From: Amycolatopsis keratiniphila subsp. keratiniphila
GTDB taxonomy: Bacteria > Actinomycetota > Actinomycetes > Mycobacteriales > Pseudonocardiaceae
Direction: 5' to 3'
DNA: 64,000 nucleotides
Assembly (NCBI RefSeq): GCF_001620365.2
Contig: NZ_LQMT02000029.1
Span: 1 to 64,000 of the forward strand
Shown here: positions 1 through 64,000 of the stretch, in pieces
Position numbering within the stretch: position 1 is the stretch's first letter
Layout of the letters: each line of letters begins with the position of its first letter
Notes under the pieces: generated by a model
Databases searched by the model: none
Seen by the model: the letters and a program-made list of their open reading frames with translations, nothing else
What the model was told of the DNA's origin: nothing
Program-made: the position numbers and the translations under genes

Positions 1-142
1 CAACAACCGATTGAGACCGCCGGCCTTCATGTACTTCAGTCGTGAGCGAAAGCCGCGAAGCGCCCATGCCGAGGCCTTTCCGGTCACCCAGGCCGACCGC
101 TCGAGCCCGTGGAGCCACGTTCGCCTTACCGCTCACGAGGCG

Positions 143-2398
143 TCACTTCAGCGAGTTGTCCACTGTGGTCATGAGGGATCCGGTGTCACCGGACATCTCC
201 CAGGCCATGACCCCGAGCAGTCCTCTCGTCTTGAGCCAGGCGACCTTCTGCTGGATGGACCAGGCGTCGTCGAAGGTCCACCATTGCCCGCCGTTGCCGG
301 TGTAGCACGACGTGGCCACGGCCGCGGTGTCGTGCTGGACGGCGCAGTTGGGGACGCTGGCCAAGAGATTCGCGTAGCCACGAGTACCTGCTTCCTCGGC
401 GAACTGTCCTGGCGCGGCGCCGGTCGCGCTCTGCCATTCGCCCTTCTTCCCGCCGTCCGCGACCCCTTGCCAGCCTCTGCCGTAGAAGGCGAGCCCGAGG
501 GTCAGTTTCCGTGGATTGGCACCGGCTTCGGTGTAGGCGTTGATCGCCGATTCCACGCTGAACTTGAAGTTGTACGGGTCGTCCGCGTCGGCGTAGAGGT
601 TCCCCTGGTGGCCGGTGCGGTTCGGCTCCCACGAGTTGTCGCTGCCCGAGCCGTGGAAGTCGTAGCCCTGCACGTTCGCGACGTCGAGGTAGTCGAAGAT
701 CTTCGGGATCTCCCAACCGCCCTTCACCTTCGCCGGGTCGGCGGGGGTGAACGCCTGCAGTTCGTACCGTTTGCCGGTGGTCGCGCCGTAGGCGTCCATC
801 TGTGTGCGGAACTCGGCGAGCAGCGCGGTCAGGTTCGTCTTGTCGTTGGCGCTCCAGTGGTTCCCGGGGTGCCCGTCGGGGCTGCCGGGCCACTCCCAGT
901 CGATGTCGATGCCGTCGAAGATGCCCGCGGCCGTGCCCGGCCCGCCGGCGCCGCCGTAGGGCTTCACGTTCCCCTTCAGGTACGTGTCGATGCACGACGC
1001 GACGAACTTCTGCCGCGACGCGGGCGTGGCCGCGACGTCGGAGAAGTACTTCGAGTAGGTCCAGCCGCCCAGCGAGATGAGGATCTTCAGGTTGGGGTAC
1101 TTGGCCTTGAGCTTCTTCAGCTGGTTGAAGTTGCCGCGCAGCGTCTCCCAGCCGGTGTCGCCGACGCCGTCGACGGACTGGGCCGCGGACATCGGCCGCG
1201 AGTAGTCGGCTTCCGCGTCGCCGGCGCCGTCGCCCTGGTTCGGGTCCTGCGGGTTGGACGTCGTTCCCTTGGTGACGCCCGAAAGGCAGGTGTGGTTGAC
1301 CGGGTCGATGTTCCCGAAGGCGTACAGCAGATGGGTCAGCTTGGCGGCCGAGCCGTTGGTCACCATGTTCTTGACGAAGAACTGGCGGCCGTAGATGCCC
1401 CACTGCACGAAGTAGCCGACCCGGGCGTAGCCGTTCACGATGTCGCCGGTGCGGGCGCTGACGGCCGCGCTCGCCGCGGAGACGTTGTCGTAACCGTCAC
1501 GGGCTTTGACCGTGAAAGAGTACGAAGTGGACGGTGAAAGCCCGGTCACCGTCGCGGTCGTGCCGGTGACGGTGGTGGCGAGGGTCGTGCCGCGGTAGAC
1601 GTCGTAGGACACGACGCCGGTGTTGTCGGTGGACGCGTTCCACGCCAGCGAAATCGAACCCGAGGTGACCGCGGTCGAGCGGAGGTTCGACGGCGCCGTC
1701 GGCGCCTGGGTGTCGTCGCTCGGGTTGTTGGTGGTGACCGCCAGCGCCGGGGTGGGTGGCGACTTGGCGTCCTTCCGGTCCTTGGCGACGACGGTGAAGC
1801 TGTAGGCCGTGTTCGGCGTCAGCCCGGTGATCCTCGCTTCGGTGCCGGTGACCGAGGCCGCCAGCGTGGTGCCCTGGTAGACGTCGTAGCCGACGACGGG
1901 CAGCGAGCCGGGAGCCGCGGCGTTCCACGCCAGCGCGGCGGTCGTGGTCGTCTTCGCCACGAGACGCAGGTTGGCCGGCGTCGACGGCGGTGCGTCGCCC
2001 GAGCCGTCGCAGTTGGCGTCGTCGATCCGGCACGTGGTCGGGTTGACCCCGGAACTGAGCTGGAACGACGGGCTGTAGGGATAGGTCGAACGGCCCGGCG
2101 CGAGCGACTTGATGTAGAACGCCGGGGTGAGGGTGACCTGGTTGCCCGACTGGGAAACCGTGGCGTGCGAGCCGCTCGTGGCGGTCACGCCGGCGGGCAC
2201 GGTGAAGGTGATGGACCAGTCGGCGACGGTTTCGCCGCTGGGATTCGTGACGGTGTACTCACCGGTGTTCCCGGCCAAGGTGAAGGCGGCGCGGAGGCGG
2301 CCCGCCGCCAACGCCGGATTACCTGCGGCCACGAGGAGCCCGGCGGCGAGGAGTGTCACGGTGAGTGCGCTGAGTAGTCTTCTTCTGGTGCGTCTCAT
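143..2398 (-). CDS. Secreted GH18 chitinase with CBM2-like and two FnIII domains
   Basis: Endo-acting chitinase predicted to hydrolyse extracellular chitin. The 751-residue protein opens with an arginine-rich signal peptide (about 1-32, ending NPALAA). It continues with a CBM2-like carbohydrate-binding domain (about 35-125), two fibronectin type III repeats (about 140-225 and 235-320) and a C-terminal GH18 barrel. The GH18 signature DGIDIDWEWP is intact, with the proton-donor glutamate at about residue 502, and SLGGWTYS is also present. I place the start at the ATG at 2398 because GGAGAG lies 8 nt upstream; the in-frame TTG at 2413 falls inside that ribosome binding site. Two DasR-type operators upstream suggest control by aminosugar availability. 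The gene runs divergently from an ECF sigma gene. Family assignment is firm; exo versus endo mode is not shown. Confidence 0.95.
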   Translation of the reverse strand: MRRTRRRLLSALTVTLLAAGLLVAAGNPALAAGRLRAAFTLAGNTGEYTVTNPSGETVADWSITFTVPAGVTATSGSHATVSQSGNQVTLTPAFYIKSLAPGRSTYPYSPSFQLSSGVNPTTCRIDDANCDGSGDAPPSTPANLRLVAKTTTTAALAWNAAAPGSLPVVGYDVYQGTTLAASVTGTEARITGLTPNTAYSFTVVAKDRKDAKSPPTPALAVTTNNPSDDTQAPTAPSNLRSTAVTSGSISLAWNASTDNTGVVSYDVYRGTTLATTVTGTTATVTGLSPSTSYSFTVKARDGYDNVSAASAAVSARTGDIVNGYARVGYFVQWGIYGRQFFVKNMVTNGSAAKLTHLLYAFGNIDPVNHTCLSGVTKGTTSNPQDPNQGDGAGDAEADYSRPMSAAQSVDGVGDTGWETLRGNFNQLKKLKAKYPNLKILISLGGWTYSKYFSDVAATPASRQKFVASCIDTYLKGNVKPYGGAGGPGTAAGIFDGIDIDWEWPGSPDGHPGNHWSANDKTNLTALLAEFRTQMDAYGATTGKRYELQAFTPADPAKVKGGWEIPKIFDYLDVANVQGYDFHGSGSDNSWEPNRTGHQGNLYADADDPYNFKFSVESAINAYTEAGANPRKLTLGLAFYGRGWQGVADGGKKGEWQSATGAAPGQFAEEAGTRGYANLLASVPNCAVQHDTAAVATSCYTGNGGQWWTFDDAWSIQQKVAWLKTRGLLGVMAWEMSGDTGSLMTTVDNSLK

Positions 2399-2453
2399 GG
2401 CGGTTCTCTCCAAAAGAGGCGGCGAGACTGACCTGCTCGGAAAATGGCGCGCG

Positions 2454-2465
2454 TGGTCTAGACCA
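2454..2465. promoter_or_regulatory. DasR-like operator (dre) 1
   Basis: TGGTCTAGACCA is a perfect 12-bp palindrome matching the core of the DasR responsive element known from Streptomyces chitinase promoters. It lies 56 nt upstream of the chitinase start, in the gap shared with the divergent sigma gene. The DasR assignment is by motif only. Confidence 0.7.
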
Positions 2466-2493
2466 CAGATGAATGTAGCGCGGCACGCATAAA

Positions 2494-2505
2494 AGGTCTA
2501 GACCG
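2494..2505. promoter_or_regulatory. DasR-like operator (dre) 2
   Basis: AGGTCTAGACCG repeats the core GGTCTAGACC of the first site, about 40 bp (roughly four helical turns) further upstream of the chitinase gene. Paired direct repeats of this sequence are typical of actinobacterial chitinase promoters. Confidence 0.6.
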
Positions 2506-2579
2506 ATTCGTCGGTCGTGAACCCGTTCGACGCCGGATGCGGACGACAAGTGACACCGATGAACGGCGAAAGGCGGTCC

Positions 2580-3182
2580 ATGAGCTCATCCGAGGCGGAT
2601 CCGGGCGATCCGGAGGACGCGGAAGTGATCGCGAGGTCGGTGACCAGCCCGGAACGGTTCTCCGCGATCTTCGACCGGCACGCCGCGCACATCCACCGCT
2701 ACCTGGTCAGGCGCATCGGGCCCGCGGCCGCGGAAGACGCGTTGGGGGAGACGTTCCTGATCGCCTTCCGCAAACGCGCGGGATACGACACCGAGCGCCG
2801 CGATGCCCGGCCGTGGCTCTACGGCATCGCGACCAACCTGGTCGCACAGCGGCGCCGTGAGGAGGTCAGGGAGCTGAAACTGCGGGAAGCCCTCGGCCCG
2901 CCACCCGACGAAGAAGGGCATGCCGAGCGCGTCGCCGATCAGGTGACCGCCGAGGCGATGGGAAAACTGCTGGACTCCGCGCTCGCGGAACTGGCCGACG
3001 GCGATCGCGACACGCTCACGCTGTTCGCCGGGGAAGGCCTGAGCTACGAGGAGATCGCCGCGGCTCTGGACATACCGCTCGGCACCGTCCGATCGCGGCT
3101 CAACCGTGCCCGCCGGAAGGTCCGCGAAGCGCTGGGCCGCTCGGACATCACGACTTCGAAGGAGATCCCTGCCCATGGATGA
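2580..3182 (+). CDS. ECF-type RNA polymerase sigma factor
   Basis: Sigma-70 family factor of about 200 residues. Region 2 is recognisable from SPERFSAIFDRHAAHIHRYLVRR through the AEDALGETFLIAFRKR segment. Region 4 carries the helix-turn-helix LSYEEIAAALDIPLGTVRSRLNRARRKVREAL. I prefer the ATG at 2580, which has GAAAGG a few bases upstream, over a GTG at 2517 and an ATG at 2559. The 3' end overlaps the next gene by 8 nt, so the two are translationally coupled. Target promoters are not identifiable from the window. Confidence 0.9.
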   Translation: MSSSEADPGDPEDAEVIARSVTSPERFSAIFDRHAAHIHRYLVRRIGPAAAEDALGETFLIAFRKRAGYDTERRDARPWLYGIATNLVAQRRREEVRELKLREALGPPPDEEGHAERVADQVTAEAMGKLLDSALAELADGDRDTLTLFAGEGLSYEEIAAALDIPLGTVRSRLNRARRKVREALGRSDITTSKEIPAHG

Positions 3183-4083
3183 GCTGCAACTGATCGCCGA
3201 GCGGACCGGATCGATGCCTCTCGCGGAATCCGAAGCCCTCGGCTCGGCACGCGCGCGATTGATGGCCGAAATCGCCCACGCCGGAACGGAAAACGCGGTG
3301 CCGCTGAAGAAACGGCGGCGCTGGGTCTGGACCGGCGCCGGGGCGGTCGGCCTCGCCGCGGCGATCACCGCCGTCGTCACGCTGGCGCCGGTCGACCAGG
3401 TCGGTCTCGAACCTCCAGCGGCCGTCGCGGATCCCGTGACGGTGCTCCGGAACGCCGCCACGGCCGCCCTGAAGTCTCCCGCCGCACCGCCGAGGCCCGA
3501 CCAATTCGTCTACACGAAGACGAAGCAGCCCGACGGCGAGCGGGAATCGTGGCGTTCGGCCGATGGCACCCATGACGGGCTCATCAAGATGGCGGACGGC
3601 GGTTCCATCCCGCTTCCGGGGTGCCGGAACGGACGGGCTCAGGTGTACAAGGGCGGAGAGCCGCTCGACGGTGTCATGGAGCCGTGCACGCCATCACCCG
3701 GTCACCGGGCGGATCTCCCCACCGACGCGGACGCGATGTTCGACTACCTCAACGCCGGCCGCGGCGGGCACGACGGCGACTTCAACGCGATGGGCAAGGA
3801 CGTTCTCTCGCTGGCGAACGAGAGCTACCTTTCACCCGCGGTCCGGGCCGCCTTGTACGGCGCGGCGGCGAAGGTCCCGGGGCTGCGCGCCGTCGACCAC
3901 GCCCAGGACGCGGCGGGCAGGCCCGGTGTCGGCATCACGTGGCCGCTCGGACCGCATGACGACCCGAAGGTGGCGAAACCGGTGGTGATCGTCTTCGCCG
4001 CCGACACCTTCCTGTACCTGGGGACGAATTCGACGGCCGTGACCGCGTCCGGCGTGGTGGACGCGGTCGGTCGGCGGCCGTAG
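3175..4083 (+). CDS. CU044_5270-family membrane protein, sigma-factor partner
   Basis: 302-residue protein with a short cytoplasmic N-terminus (about 1-45), one membrane segment near residues 48-70 (WVWTGAGAVGLAAAITAVVTLA after a basic KKRRR stop), and a long extracytoplasmic part. The ATG at 3175 has GGAGAT upstream and overlaps the sigma gene by 8 nt. Proteins of this family regularly follow ECF sigma genes in actinobacteria, so a regulatory anti-sigma or sensor role is inferred from position and topology. No zinc-binding anti-sigma motif is visible, and the biochemical activity is unknown. Confidence 0.75.
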   Translation: MDELQLIAERTGSMPLAESEALGSARARLMAEIAHAGTENAVPLKKRRRWVWTGAGAVGLAAAITAVVTLAPVDQVGLEPPAAVADPVTVLRNAATAALKSPAAPPRPDQFVYTKTKQPDGERESWRSADGTHDGLIKMADGGSIPLPGCRNGRAQVYKGGEPLDGVMEPCTPSPGHRADLPTDADAMFDYLNAGRGGHDGDFNAMGKDVLSLANESYLSPAVRAALYGAAAKVPGLRAVDHAQDAAGRPGVGITWPLGPHDDPKVAKPVVIVFAADTFLYLGTNSTAVTASGVVDAVGRRP

Positions 4084-4087
4084 CGGC

Positions 4088-4867
4088 TCAGCGGCCGGTG
4101 AAGGTCGCCTTGCCGGGACCGTCGGCGAGGAACGACTTCACCGCGCCGCGCAGGTCTTCGGTCTCGAAGAGCCCGGCGGCGATGGTCGTGATGTGCTCGT
4201 TCGCCTCGGCGACGCCACCGTGCTCGTAGTGCTCCAGGACCTTCTTGGTGGCGGCGTGCGCCCGCGTCGGCCCCTGGGCGAGGTCGGTCGTGAACGCGCG
4301 GACGGCCTCGTCGAAGCCGTCCGCCGGGAACACCCGGTTGACCACGTTCCAGCGTTCGAGGGTCGCGGCGTCGTAGGTCGCGCCCGTCATCACGAACTCC
4401 TTGGCGCGGCCGACCCCGGCGCGGGCGGCGAGCCGCTGCGTGCCGCCCATGGTCGGGGTCAGGCCGACGACCCGTTCGACCAGGCCGAACTTGGCCTTCT
4501 CGCTCGCGAGGATGATGTCGCAGGCGACCGCGACCTCGAAGGCCCAGGTCAGGCACAGGCCGTGGGCGGCGAACACGGTGGGGAACGGGAGTGCGGCGAT
4601 CCGGTCCGGGATCGCCAGCATCTCGTCGAAGAGCACCTTCGCCTCGGCGGGGCTCGACTGGGCGTCGAACAGGGAGACGTCCACCCCGCCGCTGACGATC
4701 TTGCCCTCGGCGCGGATCAGCGCCGCGCGCGGCGGCGTGGCCTCCAGTTCTCCGATCGCCTCGCCCAGCTCGCGCTGCAATTCCGCCGTGTAGAGGTTCA
4801 GCGGCGGCGAAGCGATGGTCAGGACGGCGAGGTCGGCTTCACGGTCGAGGCGGATCGAGGTGGCCAA
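4088..4867 (-). CDS. Enoyl-CoA hydratase/isomerase family protein
   Basis: 259-residue crotonase-fold protein expected to act on an acyl-CoA. The core includes the segment IVSGGVDVSLF (first oxyanion-hole strand) and, later, HGLCLTWAFEVAVACD, where the usual glycine-rich GxGxGGG oxyanion loop is replaced. ERVVGLTPTMGGTQRL follows in the position of the catalytic glutamates. The divergent loop makes canonical hydratase activity uncertain; an isomerase, hydrolase or dehalogenase-type crotonase is possible. It lies 36 nt downstream of a PaaX-type regulator on the same strand and is probably co-transcribed with it. Confidence 0.85.
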   Translation of the reverse strand: MATSIRLDREADLAVLTIASPPLNLYTAELQRELGEAIGELEATPPRAALIRAEGKIVSGGVDVSLFDAQSSPAEAKVLFDEMLAIPDRIAALPFPTVFAAHGLCLTWAFEVAVACDIILASEKAKFGLVERVVGLTPTMGGTQRLAARAGVGRAKEFVMTGATYDAATLERWNVVNRVFPADGFDEAVRAFTTDLAQGPTRAHAATKKVLEHYEHGGVAEANEHITTIAAGLFETEDLRGAVKSFLADGPGKATFTGR

Positions 4868-4903
4868 GGCGGGTTCCCTCCGGTGGGTCGGTTTCCCGTG
4901 ACC

Positions 4904-5794
4904 CTAGCCCGAGGTCGCCGCGAGTTCGTCCCATTGCGCCTGTGCTTCCGGTCGCCATTCGACGTGCTTGCGGTGGAAGAGGTCCGCCGCGCGCACGCCG
5001 CTCCAACCGTCGGGGAGAAGTTTTAGCGGAAGCCGCGGATCGAGGAACGGGAAGCTGCGCCATTCGTGTACGAGTTCGGTCTGCGCGCGCAGGACGCCGT
5101 TTTCGCCGGAGGGACGCAGACCGGTGAAGCGGTCGATGAAGTCTTCGTAGCGGTCTTTCAGATCGCTCAGGTCCCACGACCGCGCGACCATCGTCTCCTG
5201 GTCGCCGACGTCGCCGTAGGCGGCGGTGAACGACATCGCCTGCGCGTCGAGGCCGAGATCCTGCACGATCTGCTGGGCCTCCCGCTGGCGGCTGAGGTCC
5301 GGGCTGACCCAGACCCCCGCGACCGGGGAGCCGAACCCGGCCCAGGTCAGCCGCGTGCGGAGCCGGTGCCGGAGATCCCGCTTCGCTTCGGGGACCGAGA
5401 CGATCAGCATCAGCCAGCGCCCGTCCCACGCCTTTTCCTCGTTGCCGAAGGCGTAGATCCGTTCCGCGCCTTCGGTCAGGAGGCGCCTGCCTGGTGGAGT
5501 GAGCGACCAGCGCACTCTTCGTCCGACGCGTTCGGAGACCACCCAGCCCTCGGCGGAGGAACGGGCCAGCGCCTGCCGTGCGGACTTCTCTTCGATGTCC
5601 AGCACGCGCAGCGCCTCGACCAGCGTCGACGTCCAGATCGCCTGGTCGCGAGGCAGGACGTACTCGCCGAGGATCGTCATCAGCAGCGACCGCGCGCTGG
5701 CATGACCGACTTCCCGCCGCCTGCTCAATGTCGGCCTGCGGGTACCGCCTTTCTGCTGGTGGACGACGGGGACCGGGGTGGCGGAGTCCGCCAT
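4904..5794 (-). CDS. PaaX-family transcriptional regulator
   Basis: 296-residue GntR-like regulator of the PaaX type. An N-terminal winged helix (about 33-105) contains RSLLMTILGEYVLP and ALRVLDIEEKSARQALARSSAEGWV. The PaaX central domain follows, with WDGRWLMLIVSVPEAKRDLRHRLRTRLTWAGFG, and then the C-terminal domain. PaaX in proteobacteria senses phenylacetyl-CoA. Here the neighbour is a crotonase rather than a full paa operon, so the ligand may be another aryl- or acyl-CoA. The start is the ATG at 5794; no strong Shine-Dalgarno sequence is seen. Confidence 0.88.
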   Translation of the reverse strand: MADSATPVPVVHQQKGGTRRPTLSRRREVGHASARSLLMTILGEYVLPRDQAIWTSTLVEALRVLDIEEKSARQALARSSAEGWVVSERVGRRVRWSLTPPGRRLLTEGAERIYAFGNEEKAWDGRWLMLIVSVPEAKRDLRHRLRTRLTWAGFGSPVAGVWVSPDLSRQREAQQIVQDLGLDAQAMSFTAAYGDVGDQETMVARSWDLSDLKDRYEDFIDRFTGLRPSGENGVLRAQTELVHEWRSFPFLDPRLPLKLLPDGWSGVRAADLFHRKHVEWRPEAQAQWDELAATSG

Positions 5795-5941
5795 TTGCTG
5801 TCACCGACCTCAATGCTCGGGGGATTCGTTCGGGTCCAGAAGAACAACCAGGTTACCCACGTTCCGTGATCGCTTGGATACTTGCCACTCTTCCGAGGGA
5901 CCACGAGCTGTTCAATCGGTCCCCGTAGACTTACCGATCTC

Positions 5942-7579
5942 ATGAGCGCCACACTCGTTGCCAAGGATCTCGCCGCCGGCCACGGCGACCGTGTTCTGTT
6001 CTCCGGTCTCGACCTGGTCGTCGCCCCGGGCGAAGTGATCGGTCTCGTCGGGGTGAACGGCGCGGGCAAGTCGACCCTGCTGAAGACCCTCGGCGGCCTC
6101 GTGCCACCGGAAGAGGGCAGTGTCCGGTTGAACCCGCCGACGGCCACCGTCGGTCACCTCCCGCAGGAACCGGAACGCCGCGAGGGTGAGTCCGTCCGCG
6201 CGTTCCTCTCCCGGCGCACCGGCGTCACCGCCGCCCAGGTCGCGCTCGACGCCGCGACCGAGGCGCTCACCGCGGGCGAACCCGGCGCGGACGACGCCTA
6301 CGGGCTGGCCCTCGACCGCTGGCTCGCGCTCGGCGGGGCGGATCTGGACGACCGGGCGGGCGAGGTCGTCGCGGATCTCGGGCTCACCGTCAACCTCGAC
6401 CAGCCGATGCTTTCGCTCTCGGGCGGGCAGGCGGCGCGCGCCGGGATGGCCTCGTTGCTGCTGAGCCGGTACGACATCTTCCTGCTCGACGAGCCGACCA
6501 ACGACCTCGACCTCGACGGCCTGGAACGGCTGGAGAGGTTCGTGACCGGGCTCCGCGCCGGGACCGTGCTGGTCAGCCACGACCGGGAATTCCTCGCCCG
6601 CACCGTCGATCGCGTCGTCGAACTCGACTACGCGCAGCAGCAGGTGCGGACCTACGGCGGCGGCTACGAGTCGTACCTGGAGGAGCGCGCCGTCGCGCGT
6701 CGGCACGCCCGGGAGGAGTACGAGGAGTACGCGAACACCAAGGCCTCGCTCGAAGCCCGTGGTGCGATGCAGCGTTCGTGGATGGAGAAGGGCGTCAAGA
6801 ACGCCCGGCGCAAGGCCACCGACAACGACAAGGTGGGCCGCAAGTTCCGGAGCGAGGCGACCGAGAAGCAGGCGTCGAAGGCGCGCCAGACCGACCGCAT
6901 GATCGAGCGGCTCGAAGTGGTCGAAGAACCGCGCAAGGAATGGGAACTGCGCATGGAGATCGCCGCGGCGCCTCGGGCGGGTGCCGTCGTGGCGACCCTG
7001 CGCGGCGCGGTGGTGCGGCGGGGCGGGTTCACCCTCGGCCCGGTCGACCTGCAGATCGACTGGGCGGACAAGGTCGCGATCACCGGGGCCAACGGCGCCG
7101 GGAAGTCGACGCTGCTCGCGGCATTGCTCGGGCGGGTCCCGGTCGACGAGGGCGCCGCCTCGCTCGGTTCCGGTGTCGTGGTCGGGGAAGTCGACCAGGC
7201 GCGGAAGCTGTTCCTCGGCGACCTTCCGCTCGTCGAGGCGTTCGCCCGGGAGGTGCCGGAACTCGCCGACGCCGACGTGCGGACATTGCTGGCGAAGTAC
7301 GGGCTCAAGGCGGCGCACGTCCTGCGGTCGGCGGCCACGTTGTCGCCGGGGGAGCGGACCCGGTCGGCGCTGGCGCTGCTGCAGGCACGCGGGGTGAACC
7401 TGCTGGTGCTCGACGAGCCGACGAACCACCTCGACCTGCCCGCGATCGAGCAACTGGAGTCGGCGCTCGCGGACTATCCGGGGACGCTGCTGCTGGTGAC
7501 GCACGACCGGCGGATGCTGGACGCGGTGGCGACGACCCGGCGGCTGGAAGTGGCCGAGGGGAAGGTCACCGAACTCTGA
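5942..7579 (+). CDS. ABC-F family ATPase (ribosome-associated or resistance type)
   Basis: 545-residue protein with two ATP-binding cassettes and no membrane domain, the ABC-F layout whose members act on the ribosome. Cassette 1 has GVNGAGKST, LSGGQAARAG and LLDEPTNDLD. Cassette 2 has GANGAGKST, a variant signature LSPGERTRS and LVLDEPTNHLDLP. Between them lies a basic, helical linker (about 240-330). I take the ATG at 5942; upstream there is no clear ribosome binding site, so the mRNA may be leaderless. Whether it is a housekeeping factor or an antibiotic-protection factor cannot be told from sequence alone. Confidence 0.9.
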   Translation: MSATLVAKDLAAGHGDRVLFSGLDLVVAPGEVIGLVGVNGAGKSTLLKTLGGLVPPEEGSVRLNPPTATVGHLPQEPERREGESVRAFLSRRTGVTAAQVALDAATEALTAGEPGADDAYGLALDRWLALGGADLDDRAGEVVADLGLTVNLDQPMLSLSGGQAARAGMASLLLSRYDIFLLDEPTNDLDLDGLERLERFVTGLRAGTVLVSHDREFLARTVDRVVELDYAQQQVRTYGGGYESYLEERAVARRHAREEYEEYANTKASLEARGAMQRSWMEKGVKNARRKATDNDKVGRKFRSEATEKQASKARQTDRMIERLEVVEEPRKEWELRMEIAAAPRAGAVVATLRGAVVRRGGFTLGPVDLQIDWADKVAITGANGAGKSTLLAALLGRVPVDEGAASLGSGVVVGEVDQARKLFLGDLPLVEAFAREVPELADADVRTLLAKYGLKAAHVLRSAATLSPGERTRSALALLQARGVNLLVLDEPTNHLDLPAIEQLESALADYPGTLLLVTHDRRMLDAVATTRRLEVAEGKVTEL

Positions 7580-7585
7580 GCATTC

Positions 7586-7723
7586 ATCGAGGGGTAAGGC
7601 AAACGTGGCGCGGGTGAGTGACCGGGGTGAAGGCTCCCTTCACCGCATTAGACGCGGCGAAGGGAGCCTTCACCCCATCATCGACCCGCCCGCGACCACG
7701 ACGCCTTTGCCTTACCGCTCGAT
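7586..7723. repeat. Outer inverted repeat around a hairpin
   Basis: ATCGAGGGGTAAGGCAAA at 7586-7603 is the reverse complement, with one mismatch, of 7706-7723. It encloses the 23-bp hairpin at 7624-7676, so the whole convergent gap between the ABC-F gene and the sugar permease is a nested palindrome. A related string, TTCGCCTTACCGCTC, occurs at about 120-134 beyond the chitinase stop. Confidence 0.7.
7624..7676. terminator. Long GTGAAGG-type hairpin, probable bidirectional terminator
   Basis: Two 23-nt arms (7624-7646 and 7654-7676, one mismatch) with a 7-nt loop. It stands between converging genes and shares the core GTGAAGGC...GCCTTCAC with the hairpins at 39616 and 41041. There is no U-tract, as is common in high-GC actinobacteria. 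Confidence 0.65.
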
Positions 7724-7725
7724 TG

Positions 7726-7754
7726 TCCTCTGAATGCGTGCCGCATCCAGAGGA
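7726..7754. terminator. Hairpin ahead of the sugar-permease stop
   Basis: 13-nt arms (7726-7738 and 7742-7754, one mismatch) around a 3-nt loop, 12 nt beyond the MalG-type stop codon. The right arm belongs to the dispersed sequence CGCATCCAGAGGACTRAACG, seen again at 50176 and, inverted, at 56766. Confidence 0.6.
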
Positions 7755-7765
7755 CTAAACGCGGG

Positions 7766-8584
7766 TCAGCCCTTGGTCGCGCCGCCGGTGAGCCCCTTCA
7801 CGAACTGCTTCTGCAGGGCCAGATAGAAGATCAGCACCGGCAGGGTCGCCAGGAACATGAGCGCGAAGACGCTGCCGAGATCCGCCTGGTACTGCCCGAT
7901 CGAGCGGTAGATCCCGGTGGTGACCGTGGTCCCCTGGCTGGGGCCGAGGATGATCAGCGGATCGATGAAGTCGTTCCAGATCCACACGCCGAGGAAGATC
8001 AGCACACTCGCCGTCGCAGGCCGCAGCAGCGGGAAGACGATCCGCCAGAACACCTGCGTCCGGCTCGCACCGTCGAGCAGCGCGGCTTCTTCGAGTTCCA
8101 CCGGCACCCCGCGGATGAACCCGGTGAACACGAAGACCCCGAACGGCACGTAGTAGCCGACGTTGAACAGCACCAGCCCCTGGATCGTCGCCATCAAGCC
8201 GGTCAGCCGCAGCACCTCGGTGACCGGGATGAGGATCACCTGGGGCGGGATCATCAAGCCCGCCAACAGGATCAGCGCGAGCACCTTGGTCCACCGCTTG
8301 GCCGAACGCGCCAGGTAGTGCCCGAGCATGGCCGAAAGCACCGTCAGCACGAGGATCGAGAGCAGGGTGACGAGCAGGCTGTTCGCCAGGCTGACCCAGA
8401 ACAGGCCGTCGGGCCGGGTGAGCACTGCGTGGATGTTGGCCGGCGTCGGTGGCAGCGGGACCGACGCCGGCGTCCGGGCGATCTGGTCGCCGGGTTTGAA
8501 CACGTTGACGAGCACGTAGTACAGCGGCACGGCGAACAGCGCGCTCACCAGTATCGCTGCGATAGGCCGGAGTTTCGTGCTCAC
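7766..8584 (-). CDS. Carbohydrate ABC transporter permease, MalG type
   Basis: 272-residue inner-membrane permease with six predicted membrane segments. The EAA loop is recognisable in PVELEEAALLDGASRTQVFWRIVFPLLRP. It starts at a GTG (8584) that overlaps the stop of the upstream permease as GTGA, which is why I reject a longer reading extending to 9439. It forms the translocation channel together with the MalF-type partner. No ATP-binding subunit is encoded nearby; actinobacteria often use a shared MsiK-type ATPase, so this is expected. The substrate is probably an alpha-galactoside, judging by the alpha-galactosidase upstream. Confidence 0.92.
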   Translation of the reverse strand: MSTKLRPIAAILVSALFAVPLYYVLVNVFKPGDQIARTPASVPLPPTPANIHAVLTRPDGLFWVSLANSLLVTLLSILVLTVLSAMLGHYLARSAKRWTKVLALILLAGLMIPPQVILIPVTEVLRLTGLMATIQGLVLFNVGYYVPFGVFVFTGFIRGVPVELEEAALLDGASRTQVFWRIVFPLLRPATASVLIFLGVWIWNDFIDPLIILGPSQGTTVTTGIYRSIGQYQADLGSVFALMFLATLPVLIFYLALQKQFVKGLTGGATKG

Positions 8585-9468
8585 AGGTCCACCTCCCGCC
8601 GCCGGAGGAAACGCAGCACGATCGTGGTCAAGGCCGCCACGATCACCAGCATCACCATGGCCATCGCGGACGCGTAGCCGACGTGGTTCGCGTCGAGGCC
8701 GGTGGCGAGGACGTCGAACGCGATGGTCGCCGTGGTCCCCGAACCCGGCCCGCCGTTGGTGACGACCTTGACGTAGTCGTAGGTCTTGAACGCCGAGATC
8801 AGCAGCACGACGGTGTTGATCGTCAGCGAAGGCGCGAGCAGCGGCCAGGTCACCGCGCGGAACCGGCGGACCGGCCCGGCACCGTCGATCTCCGCGGCCT
8901 CCAGCAGTTCGGCCGGGACACCCTGCAGGCCCGCGAGGTACACGACCACGCAGAAGCCCAGCATCTGCCAGCACACGATCGACGCGACCGAGTACAGCGC
9001 CAGATCCGGGTCGGAAAGCCAGCCCGGCGGGTGCTCGACGCCGAGGGCGCGGAGCGCGTCGTTGACCGGGCCCCGGTCGTCGAGCAGTTTCGTCCAGATG
9101 ATGCTGACCACGACCGAGCTGAGGATCACGGGCGTGAAGAACACGCTCCGCAAAGCGTTGTACAGCCAGCCTTTCCGGTCGAGCAGCACCGCGACGCCGA
9201 GCCCGAGCACATTCGGCACGATCACGACGATCAAGGTCAGGATCGTGGTGACCCGGAGCGCGTTCAGGAACTGTTCGTCCTGGAACAGCAGCCGGTAGTT
9301 CTCGAGGCCGACGAATTCCGCCGGCGGGTTGAACGGGTTGTGGTTCGTCAGGCTGTAGCCGAAGCTGATGAGGATCGGTGCCATGACGAAGCACAGGTAG
9401 ATGACGACTCCAGGTGCGCCGAACGAGGCGAAATGCCACAGCCGCGGCAGGATCGGTTTTCTCGCCAT
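8581..9468 (-). CDS. Carbohydrate ABC transporter permease, MalF type
   Basis: 295-residue permease with about six membrane segments. The EAA loop is PAELLEAAEIDGAGPVRRFRAVTWPLLAP. It lies 7 nt after the solute-binding protein gene and overlaps the MalG-type gene by 4 nt, an operon order (binding protein, MalF, MalG) typical of CUT1 sugar importers. It acts in the cytoplasmic membrane with the neighbouring permease. Confidence 0.92.
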   Translation of the reverse strand: MARKPILPRLWHFASFGAPGVVIYLCFVMAPILISFGYSLTNHNPFNPPAEFVGLENYRLLFQDEQFLNALRVTTILTLIVVIVPNVLGLGVAVLLDRKGWLYNALRSVFFTPVILSSVVVSIIWTKLLDDRGPVNDALRALGVEHPPGWLSDPDLALYSVASIVCWQMLGFCVVVYLAGLQGVPAELLEAAEIDGAGPVRRFRAVTWPLLAPSLTINTVVLLISAFKTYDYVKVVTNGGPGSGTTATIAFDVLATGLDANHVGYASAMAMVMLVIVAALTTIVLRFLRRREVDL

Positions 9469-9475
9469 CGTGATG

Positions 9476-10744
9476 TCAGCGCGCCTTCGCCCACTCGGTG
9501 TCCAGGAACGCGCACGCGTCGGCCACCGTTCTGCGGCCGGTGATGACGTCCTGCGCGGCCTGGTACACCTTGTCCTTCATGCCCGGCAGGAGCCCGTCGT
9601 CCGCGGTCTCCCAGCTGAAGGCGTTCACGACCGCGTTCTTCGCGACGGCTTCCTTGTACAGCTCGTATCCCGCCTTGAAGACCGGTCCGACGTCGGCAGG
9701 CGGCGTGTAGCCCTTGATCGCGGGGAACAGGCCATCGGCCTTGACCGAGGCGTCGATCTGCTCTTTGTCCAGCTGGAACGCGAGCGCGAACTTCCTTGCC
9801 GCGTCGAGGTTCCGCGACTTCGCGTTGACGACGATGCCGCCACCGGTGTACGCGGGCACGACGAGTTTCCCGTCTTCGGAAGGAAAGTTGAAGACGCCGA
9901 TCTCGAACGGCGGTTTTTTGGCGTCGGCGCTCGCGGCGAACCAGTTGCCCATCGGGTACATCGCGCCTTCGCCGTTGAGGAAGGCCGCCTCGGTCGCCGA
10001 ATAGTCCCGGGACACCTGGGTCTTGTCGATGTACCCCTTGGCCACCAGATCGGCGAACTTGCCGAACGCCTGCCGGAAGGCCGGGTCGGCGAACTTGACC
10101 TTGTCGGCCCGCCGCTGGGAAAGCCAGTCCGGTGTCTTGCCGTAGACGTCGACGCTGACCAGGCCGTCCAGCAGCATCGCGGACGGGAACCCTTCCTTGC
10201 CGCCGCCGATCGTGAACGGCGTGATGCCCTTGGCCTTCAATTTCTCCGACGCCGCGAGGAGCTCGTTCCAGGTCGACGGCGCCGAGGTGATCCCGGCGTC
10301 GGCGAAGAGCTTCTTGTTGTAGTAGATCGGCGGGATGGTCTGGGTGTTGGCGGGCAGCTGGTGGTGCCCGCCCTTGATCGGGTTGGCGCCGGGGAACTGG
10401 AAGTCCTTGAGCTCCTCGGGCGTCCACGCGTACAGGTTGCCCGATTCGGCGAACCCGGCCGAATCGACGGCGATCGCGACGTCGGGGAACTGGCCGGACT
10501 GCAGGAGTTGTTTGGCGTAACCGGTGCGGTCTGTCGACGGGGCGACCAGCTTCTTCACGCTCAGGCCGGGGTTGCGGTCCGTGACGCGTTTGATGGCGGA
10601 GTCCCAATAGGACGGTGGAAGGTTCGGCGTCTCGAACGTCAGGAAGGTGATCTCGCCGCCGGAGGCGCTCGTCCCGCCGACGGTGCATCCGGTAAGGCTC
10701 GCGGCGAGGAGTAGTGCGGCTCCCAACGCGAAGGACCTTCTCAT
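9476..10744 (-). CDS. Sugar-binding lipoprotein of an ABC importer
   Basis: Extracellular solute-binding protein (family 1, CUT1) of about 422 residues. The N-terminus is a lipoprotein signal, MRRSFALGAALLLAASLTGC, with lipobox LTGC, so the mature protein would be anchored outside the membrane. I choose the ATG at 10744 (preceded by GAAGGG) over the ATG at 10774, because it places the twin arginines right before the hydrophobic core. It delivers ligand to the two downstream permeases. The alpha-galactosidase gene 126 nt upstream suggests a raffinose- or melibiose-like ligand (inference). Confidence 0.9.
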   Translation of the reverse strand: MRRSFALGAALLLAASLTGCTVGGTSASGGEITFLTFETPNLPPSYWDSAIKRVTDRNPGLSVKKLVAPSTDRTGYAKQLLQSGQFPDVAIAVDSAGFAESGNLYAWTPEELKDFQFPGANPIKGGHHQLPANTQTIPPIYYNKKLFADAGITSAPSTWNELLAASEKLKAKGITPFTIGGGKEGFPSAMLLDGLVSVDVYGKTPDWLSQRRADKVKFADPAFRQAFGKFADLVAKGYIDKTQVSRDYSATEAAFLNGEGAMYPMGNWFAASADAKKPPFEIGVFNFPSEDGKLVVPAYTGGGIVVNAKSRNLDAARKFALAFQLDKEQIDASVKADGLFPAIKGYTPPADVGPVFKAGYELYKEAVAKNAVVNAFSWETADDGLLPGMKDKVYQAAQDVITGRRTVADACAFLDTEWAKAR

Positions 10745-10870
10745 GCCCCAGTCACCCTTCTCGCGGCGATGCACGACGTCTCATATACGACGGCATTCGA
10801 TCGGATGTCTAGGGGGATGTCAAGCGGCCCTAGCGGCTTCTTCTGGGCGAAAAGCGGCGATACATCTGAT

Positions 10871-12979
10871 CTATTGCACCTTCGTCAAGCGGATCACCGC
10901 ACTGGCGAAATCGCCGTCCGGGAGGCCGGGGAACAGGCCGTGTGCCAGGAGCGGGGCACCGTGCCACACCTTTCCCGTGTCCTCGTCGCGGTAGCGGGCG
11001 GCGGGGTCGAGACCTTCCAGGCGGACCGGCCGTTCGCGAGTGTGGAAATGTGCCGCTTGCCGGTACACGAACACCACCGCGCGGCCGCCGTCGGCCGCCA
11101 CGTACTGCAGCGCGGAGACACCGTCGGTGACAGGCGGCACGAGACGGTGGAGCCTGCCGTGCTGGACGACCGGCCGGATGTCCTTGTACAGCGCGATCTG
11201 TTCGCGCGCGTAGGTCAGCTCCTCCTCGGCCCACTTCACGATGTCGCCGCCGATGCCGAGGACACCTGCCATCGCGACATGGAACCGGAAACGCAGGGGA
11301 GTGGACCTCCGGGTCACGAAGTTGGGGTCGTCGGTGACCCACGCAGACGTCGCGCGCGCCGGGTACACCTGGCCGTAGCCGTGCTGGATGACGAGCCTGT
11401 CGAGCGCGTCGGTGTTGTCGGAGGTCCAGACCTGATCTGTCCTGGCCATCACGCCGAGATCGATCCGCCCGCCACCGCCGCTGCACGCCTCGATCCGCAG
11501 CCCGGGATGACGGGCGCGCAGGCGGTCCATGATCGCGTAGACCGAGCGGGTGTGCTCCACCCAGAGCGTGTCCGGATTCCCGTCGCCGGGCCAGCCCGCT
11601 TCGCTGAAGGGACGGTTCATATCCCACTTCAGGAAGTCGATCCCGTGCTCGGCGACGAGGGAGTCGAGCGTGCCGAACGCCCATTCGACGACGTCCGGCC
11701 GCGCGAAATTGAGCACCAGCTGTCGTCGCAGTTCCGAACGTGTCCGATGTGGATAGTGGAGGACCCAGTCGGGGTGGGCGCGGTACAGATCGCTGTCCGG
11801 GTTGACCATTTCGGGTTCGACCCAGAGCCCGAACTTCATGCCGAGCCGATGCACCTCGCGGACGAGCGGGTCGAGACCGTCGGGGAACTTGTCGCGGTTG
11901 ACCTGCCAGTCGCCGAGGCCGGCGTGGTCACCGCTCCGGGCGCCGAACCAGCCGTCGTCCATCACGAACAGTTCCACGCCGAGCGCGGCGGCTTTCTCCG
12001 CGAGCGCGCGTTGACCGGCTTCGGTGACGTCGAAACCCGTTGCCTCCCAGGAGTTGTAGAGCACCGGCCGGAGCTCGCCGGGATGCGGGAGGACATGGTC
12101 GAGCGTGTACGCGTGCCAGGCACGGCTCGCGGCGCCGAATCCGCCGTCGGTGTACAACCCGGCGAAGACCGGCGTGGTGAGCGTGTCGCCGGGTGCGAGC
12201 CGGGGGACGACGCCGTCCTGGCCGAAGCCGCCGGTCACGGTGAGCCGTCCGGTGGAGGAGCGGGTGGTGGTGATCCGCCACGAACCGCTCCACGCGAGCG
12301 CGGCGCTGTAGACCTCGCCGTGTCGCTCGGTGGCTTCGCCGTCGTCGAGCATCACCCATGGATTGGCGTGATGGCTGGTGATGCCGCGCCTGCTGCCGAA
12401 CGTTGTCTCGCAGTGGGGGACGGGCTCACGGAGCAATTGGCTCTCGGCCGCCCAGCCGCCGGTGACGTGGCTGATCCGGTAGTCCGGCCGGACCGGCACG
12501 ACCCAGGTCGCCGAGTCCGCGCGGAAGATCTCGATCGGGCCGTCCGTGCCGTCGTGGGCGAGTTCGGTCCAGCGTTCGATGACGTCCGTGCCCGCCGGGA
12601 CGCGGTAGCCGAGCGTGATCCGCAGCGGGTAGTGGCGATCGCGGAAGTGGACGCGCAGGAGTCCGTCTTCGATGTCGTGGCCGAGGTACCGCCATTCGAG
12701 GGCGCGGGTCCCGTCGGCGAACCGGACCTGGAGGGCGGGGGTCCAGTACCGGGTGCCGCCGTCGGCGGCGAGCTCGTCCAGCCCCTCGTTGGGATCGTTG
12801 AAGGAATCCCAGCGTTCCTCGGTCCGGCTGAGGACGTCGGCGAGCTGGCCGGCGGTGAGCGCCGGGCCCCAGTAGACGTGGGAAGGCGCGTCGTCGTCGG
12901 TCAGCCGGAGCGCGTAGCTCGTGGCTGCCGTGCGGATGAGCCAGGAACGGGTGCTGTCGTCGAAAACGATCTCGGCCAC
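10871..12979 (-). CDS. GH36 alpha-galactosidase
   Basis: 702-residue cytoplasmic glycoside hydrolase of family 36, predicted to release terminal alpha-galactose. An N-terminal beta-sandwich domain (about 1-300) precedes the barrel. The nucleophile motif FLKWDMN is present with its aspartate at about residue 453, and the acid/base region WTSDNTDA follows. LYNSWEATGFDVTE and MDDGWFGAR are typical of the family. There is no signal peptide, so intact oligosaccharide must be imported, which fits the ABC importer genes immediately downstream. The upstream region carries an array of 21-bp phased repeats that may be its control site. Confidence 0.94.
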   Translation of the reverse strand: MAEIVFDDSTRSWLIRTAATSYALRLTDDDAPSHVYWGPALTAGQLADVLSRTEERWDSFNDPNEGLDELAADGGTRYWTPALQVRFADGTRALEWRYLGHDIEDGLLRVHFRDRHYPLRITLGYRVPAGTDVIERWTELAHDGTDGPIEIFRADSATWVVPVRPDYRISHVTGGWAAESQLLREPVPHCETTFGSRRGITSHHANPWVMLDDGEATERHGEVYSAALAWSGSWRITTTRSSTGRLTVTGGFGQDGVVPRLAPGDTLTTPVFAGLYTDGGFGAASRAWHAYTLDHVLPHPGELRPVLYNSWEATGFDVTEAGQRALAEKAAALGVELFVMDDGWFGARSGDHAGLGDWQVNRDKFPDGLDPLVREVHRLGMKFGLWVEPEMVNPDSDLYRAHPDWVLHYPHRTRSELRRQLVLNFARPDVVEWAFGTLDSLVAEHGIDFLKWDMNRPFSEAGWPGDGNPDTLWVEHTRSVYAIMDRLRARHPGLRIEACSGGGGRIDLGVMARTDQVWTSDNTDALDRLVIQHGYGQVYPARATSAWVTDDPNFVTRRSTPLRFRFHVAMAGVLGIGGDIVKWAEEELTYAREQIALYKDIRPVVQHGRLHRLVPPVTDGVSALQYVAADGGRAVVFVYRQAAHFHTRERPVRLEGLDPAARYRDEDTGKVWHGAPLLAHGLFPGLPDGDFASAVIRLTKVQ

Positions 12980-13051
12980 GGGCCCATCCTTACGCCGAAC
13001 GCCCGCGGTGACCAGTGGCTCCCGCTCGGCGGTACATCACGCCTGGCGCCG

Positions 13052-13168
13052 TACTCACGTGATCGAAGCCGGAACTCGCGTGATTGAAGGCGGAACTCGC
13101 GTGATCAGCGGCGGAACACACGAGTGCGGCCTCCAATCACGCGAGTTACGTGCCTGATCACGCGAGTT
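13052..13168. repeat. Array of 21-bp phased repeats upstream of the alpha-galactosidase
   Basis: Exact 12-mers AACTCGCGTGAT start at 13073 and 13094, and its reverse complement ATCACGCGAGTT at 13136 and 13157. Degenerate copies at 13052 and 13115 fill the grid, so six units sit exactly 21 bp apart (two helical turns), the last two inverted. The array lies 73-189 bp upstream of the alpha-galactosidase start. The same unit and spacing recur at 48822-48896. Confidence 0.85.
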
Positions 13169-13210
13169 ACGTCTTCGCTCACGCCGCACCAGTAGGCACA
13201 GAGGACGCGG

Positions 13211-13648
13211 TCAGCCGCCGACCTTCGCGATCGCCACGAAATGCTCCGGCCGCACCCGCACGATCACCTTCCCCGGCGAAGTCGCGTACGCCAGCCAGCC
13301 GTCGATGACCTCCTGCCCCGCTTCGCCGAGGTACCGTCGGGCGATCAGTTCCGAGCCGAGACGCACGCCGTCCGGATCCGAAACGATCTCCGCGACACCC
13401 TCGACGCTGACGAACGAGTACGGCGGGAGGGGGTCGTCGGCGACCACCGAGACCCGCGGATTCTCCTTGAGCGCCTTGCCTTTGACCGTGTCCGCACCCA
13501 GGTTGACCAGGAGGTCGTCCCCGTCGAGGGCGAACCAGACCGGTACCGCGTGCGGCCTGCCGTCGGGACGGACCGTCGCGAAGACGGCGGTGCGGGTGCC
13601 TTCGGCGAGGAAGGCGCGGCGCTGGTCGTCGGTCATCTTCTCCGGCAT
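13211..13648 (-). CDS. PNPOx-like (split-barrel) flavin-binding protein
   Basis: 145-residue pyridoxamine-5'-phosphate-oxidase-like protein, recognisable from RTAVFATVRPDGRPHAVPVWFALDGDDLLVNLGADTVKGKALKENPRVSVVADD. Relatives bind FMN or F420 and reduce small molecules; the substrate here is unknown. The ATG at 13648 follows GGAGGGAAAGTA and overlaps the TAA stop of the sigma gene by one base (TAATG). This fixes the start and means the two proteins are co-translated. A longer reading to 14041 is only a frame shadow of the sigma gene. Confidence 0.85.
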   Translation of the reverse strand: MPEKMTDDQRRAFLAEGTRTAVFATVRPDGRPHAVPVWFALDGDDLLVNLGADTVKGKALKENPRVSVVADDPLPPYSFVSVEGVAEIVSDPDGVRLGSELIARRYLGEAGQEVIDGWLAYATSPGKVIVRVRPEHFVAIAKVGG

Positions 13649-14613
13649 TACTTTCCCTCCAGGATGGCGTTCAGGCCGAAGGCCGGGAACAGGTGGCTGT
13701 CGAACGTGGTGAACTCCGCGGCCTTGCCGTCGACGACGCGGACGAGGTCGAGTTTGAACGCCCGGAAGACGGTGTCGCCGGGACGCCGCAGGTACGAGGC
13801 GAACGCGGGCATCCGGTTCGCGTCGACGGGGACGGCGCGCCATTCGCCCATCTCCTCGGCGATCCTGCCGTGCCGGGCGAGATGTTCGAGGCCGATGTAG
13901 CAGTGGGGCTCCGGCGGCATGGTCACGCGGACGTCGTCGCGGACCAGACTGCTCAAAGTGCTGAAATCGCCGCTGTCGTGGGCTTCGACGAGCCGCCGGA
14001 CCAGGGCCCGTTCCTCTTCGGAGGGAGCCGGGACCGACCATTCGCCGCGCTGCTGCGGGAGGCGTTCACGCAGGGTGGCGCGACCCCGCTGCAGGGCGCT
14101 GTTCGCGGCGGGGACCGAGAGATCGAGCAGTTCGGCGGTTTCGGCGGCCTGCCAGCCGAGCACGTCGCGCAGGATCAGCACCGCGCGCTGCCGCGGCGGC
14201 AGCATTTGCAAGACCGCGAGGAAGGCGAGTTCGATGGTCTCCCTGGCGACGGCGAGCGCGTGCGGTTCGGCCTCGGGCGGCGCGATCTCGTCCAGCAGGC
14301 GGTCCGGATACGGCTGGATCCAAGGGACTTCGGCGAACGAGCGGACCGACGGCACCCGGCGGTCCTTCTTGCGGATCGCGTCGAGGCAGGCGTTGGTGGC
14401 GATCCGGTACAGCCATGCGCGGAAGTTGCCGCCGTCGAAGGTGTCCAGCCCGCGCCACGCGTTGAGCAACGCCTCCTGGACGACGTCCTCCGCCTCGTCG
14501 AACGAGCCGAGCATCCGGTAGCAGTGGACGTGGAGTTCCCGGCGGTGCTGTCCGGTGAGCGCGGCGAAGGCGGTTTCGTCGCCCGCCTTCGCCGCGGCGA
14601 TCGTGTCGGTCAT
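13648..14613 (-). CDS. ECF sigma factor with SnoaL-like C-terminal domain (SigG/SigX5 type)
   Basis: 321-residue sigma factor. Region 2 contains ELHVHCYRMLGSFDEAEDVVQEALLNAWRG. Region 4 contains LPPRQRAVLILRDVLGWQAAETAELLDLSVPAANSALQRGRATLRERLP. A C-terminal extension of about 120 residues (FSTLSSLVRDDVRVTMPPEPHCYIGLEHL...) has the SnoaL/NTF2-like look found in SigG-type and ECF41-like factors, where it modulates activity in place of an anti-sigma protein. I choose the ATG at 14613, with GGGAGG four bases upstream, over the ATG at 14625. It is translationally coupled to the PNPOx-like gene. Confidence 0.88.
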   Translation of the reverse strand: MTDTIAAAKAGDETAFAALTGQHRRELHVHCYRMLGSFDEAEDVVQEALLNAWRGLDTFDGGNFRAWLYRIATNACLDAIRKKDRRVPSVRSFAEVPWIQPYPDRLLDEIAPPEAEPHALAVARETIELAFLAVLQMLPPRQRAVLILRDVLGWQAAETAELLDLSVPAANSALQRGRATLRERLPQQRGEWSVPAPSEEERALVRRLVEAHDSGDFSTLSSLVRDDVRVTMPPEPHCYIGLEHLARHGRIAEEMGEWRAVPVDANRMPAFASYLRRPGDTVFRAFKLDLVRVVDGKAAEFTTFDSHLFPAFGLNAILEGK

Positions 14614-14670
14614 GGCGCCTCCCATCGAGTGTTCTTACCCGATGTAACGGCGCCCTTCGCCGGAACTCAT

Positions 14671-14700
14671 CGGTCCCGCGATGACTTTTTCGCGGGACCG
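14671..14700. terminator. Terminator hairpin after the formyltransferase
   Basis: Perfect 11-nt arms CGGTCCCGCGA / TCGCGGGACCG with an 8-nt loop. It is just beyond the formyltransferase stop and separates that transcript from the sigma gene downstream on the same strand. Confidence 0.7.
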
Positions 14701-14713
14701 GCGAAACCGCAGG

Positions 14714-15661
14714 TCAGGGGCGGGTGGTGAGGTATCCGCCCATGGTCCGGAAGTAGTCGGTGGCGGCCAGTTCCGTGCCGTCCTCGGTCCGCACCCGCTC
14801 GATGACGAGCCCGTGCGAGCGGCCGCGGCGCGACTCGGGGCCGGCGACGATCACGACGCCTTCACCCTCTCGGATGAAGATCCGGCCGGGAGTACCGCCG
14901 TACTGGCCCACCGAAACCGAGGAGCGGATCACGCGCAGTTGCTTGCCGCGGTGGTAAGTGAAGGCGTTGGGGTACGGGTCGGACTGGGCGCGCACCAGCC
15001 GCTCGATCTCGTCCGCGGGCCACGACCAGTCGATGAGGCTGTCTTCGAGGGCGCGCTTGTGGAAGAAGCTGGCCTTCGACCTGTCCTGTTTGACCGGTGT
15101 GAAGTCCCCCTTCGCGATCAGCTCGATGGCTTCGGTGGTGATCGGCGCGATGAGGTCGACCGTCCGGTGGAACAGATCGGTCGTCGTGTCCTTCGGTCCG
15201 ACCGGGACGGAGCGCTGCAGCACGATGTCGCCCGCGTCGAGGTCGGCGTCCATCATGTGGGCGGTGAGGCCGACCTCCTTCTCACCGTTGATGAGCGCCC
15301 AGATCAGCGGCGAGAAACCGGCGTAGGCGGGCAGCAGCGAGTCGTGGACGTTCAGCGTGCCGTACCGCGGCATCTCGAAGATCTCGGGCGGCAGCCAGGT
15401 GCGCCAGTTGTTGGCGACGATCAGGTCGAGATCGGCTTCCTTCAGCTCCGCCAGGAGTTCCGCGTCGTCGGGACGTTGCCGCAGCAGCGCGCGGATCCCG
15501 TTCTCCTCGGCGAGGTCCGCGACGGAGTCGGACCAGATCTTCTCGTAGGCGTGGTCGCTCTTCGGGTGGGTGACGACGAGGGCGACATCGTGGCCCGCGT
15601 CGATCAACGCCCGCAGGGTGCGGTGTCCCCAGGTCTGGTATCCGAACATGGCGACCCGCAT
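14714..15661 (-). CDS. Hydroxyornithine N5-formyltransferase (siderophore biosynthesis)
   Basis: 315-residue formyltransferase related to methionyl-tRNA formyltransferase and to CchA of coelichelin synthesis. It is predicted to move a formyl group from 10-formyl-tetrahydrofolate to the N5-hydroxyl-amine of ornithine. The catalytic Asn-His-Asp set is visible as NVHDSLLPAYAG and the later MMDADLDAGDIV. The C-terminal subdomain is FMT-like. The start at 15661 has AGGAGG nine bases upstream. It is divergent from the ornithine hydroxylase across a double iron box, so the two are likely co-regulated. Being separate from any tRNA-fMet or deformylase gene supports a biosynthetic rather than a housekeeping role. 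Confidence 0.88.
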   Translation of the reverse strand: MRVAMFGYQTWGHRTLRALIDAGHDVALVVTHPKSDHAYEKIWSDSVADLAEENGIRALLRQRPDDAELLAELKEADLDLIVANNWRTWLPPEIFEMPRYGTLNVHDSLLPAYAGFSPLIWALINGEKEVGLTAHMMDADLDAGDIVLQRSVPVGPKDTTTDLFHRTVDLIAPITTEAIELIAKGDFTPVKQDRSKASFFHKRALEDSLIDWSWPADEIERLVRAQSDPYPNAFTYHRGKQLRVIRSSVSVGQYGGTPGRIFIREGEGVVIVAGPESRRGRSHGLVIERVRTEDGTELAATDYFRTMGGYLTTRP

Positions 15662-15709
15662 GGGACTGGCCTCCTCCTGGTCGAGGGATGAACATCACCA
15701 CTGAAAGTA

Positions 15710-15748
15710 CTAGTTGAGCCTCACCTAACTTAGGTTAGGGTTCCCTGG
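15710..15748. promoter_or_regulatory. Double IdeR/DmdR-like iron box
   Basis: Two near-adjacent 19-bp sites, 15710-15728 (ending GCCTCACCTAA) and 15730-15748 (starting TTAGGTTAGG), each match about 14 of 18 informative positions of TTAGGTTAGGCTNACCTAA. They lie between the divergent formyltransferase and ornithine hydroxylase genes and would repress both under iron sufficiency. Confidence 0.8.
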
Positions 15749-15798
15749 TCTTTGTTGCGAAGTACCGAGATGCGGCTGAGCCGCGCAAGGGGTTCAAG

Positions 15799-17142
15799 AT
15801 GGCACGAGCAGTGGTCGGTGAACGGGTTCCGGTCTACGACGTGGTCGGGGTCGGGTTCGGTCCCTCGAACCTCGCGCTCGCCATCGCCGTCACCGAGCAC
15901 AACGCCGCGCCCGGGGCCGAGACCGTCACGGCCCACTTCCTCGAGCGTCAGGCTCGTTTCGGCTGGCACCGCGGGATGTTGATCGACAACGCGACCATGC
16001 AGGTCTCCTTCCTCAAGGACCTGGCGACGATGCGGAACCCGACCAGTTCGTTCAGCTTCCTGTCGTATTTGCACAGCAAGGACCGATTGGTCGATTTCAT
16101 CAACCACAAGAACCTGTTCCCGTTGCGGATCGAGTTCCACGACTACTTCGAATGGGCGGCCGAAAAGGTCGACGACCTGGTTTCCTATGGCACGGAAGTG
16201 CTTTCCGTCACGCCGGTGTTCGACGGCGACGAGATCGTGTTCTTCGACGTGCACGCCCGCACCGACGGCGAGCTGGTGAACCTGCGCGCCCGCAACCTGG
16301 TGATGGGCACCGGCCTGCGGCCGAATCTCCCCGAAGGTGTGACGCCGGGCACACGGATCTGGCACAACAGCGAACTTCTGCTCCGGCTCGAGGGCATGGC
16401 CGCCGAGGAACCGCGCCGGTTCGTCGTCGTCGGCGCCGGCCAGAGCGCGGCGGAGGTCAGCGCGCTGCTGCACGATCGCTTCCCCCGCGCCGAGGTGTGC
16501 GCGGTGTTCGCGCGGTACGGCTACAGCCCGGCCGACGACAGCGCGTTCGCCAACCGGATCTTCGACCCCGAGGCGGTCGGCCGGTTCTACGAGGCACCCG
16601 AGGCGGTCAAGGACCGTCTGATGCGCTACCACGGCGCGACCAACTACTCGGCCGTGGACATCGAGCTCATCGACGAGCTGTACCGGCGCGTCTACCGCGA
16701 GAAGGTGCAGGGGATCGAGCGGCTGAAGCTGATCAACGTCTCCCGGCCCACCGAGGTCACCGACACCGGGTCCGAAGTGCGGGTCACCGTCGAGGCGCTG
16801 GAGACCGGGGCGCGGACCAGGCTCGACGCCGACTTCGTCGTGTACGCCACCGGGTACAGCCCGGCGGATCCGACGCCGTTGCTCGGCGAGCTCGCCTCCA
16901 CCTGCGCGCGCGACGACGAGGGCAGGCTCCGCGTCGAACGCGACTACCGGATCGTCACCGAGCCGCCGCTCGACGGCGGGATCTACCTGCAGGGCGGCAC
17001 CGAGCACACGCACGGCATCACGTCTTCGCTGCTGTCGAACACCGCCGTCCGGGTCGGCGAGATCCTCCAGTCCATTGTGGACCGGCGCGCGGCCGGCGCG
17101 TCCCGGCCCGCGTACGCGGTGAGCGGGTCCGGGCCCGCCTGA
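15799..17142 (+). CDS. L-ornithine N5-monooxygenase
   Basis: 447-residue FAD/NADPH-dependent hydroxylase that makes N5-hydroxyornithine, the precursor of hydroxamate groups. The FAD site is [14 protein letters not shown] near the N-terminus, and the NADPH site is [16 protein letters not shown]. The family ATGY motif is [14 protein letters not shown]. The ATG is at 15799. Only 46 nt separate it from the NRPS start, so both should be on one transcript driven by the iron-box promoter. Three N5-hydroxyornithine residues are expected in the product, and this is the only hydroxylase in the window. Confidence 0.95.
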
Positions 17143-17188
17143 GGCCCGGACGATCCCAAGCGCTTTCTCAACGGTGGAGGCAAAACCG

Positions 17189-39396
<22,208 letters not shown>

Positions 39397-39400
<4 letters not shown>

Positions 39401-39606
39401 CGAACCCGTTCGAGAACCCCGACGGTACGTACCTGGTGCTCGTCAACGACGAGGGACAGCACAGCCTGTGGCCCGAGTTCGTCGAGGTGCCGGCGGGCTG
39501 GACCACGAAGTTCGGCCCGGCCTCGCGTCCGGAGTGCCTCGAATACGTCGAGACCAACTGGACGGACCTGCGGCCCGCTTCGCTCGTCAAGGCCATGGAG
39601 TCCTGA
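39397..39606 (+). CDS. MbtH-like NRPS accessory protein
   Basis: 69-residue MbtH-family protein. Such proteins bind adenylation domains and are needed for their folding or activity. The conserved frame [33 protein letters not shown] is complete, including the family serine-leucine-tryptophan, followed by [14 protein letters not shown]. Its ATG overlaps the NRPS stop as ATGA, and AAGGAG lies upstream inside the NRPS 3' end. It is thus coupled to the synthetase and presumably serves its six adenylation domains. Confidence 0.96.
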
Positions 39607-39615
39607 CCCGCTTCG

Positions 39616-39658
39616 GTCCGTGAAGGCCTCCTGGTCCCTCAAGGAGGCCTTCACGGAC
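39616..39658. terminator. Terminator hairpin closing the NRPS operon
   Basis: Perfect 17-nt arms (39616-39632 and 39642-39658; GTCCGTGAAGGCCTCCT and its complement) with a 9-nt loop, 10 nt after the mbtH stop. Same GTGAAGG core as the hairpins at 7624 and 41041. Confidence 0.8.
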
Positions 39659-39716
39659 TTGCGTTGTTCAGAAGCGCGACCGATTTCGGCCATAAAACGT
39701 GAGTAGCGTTCGGGTT

Positions 39717-40739
39717 ATGGATCGAAGAGCGTTCATGGTGGCCGCCGGTGGCGCGGCGGCGGGGGCGGCGATGCTGCCGGGACAGGCCGAGGCACAGGCG
39801 AAGTGGGGCCCGCACGGGCCTGTCGTCCGCTTCAACATCCTGAGTGACATCCAGGGCGACCTCACCGACTTCGGCAAGGCGCTCGACGACCTGAACGCGG
39901 TCAACCCGCGCAGTGCGGGGCTCGGTATCGCGGGTGATCTCACCCCGCGCGGCTACGACTTCGAGTACGCCCAGCTTCGCTCGACCTTCGACAAGCATCC
40001 GCATCCGCGCGAGGTCGCGTGGGCCATCGGCAACCACGAGTTCTACGTCCCGAAATGGCGGGACCCCGACACACTCGCCCAGGAGACCTGGCCCAACGGG
40101 ACGACCGAGGACTCGCTGTTCCGCAGCTTCTACCGGTTCGCGGGCCGCAACACCGTCTACAGCGAGACGTCGTTCGGCGGGGTTCCGGTGCTGTGTCTCG
40201 GGACCGAGCGGTACGCGAAGTACCACGACCCCAAGCTGTGGGACGAGGTCTGGATGAGCGACGGCCAGTTCACCTGGCTTGAGCAGCGGCTCCGGTACTG
40301 GTCGAACCGGCGCAGCCCGGTGATGGTGCTGACACATCATCCGTTGCCCAACACGGTCTCCGGTACGCACAACGAGCTCTACCGGTCCGACTACCTCCAG
40401 GCCGACAGGCTGCTCTCGATCCTCGGCCGTCACCGCGACGTGTTCCTGTTCTCCGGGCACACGCACTGGGATCTCAACCTGTCGGACTGGGTGGTCCGCC
40501 GGGTGGTCCCGGGCACCGGCAACCTCGAAGGGTTCACCGTGGTCAACACCGCGGCCGTCCAGACGGGGTGGACGGACGACGGCAAGGGCGGGGAAGTGTC
40601 CCTCGGCGGCGCGTTCAACCAGGGACTGCAGGTGGAGGTCTCGCCCGGCTCGGTGGTGATCAAGGCCCGCGACTTCACCACGAAGTCCTGGCTGAAGCAG
40701 ATCACCGTGCCGCTGCACAACTCCTGGGGTTTCGCGTGA
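39717..40739 (+). CDS. Tat-exported calcineurin-like metallophosphoesterase
   Basis: About 340-residue phosphoesterase. The N-terminus MDRRAFMVAAGGAAAGAAMLPGQAEAQA is a Tat-like signal, so it would act outside the membrane. Metal-site motifs occur in order: SDIQGD (a D-x-Q variant of the usual D-x-H), GIAGDLTPRG, AIGNHEF, VLTHHPLP and LFSGHTHWD. I prefer the ATG at 39717, which begins the signal directly; a GTG at 39699 is possible. The hairpin at 39616 separates it from the NRPS operon. No link to the siderophore is evident from its sequence. Confidence 0.85.
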   Translation: MDRRAFMVAAGGAAAGAAMLPGQAEAQAKWGPHGPVVRFNILSDIQGDLTDFGKALDDLNAVNPRSAGLGIAGDLTPRGYDFEYAQLRSTFDKHPHPREVAWAIGNHEFYVPKWRDPDTLAQETWPNGTTEDSLFRSFYRFAGRNTVYSETSFGGVPVLCLGTERYAKYHDPKLWDEVWMSDGQFTWLEQRLRYWSNRRSPVMVLTHHPLPNTVSGTHNELYRSDYLQADRLLSILGRHRDVFLFSGHTHWDLNLSDWVVRRVVPGTGNLEGFTVVNTAAVQTGWTDDGKGGEVSLGGAFNQGLQVEVSPGSVVIKARDFTTKSWLKQITVPLHNSWGFA

Positions 40740-40946
40740 CCGGAGGGACGACACACGTGTTCGAACGGACGACACGTGTGACTGGACGGACGGCGAGCGG
40801 CGGCGCGAGCGTGTCGTCCGTCTGATCACGTGTGCCGTCCGCTCAAACACACGAAAGCGCCGGTTCGGCCCGTCGCCTTGTGAGCGGTAACGACGGTTAG
40901 AGCGGACCGGATTCGCTACCTGCATACCGGACCTGGCCTAGGCGGC

Positions 40947-40995
40947 CGACGATGTAGGAACTGGGGCGTTGAGTGTCCCGATTCCTACATCGTCG
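40947..40995. repeat. Hairpin with conserved inner core
   Basis: 14-nt perfect arms CGACGATGTAGGAA (40947-40960) and its complement (40982-40995) enclose GGGGCGTTGAGTGTCCC. Hairpins with unrelated outer stems but this same core recur at 56795 and 56845 and at the IS target site (56935/58589). Confidence 0.8.
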
Positions 40996-41040
40996 AGTGC
41001 CGGACGCGACGTGACCCGGTTCGGGCCGTGCACATGCCCA

Positions 41041-41101
41041 TAAGTACGTGAAGGCCCCCTTCATTGCGCCAGGCGCAATGAAGGGGGCCTTCACGTACTT
41101 A
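41041..41101. terminator. Perfect 30-bp palindrome, probable bidirectional terminator
   Basis: Arms 41041-41070 and 41072-41101 are perfect reverse complements around a single central A. The element starts 13 nt beyond the siderophore-binding-protein stop and contains the GTGAAGGCCC core of the family. Confidence 0.8.
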
Positions 41102-41114
41102 GCAACCGCCGACC

Positions 41115-42203
41115 TCAGCTGGCCGGCTTGACCTCGGTCCTCGGGTCACCGTCGACCGCCGCGGCCAGCTGCGGGACGATCCGGTCGATCACGTACGGCA
41201 GGCTCAGCACGGTCACGAAGGAGACCGCGCTGCCGTAGTTGCCTTCGTTCTCGATGAAGACCTCGCGCTTTTCCTTCGCCACCTTGAGACCGGTGTAGAG
41301 CGCGTCCTTGCCCAGGATCTCCTGCGCCTTGGCCGGGGTGTCGATGAGCCACACGAGCGCGTCGCGGTCGAGCAGGTCGGTCCGTTCGGCGCTGAGGCTC
41401 TTGCCGAACTTGTCGCCGATGACGGCGTCGAGGTCGGCGGGCAGCTTGAAGCCGAGCGATTCGAGGATGTGCGAGCGGCCGTCCTGGCTGCCGTAGACGA
41501 AGTAGCCCTCGTAGGTCGACGCCATCAGTGCCGACTTGCCAGCGAACTCCGGGTGCTCCTTGCGGGCCTGGGCGAACTTGTCCTCGACGGCCTTGACCAG
41601 TTCGTTCGCCTTGGTGGCGCGCCCGACGGCCTGGCCGACCTTCTTGGTCGCCTCGTTCCATGGGATGCCGTAGTCGTTGTACTCCTTAGGCTGCGCGACG
41701 ACCGGGACACCGATCTGGCTCAGCTTGTCGTACTGCTCCTTGGTGAGCCCGGAGTACAGCGCGATGATCAGATCCGGCTTCAGCGCGGCGATCTTCTCGT
41801 ACTGCGGCCCGTCCACGTCCTTGAGCACCTCGGGCAGCGCGGCGCCGCCCAGCTTGTCGGTGGCCCACGGGCCGATCGTGCCGGGGAACTTGCCGAGCCA
41901 CTCGGTGACCCCGACCGGGACCACGCCGAGGGCGAGCAGCGCGTCCTGCTCGGTCAGGCCGACCGTGACGACGCGCTTGGGCTCCTGGGTGATGGTGGTG
42001 CTGCCGTACTTGTGCTCGATGGTGGTCGGGAACGCGTTCGCGTCGACCGCGGAGCCGGCGGAGTTCTGCGCGGCCGGGCTGGCCGACTCGCCGCCTCCTC
42101 CGCACGCGGTGAGCGAGGCGGCCAGCACCAGGGCGGACGCCAGTACACCGGCGGTCTTCAGGCGCCCTCGCACGGCGGAGAGGGTGGGGATTCGGGCCAT
42201 CAT
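41115..42203 (-). CDS. Fe-siderophore-binding lipoprotein (FepB/FhuD type)
   Basis: About 362-residue periplasmic-binding-type lipoprotein with lipobox LTAC after a hydrophobic signal. The mature part starts with a flexible GGGGESASPAAQ linker. The type III solute-binding fold is shown by ITQEPKRVVTVGLTEQDALLALGVVPVGVTEW and by KPDLIIALYSGLTKEQYDKLSQIGVPVV. It should capture the ferric siderophore and pass it to the FecCD permeases encoded at 45.9-48 kb. Tandem ATG codons occur at 42203 and 42200 behind GAAGGA; either is possible. A strong iron box lies 49 nt upstream. Confidence 0.93.
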   Translation of the reverse strand: MMARIPTLSAVRGRLKTAGVLASALVLAASLTACGGGGESASPAAQNSAGSAVDANAFPTTIEHKYGSTTITQEPKRVVTVGLTEQDALLALGVVPVGVTEWLGKFPGTIGPWATDKLGGAALPEVLKDVDGPQYEKIAALKPDLIIALYSGLTKEQYDKLSQIGVPVVAQPKEYNDYGIPWNEATKKVGQAVGRATKANELVKAVEDKFAQARKEHPEFAGKSALMASTYEGYFVYGSQDGRSHILESLGFKLPADLDAVIGDKFGKSLSAERTDLLDRDALVWLIDTPAKAQEILGKDALYTGLKVAKEKREVFIENEGNYGSAVSFVTVLSLPYVIDRIVPQLAAAVDGDPRTEVKPAS

Positions 42204-42251
42204 CCGTCCTTCGTGATCGGAGGTCCGGCGGGATGCCGGATTAATCGAGAA

Positions 42252-42270
42252 TCAGGTTTGGCTAACCTAA
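42252..42270. promoter_or_regulatory. IdeR/DmdR-like iron box
   Basis: TCAGGTTTGGCTAACCTAA matches TTAGGTTAGGCTNACCTAA at all but two informative positions, the best site in the window. It lies upstream of the siderophore-binding lipoprotein gene. Confidence 0.88.
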
Positions 42271-42313
42271 GACGCCGACGGGCCGATTGCAACCGGTGAC
42301 GGTGCGTCCCGGG

Positions 42314-44065
42314 TCACGTCTGTGAACGGTTGTCCGACCAGGCCGCCCAAAGCGTTGCGTATTGACCACCCGAGGCCACGAGTTCGTCGTGTGTCCCGCT
42401 TTCGACGATCGCGCCCGCGTCGAGTACGACGACGCGGTCCGACGCCGCCGCCTGCGTCAGCCGGTGTGCGACGACGAGACCGGTCCGTCCCTCCAAAGCG
42501 GCGGCCGCGGCGGCTTCGAGGACTTTCGCGCCCGCGCTCCCGGCTTCCGCTGTGGCCTCGTCGAGGATCGCGATCGGCGGATCCGCGAGCACCAGCCGCG
42601 CCAGCGCCAGCTGCTGCGCTTGGGTGACCGTCAGCTGATGACCGCCCTCGCCGACGACGGTCGCGAGACCCAGCGCCTCCGCCCAACCCCGTGCGCCGAC
42701 CTTTTCCAGTGCTGCCAACAGATCCGAGTCGGACGCGTCCGGACGGGCGAGGCGGAGGTCGTCCGCCAGCGAACCGGCGAAGACGTGCACCTCCTGGCTG
42801 ATCAGCGCGACCGCCCGCCGCGTGGCGGACGGCCCGAGCTCGTCGAGCGGGACCCCGCCGACGCAGATCGTTCCCGAAGCAGGGGCGTGGATCCCGGCGA
42901 TCAGCTTGGCCAGCGTCGTCTTCCCTGCCCCGCTCGCCCCGACCAGCGCGACCCGCTCACCGGGGGAGAGGTCGAGGTCGACGTCCCGCAGTACCGGGTG
43001 TCCGTCCACATAGGAATGAGAGATCCCGGCCGCCTTCACCGACGCGTCGACGGGCCTCGCGGGCCGCTCGGGTTCGCGCGGTGCGGGCAGATCGGCGACC
43101 CCGACCAGCCGGGCGAGGCTCGCGGCGGCCGCTTGCGCGTCGTCCACCAGCGCGAGCGCGGTGTTGATCGGGCCGAACAGGCTGTGGAAGTACAACGCCG
43201 CCGCGGTCGCGGCACCGACGGTCACCGCGTCCGCGCCCACCAGCAGGAAACCGGCCGCGAGCACGGCCGAGAGACCGATGAACTCGGCGAGGTTGAGGCG
43301 GGCGAAGAACTTCGTCATCAGCCGGACACCGCGCAGCATCAGGTCCATCGCGCCCTCGGACCGCTGCCGGACGCGCTCCACGTGGGCGTCGGCGAGCCGG
43401 AACGCGCGGACGGTCTTCGCACCGCCGATCGTGTCGAGCAGTTGCTGCTGCTGCGAACCGGTCGCGATCCGCTGCTTCGCGTACAGCGGGACGGCGTTGC
43501 GGACGTACCAGCGCACGGTGTGCAGCTGGATCGGCGCCGCCAGCAGTGCGGCGAGCAGGAATCGCCAGTCGAGGACGGCGAGCGCGCCGAGGGTCAGCAC
43601 GATGGTGAGGACCGAGCGGCCCAGTTCGGGCAGGGCTTCGCGGACCGCCCTCGCGACCACCGTGACGTCGTTGGTGACGCGGGCGGTCAGGTCGCCGGAG
43701 CCCGCGCGTTCGATCTGCTCCAGCGGGAGCCCCAGCGCGCGGTCGACGAACCGTTCGCGCAGTTCCGCCAGCAGGGTTTCGCCGAGCTTCGCGGTGAGCG
43801 AGACACCCAAAGCCGTCGTGATCGCCTGAGCAACGGCGACCAGGACCAGCGCAGCCACCGGCGTCGCCAGTTCGGTCGCGGGCCGTTTCTCGATGACCAG
43901 GTCGACGATGTGGCCGAGCAGGCGGGCGGTGAGCAGCCCGATCGCGGTGGCGCCGACGAGCATCGTGAGCGCGCCCGCCGCGCGGGCCTTCGACGTGCGA
44001 AGAAGTTCGCCGAGGACCGCCCGGATCCGCTTGCCGTCGGCGGTGGGCAGGAGTTCGCGGGTCAT
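42314..44065 (-). CDS. ABC exporter-fold subunit with intact Walker motifs and altered signature
   Basis: 583-residue fused membrane/ATPase half-transporter: a six-helix domain (about 20-310), then an ATPase domain. Walker A is GASGAGKTT, Walker B is IAILDEATAE with the catalytic glutamate, and the switch histidine is in VVAHRL. The signature, however, reads LTVTQAQQ instead of LSGGQ. The ATG at 44065 overlaps the upstream partner's stop as ATGA, and a longer reading to 44857 is not supported. It pairs with the next protein as a heterodimer. It probably exports the siderophore or, like mycobacterial IrtAB, imports the ferric form; sequence does not decide. Confidence 0.9.
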   Translation of the reverse strand: MTRELLPTADGKRIRAVLGELLRTSKARAAGALTMLVGATAIGLLTARLLGHIVDLVIEKRPATELATPVAALVLVAVAQAITTALGVSLTAKLGETLLAELRERFVDRALGLPLEQIERAGSGDLTARVTNDVTVVARAVREALPELGRSVLTIVLTLGALAVLDWRFLLAALLAAPIQLHTVRWYVRNAVPLYAKQRIATGSQQQQLLDTIGGAKTVRAFRLADAHVERVRQRSEGAMDLMLRGVRLMTKFFARLNLAEFIGLSAVLAAGFLLVGADAVTVGAATAAALYFHSLFGPINTALALVDDAQAAAASLARLVGVADLPAPREPERPARPVDASVKAAGISHSYVDGHPVLRDVDLDLSPGERVALVGASGAGKTTLAKLIAGIHAPASGTICVGGVPLDELGPSATRRAVALISQEVHVFAGSLADDLRLARPDASDSDLLAALEKVGARGWAEALGLATVVGEGGHQLTVTQAQQLALARLVLADPPIAILDEATAEAGSAGAKVLEAAAAAALEGRTGLVVAHRLTQAAASDRVVVLDAGAIVESGTHDELVASGGQYATLWAAWSDNRSQT

Positions 44066-45747
44066 GACAGCACCGCCGCGCGGTAGTCGGCGCGATCGCG
44101 GACGAGTTCGGCGTGACCGCCCTCGCCGGTGATCCGGCCGCCGTCGAGGACGACGACGCGGTCCGCCACGGCGAGCAGGGCGGGGCTCGTGGTCACCAGG
44201 ATCGTGGTCCGTCCTCGTCGTAGCCGGGCGAGCCCGGTGGCGATCTTCGCCTCGGTCACCGTGTCGACCGCCGTCGTCGGGTCGTGGACGACGAGCACCG
44301 GCGCGTCCGCGGCGAGCGCGCGGGCGAGCGCGACCCGTTGCCGCTGGCCGCCGGAGAGGGAACGTCCGCGTTCGGTGACCGCGGTCCCGGTGCCGTCCGG
44401 CAGCGCCGCGGCGACCTCGTCCGCCGCCGACGCGGCCAGTGCCTCGTCGAGCGGGCCGTCCCCGGCGTGGACGTTCTCCGCGAGTGTCCCTTCGAACAGA
44501 TCCGCGTCGTGTGCCGCGACCAGGACGACCTCCCGTACCCGTTCGGGGTCCACAGTGGACAGATCCACCCCGTCGACGTGCACCCGGCCCTCGGCGGGGT
44601 CTGCCGCGCGGCCGAGGCAGTCGAGCAGATCGGTCGCGGCGGCCGGATCCGCGGCGACGACGCCGATCAGCTGCCCGGCCGGGACGTCGAGGTCGACACC
44701 GCGAAGGCTGCCGTACGAGACCGCGTCGAGCCGCACGTTCCCGCCGGCGGGCGACGGGAGTTCGCCGTCGCCCGGTTCGACCGCGGCGGGCGTGGTCAGC
44801 AGGTCGGCGACCCGGGACGCGGACGCGCGGCCTTGCGCGAGCTCGCCGTTGACCCACGAGAAGATCAGGAACGGCGTGAGCAGGAACTGGGCGAGCCCGA
44901 CGGCCGCGACGAGGTCGCCGACGCTGATCGACCCCGACGACGCGAGATGCCCGCCGACGAGGGCGACGATCGCGATGAAGACGCCGGTCAGCGCGAGCAC
45001 CGCGCCGTCGTGCCAGGCCTTGGCCCGCGCGGCGCGCAGTGTCGCCTTGAGCGAGTCCTGGCTCGTGTCGCGGTAGCGGGCGACGGCGGCCGGTTCGGCG
45101 CCGATGCCCTTGAGCACCCGCAACCCGGAGACCAGATCCGTGGCGACCCCCGATGCATGCGCCGACCGCTCTTGTTCCGCCTCGCTGCGGCGTTCGAGCG
45201 GTTTGCCGATGAGATGCGCGAGATACAGCAGCGGTGGCGTGCCCAGCAGCACGAGGAGCCCCAGCGGCAGCGAGATGCGCAGGAGGGCGACCGCGCTGAC
45301 CAGCACCCCGGCCAGCGCCGCGATCCCGAACGGCAGCACCGCGTTCACCACTCCGACGCGTTGCGCGTCGCTGGTGCCGATGTTGACCAGTTCCCCGGCG
45401 AGCTTGCCGTTGTCGGCGCCCCCGCCGGGATGCAGGACGCGACGGCTGATCGCGATGCGGAGGTCGTGCGCGGCCCGCAGCGACGCGCCTTCGGCCGCGC
45501 GCGCGGCGAAGCGGTAGCTGTAGGACAGTCCCGCGAAGACCACGGCGAGCACGGCGAGCCAGAACACGAGCGTGCCCACGGAGCCGCCGTCGACCGCCTG
45601 ATCGATCACCACGCCGATGATCACCGGAACGAGTGCTTCGCCGCCTTGGTGCCCGGCCGCGAGCACGGATGCGAGCGTGACCTGCCGTCGTTGCCCGGAA
45701 ATCGCCTGGCGCAGGACGCTTCGGCTGGTGGTGGCCGTTGCGGTCAC
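44062..45747 (-). CDS. ABC exporter-fold subunit with degenerate ATP site
   Basis: 561-residue half-transporter partner of the preceding protein. The membrane domain spans about 20-310. In the ATPase domain the Walker A segment reads VVAADPAAATDLL, without the glycine-lysine of the P-loop. The Walker B region is VLVVHDPTTAVD, lacking the catalytic glutamate, and the switch histidine is replaced (ILVTTSPALL). The signature LSGGQRQRVALARAL is perfect. Thus it supplies the signature to its partner's working ATP site but cannot hydrolyse ATP itself. The operon is headed by an iron box at 45769. Confidence 0.9.
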   Translation of the reverse strand: MTATATTSRSVLRQAISGQRRQVTLASVLAAGHQGGEALVPVIIGVVIDQAVDGGSVGTLVFWLAVLAVVFAGLSYSYRFAARAAEGASLRAAHDLRIAISRRVLHPGGGADNGKLAGELVNIGTSDAQRVGVVNAVLPFGIAALAGVLVSAVALLRISLPLGLLVLLGTPPLLYLAHLIGKPLERRSEAEQERSAHASGVATDLVSGLRVLKGIGAEPAAVARYRDTSQDSLKATLRAARAKAWHDGAVLALTGVFIAIVALVGGHLASSGSISVGDLVAAVGLAQFLLTPFLIFSWVNGELAQGRASASRVADLLTTPAAVEPGDGELPSPAGGNVRLDAVSYGSLRGVDLDVPAGQLIGVVAADPAAATDLLDCLGRAADPAEGRVHVDGVDLSTVDPERVREVVLVAAHDADLFEGTLAENVHAGDGPLDEALAASAADEVAAALPDGTGTAVTERGRSLSGGQRQRVALARALAADAPVLVVHDPTTAVDTVTEAKIATGLARLRRGRTTILVTTSPALLAVADRVVVLDGGRITGEGGHAELVRDRADYRAAVLS

Positions 45748-45768
45748 CGGCGCCTCCTAGTTCGCGGG

Positions 45769-45787
45769 GTAGGTAAGGCTAGTCTAA
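45769..45787. promoter_or_regulatory. IdeR/DmdR-like iron box (exporter side)
   Basis: GTAGGTAAGGCTAGTCTAA matches about 14 of 18 informative positions of the iron-box consensus. It lies 22 nt upstream of the minus-strand ABC pair. Confidence 0.7.
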
Positions 45788-45817
45788 GTAGGTAGCTCGT
45801 TGAGGTGAACTCCGGCG

Positions 45818-45836
45818 TTCGGTTAGCCTCGCCTCA
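45818..45836. promoter_or_regulatory. IdeR/DmdR-like iron box (permease side)
   Basis: TTCGGTTAGCCTCGCCTCA matches about 14 of 18 informative positions. It lies 15 nt upstream of the first FecCD permease start, so iron would repress both divergent operons. Confidence 0.68.
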
Positions 45837-45851
45837 CTCGAAGGAGGTCCC

Positions 45852-46895
45852 GTGGTCGTCACCGAACGCCCGCCCGAAGCGGCGTCCCCGCCCAGCACGG
45901 CGGCACGGACGTTCCGCGCCGGCGGTCTGGTGGTCGGGCTCGCGCTGCTGGCGCTCGTGTTCCTGCTCAGCATCTGGGTGGGGTCGAAGAGCATCCCGTT
46001 CACCTCCACCTGGTCGGTGCTGTGGCACAACGACGGCTCGACCGACGCGGTGATCATCCACGACCTCCGTATCCCGCGGACCCTGCTGGGCCTGGTCGTC
46101 GGCGCGGCGCTCGGGCTCGCGGGCGCGGTGATGCAGGCGCTCACCAGGAACCCGCTCGCCGACCCCGGCCTGCTCGGCGTCAACACCGGTGCCGCGGCCG
46201 CCGTCGTCTCGGGGATCGCGTTCGCCGGTGTCACCAGCGTGCTCGGCTACATCTGGTTCGCCTTCGCCGGCGCCGCGATCGCCTCGATCGTGGTCTACGT
46301 CCTCGGCTCGGCGGGCCGCAGCGCCACGCCGGACCGGCTCGTGCTCGCCGGTTCGGCTGTGATGGCGGTGCTCCAGGCGTACATCGTCGGTGTGCTGCTG
46401 TTGATGCCGGAGACGTTCAACCAGTTCCGCTTCTGGAACGTCGGCTCGCTCAGCGGCCGCAAATGGGACGTCTTCCTGCAAATTTCGCCGTTCGTCGTGC
46501 TCGGCGTGATCATCGCGCTGCTGCTCGCGCGCCCGCTCAACGTCCTCGCGCTCGGTGACCAGACCGGCAAGGCGCTCGGCGCCCACGTGGGCCGCACCCG
46601 GGTGCTGGGCGCGGTCGTGGTGATGCTGCTCTGCGGCGCGGGCACCGCGGCGATCGGGCCGGTCCTGTTCCTCGGGCTCGCCGTGCCCCACGCCGCGCGG
46701 ATGCTGGTCGGCCCGGATCAGCGCTGGGTGCTGCCGTACTCGATGCTGCTCGCGCCGATCGCGCTGATCGGCGCCGACGTCGTCGGCCGCGTGCTGAACC
46801 CTCCGGAGGAACTGCAGGCGGGGATCGTCGTCGCGTTCCTCGGGGCGCCGGTGTTCATCGCGCTGTGCCGCCGCCGGAAGCTGGCCCGCCTGTGA
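45852..46895 (+). CDS. FecCD-family ferric-siderophore permease, subunit 1
   Basis: 347-residue permease with about ten membrane segments, of the BtuC/FecCD family. Typical segments include IPRTLLGLVVGAALGLAGAVMQALTRNPLADPGLLGVNTGAA and GPVLFLGLAVPHAARMLVG. The start is a GTG at 45852 immediately after AAGGAGG. It forms the channel with the next gene product and takes substrate from the lipoprotein encoded at 41-42 kb. An iron box overlaps its promoter region. No ATPase gene follows. Confidence 0.94.
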   Translation: MVVTERPPEAASPPSTAARTFRAGGLVVGLALLALVFLLSIWVGSKSIPFTSTWSVLWHNDGSTDAVIIHDLRIPRTLLGLVVGAALGLAGAVMQALTRNPLADPGLLGVNTGAAAAVVSGIAFAGVTSVLGYIWFAFAGAAIASIVVYVLGSAGRSATPDRLVLAGSAVMAVLQAYIVGVLLLMPETFNQFRFWNVGSLSGRKWDVFLQISPFVVLGVIIALLLARPLNVLALGDQTGKALGAHVGRTRVLGAVVVMLLCGAGTAAIGPVLFLGLAVPHAARMLVGPDQRWVLPYSMLLAPIALIGADVVGRVLNPPEELQAGIVVAFLGAPVFIALCRRRKLARL

Positions 46896-46915
46896 TCACC
46901 AAGGAGCACCCACGG

Positions 46916-47953
46916 ATGAGCACCCGCGTCCTGCGCACCCCGGGCGGCGGGCTTTCCCTGCGCGTCACCCCGCGGGCCGCGATCGTCGTCGCCCTGCTGG
47001 CCGTCGCCGTGTTCTTCGTCGGCGCGGTCAGCATGACCACCGGCGACTACCCGCTCTCCGTCGGCGAGGTCATCCAGACGCTGTTCGGTTTCGGCGACCG
47101 GGCCACCGAGTTCATCGTGACCACGCTGCGGCTGCCCCGGCTGCTGACCGCCCTGCTGGTCGGCGGCGCGCTCGCGGTCAGCGGCGCGATCCTGCAGAGC
47201 CTGTCCGGGAATCCCTTGGGCAGCCCCGATTTCATCGGCTTCACCGAAGGCGCGGCGGCCGGTGCGCTGCTGACGATCATCGTGGTGCACGGCGGCATGC
47301 TCCAGGTGTCGCTGGGCGCGCTGGTCGGCGGCGTCGCGACGGCGGCGTTGATCGCGCTGCTCGCGCTGAAGGGTGGCGTGCACACCTTCCGGTTGATCCT
47401 CGTCGGCATCGGCGTGAACGCGATGCTCATCGCGTTCAACTCCTACCTGATCACCAGGGCCTCCTGGCAGGACGGGCTCGCGGCGCAGGCCTGGCTGGTC
47501 GGCGGGCTCAACGGACGCGGCTGGGAGCACGTCGTCCCGGTCGCGATCGCCCTCGCTGTCCTGCTTCCGCCCGGGTTCGTCTACGGCAGAAGGCTTTCCC
47601 TGCTGGAGATGGGCGACGACTCGGCCATGGGGCTCGGCGTGCCGGTCCAGCGGAGCCGGATCGTGCTGCTCGCCGTCAGTGTCGGGTTGTGTTCGATCGC
47701 GACCGCGGCCGCCGGGCCGATCGCGTTCCTGGCCCTCGCCGCGCCGCAGCTTTCGAAGCGGCTCACCCGCTCTTCGGGACCGGGGCTCGCCGCCGCCGCG
47801 CTGATGGGCATGCTTCTGCTGGTCACGAGCGATCTGGTCACGCAGCAGTTCTTCGCGGGCCTGCCCGTGGGCCTGGTGACCGGGGCGATCGGCGGGCTGT
47901 ATCTGGCCTGGCTGCTGGTGTCCCGGCGCGGGGTCAGCCCGGCTGCGCGCTGA
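46916..47953 (+). CDS. FecCD-family ferric-siderophore permease, subunit 2
   Basis: 345-residue second permease of the importer, again with about ten membrane segments. Family hallmarks are LRLPRLLTALLVGGALAVSGAILQSLSGNPLGSPDFIGFTEGAA and GPIAFLALAAPQLSKRLTRS. The ATG at 46916 has AAGGAG nine bases upstream and lies 20 nt after the first permease. The last 20 nt overlap the end of the convergent DMT gene. The ATP-binding subunit expected next in such operons is absent from the window. Confidence 0.93.
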   Translation: MSTRVLRTPGGGLSLRVTPRAAIVVALLAVAVFFVGAVSMTTGDYPLSVGEVIQTLFGFGDRATEFIVTTLRLPRLLTALLVGGALAVSGAILQSLSGNPLGSPDFIGFTEGAAAGALLTIIVVHGGMLQVSLGALVGGVATAALIALLALKGGVHTFRLILVGIGVNAMLIAFNSYLITRASWQDGLAAQAWLVGGLNGRGWEHVVPVAIALAVLLPPGFVYGRRLSLLEMGDDSAMGLGVPVQRSRIVLLAVSVGLCSIATAAAGPIAFLALAAPQLSKRLTRSSGPGLAAAALMGMLLLVTSDLVTQQFFAGLPVGLVTGAIGGLYLAWLLVSRRGVSPAAR

Positions 47954-48785
47954 CCGGCTCGATCGGGGCGGGCTCGCCGAAGCGGGCCAGCGCGAGCGCG
48001 GCGGAAACGGCGAGCACGAAACCGACCGCCGCCACGGCCGCGAAACCCGGTCGCGTGGTGTCGCCGAGCACGAGCACGCCGCTCAGGGACGGGAAGACGG
48101 TCTCGCCGATCACCATCATCGCGGTCGAGGTGGTGACACTGCCGCGCTGCAACGCGGTGGCGTAGAACAACATCGCCAGCGCGCCCGCCACACCCAGCGT
48201 GTACGTGGCCGGGTCGGTCAGCAGATCCAGCGGGGCGAGGCTGGTGAGGGCGCGGCCGGACAGTGCGACGACACCGAAGCACAGACCGGCGATCAGGCCC
48301 AGCGCCGGTGTCCGGATCCGCCGTGCCGCGCGGCCCGCGAACATCCCGGCCGTGCCGAGGACGACCACCGCGCCGATCAGCACGAGCCGGAAACCCAGCC
48401 CGGTCGGCTCCGAACCCTCGCTCTCCGCCGACATCCCGAGCAAAGCGAGCCCAGCGCAGACGACCGCGACCGCCGTCCATTCGCGACGGCCCAGCCGGAC
48501 GCCGAGCGTCCGCGCGGCGACCGCGGTCACCGCGAGACTGCCCGCCAGCGCCGCCTGGACCACGAACAGCGGCAGCACGCGCAGCGCGGCCACCTGGGCG
48601 ACGAACCCGATGACGTCCAGCGCCAGCCCCGCGACGAACTTCCACTGCCGCAGCACCCGCACGAGCAACCGGGGATCGACGCGGTCTTCGGCGCCCGAAG
48701 TCGCCTTCGCGGCGATCGCCTGCATCACCGAAGCGACGCCGTAGGCACAGGCCGCGAAGAACGCGCAAATCAATCCCCACCACAT
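47934..48785 (-). CDS. DMT/EamA-like membrane transporter
   Basis: 283-residue integral membrane protein with about nine or ten hydrophobic segments arranged as two similar halves, as in drug/metabolite transporters. Starting at the ATG at 48785 puts the first helix (MWWGLICAFFAACAYGVASVMQAIAAKA) at the N-terminus; upstream in-frame codons lack a ribosome binding site. The substrate is unknown. The 3' end overlaps the siderophore permease gene. Its 5' region, shared with the DinB-like gene, contains the second 21-bp phased repeat array. Confidence 0.75.
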   Translation of the reverse strand: MWWGLICAFFAACAYGVASVMQAIAAKATSGAEDRVDPRLLVRVLRQWKFVAGLALDVIGFVAQVAALRVLPLFVVQAALAGSLAVTAVAARTLGVRLGRREWTAVAVVCAGLALLGMSAESEGSEPTGLGFRLVLIGAVVVLGTAGMFAGRAARRIRTPALGLIAGLCFGVVALSGRALTSLAPLDLLTDPATYTLGVAGALAMLFYATALQRGSVTTSTAMMVIGETVFPSLSGVLVLGDTTRPGFAAVAAVGFVLAVSAALALARFGEPAPIEPVSAQPG

Positions 48786-48821
48786 GGATCCCGAGCCTAG
48801 CCCTGCGGTGCCCACCCCGAG

Positions 48822-48896
48822 ATCTCGCGAGTCCCGCCTTCAATCACGCGAGTTCGCCGCTCAATCACGCGAGTTCGCCGTCTGATCACGCGAGTT
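48822..48896. repeat. Second array of 21-bp phased repeats
   Basis: ATCACGCGAGTT occurs exactly at 48843, 48864 and 48885, and a 10-of-12 copy (ATCTCGCGAGTC) is at 48822, all 21 bp apart. The array fills the divergent gap between the DMT transporter and DinB-like genes, ending 24 nt before the latter's start. Confidence 0.85.
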
Positions 48897-48919
48897 CGCC
48901 GTATGTGTAGAGTGAGTCC

Positions 48920-49444
48920 ATGTCGAACACGAGTTCGAGTCGGGTCGAGCCGGTGGAGCGGGCTTGGCCGGACGGGATCGCCGAGGACGAAACCGGGATC
49001 CAGTGGGACTTCCTGCGTTTCCTGCGCGCCACGGCGGTCAACAAGGTCGCCGGGCTGACCAGGGAACAGGCGGTCGCGACACCCCTGCCGTCGTCCCCGC
49101 GGATGAGCGCGCTGGGAGTGCTCAAGCATCTGACCGCGGTGGAACGCTGGTGGCTTTCGATCGAGGCGGGCGGCGCGGATCTGCCGTCGCTGTGGGAAGG
49201 CTCACCGGATCCGAGCTGGGACCTGGCCGAGGACGACGACCCGCGCTCGGTCGTCGAGGCATACCGCGCCGAGTGGGCGTTGTCGGAGTCGTCGCTGGCC
49301 GGCATCTCGCCGGACGACCGGGCGCGCAGGTCGGGGAAGTTCACCGTGCGCTGGGTGCTCGCCCACGTGCTTCAGGAGACCGCGCGTCACGTCGGGCATC
49401 TGGACGTCCTGCGGGAGCTGGCCGACGGAACCACGGGGGAGTAG
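48920..49444 (+). CDS. DinB-superfamily (DUF664-like) protein
   Basis: 174-residue four-helix-bundle protein of the DinB/mycothiol-transferase superfamily. Candidate metal-binding histidines are in LGVLKHLTAVERWWLS and VLAHVLQETARHVGHLDVLRE, a spacing typical of the family. Relatives include thiol-dependent S-transferases using mycothiol; the actual reaction here is unknown. The ATG at 48920 has only a weak AGAGTGAG upstream. It lies 18 nt before an MBL-fold gene and may be co-transcribed with it. Confidence 0.8.
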   Translation: MSNTSSSRVEPVERAWPDGIAEDETGIQWDFLRFLRATAVNKVAGLTREQAVATPLPSSPRMSALGVLKHLTAVERWWLSIEAGGADLPSLWEGSPDPSWDLAEDDDPRSVVEAYRAEWALSESSLAGISPDDRARRSGKFTVRWVLAHVLQETARHVGHLDVLRELADGTTGE

Positions 49445-49462
49445 CGCCGTAAGGTGTGCGCC

Positions 49463-50173
49463 ATGGCTGACAGGCTGTACTTCCGGCAGTTGCTCGCGGG
49501 CCGTGACTTCGCGGTCGGGGATCCCATCGCGACGCAGATGGTCAACTTCTCCTACCTGATCGGCGATCGGGAGACGAACGAGGCCGTCGTCGTCGACCCG
49601 GCGTACGCCGTGGGTGATCTGCTGGACCTGCTGGAAGCCGACGGCATGCGGCTGACCGGCGTCCTCGCCACGCATCACCACCCCGACCACGTCGGCGGCG
49701 AGATGATGGGGTTCTCGCTGCCGGGGATCGCGCAACTGCTGGAGCGCGTCCAGGTGCCGATCCACGTCAACGGCGCCGAAACGGAGTGGGTCCGCCGCAC
49801 CACGGGCGTATCCGGCACCGATCTGCGTTCGCACGAGCACGACGAGGTCCTCGAGGTCGGCGCGGTGCCGATCCGGCTGCTGCACACACCGGGCCACACA
49901 CCTGGCAGTCAGTGCTTCCTGGTCGACGGGAAGCTCGTCTCGGGGGACACGCTGTTCCTCGAAGGCTGCGGCCGGACCGATTTCCCCGGCGGCGACGCGG
50001 AAGCCATCTACCGGAGCCTGCAGTGGCTGGCCGGGCTGGACGGCGATCCGGTCGTCTATCCGGGGCACCAGTACTCCGCCGAGCCGTCTGCGAACCTGTC
50101 GCGGGTGAAGGACACGAACTTCGTGTTCCAGCCGAAGTCGCTGGAGGAATGGCGGCTGATGTTCGGCGGCTGA
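49463..50173 (+). CDS. MBL-fold hydrolase (glyoxalase II / persulfide dioxygenase-like)
   Basis: 236-residue metallo-beta-lactamase-fold enzyme. The metal motif THHHPDHVGG, HTPGHTPGSQCF, VSGDTLFLEGCGRTDFPGGD and the late histidine in YPGHQYS are all present. CGRTDF is common in persulfide dioxygenases and hydroxyacylglutathione-hydrolase-like enzymes. Combined with the DinB-like neighbour (possible mycothiol chemistry), a role in thiol or sulfur metabolism is a fair guess. The start at ATG 49463 is preferred over GTG 49454. Confidence 0.85.
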   Translation: MADRLYFRQLLAGRDFAVGDPIATQMVNFSYLIGDRETNEAVVVDPAYAVGDLLDLLEADGMRLTGVLATHHHPDHVGGEMMGFSLPGIAQLLERVQVPIHVNGAETEWVRRTTGVSGTDLRSHEHDEVLEVGAVPIRLLHTPGHTPGSQCFLVDGKLVSGDTLFLEGCGRTDFPGGDAEAIYRSLQWLAGLDGDPVVYPGHQYSAEPSANLSRVKDTNFVFQPKSLEEWRLMFGG

Positions 50174-50175
50174 GG

Positions 50176-50197
50176 CGCATCCAGAGGACTGAACGCG
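50176..50197. repeat. Dispersed CGCATCCAGAGGACT repeat
   Basis: CGCATCCAGAGGACTGAACG at 50176 follows the MBL gene stop by 2 nt. It matches, with one difference, the sequence at 7742 beyond the sugar operon, and is inverted at 56766-56783 beyond the F420-LLM gene. All three lie at gene 3' ends. Confidence 0.6.
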
Positions 50198-50263
50198 TCC
50201 AGATCGCGGGACGCGGAGCCCGCCGATTGACCCGGCCCGCCCCGGAAGCCGAAGCTCGGAACC

Positions 50264-51367
50264 GTGACGCTCAAGCTGCATTGGTTCCTGCCCACCACCG
50301 GGGACGGCCGGACGATCGTCGAGCACTTCCACGCCAGCCGCGCCGCCGGGGCGTCCTCCGCGCGTGAGCCGAGCCTCGACTATCTCGCGCAGATCGCCCG
50401 CGCCGCCGAGGCCAACGGTTTCGAAGGCGTCCTGACACCGACCGGCACCTGGTGCGAGGACGCCTGGCTGACGACGGCCGCGCTCATCCGCGAAACGCGA
50501 AGCCTCAAGTTCCTGGTCGCGTTCCGTCCCGGGACGATCTCGCCGACGCTGGCCGCGCAGATGGCCGGGACGTTCCAGCGGATCTCGCAGGGGCGCGTGC
50601 TGCTCAACGTCGTGACCGGCGGCGACGCCGTCGAGCAGCGCCGATTCGGCGACTGGCACGACCATGACGAGCGGTACGCCCGCACCGGCGAGTTCCTCGA
50701 GATCGTGCGCGGGGTGTGGACCGGAAAGCCGTTCGATTTCGACGGCGAGCATCTCAAGGTCGAGGGGGCGACCACGCGGGAGGCGCCTGATCCGGTCCCT
50801 CCGATCTACTTCGGCGGGTCGTCCGCGGCGGCACTGCCGGTCGCGGCGAGGCACGCCGACGTCTACCTGACCTGGGGCGAACCGCCCGCGCAGGTCGCCG
50901 AGAAGATCGCGAAAGTCCGCGAACTCGCCGAGGAGCAGGGTCGCAAGATCCGTTTCGGCATCCGGCTGCACACGCTTTCCCGTGACACGTCGGCGGAAGC
51001 CTGGGCCGAGGCGGGAAAACTGCTGGACGCGATCGACCCGGAGCGGATCGCCCATACCCAGAAACAGTTGTCCGCCAGTGAATCCGTCGGCCAGCGACGA
51101 ATGGCCGCGCTGCACGGCGGGAAGACCGGCGGTGGCGTCCGCGGGCTGGAGGTGTACCCCAACCTGTGGGCCGGGATCGGCCTGGTGCGCGGCGGGGCGG
51201 GCACCGCGCTCGTCGGCAGCCACAGCGAGGTGGCCGATCTCATCGAGGAGTACCACGCGCACGGCATCGAGGAGTTCGTCCTGTCCGGATACCCGCATCT
51301 GGAAGAGGCGTACTGGTTCGGCGAAGGAGTGCGGCCGGAGCTGGTCCGCCGCGGGCTCGTCGCGTAA
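50264..51367 (+). CDS. ssuD: SsuD-like FMNH2-dependent alkanesulfonate monooxygenase
   Basis: 367-residue luciferase-like (LLM) enzyme closely resembling alkanesulfonate monooxygenase, which releases sulfite from alkanesulfonates. Characteristic stretches are LKLHWFLPTTGDGR, RISQGRVLLNVVTGGD, PPIYFGGSS and VLSGYPHLEEAYWFGEGV; the length is near the family norm. The start is a GTG at 50264. The usual partners, an SsuE flavin reductase and an ssuABC importer, are not in the window, so electrons and substrate must come from elsewhere, or the substrate differs. Confidence 0.88.
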   Translation: MTLKLHWFLPTTGDGRTIVEHFHASRAAGASSAREPSLDYLAQIARAAEANGFEGVLTPTGTWCEDAWLTTAALIRETRSLKFLVAFRPGTISPTLAAQMAGTFQRISQGRVLLNVVTGGDAVEQRRFGDWHDHDERYARTGEFLEIVRGVWTGKPFDFDGEHLKVEGATTREAPDPVPPIYFGGSSAAALPVAARHADVYLTWGEPPAQVAEKIAKVRELAEEQGRKIRFGIRLHTLSRDTSAEAWAEAGKLLDAIDPERIAHTQKQLSASESVGQRRMAALHGGKTGGGVRGLEVYPNLWAGIGLVRGGAGTALVGSHSEVADLIEEYHAHGIEEFVLSGYPHLEEAYWFGEGVRPELVRRGLVA

Positions 51368-51372
51368 AGCCG

Positions 51373-52140
51373 TTACAGGGTGCGGGAAAGAGCCAAAGCC
51401 GCGGTCCGGACCGCAGGCGCGACGCGGTTGGTGTGCATGCGATTCGACCAGCCGGAGATCGACAACGCCGCCACCGCGACACCGTGCGCGTCGAGCAGCG
51501 GGCTCGCGGCGCAGACGACGCCGACGCCGGACTCCTCCCGTTCGAACGCGATTCCTTCATCGTGGATCTTGGTCAGCTGACGGCGAAGCAGACCGGCGGC
51601 GGTGATCGTCCGTACGCTGACGCGGGGCAACCCGGCCTCGATCACTTGTGTCACCACGGATTCCGGCGAGAAGGCGAGGATCGCCTTGCCGACGCCGGTG
51701 GCGTGCGCGGGGAACCGGCCACCGATCCGGGACGGCAGTGACGGCGCGTCGGGCCCCCGGAGGATGTCGAGATAGACCACCTCGGTGCCTTCCAGGACCG
51801 CGAGGTGCACGGTGTTGCGGGTCGCCTCGCGCAGATCCGCGAGATACGGCCGCGCCGCCTCGACGAGCCCTCGGCGCCGGACCGCCAGCTGGCCGATCTC
51901 GAACAGCTTGAGCCCGAGCCGCAACGCCGCGCCCTCGCGTTCGAGCAGACCGGTCGCGACCAGATGCCCGGTGAGCCGGTGGACGGTCGACTTCGCCAAC
52001 CCCGTCCGACGCGCGAGCTCGGAGACGCCGAGCGCGTCGTCGCCGGGGCGGAAGGCGGAGAGCAGCGCGGAGATACGGGCGGCGACGAGGCCGTCCGCTC
52101 CGGTTCGTTCCGGGTCGTCGTTCCGCCCAGCGGCACGCAT
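51373..52140 (-). CDS. IclR-family transcriptional regulator
   Basis: 255-residue regulator. The N-terminal winged helix (about 15-80) includes [32 protein letters not shown]. The C-terminal IclR effector domain includes [12 protein letters not shown] and [29 protein letters not shown] choose the ATG at 52140; an in-frame GTG at 52176 would leave only 5 nt to the divergent gene. It is divergent from an acetaldehyde dehydrogenase/aldolase operon, which it probably controls in response to an aromatic catabolite (inference from IclR family practice). Confidence 0.87.
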
Positions 52141-52181
52141 GGGTTGAGTGTGCCCTATCCGCTCGGGGAGCGTCACCTGGC

Positions 52182-53084
52182 ATGGCGCAACGGAAAGCGG
52201 TGGCCGCGATCGTCGGTCCCGGAAACATCGGCACCGACCTGCTCGCGAAGCTGAGGCGCAGCGAGCACGTCGAGGTGCGGTACATGGTCGGCGTGGACCC
52301 GGAGTCGGACGGGCTGGCGAAGGCCGCGGAGCTGGGGTTGGAGACCTCCGCCGGCGGTGTCGACTGGCTGCTGTCGCGGGACGAGCTGCCGGACCTGGTC
52401 TTCGAGGCGACTTCGGCGAAGGCGCATCTGGCGAACGCGCCGCGCTACGCCACCGCCGGGATCCGCGCGATCGACCTGACCCCGGCCGCGGTCGGCCCGT
52501 TCACCTGCCCCGCGGTTGGCCTGCCCGAACGGCTCGACGTGCCCAACGTCAACCTCATCACCTGCGGCGGCCAGGCCACGATCCCGATCGTGCACGCGGT
52601 CTCGCGGGTGACGCCGGTGCCCTACGCCGAGATCGTCGCGTCCGTCTCGTCGCGTTCGGCCGGGCCGGGCACGCGCGCGAACATCGACGAGTTCACCGCG
52701 ACGACGGCGCGCGGGATCGAACTCGTCGGGGGAGCGAGCCGCGGCAAGGCGATCATCATCATCAACCCGGTCGAACCGCCGATGATCATGCGCGACACCG
52801 TGTTCTGCGCGATCGACCCGGACGCGGACTTCGACGCGGTGAGCGAATCCATCCACCGGATGGTCGAAACCGTCCAGGGATACGTGCCGGGCTACACGCT
52901 GAAAGCGGATCCGCAGTACGACCCGCCCCGGCCTGGCTGGAGCGGGCAGGCACGGGTCGCGGTGTTCCTGGAGGTCGCCGGGAACGGGGACTTCCTGCCG
53001 AAATACGCCGGGAATCTCGACATCATGACGGCCGCGGCCGCCCGTGTCGGTGACCTCCTGGCCACTCAGGAGGTGGCGGCATGA
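52182..53084 (+). CDS. Acetaldehyde dehydrogenase (acylating), meta-cleavage pathway
   Basis: 300-residue CoA-acylating aldehyde dehydrogenase of the DmpF/MhpF/HsaG family. It converts acetaldehyde (or propanal) to acyl-CoA with NAD+. The nucleotide-binding N-terminus is [14 protein letters not shown], and the catalytic cysteine is C128 in [15 protein letters not shown]. The C-terminal NNP-like metal-free core follows. It overlaps the aldolase gene by 4 nt (ATGA); in this family the two enzymes form a channelling complex. The divergent IclR gene is the likely regulator. Confidence 0.95.
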
Positions 53085-54115
53085 GCTGGGACGACGTGAG
53101 CCGTGAGGTCCGGATCGTCGACACGAGCCTGCGCGACGGCAGCCATGCGATGGCGCACCAGTTCACCGAGAAGAACGTGCGCGACACCGTCCGGGCGCTG
53201 GATGACGCCGGGGTCTCGCTGATCGAGGTCAGCCACGGCGACGGGCTCGGCGGCTCGACGTTCAACTACGGGTTTTCCCTTGTGGACGAACGGAAGCTGA
53301 TCGAGGCGGCGGTCGACGAGGCACGGCACGCGAAGATCGCGGTGCTGCTGCTGCCGGGTCTCGGCACGGTCGGCGACCTGCGGGTGGCCGCGGACCTCGG
53401 CGCCGGCGCGGTCCGGATCGCGACCCACTGCACCGAGGCCGACGTCTCCGTCCAGCACTTCGGCGCGGCGCGCGAGCTCGGGCTGGAGACGGTCGGTTTC
53501 CTGATGCTGTCCCATATGTCCACGCCCGAGGCGCTGGCGAAACAGGGCCGGATCATGGTCGACGCCGGCTGCCAGTGCGTGTACGTCGTCGACTCCGCCG
53601 GGGCGCTGATCCTGGAGGACGCGAGCGAACGCGTCGCCGCGCTGGTCGCCGAATTCGGGGACGAGGCGCAGGTCGGCTACCACGGGCATCAGAACCTGAG
53701 CTTCGGCGTCGCGAACTCGGTGCTCGCCTACCGGGCGGGCGCGCGGCAGATCGACGGCTCGCTCGTGGCACTCGGCGCGGGCGCCGGCAACTCGCCGACC
53801 GAGGTCCTCGCTGCCACCTTCGAGCGGCTCGGGATCCGCACGGGCGTCGACAAGGACGTGCTGATGGACGCGGCCGAGAACGTCGTGAAGCCCTACATCA
53901 CCCGGCTGCCGGTGATGGACCGGTCGTCGATCGTGCAGGGTTTCGCCGGGGTGTACTCGAGTTTCCTCCTGCACGCCGAACGTGCCGCGGAACGTTACGA
54001 CGTCCCGGCGCACGAGATCCTCTACCGCGTCGGCGCCGCGAAGTACGTGGGCGGGCAGGAGGACATGATCATCGACATCGCCCTGCAGCTGGTCGCCGAA
54101 CGCGGTCAGGGTTGA
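53081..54115 (+). CDS. 4-hydroxy-2-oxovalerate aldolase
   Basis: 344-residue class II aldolase of the DmpG/MhpE/HsaF family. It splits 4-hydroxy-2-oxoacids to pyruvate and an aldehyde that is channelled to the partner dehydrogenase. The HMGL-like barrel begins with [19 protein letters not shown], giving the metal-binding aspartate and catalytic arginine. [14 protein letters not shown] provides the two metal-binding histidines. The C-terminal communication domain follows. The third enzyme of the usual set, 2-hydroxypentadienoate hydratase, is not encoded here. The 3' end overlaps a convergent TetR gene by 10 nt. Confidence 0.95.
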
Positions 54116-54699
54116 CGGTCGGCGCCGAGCACGAGGCGGACGCAATGCTCGATCAGGCGCTCGCGGCTCACCTTGAGCGAGCCGTCGAGGTAGGCGATGA
54201 ACACGTTGCTCAGCGCGCCCACCAGTCCGATCGAGGTCATCTGCCGCTCGGCCGCGTCACCGTGCGACAGCTGTCCGCTGACCAGCTCGGCGAAGGAGGG
54301 GAGGAGCGCGATCCCGCGCGTCGTCAGCGCGGGATCGGTGATCGGCGCGAGCAGGAGCACCCGGCCCTTGCGCGGGTCGTCGAGCATCAACTCGACGAAC
54401 GCGCGGACGGCGGCCTTCGCCCGTTCGGCGGGTTCGGCGGTGTCGCTGACCGCGTCGACCAGCGCCTGCCGGGCCTGCTCGCCGATGTGCTCGTAGACCG
54501 CGACGACCAGTTCTTCGCGGTCGGCGAAGCTCTCGTAGAAGTACCGCTCCGTCAGCTTGGCGTGGCGGCACACCGCGCGGACGCTCACCCCCGCACTGCC
54601 CTGGGTGCCGAGCAGGTCGAGGCCCGCGTCGACGAGCTGTCCCCGCCTCGCGGCCTTGCGGTCGTCCAGGGTCGTGCCTGCCCAGCTGCGGCCGGCCAT
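54106..54699 (-). CDS. TetR-family transcriptional regulator
   Basis: 197-residue repressor. The N-terminal helix-turn-helix lies at about 20-60 ([47 protein letters not shown]), followed by an all-helical ligand domain. It is divergent from the MpaB-type oxygenase gene across a 90-nt gap that contains inverted repeats, suggesting it controls itself and that oxygenase. The effector is unknown. Confidence 0.88.
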
Positions 54700-54713
54700 G
54701 ATCGGCTCCTCTT

Positions 54714-54760
54714 GTTGACTACGGCCGTTGTCAACTTTAACCTGACAACAGTTGTGGTCA
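54714..54760. promoter_or_regulatory. Candidate TetR operator pair
   Basis: GTTGAC (54714-54719) and GTCAAC (54730-54735) form one imperfect palindrome. ACAACAGTTGT (54745-54755) forms a second, within TGACAACAGTTGTGGTCA. Both lie in the divergent gap between the TetR and MpaB-type genes. The region is also unusually AT-rich for this genome. Confidence 0.55.
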
Positions 54761-54789
54761 ATTTAACCAGCTCATTGAGGAGACCGGGG

Positions 54790-55710
54790 ATGACGCAGCC
54801 GCGGCCGCTGGGACCGGATTCGCTGACCTGGAAGTACTTCGGCGACTGGCGCGGGCTGCTCATCGCGCTCTGGGCCGGATCCATGCAGAACATGCACCCC
54901 GAGCTGGGCGCGGGCGTCGAAGAGCACTCGCGGTTCTTCGAGGAGCGCTGGCAGCGGCTGTTCCGCTCGCTCTACCCGATCGGGGGAGTGATCTACGACG
55001 GCCCGCGGGCGCGGCAGACCGCGCTGGAGGTGCGGGGTTACCACGATCGGATCAAGGGCGTCGACAAACACGGGCGGCGCTATCACGCGCTCAACCCGGA
55101 CACGTTCTACTGGGCGCATTCGACGTTCTTCGTGAGCGCGATCCTCATCGCCGACAACTTCTGCGGCGGCATCGGCGAGGCCGAGAAGCGGAAACTCTTC
55201 GAAGAGCACGTGCAGTGGTACGAGATGTACGGGATGAGCATGCGCCCGGTGCCGGAGTCGTGGGAGGACTTCCAGCTGTACTGGAAGCGCATGTGCGAGG
55301 ACGTGCTGGAGGACAACAAGGCCACGCGCGACGTCCTCGAGATCGGGGACATAGCCAAACCGCATTTCCTGACCTGGCTGCCGGATTTCGCGTGGAACCT
55401 CGTGCGCGGGCACGTGGCGCGGAACTTCGTCTGGCTGACGATCGGCCTGTACGACCCGCCGATCCGCGAGCGGCTCGGCTACACGTGGACCGAACGCGAC
55501 GAGCGACGGCACCGCCGGGTGGGGAAGCTGATCAACGCGGCGTTCAAGCTGGTCCCGCGCGATCGCCGCTACCACCCGCGGGCCAGGGCGGGCTGGCGCC
55601 GCGAGCGTGGCGAACTGGCCCCGGACGCGCCGTTGGTCGAGACTCCCGCGAGGAACCTCCCGCCGCTTTCGGAGCGGGGCAAACCCGAGCACTACTCACC
55701 GAACGTCTGA
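54790..55710 (+). CDS. MpaB-type oxygenase (DUF2236)
   Basis: 306-residue protein of the DUF2236 family, which includes fungal MpaB and bacterial rubber oxygenase (latex clearing protein), b-type haem oxygenases. Candidate haem ligand and core residues are in YYWAHSTFF-like FYWAHSTFFVSAILIA and RGYHDRIKGVD. The ATG at 54790 follows GAGGAGA. The function in this family is mostly unproven. The adjacent F420-type enzyme, 12 nt downstream, suggests a shared oxidative pathway under TetR control. The long reading from 53575 is a shadow of the aldolase gene. Confidence 0.82.
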   Translation: MTQPRPLGPDSLTWKYFGDWRGLLIALWAGSMQNMHPELGAGVEEHSRFFEERWQRLFRSLYPIGGVIYDGPRARQTALEVRGYHDRIKGVDKHGRRYHALNPDTFYWAHSTFFVSAILIADNFCGGIGEAEKRKLFEEHVQWYEMYGMSMRPVPESWEDFQLYWKRMCEDVLEDNKATRDVLEIGDIAKPHFLTWLPDFAWNLVRGHVARNFVWLTIGLYDPPIRERLGYTWTERDERRHRRVGKLINAAFKLVPRDRRYHPRARAGWRRERGELAPDAPLVETPARNLPPLSERGKPEHYSPNV

Positions 55711-55722
55711 CGAGGAGCCTCG

Positions 55723-56748
55723 ATGAAGCTTGGTTACCACCTCGGTTACTGGTCCTCCGGCCCACCGGAGGGCGCGCTGGACGCGATCCTGCGGGCCGAA
55801 GAACTCGGCTTCGATTCGGTGTGGACCGCCGAGGGTTACGGCTCGGACGCGTTCACCCCGCTCGCCTGGTGGGGCGCGTCGACCAGCCGGATCAAGCTCG
55901 GCACCGACATCGTCCAGATGTCGGCGCGTACCCCGACCGCGACGGCGATGCACGCGCTGACGCTGGACCATCTGTCGGGCGGGCGGTTCGTGCTCGGGCT
56001 CGGCGCGTCCGGGCCGCAGGTGGTCGAAGGCTGGTACGGGCAGCCGTATCCGAAACCGCTCGCGCGCACCCGCGAGTACGTCGACATCGTGCGGAAGGTC
56101 GTCGCGCGTGAGGCGCCGGTGACGCATGACGGGCGGCATTTCCAGTTGCCGCTGCAGGGTGGCACCGGGCTCGGCAAGCCGCTGAAGTCCACAGTGCACC
56201 CGTTCCGCAAGGAGATCCCGATCTTCCTCGCCGCGGAGGGACCGAAGAACGTGGCGCTGTCGGCGGAGATCTGCGACGGCTGGCTCCCGTTGTTCTTCTC
56301 GCCCAAGAGCGACGCCTTCTACCGGACAGCGTTGCAGGAAGGCTTCTCGCGCCCCGGTGCCCGGCATGGTTTCGACGATTTCGAGGTCGCCGCGTCCGTC
56401 CCGGTGCTCGTCCACGACGACGTCGAAGAGGCCGCGAGCTGGATCAAACCGTCGCTCGCGCTCTACATCGGCGGTATGGGCGCGAAATCGGTCAACTTCC
56501 ACCACGACGTCTTCGCCCGGATGGGGTATGAGGACGTCGCCGACAAGGTCCAGGAGCTGTACCTGGCCGGGCGCAAGGACGAGGCGACCGCCGCGATCCC
56601 GACATCGCTGGTGGAGGACACGTCGCTGATCGGGCCGGCGGAGAAGATCCGCGACGAACTGGCGGTGTGGGAGGAGACCGTGGTGACCACGTTGCTGCTG
56701 CGGGGGGATGCGGCGACGCTCACGAAGGTGGCCGAGACCCGCGGGTAG
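55723..56748 (+). CDS. LLM-class F420-dependent oxidoreductase
   Basis: 341-residue luciferase-like enzyme of the F420-dependent type, starting MKLGYHLGYWSSGPPEG. The core contains EELGFDSVWTAEGYGSDAFTPLAWWGA and LDHLSGGRFVLGLGASGPQVVEGWYGQPY, the latter a strong F420-LLM signature. AAEGPKNVALSAEICDGWLP follows. Actinobacterial members oxidise or reduce diverse substrates with coenzyme F420; the substrate here is unknown. It is in an operon with the MpaB-type oxygenase. Confidence 0.9.
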   Translation: MKLGYHLGYWSSGPPEGALDAILRAEELGFDSVWTAEGYGSDAFTPLAWWGASTSRIKLGTDIVQMSARTPTATAMHALTLDHLSGGRFVLGLGASGPQVVEGWYGQPYPKPLARTREYVDIVRKVVAREAPVTHDGRHFQLPLQGGTGLGKPLKSTVHPFRKEIPIFLAAEGPKNVALSAEICDGWLPLFFSPKSDAFYRTALQEGFSRPGARHGFDDFEVAASVPVLVHDDVEEAASWIKPSLALYIGGMGAKSVNFHHDVFARMGYEDVADKVQELYLAGRKDEATAAIPTSLVEDTSLIGPAEKIRDELAVWEETVVTTLLLRGDAATLTKVAETRG

Positions 56749-56794
56749 CCCGCTCCCAGCATGCATTTAGTCCTCTGGATGCGACAGGTTGTGT

Positions 56795-56829
56795 GGAGGA
56801 TTTGGGGCGTTCGGTGTCCGGAATCCTCC
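56795..56829. repeat. Conserved-core hairpin, copy 2
   Basis: GGAGGATT (56795-56802) pairs with AATCCTCC (56822-56829) around GGGGCGTTCGGTGTCCG, a variant of the core GGGRCGTTSRGTGTCCC. It lies downstream of the F420-LLM gene. Confidence 0.7.
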
Positions 56830-56844
56830 CCGCTCGGCTGCGAC

Positions 56845-56899
56845 CTTGATCAACGGAGGATCAGGGACGTCGAGTGTCCCCACTGCTCCGTTGATCAAG
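56845..56899. repeat. Conserved-core hairpin, copy 3
   Basis: Perfect 14-nt arms CTTGATCAACGGAG (56845-56858) and its complement (56886-56899) enclose GGGACGTCGAGTGTCCC. The stem is unrelated to that of the other copies while the core is shared. Confidence 0.8.
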
Positions 56900-56934
56900 A
56901 TTCGAGACGCGAGCGTCCCCTTGACGATGTGACT

Positions 56935-56956
56935 CGAGTGTGGAGGATTTGGGACG
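56935..56956. repeat. Left half of the palindrome split by the IS
   Basis: This 22-nt segment is the exact reverse complement of 58589-58610 on the other side of the element. Joined through one copy of TTGAA, the halves form a perfect hairpin whose inner part, GGGACGTTGAACGTCCC, is the family core. Confidence 0.85.
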
Positions 56957-56961
56957 TTGAA

Positions 56962-58583
56962 TCTGGATCCACCGGTGTGGTTGTGGGTTGGTCTTGGTGA
57001 TGGTTGTTGATCTTGTGTTTGGTTGGTGGGCGGGGTGGTTCGCCGGCCGTCGCATCCGGTGTGTCCACTGTGGTCTGGTTGTGGGAGCGGGGGTCAGGTT
57101 GTTCGGTGTGTTGCGGTGAAGAGGGTTTGGTAGGCGGTTTGCCAGGGCCAGTTCGCTGGTAGTCGCAGGGTGATGCGGCGGGCGGTGCGGGTGATGCGGG
57201 CGGGGATGGCGATCAGGTGCCGGCGCAGGGTTGCGGTGCGGGCTTTGGCGTGGAATCCGCTGGTGAGGCAGCCTGTGGCGCGGAGCAGGTTGTGGGTGAG
57301 GCAGGCCAGGATGAGCCAGGCGTGGTTGGCGGGGAAGCGGCCGGAGGGGAAGTGCGCGAGGGCTGCGGCGTTGAGGTCGGCGAAGACCTGTTCGATGATC
57401 GCGTGTTTGCGGTGATAGTCGTCGGCGGTGTGCAGGTCGAAGCCGGTGTCGGTGAACACGGCGTGGTAGTTCCAGGTGCGGAACAACTCGCCCTGGGCGT
57501 CGGCTTTGAACCGTGGGGTGCGGCGGACCAGCAGCCGGGCGGTGACCTGGCGGCCGGGGTTCTGGGTGGTGTTGGTGAACGCGGTCAGGGTGGTTTCGGC
57601 GATCTCGGCGTGGGTGATCAACTCGCCGGTTTCGGGGTCGGGGATCGGGTGCCGGTAGGCGATCTCGTCCCACTGATCCTCGTCGATCCGGTCGATCACA
57701 GCCTGGGTGGCGACGTTTTTCTGGGCGGTGACCGAGAACCAGGCGCCCGCCTTGCGGATCGCGGTGATGATCGGGCCGGTGAAGAACGCCGAATCCGCGC
57801 GGACCACGACCGTCCCGGTCGCGCCGGCCCGGCGGGCGAGACCGATCGCCTCGGTGATCATCGACGCCGCCCCGCGGCGGGAATCAGCGTTCCCGCCGCG
57901 CAGCCGGGCGGTCAGGACCACCGGCGCGCAGACCGGGCTGGAGAGGGTCGCGACCAGGTGGTTCAGGCCGCGGACGCCGTTATAGGCGAACCCGCTGCCC
58001 TGTTTGCCGTGACCGTAGGTTTCCTTGATCTTGGAATCGATGTCGATGAACGCCAGCTGCTCGACCCCGGCCAGCAGCGACGGCACCCGCCCGGCCAGCC
58101 GGACCAGAGCCTCGGCCACGGCCGAGGCGAGCTGACCGACGTGGCCATGGGTGAACCCGCGCAACCACGACCCACACGTCGAGGGCGCGCGGAGACCGGT
58201 GAACAACCGGCGCATCCCACCATGCCGGATCACGTCCAGGTCCTCGATCGAGTCCGCCCCGGCGACCATGCCCGCCACCACCGAGAGTGCTTTCGCGTCC
58301 GTGTTCGCCCCGACCGGAATCCCCAGGTCAACCCGCTGTTCGATCAGCCCGCCCAGGCCGATGTCCTCGGCCAGCCGCAGCACCGGCACCAGCCCCGCGC
58401 ACGACACCAGACCCGCATCATCGAACCTCACCGACACCGAACCGGCGGTATGAGAAGATCGCATCCAGCAGATGCCCTCTCGCTAGGTGGATTTGTTCCG
58501 TCGCAAGAACAATCATCCCAAGCCAGAGGGCATTTGCGTACCCGGACACACCCCAACACCCACACCACACCGGTGGATCCAGG
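56962..58583. mobile_element. IS1380-family insertion sequence
   Basis: 1622-bp element. Terminal inverted repeats share CTGGATCCACCGGTGTGG (left from 56963; right, inverted, ending at 58582), with one extra mismatched base at each tip. The sequence TTGAA occurs directly on both sides (56957-56961 and 58584-58588), which fits a 4-5 bp target duplication. A single intact transposase gene fills the element on the minus strand. The near-perfect ends, duplication and open frame suggest a recent, possibly active insertion. Confidence 0.85.
57094..58464 (-). CDS. IS1380-family transposase
   Basis: 456-residue DDE transposase. The first acidic motif is in LAFIDIDSKIKETYGHGKQGSGFAYNGVRGLNHLVATL. VVVRADSAFFTGPIITAIRKAGAWFSVTAQ carries the second aspartate, and HRKHAIIEQVFADLNAAALAHFPSGRFPANHAWLILACLTHNLLR carries the glutamate in the family YREK-like helix. 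The N-terminus (SVSVRFDDAGLVSCAGLVPVLRLAEDIGL) is typical of actinobacterial IS1380 members. The frame is full length with no stop or shift. Confidence 0.93.
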   Translation of the reverse strand: MRSSHTAGSVSVRFDDAGLVSCAGLVPVLRLAEDIGLGGLIEQRVDLGIPVGANTDAKALSVVAGMVAGADSIEDLDVIRHGGMRRLFTGLRAPSTCGSWLRGFTHGHVGQLASAVAEALVRLAGRVPSLLAGVEQLAFIDIDSKIKETYGHGKQGSGFAYNGVRGLNHLVATLSSPVCAPVVLTARLRGGNADSRRGAASMITEAIGLARRAGATGTVVVRADSAFFTGPIITAIRKAGAWFSVTAQKNVATQAVIDRIDEDQWDEIAYRHPIPDPETGELITHAEIAETTLTAFTNTTQNPGRQVTARLLVRRTPRFKADAQGELFRTWNYHAVFTDTGFDLHTADDYHRKHAIIEQVFADLNAAALAHFPSGRFPANHAWLILACLTHNLLRATGCLTSGFHAKARTATLRRHLIAIPARITRTARRITLRLPANWPWQTAYQTLFTATHRTT

Positions 58584-58588
58584 TTGAA

Positions 58589-58610
58589 CGTCCCAAATCC
58601 TCCACACTCG
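58589..58610. repeat. Right half of the palindrome split by the IS
   Basis: Exact reverse complement of 56935-56956. See the left-half entry. Confidence 0.85.
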
Positions 58611-58703
58611 ACCGTCGTGGAACATCCTTTGTGGACATGCTGAGCAGTGTGTGAGGCGCCCGCCTTTCGTGGGGTTGCGGCAGTGAGGCCCATCACGTAG
58701 CGT

Positions 58704-58744
58704 CCCGGCCACGAACGTGAAGTCGGTTCATGTTCGTGGCCGGG
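58704..58744. promoter_or_regulatory. Inverted repeat overlapping the ceramidase ribosome binding site
   Basis: CCCGGCCACGAAC (58704-58716) and its exact complement (58732-58744) with a 15-nt loop. The right arm runs into the GGGAGG Shine-Dalgarno sequence (58742-58747) of the ceramidase gene, so folding would mask translation start; it could equally be a repressor operator heading the sphingolipid operon. Confidence 0.6.
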
Positions 58745-58755
58745 AGGTGCGACTC

Positions 58756-60771
58756 ATGACGGTGAGCCGGAGGCGGGTTCTCGCGGGTGCGGCGGCGTTG
58801 CCCGTCGCGGCGAGCGTGCTCGGCGCCCAGCAGGCGCAAGCGGCGCCGACGAAGGGTTTCCGCGTCGGCGTCGGCCTTTCCGACGTCACCGGCCCGGCGG
58901 CCGAGAACGGCATGATGGGCTACTCGATGCCGCAGCAGCAGACCGCCGGCATCCACCTCCGCACCCGGGCGCGGGCGTTCGTGGTCGACGACGGCACCAA
59001 GCGGATCGCCTTCGTCACCGCCGACCTCGGCGCGCTGTTCCAGTCCGTCCATCAAGGCGTGCTTCGCAAGCTCCAGGCCGCGTACGGCGACCTGTACACC
59101 GAGCAGAACGTGCTGCTCAACGCCACGCACACCCACTCCGCGTGCGGCGGGGATTCCCATTACGCCGCTTACGATCTGGCGATCCTCGGCTTCCAACAGC
59201 AGGTGTACGACGCGCACGTCGACGGGATCTTCGAGGCCATCGGCCGCGCGCACGCGAACCTCGCGCCCGGGTCGATCCGGCTCGGCCGCGCCGAGCTCAC
59301 CAAGGCGAGTGTCAACCGTTCCCGCAAGGCCTTCGACCTGAACCCGCAGGCCGACAAGGACCACTTCCCGCAGGCGATCGACCCGGCCGTCACGGTGCTG
59401 CGATTCAGTCAGAACGGCGTCGACGTCGGCGCGATCAGCTGGTTCGCCACGCACGGGACGTCGATGAGCAACGGCAACCACCTGATCAGCGGCGACAACA
59501 AGGGTTACGCCGCCTACGAGTGGGAGCACGACCACGCCGGCGTGCGTTACCTCGACGGGAACCCGCGGTTCGTCGCCGCCTTCCCGCAGACCAACACCGG
59601 CGACATGAGCCCGAATCTCAACCTCGAACCCGGCACGCCCGAAACCGAGTTCGAGAACACCCGCACCATCGGGGATCTCCAGTTCCGTGCGGCGAAGAGC
59701 GCCTTCGACACCGCCGCCGAGGCCGTGACGGGCGGCGTCGACCACCGGATGTGCTACGTGGACATGTCCGACGTGACCGTCGACGCGAAGTACACCCCGA
59801 ACGGGCGGCCGCAGCGCACCTGCACCGCCGCGATCGGCGTCTCGATGCTGGCGGGCAGCCGCGAGGACGGCCCCGGCCTGCCGCTGCCGGAAGGGGTCAA
59901 GAACCCGTTCATCGACTGGCTCGGCGGCATCGACGCGCCAATCCCGCAGGCACTCGCCGACGCGCACGCGCCGAAGGTGATCGCGGTGCCGTTCGGCGCG
60001 ATGAAGCCGTATCCGTGGACGCCGGAGGTCCTGCCGCTGCAGCTCGTCCGGATCGGGCAGCTGCACCTCGTGGCCGTGCCCGCCGAACTGACCATCGTCG
60101 CCGGGCTGCGCCTGCGCCGGACCGTCGCCGCCGAACTCGGTGTCCCGCTGGAGAACGTGCTCATCCAGGGCTACGCCAACGCCTACAGCCAGTACGTCAC
60201 CACGCCGGAGGAGTACGACTCGCAGCAGTACGAAGGCGCGTCGACCCTCTACGGCCGCTACACGCTTCCGGCGTACCAGCAGGAATTCGCGAAACTCGCG
60301 GCGGCGATGAAGGCGGGGACAGCGGTCCCGCACGGCCCGACGCCGCGCGATCTGCGCGGCAAGCTGATCAACTTCCAGCCCGGCGTCGTCTTCGACAGCC
60401 CGCCCGCGTTCAAGAGCTTCGGTGACGTCCTGACCGACGCGAAGAGCACCTACGCGCGCGGCGAGCAGGTCGTCGTCGAGTTCGTCACCGGGCATCCGAA
60501 GAACGACCTGCGGCGCGGCGGCACCTTCCTGGAGATCCAACGGCTGGTCGACGGCAAATGGGTCCGCCACGCCGACGACGGTGACTGGGACACGAAGTAC
60601 CACTGGGCGCGGACGTTCGTCGCCGAATCGAAAGCCGTCGTCCACTGGAAGATCCCCGCGAACGCCCCGATCGGCAAGTATCGCGTGGTCCACTTCGGCA
60701 ACTGGAAGAACGGCTGGAACGGGGCGATCTCCGCGTTCAGCGGGACTTCGCGGACGTTCGTCGTTTCCTGA
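58756..60771 (+). CDS. Secreted neutral/alkaline ceramidase
   Basis: 671-residue amidohydrolase that splits ceramide to sphingosine and fatty acid. The N-terminus MTVSRRRVLAGAAALPVAASVLGAQQAQA is a Tat-type signal, so the enzyme acts outside the cell. The zinc-site motif NATHTHSACGGDSHY, the stretch SWFATHGTSM and the amidase hexapeptide GDMSPN (nucleophile S285) match neutral ceramidases; a C-terminal Ig-like domain follows. The ATG at 58756 has GGGAGG nine bases upstream. It is first in an operon with sphingomyelinase, 17 nt away. An inverted repeat covers its ribosome binding site. Confidence 0.93.
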   Translation: MTVSRRRVLAGAAALPVAASVLGAQQAQAAPTKGFRVGVGLSDVTGPAAENGMMGYSMPQQQTAGIHLRTRARAFVVDDGTKRIAFVTADLGALFQSVHQGVLRKLQAAYGDLYTEQNVLLNATHTHSACGGDSHYAAYDLAILGFQQQVYDAHVDGIFEAIGRAHANLAPGSIRLGRAELTKASVNRSRKAFDLNPQADKDHFPQAIDPAVTVLRFSQNGVDVGAISWFATHGTSMSNGNHLISGDNKGYAAYEWEHDHAGVRYLDGNPRFVAAFPQTNTGDMSPNLNLEPGTPETEFENTRTIGDLQFRAAKSAFDTAAEAVTGGVDHRMCYVDMSDVTVDAKYTPNGRPQRTCTAAIGVSMLAGSREDGPGLPLPEGVKNPFIDWLGGIDAPIPQALADAHAPKVIAVPFGAMKPYPWTPEVLPLQLVRIGQLHLVAVPAELTIVAGLRLRRTVAAELGVPLENVLIQGYANAYSQYVTTPEEYDSQQYEGASTLYGRYTLPAYQQEFAKLAAAMKAGTAVPHGPTPRDLRGKLINFQPGVVFDSPPAFKSFGDVLTDAKSTYARGEQVVVEFVTGHPKNDLRRGGTFLEIQRLVDGKWVRHADDGDWDTKYHWARTFVAESKAVVHWKIPANAPIGKYRVVHFGNWKNGWNGAISAFSGTSRTFVVS

Positions 60772-60788
60772 CACCGAAAGGGTCTTTC

Positions 60789-61748
60789 GTGCGGAAGCTC
60801 GCCGTACTCGCCATCGCCGCCGCCCTGTTCGCCGGAACCGCCCTGCCCGCCCAAGCGGCGGTCTCGGTGAAGGTCATGGCGTTCAACATCTGGCAGCTGC
60901 CCTGGATCGCCAGTCCGAACACTTCGGACAAACAGGCCAGGGCTCGCGCGGCGGAGGACGTCATCCGTGCGCAGGACGCCGACGTCGTCGTCCTGGACGA
61001 GGCGTTCAGCGCCCAGGCGGAGGAACTGCGAAACCGGCTGAAGGACGTCTGGCCGCATCAGACCCCGCTCGTCGGCCAGTACTGCTCCACGTCGCCGGGC
61101 TGGACCACGGTGAACGGCAACTGCTCGAATTCCCCGATCGTGGTCAACGGCGGGGTCACCGTGCTGAGCAAGGCACCGGTGACCGAACAGCACCAGCTGG
61201 TCTTCCGCAATTCCTACTCCGGTACCGCGGACTATCTGTCGAACAAGGGTGCCGCGCTCGCCCGTCTGGTCGTCGCCGGGAAGCCGGTCTGGATCGCGGG
61301 CACCCACATGCAGGCCGACGAGGGGCCGGAGACGCTGCCGAAGGCGCACGACGTCCGGATGGCGCAGCTCGGCGAAATCCGTGACCTGGTCACGAAATAC
61401 GCCCCCGCCCGCGAGCCGGTCGTCATCGCGGGCGACCTGAACATCGAGTACTGGGCGGGACAAGCGCGCAAGGATTCCCTCGGCCGGACCCAGGTCCAGC
61501 AGGGTGAGGCCTTCCTCGACGGTGTTCTCCGCACGACGGGCGAAGGCGCGTACACCTTCGACGCGGCGACGAACCCGAACGCGGCGAAGTCCGTTCCGGC
61601 GACCTACCGCGACTCGCTGGACTACGTCGGGGCCGTACGCGCGGGCGGCCGTCCACTCGCCGCTGTCGGCCCGGTACAGCTCGTGCATTACGACGGTGGC
61701 ACGATTCCCTCCGACCACTACCCGGTGGTGGCCAAGATCCAATACTGA
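60789..61748 (+). CDS. Secreted sphingomyelinase-like phosphodiesterase
   Basis: 319-residue protein of the DNase I-like endonuclease/exonuclease/phosphatase fold, closest in pattern to bacterial neutral sphingomyelinases. A Sec signal (MRKLAVLAIAAALFAGTALPAQAA) is followed by KVMAFNIWQLPW, DADVVVLDEAF, WIAGTHMQADEGPE, VIAGDLNIEYW and the terminal SDHYPVVAKI. These give the metal-binding glutamate and the catalytic histidines. It would release phosphocholine and ceramide, the substrate of the preceding ceramidase. The start is a GTG at 60789 behind AAAGGG. Sphingomyelin specificity over other phospholipids is inferred from context. Confidence 0.85.
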   Translation: MRKLAVLAIAAALFAGTALPAQAAVSVKVMAFNIWQLPWIASPNTSDKQARARAAEDVIRAQDADVVVLDEAFSAQAEELRNRLKDVWPHQTPLVGQYCSTSPGWTTVNGNCSNSPIVVNGGVTVLSKAPVTEQHQLVFRNSYSGTADYLSNKGAALARLVVAGKPVWIAGTHMQADEGPETLPKAHDVRMAQLGEIRDLVTKYAPAREPVVIAGDLNIEYWAGQARKDSLGRTQVQQGEAFLDGVLRTTGEGAYTFDAATNPNAAKSVPATYRDSLDYVGAVRAGGRPLAAVGPVQLVHYDGGTIPSDHYPVVAKIQY

Positions 61749-61782
61749 GGCCTTCATCGGGAGAACCGCCTCGAGGAGGATC

Positions 61783-63087
61783 ATGGCAGCCCTGCCAGCA
61801 CGGACGAGGTACCGCTACTCGCTCGGCTCGTTCGTCACCGGCCCCTTCGGCACGGTTCCCGGCCTGCTCCTCCTGAAGTACCTCACCGACACGATGGGCG
61901 TCGCCGCGGGCGTCGCCGGCGCGATCGTGTTCATTCCCAAGGCATGGGATGTGCTGTTCAACCCCATCGCGGGGAGGCTGTCGGACGCGGACATGGTCCG
62001 CACCGGCAGCCGCCGCCGGTTCCTGCTCTTCGGCGGTATCGGCGTGTCGATCCTCTTCGCGGCCCTGTTCGCCCACCCCGGCTTCGGCGGCCCGGTGCCC
62101 GACGCGATCTACGTCGTCGTCGTGTTCCTGTTGTGCGCCACCGCGTACGCGTTCTTCCAGGTGCCGTTCAACGCGTTGCCCGCCGAACTGACCGACAACG
62201 CCGACGAACGCACGAAGCTGACCAGCATCCGGATCGGCTTCCTCGCGGTCGCCATCCTGATCTGCGGCGGCGGGGCCCCGGCGATCACCGAACTCGTCGG
62301 CGGCGTCACCGGTTACCGCGTCATGGGCGTGTTCATCGCCGTGATCATCCTGCTGGCGACCCTCGGCGTGTACTTCGGGCTGAAGGACGCGCCGGTCGGC
62401 GCGCTGCGGCCGAACACGGTGAGCCCGCGTGAACTGCTCCGGACACTCGCGCAGTGGCGGCCGTTCCGCTGGCTGCTCGGCGTCTACTTCGTCCAGGCGC
62501 TCGGTATCGGCACGGTGCTGGCCGCGATCCCGTTCTTCGCCGAGCGGATCCTCGGCAGTTCCGGCTACGCCACGGTCCTGTTCGTCGGTTTCGTCGGTCC
62601 GGCGCTGCTGACGATGCCGTTGTGGCCCAAGCTCGGGGCGAGTGTCGGGAAGCTCGTCGGGTTCCGGCTCGCCACCGCCGCGTTCGGCGTCGGTCTGTTC
62701 GGGCTTCTCGGCGCGAAGGTGTTCCCGTTCCCCGTCACGATGGTGTTCGTCGCCTTCTGCGGCGTCGGCTACGCGGGGATCTCGGTGTTCCCGCTGGCGA
62801 TCCTGCCGGATCTGATCAGCGACGAAGAGGAGCGGACCGGGGAGACCAGGGCCGGGGTGGCGGCCGGGGTCTGGACCGCGTCCGAAACGCTGGGACTGGC
62901 GCTCGGCCCGGGGATCTGGGGACTGGTGCTGCAGTTCGGCGGCTACCAGTCCAGCCTCGCGCCGGGTGCCGCGCAACCGGACAGCGCGCTGACGGCGATC
63001 CTGCTCGGCGCGTCGATCCTCCCGGCGGTGCTGATCCTGTTCGGTATCCCGCTGCTGCGCAGGTCGGTCCTGGAGCGCCGGTCGTGA
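61783..63087 (+). CDS. MFS_2 (MelB/MFSD2-like) transporter
   Basis: 434-residue membrane protein with about twelve segments, of the MFS_2 (GPH) branch. LLLKYLTDTMGVAAGVAGAIVFIPKAWDVLFNPIAGRLSD is the typical MFS_2 cation-site region (K..WD..NP..G..SD). QVPFNALPAELTDNADERTKLTSIR follows. The ATG at 61783 follows GAGGAGG. This branch includes sugar:cation symporters but also animal lysolipid and sphingosine-1-phosphate carriers. Between a sphingomyelinase and an S1P-lyase-like gene, uptake of sphingoid bases or a released head group is an attractive inference. It overlaps the next gene by 4 nt. Confidence 0.88.
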   Translation: MAALPARTRYRYSLGSFVTGPFGTVPGLLLLKYLTDTMGVAAGVAGAIVFIPKAWDVLFNPIAGRLSDADMVRTGSRRRFLLFGGIGVSILFAALFAHPGFGGPVPDAIYVVVVFLLCATAYAFFQVPFNALPAELTDNADERTKLTSIRIGFLAVAILICGGGAPAITELVGGVTGYRVMGVFIAVIILLATLGVYFGLKDAPVGALRPNTVSPRELLRTLAQWRPFRWLLGVYFVQALGIGTVLAAIPFFAERILGSSGYATVLFVGFVGPALLTMPLWPKLGASVGKLVGFRLATAAFGVGLFGLLGAKVFPFPVTMVFVAFCGVGYAGISVFPLAILPDLISDEEERTGETRAGVAAGVWTASETLGLALGPGIWGLVLQFGGYQSSLAPGAAQPDSALTAILLGASILPAVLILFGIPLLRRSVLERRS

Positions 63088-64000
63088 CCGCCGAGGACAT
63101 CCTGAAGGAGCTTCGGGAACTTCGGGCGGGGGACCTGCCGACCCACGGCGGCCGGACGCTCGCGTACGTCTACGACAGCGGTCTGTCCGAAGTGGACGAA
63201 CTCGGCTCCGCCGCGCACGCGCTGGCCTCGTCGGCCAACGGGCTCGATCCGACGGCTTTCCCGAGCCTGCTGCGGATGGAGAACGACCTCGTCGGCACCG
63301 CCGCGCGGCTGCTGGGCGGTACGGCGGAGACGGTCGGTTCCGTGACCTCGGGCGGTACGGAGTCGTGCATGCTCGCCGTCCTGGCCGCTCGCGACGCGCG
63401 TCCGGACGTGGCTACGCCGAACATCGTGCTGCCCACGACCGCGCACGCCGCGTTCCACAAAGCGGCGCATTTCTTCGGCGTGCACGTGGTCGCGGTGCCG
63501 GTCGATCCGGTGAGCTTCCGCGCCGTCCCCGAGGCGATGGCAGCCGCGGTCGACGAGAGCACGGTGCTCGTCGTCGCGAGCGCGCCGTCGTACGCGCACG
63601 GCGTCCTCGACCCGATCCCGGAGATCGCCGCGTTGCTGGACGGCGTCCGGTTCCACGTCGACGCCTGCATCGGCGGCTGGGTGCTGCCGTACCTGGGGCT
63701 CGGCCCGTTCGGCTTCGACGTTCCCGGTGTCACCAGTGTCTCGGTGGACCTCCACAAGTACGCGTACTGCCCGAAAGGCGTGTCGGTCCTGCTGCACGCC
63801 GACGCCGGGCTGCGCCGTTCGCAGTACTTCGCCAGCGCGGACTGGCCCGGCTACACGATGCTGAACACCACGCTGCAGAGCACGCGCTCCGGCGGACCGC
63901 TCGCCGCCGCGTGGGCCGTCGTGCGTCATGTCGGCGAAGAGGGTTACCGGAAGCTGGCTTCCGCGGCGCGCGAGGCGGCCGTGGAGCTCCGTGCCGGGAT
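63084..64000 (+). CDS. Sphingosine-1-phosphate lyase-like PLP enzyme (3' end beyond window)
   Basis: Open frame of at least 305 codons from a GTG at 63084 (GTGA overlap with the MFS stop), running off the window. It is a group II PLP-dependent decarboxylase/lyase: PLP-phosphate motif SGGTES, VDACIGGWVLPYL with the ring-binding aspartate, and the PLP lysine K225 in SVDLHKYAYCPKGVS. The segment YFASADWPGYTMLNTTLQSTRSGGPLAAAWAVVRHVGEEGY closely recalls sphingosine-1-phosphate lyases rather than glutamate decarboxylases. It would cleave a phosphorylated long-chain base to a fatty aldehyde and phosphoethanolamine, completing the pathway begun by the secreted enzymes upstream. Substrate is inferred from family and operon. 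Confidence 0.8.
   Translation, partial: MTAEDILKELRELRAGDLPTHGGRTLAYVYDSGLSEVDELGSAAHALASSANGLDPTAFPSLLRMENDLVGTAARLLGGTAETVGSVTSGGTESCMLAVLAARDARPDVATPNIVLPTTAHAAFHKAAHFFGVHVVAVPVDPVSFRAVPEAMAAAVDESTVLVVASAPSYAHGVLDPIPEIAALLDGVRFHVDACIGGWVLPYLGLGPFGFDVPGVTSVSVDLHKYAYCPKGVSVLLHADAGLRRSQYFASADWPGYTMLNTTLQSTRSGGPLAAAWAVVRHVGEEGYRKLASAAREAAVELRAG

Follow-up and report, generated by a model that had tools for sequence, protein, structure and literature searches.

A gene pair encoding an MFS_2-family carrier and a sphingosine-1-phosphate (S1P) lyase-like PLP enzyme is conserved across the Actinomycetes, and in about half of Amycolatopsis species genes for a ceramidase and a sphingomyelinase (SMase) lie upstream of it. 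Amycolatopsis keratiniphila subsp. keratiniphila (9.09 Mb genome) carries all four genes at the end of the window, by which we mean the whole stretch of DNA analyzed, which covers the opening 64 kb of a 166-kb contig. Judging from sequence, it is probable that these genes form a sphingolipid-catabolic operon of some kind. The complete explanation that we favor, a regulated sphingolipid-catabolic operon with a lyase that probably acts on an unphosphorylated base, has in our estimation an even chance of being correct. The features of the locus are as follows.

58675-58680 and 58698-58703, + strand: inferred promoter of the ceramidase gene, TTGCGG and TAGCGT with a 17-nt spacer, read from the sequence
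58714-58734, no strand assigned: operator-like palindrome AACGTGAA-GTCGG-TTCATGTT, nested within a larger inverted repeat that spans 58703-58745
58756-60771, + strand: CER, secreted neutral ceramidase of 671 aa with a twin-arginine-like signal, SRRRVLAG (family match and sequence)
60789-61748, + strand: SMA, secreted SMase C-type phosphodiesterase of 319 aa (family and residues)
61783-63087, + strand: MFS_2 carrier, MFSD2/GPH-like, candidate sphingoid-base importer of 434 aa (family, profile and fold)
63084-64000, + strand: SPL, S1P-lyase-like PLP enzyme, 305 of 466 aa inside the window (sequence, profile and fold)
63165-63167 and 63246-63248, + strand: Y28 and D55, the replaced pocket residues of SPL
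63756-63758, + strand: K225, the PLP lysine of SPL

The four genes lie on one strand with spacings of 17 nt and 34 nt and then a 4-nt overlap, exactly as the original prediction had described them, and the motifs it named (GDMSPN, SDHYPV, SGGTES and K225) are all present. Its four family assignments, to ceramidase, SMase-type phosphodiesterase, MFS_2 and S1P-lyase-like enzyme, were likewise upheld. The SPL gene extends beyond the window to position 64484 (L002:5085-6485). The association is not due to chance, since the arrangement is repeated in Amycolatopsis species with protein identities as low as 70–80%.

To define the extent of the conserved unit we compared gene neighborhoods among relatives. 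The carrier gene is directly upstream of the lyase gene in 77 of 80 named actinomycete loci (73 by the gap rule of our script plus four with overlapping genes) and lies no more than 1.4 kb away at any of the 80, a set that spans Amycolatopsis, Prauserella, Saccharothrix, Nocardioides, Kribbella, Micromonospora, Actinoplanes, Streptomyces and others; a 4-nt overlap is the usual spacing. The lyase was found in 74/80 Amycolatopsis genomes and in 158/399 genomes of the order. A full-length operon-type ceramidase, adjoining the pair or the carrier, is present in 38 of the 80 Amycolatopsis genomes: 31 have all four genes, four lack SMA, and three have CER-SMA-MFS without an adjacent lyase. Ceramidases without a lyase are common, and in most actinomycetes the pair occurs without an adjacent ceramidase or SMase, in the company of other neighbors that differ between lineages. 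The four-gene set predicted for this actinobacterium is genuine. It is not organism-specific, as many other Actinomycetes possess the pair of carrier and lyase.

Two kinds of incomplete locus were observed. CER-SMA-MFS is kept with no lyase downstream at L100, L101 and L102 (genomes G004, G031 and G058), which suggests that the base is handled otherwise in these genomes or that the module is decaying. In another genome (G013:C57:119395-119754) the ceramidase match is cut to the last 120 residues, and SMA and the lyase are full length.

Upstream of the operon, the block at 52182-56748 contains acetaldehyde dehydrogenase, 4-hydroxy-2-oxovalerate aldolase, TetR, DUF2236-like and F420_Rv3520c-type LLM genes, and in Amycolatopsis and closely related genera it is retained beside the lyase pair. 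We take it to resemble a steroid-catabolism block such as the cholesterol cluster of M. tuberculosis. The LLM gene (55723-56748), which belongs to the F420_Rv3520c subfamily, and the DUF2236-like gene (54790-55710) were considered as operon members and rejected; they precede the core only in Amycolatopsis and near genera, and we treat them as neighbors. An IS1380-family element with 48-nt inverted arms (56934-58611; transposase 57094-58464, minus strand) separates the LLM gene from the operon and leaves the operon promoter and operator intact. No transposase match was found at this site in the relatives that were fetched.

The promoter and operator region (58675-58745) was absent from the original prediction, which began just inside it, at position 58704. 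The inverted repeats upstream of operon-type ceramidases have in common a palindrome, AACRYGAA-N5-TTCRYGTT, that overlaps the inferred ceramidase promoter, and the promoter pattern TTGC ... TAGCGT/TACGGT is itself repeated upstream of the ceramidase in most operon-type relatives. The palindrome is present with 0–2 mismatches at 28/28 operon-type ceramidase loci and upstream of the carrier in 0/118 ceramidase-less loci (minimum three mismatches), where a few loci represent the same genome fetched twice and independent counts are slightly lower. It was also not found upstream of two stand-alone ceramidases. The 9.09 Mb genome contains one exact copy and one further site at one mismatch. The palindrome persists between flanks that vary, evidence against a simple explanation by recent ancestry for the more diverged species. 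Since the palindrome begins approximately 10 nt past the inferred TAGCGT -10 element, action of a repressor is plausible, and we propose that the operon would be repressed until a lipid signal lifts the repression. The divergent TetR gene (54106-54699) was considered as the regulator of this site and rejected, as it is found also where both the ceramidase and the site are absent.

Profile searches with CER returned Ceramidase_alk (E = 5e-179) and the ceramidase C-terminal domain, and residues 35-670 match the neutral ceramidase of P. aeruginosa with 627 bits. The protein thus has the attributes of a neutral ceramidase, namely both Pfam domains, full length and a secretion signal, and scores 674 bits against the NCBIfam equivalog NF041649, under its strict cut-off of 1200. 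SMA matches the sphingomyelin phosphodiesterase model TIGR03395 (E = 2e-36) with 126 bits, as well as SmcL, the B. cereus SMase and other SMase C structures, and retains the metal and catalytic residues N33, E71, H173, D216, N218, D309 and H310. As its score is under the equivalog cut-off of 248, we infer rather than conclude that sphingomyelin is the sole substrate of SMA. Outside the cell, SMA would remove phosphocholine from sphingomyelin and CER would convert ceramide to a fatty acid and a free sphingoid base.

The carrier belongs to Pfam MFS_2 (E = 5e-79), the family that also contains the MelB/GPH sugar symporters, and scores 178 bits against TIGR00792, under the 231-bit cut-off. That it is MFSD2-like, as had been predicted, is borne out by profile and predicted fold: the profile of the carrier family gives its best match to MFSD2A (122.8 bits versus 96.4 for MelB), and a structural model (pLDDT 87.9) superposes on MFSD2A over 426 residues with a Z-score of 43.6 and an rmsd of 2.2 Å, compared with a Z-score of 39.0 for MelB. 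The sugar and cation residues of MelB are D19, D55, D59, D124, W128 and K377. Of these six, D55 alone is kept in the carrier and the others are all changed. Export of S1P by MFSD2B requires Asp85 and Lys413, which correspond to Asp97 and Lys436 of MFSD2A (PMC5862976). The carrier has a predicted fold like that of MFSD2A and MFSD2B but lacks this Asp and Lys pair: the Asp97 position is Asn (N60) in 146/146 carriers and the Lys436 position is Thr (T369) in 145/146, with a glutamate, Glu368, alongside in 144/146. With the MelB and MFSD2B positions changed, the carrier is missing the residues known for the sugar site as well as those known for S1P export. It is reasonable to suppose that a cationic amphiphile such as sphingosine is the substrate, and in our scheme the carrier would bring the sphingoid base into the cell.

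The original prediction that SPL is S1P-lyase-like held for sequence, profile, predicted fold and phylogeny, all of which group it with S1P lyases and not with decarboxylases. SPL scores 251 bits to the Symbiobacterium S1P lyase in the PDB and 81 to the best decarboxylase by sequence, and 391 versus 136 bits by profile. Its model (pLDDT 89.1) aligns with StSPL over 418 residues, including the C-terminal extension, with a Z-score of 50.8, an rmsd of 1.6 Å and approximately 39% identity over the structural alignment; Z-scores for the decarboxylases GAD and MfnA are 44 and 43, respectively. In the tree, S1P lyases and actinomycete lyases fall together (100/99), apart from two decarboxylases encoded in this genome, although the branches to this outgroup are long and two other outgroup reads without the PLP-lysine motif were left out. 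Known S1P lyases cluster in a subclade together with short actinomycete paralogs, to which the carrier-linked sequences do not belong. SPL thus has the fold, PLP-binding residues and C-terminal extension of StSPL, Burkholderia S1PL2021 and Legionella LpSPL, but differs from them in belonging to a separate clade, in having a gene that adjoins a carrier gene, and in two invariant replacements, H129 to Asp and A103 to Tyr.

These replacements fall in the head-group pocket. A review describes S1P lyase as the terminal enzyme of the sphingolipid pathway, regards the phosphate of its substrate as essential for binding, and gives Y105, H129, A103 (Ala or Thr), N126 and K317 as the residues of StSPL that hold this phosphate (PMC6148460). 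In all 142 carrier-linked lyases A103 is replaced by Tyr and H129 by Asp, so that SPL has lost two of the five phosphate-pocket residues, while Y105, N126 and K317 are retained in 142/142. The PLP-contact residues G168, T169, H201, C276, H310 and K311 (StSPL numbering) are likewise invariant in the 142 sequences, and S353 is mostly Thr. Six lyase-like sequences scored as unlinked are variable at the A103 and H129 positions; among these, L093 turned out to have its carrier at a distance of 2.8 kb and shows the linked pattern. The carrier-less paralogs L099, L105, L110 and L113 have other residues at both positions, and the last three fall with the known S1P lyases in the tree. An Asp at the H129 position is also found in group II decarboxylases, which counts against our explanation. 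Beside a bulky Tyr and an acidic Asp, a hydroxyl head group would probably be accommodated more readily than a phosphate, with the cautions that the retained, phosphate-binding K317 may still accept an anionic one and that our model covers one subunit of a pocket formed by two. A precedent exists in S1PL2021 of B. pseudomallei, in which Gln occupies the H129 position and whose rate on free sphingosine is approximately 8% of that on S1P (PMC5234717). The predicted cleavage of a phosphorylated base therefore needs revision: the enzyme is S1P-lyase-like, but two of five phosphate residues are lost and the carrier lacks the lysine required for S1P export. S1P lyase (EC 4.1.2.27) yields hexadecenal and phosphoethanolamine from S1P. 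We propose that SPL would catalyze retro-aldol C2-C3 cleavage to a long-chain aldehyde and an ethanolamine. That its substrate is an unphosphorylated sphingoid base we hold at slightly less than an even chance; if so, no kinase would be needed and the product would be free ethanolamine.

A sphingosine kinase gene had been expected beyond position 64000. None was found in the operon or, in sequence extended past the window, in the 13.5 kb 3' of the lyase gene, where two SRPBCC-like ORFs, an ArsR-like ORF, a DUF899-like ORF and an acyl-CoA-ligase-like gene lie downstream of SPL. Also past the window (L002:10373-14146) are two CobW-like GTPase genes near short ORFs resembling alternative ribosomal proteins, by eye probably a zinc-limitation cluster. 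Elsewhere in the genome three general lipid-kinase (DAGK_cat) genes are located on other contigs (C31, C11); none is typed as a sphingosine kinase, and one exceeds the YegS/Rv2252/BmrU lipid-kinase cut-off. A fusion of a PAP2-like phosphatase to a DAGK_cat lipid-kinase domain (L107:15900-17321) occurs in the same genome, unlinked to the operon. The three DAGK_cat genes bear on the main rival explanation, the classical route, in which a lipid kinase from another locus would phosphorylate the imported sphingosine and SPL would act on S1P like any other S1P lyase. The three genes, the one above the cut-off in particular, agree with such a route, as do the overall similarity of SPL to S1P lyases and its intact Y105, N126 and K317. 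The DAGK_cat family is however ubiquitous (13/14 control genomes), none of the three genes is operon-linked, and two phosphate-contact positions are invariably a bulky Tyr and an acidic Asp; we regard the classical route as unlikely, if still a serious competitor. Given the altered pocket, the carrier residues and the absent kinase, kinase-independent cleavage is the reading that fits best, with the balance roughly even.

Since the pair occurs mostly without a ceramidase or SMase, it may ancestrally have acted on something other than a sphingoid base. It is conceivable that the pair serves another substrate, either a different 2-amino-3-hydroxy lipid or amine or an amino acid that SPL would decarboxylate, and that ceramidase and SMase are mere co-regulated neighbors. 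We think this improbable: the wider spread of the pair relative to the linked ceramidase, the many ceramidases without a lyase and the divergent lyase pocket are what it would explain, but the operon-type ceramidase follows one conserved site and always lies immediately ahead of SMA and/or the carrier, decarboxylases score far lower against SPL, and the lyase clade stands apart from the two same-genome decarboxylases, on long outgroup branches. A further, highly improbable explanation is that S1P, or some other base in phosphorylated form, is what the carrier transports, so that the lyase would receive a phosphorylated substrate without a bacterial kinase. MFSD2B, of the same wider MFS group, does export S1P (PMC5862976), and MFSD2A resembles the carrier more closely than MelB does; against this, the required D85 and K413 are replaced by N60 and T369, and SMase and ceramidase would yield free sphingosine, not S1P. 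Returning to kinase-independent cleavage, we tentatively extend it to the Actinomycetes as a two-gene module, an MFS_2 importer of lipid type and a free-base lyase joined by translational coupling, to which Amycolatopsis would have added ceramidase and SMase under a dedicated operator to complete a scavenging operon.

The closest parallel is the SphR regulon of P. aeruginosa (ceramidase and sphBCD), which likewise includes a secreted ceramidase, sphingosine-responsive regulation and a predicted PLP aldolase, SphD, and for which PMC11893366 and the abstract of PMC5150637 name no kinase. In contrast to the Amycolatopsis operon, the periplasmic oxidase/cytochrome pair SphC/SphB is required in P. 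aeruginosa and SphD is dispensable, and the regulon is not a single ceramidase-SMase-carrier-lyase operon. A description of such an operon, or of the carrier-lyase pair, was not found in the open-licence literature. New here are the MFS-lyase core across Actinomycetes, the ceramidase-linked palindrome, and the altered lyase pocket and carrier residues. The carrier, a relative of the human MFSD2 proteins, is a candidate for a bacterial importer of sphingoid bases. If our reading is correct, a free-base lyase would constitute a second exit from the sphingolipid pathway, and soil bacteria could use it to exploit or detoxify antimicrobial sphingoid bases.
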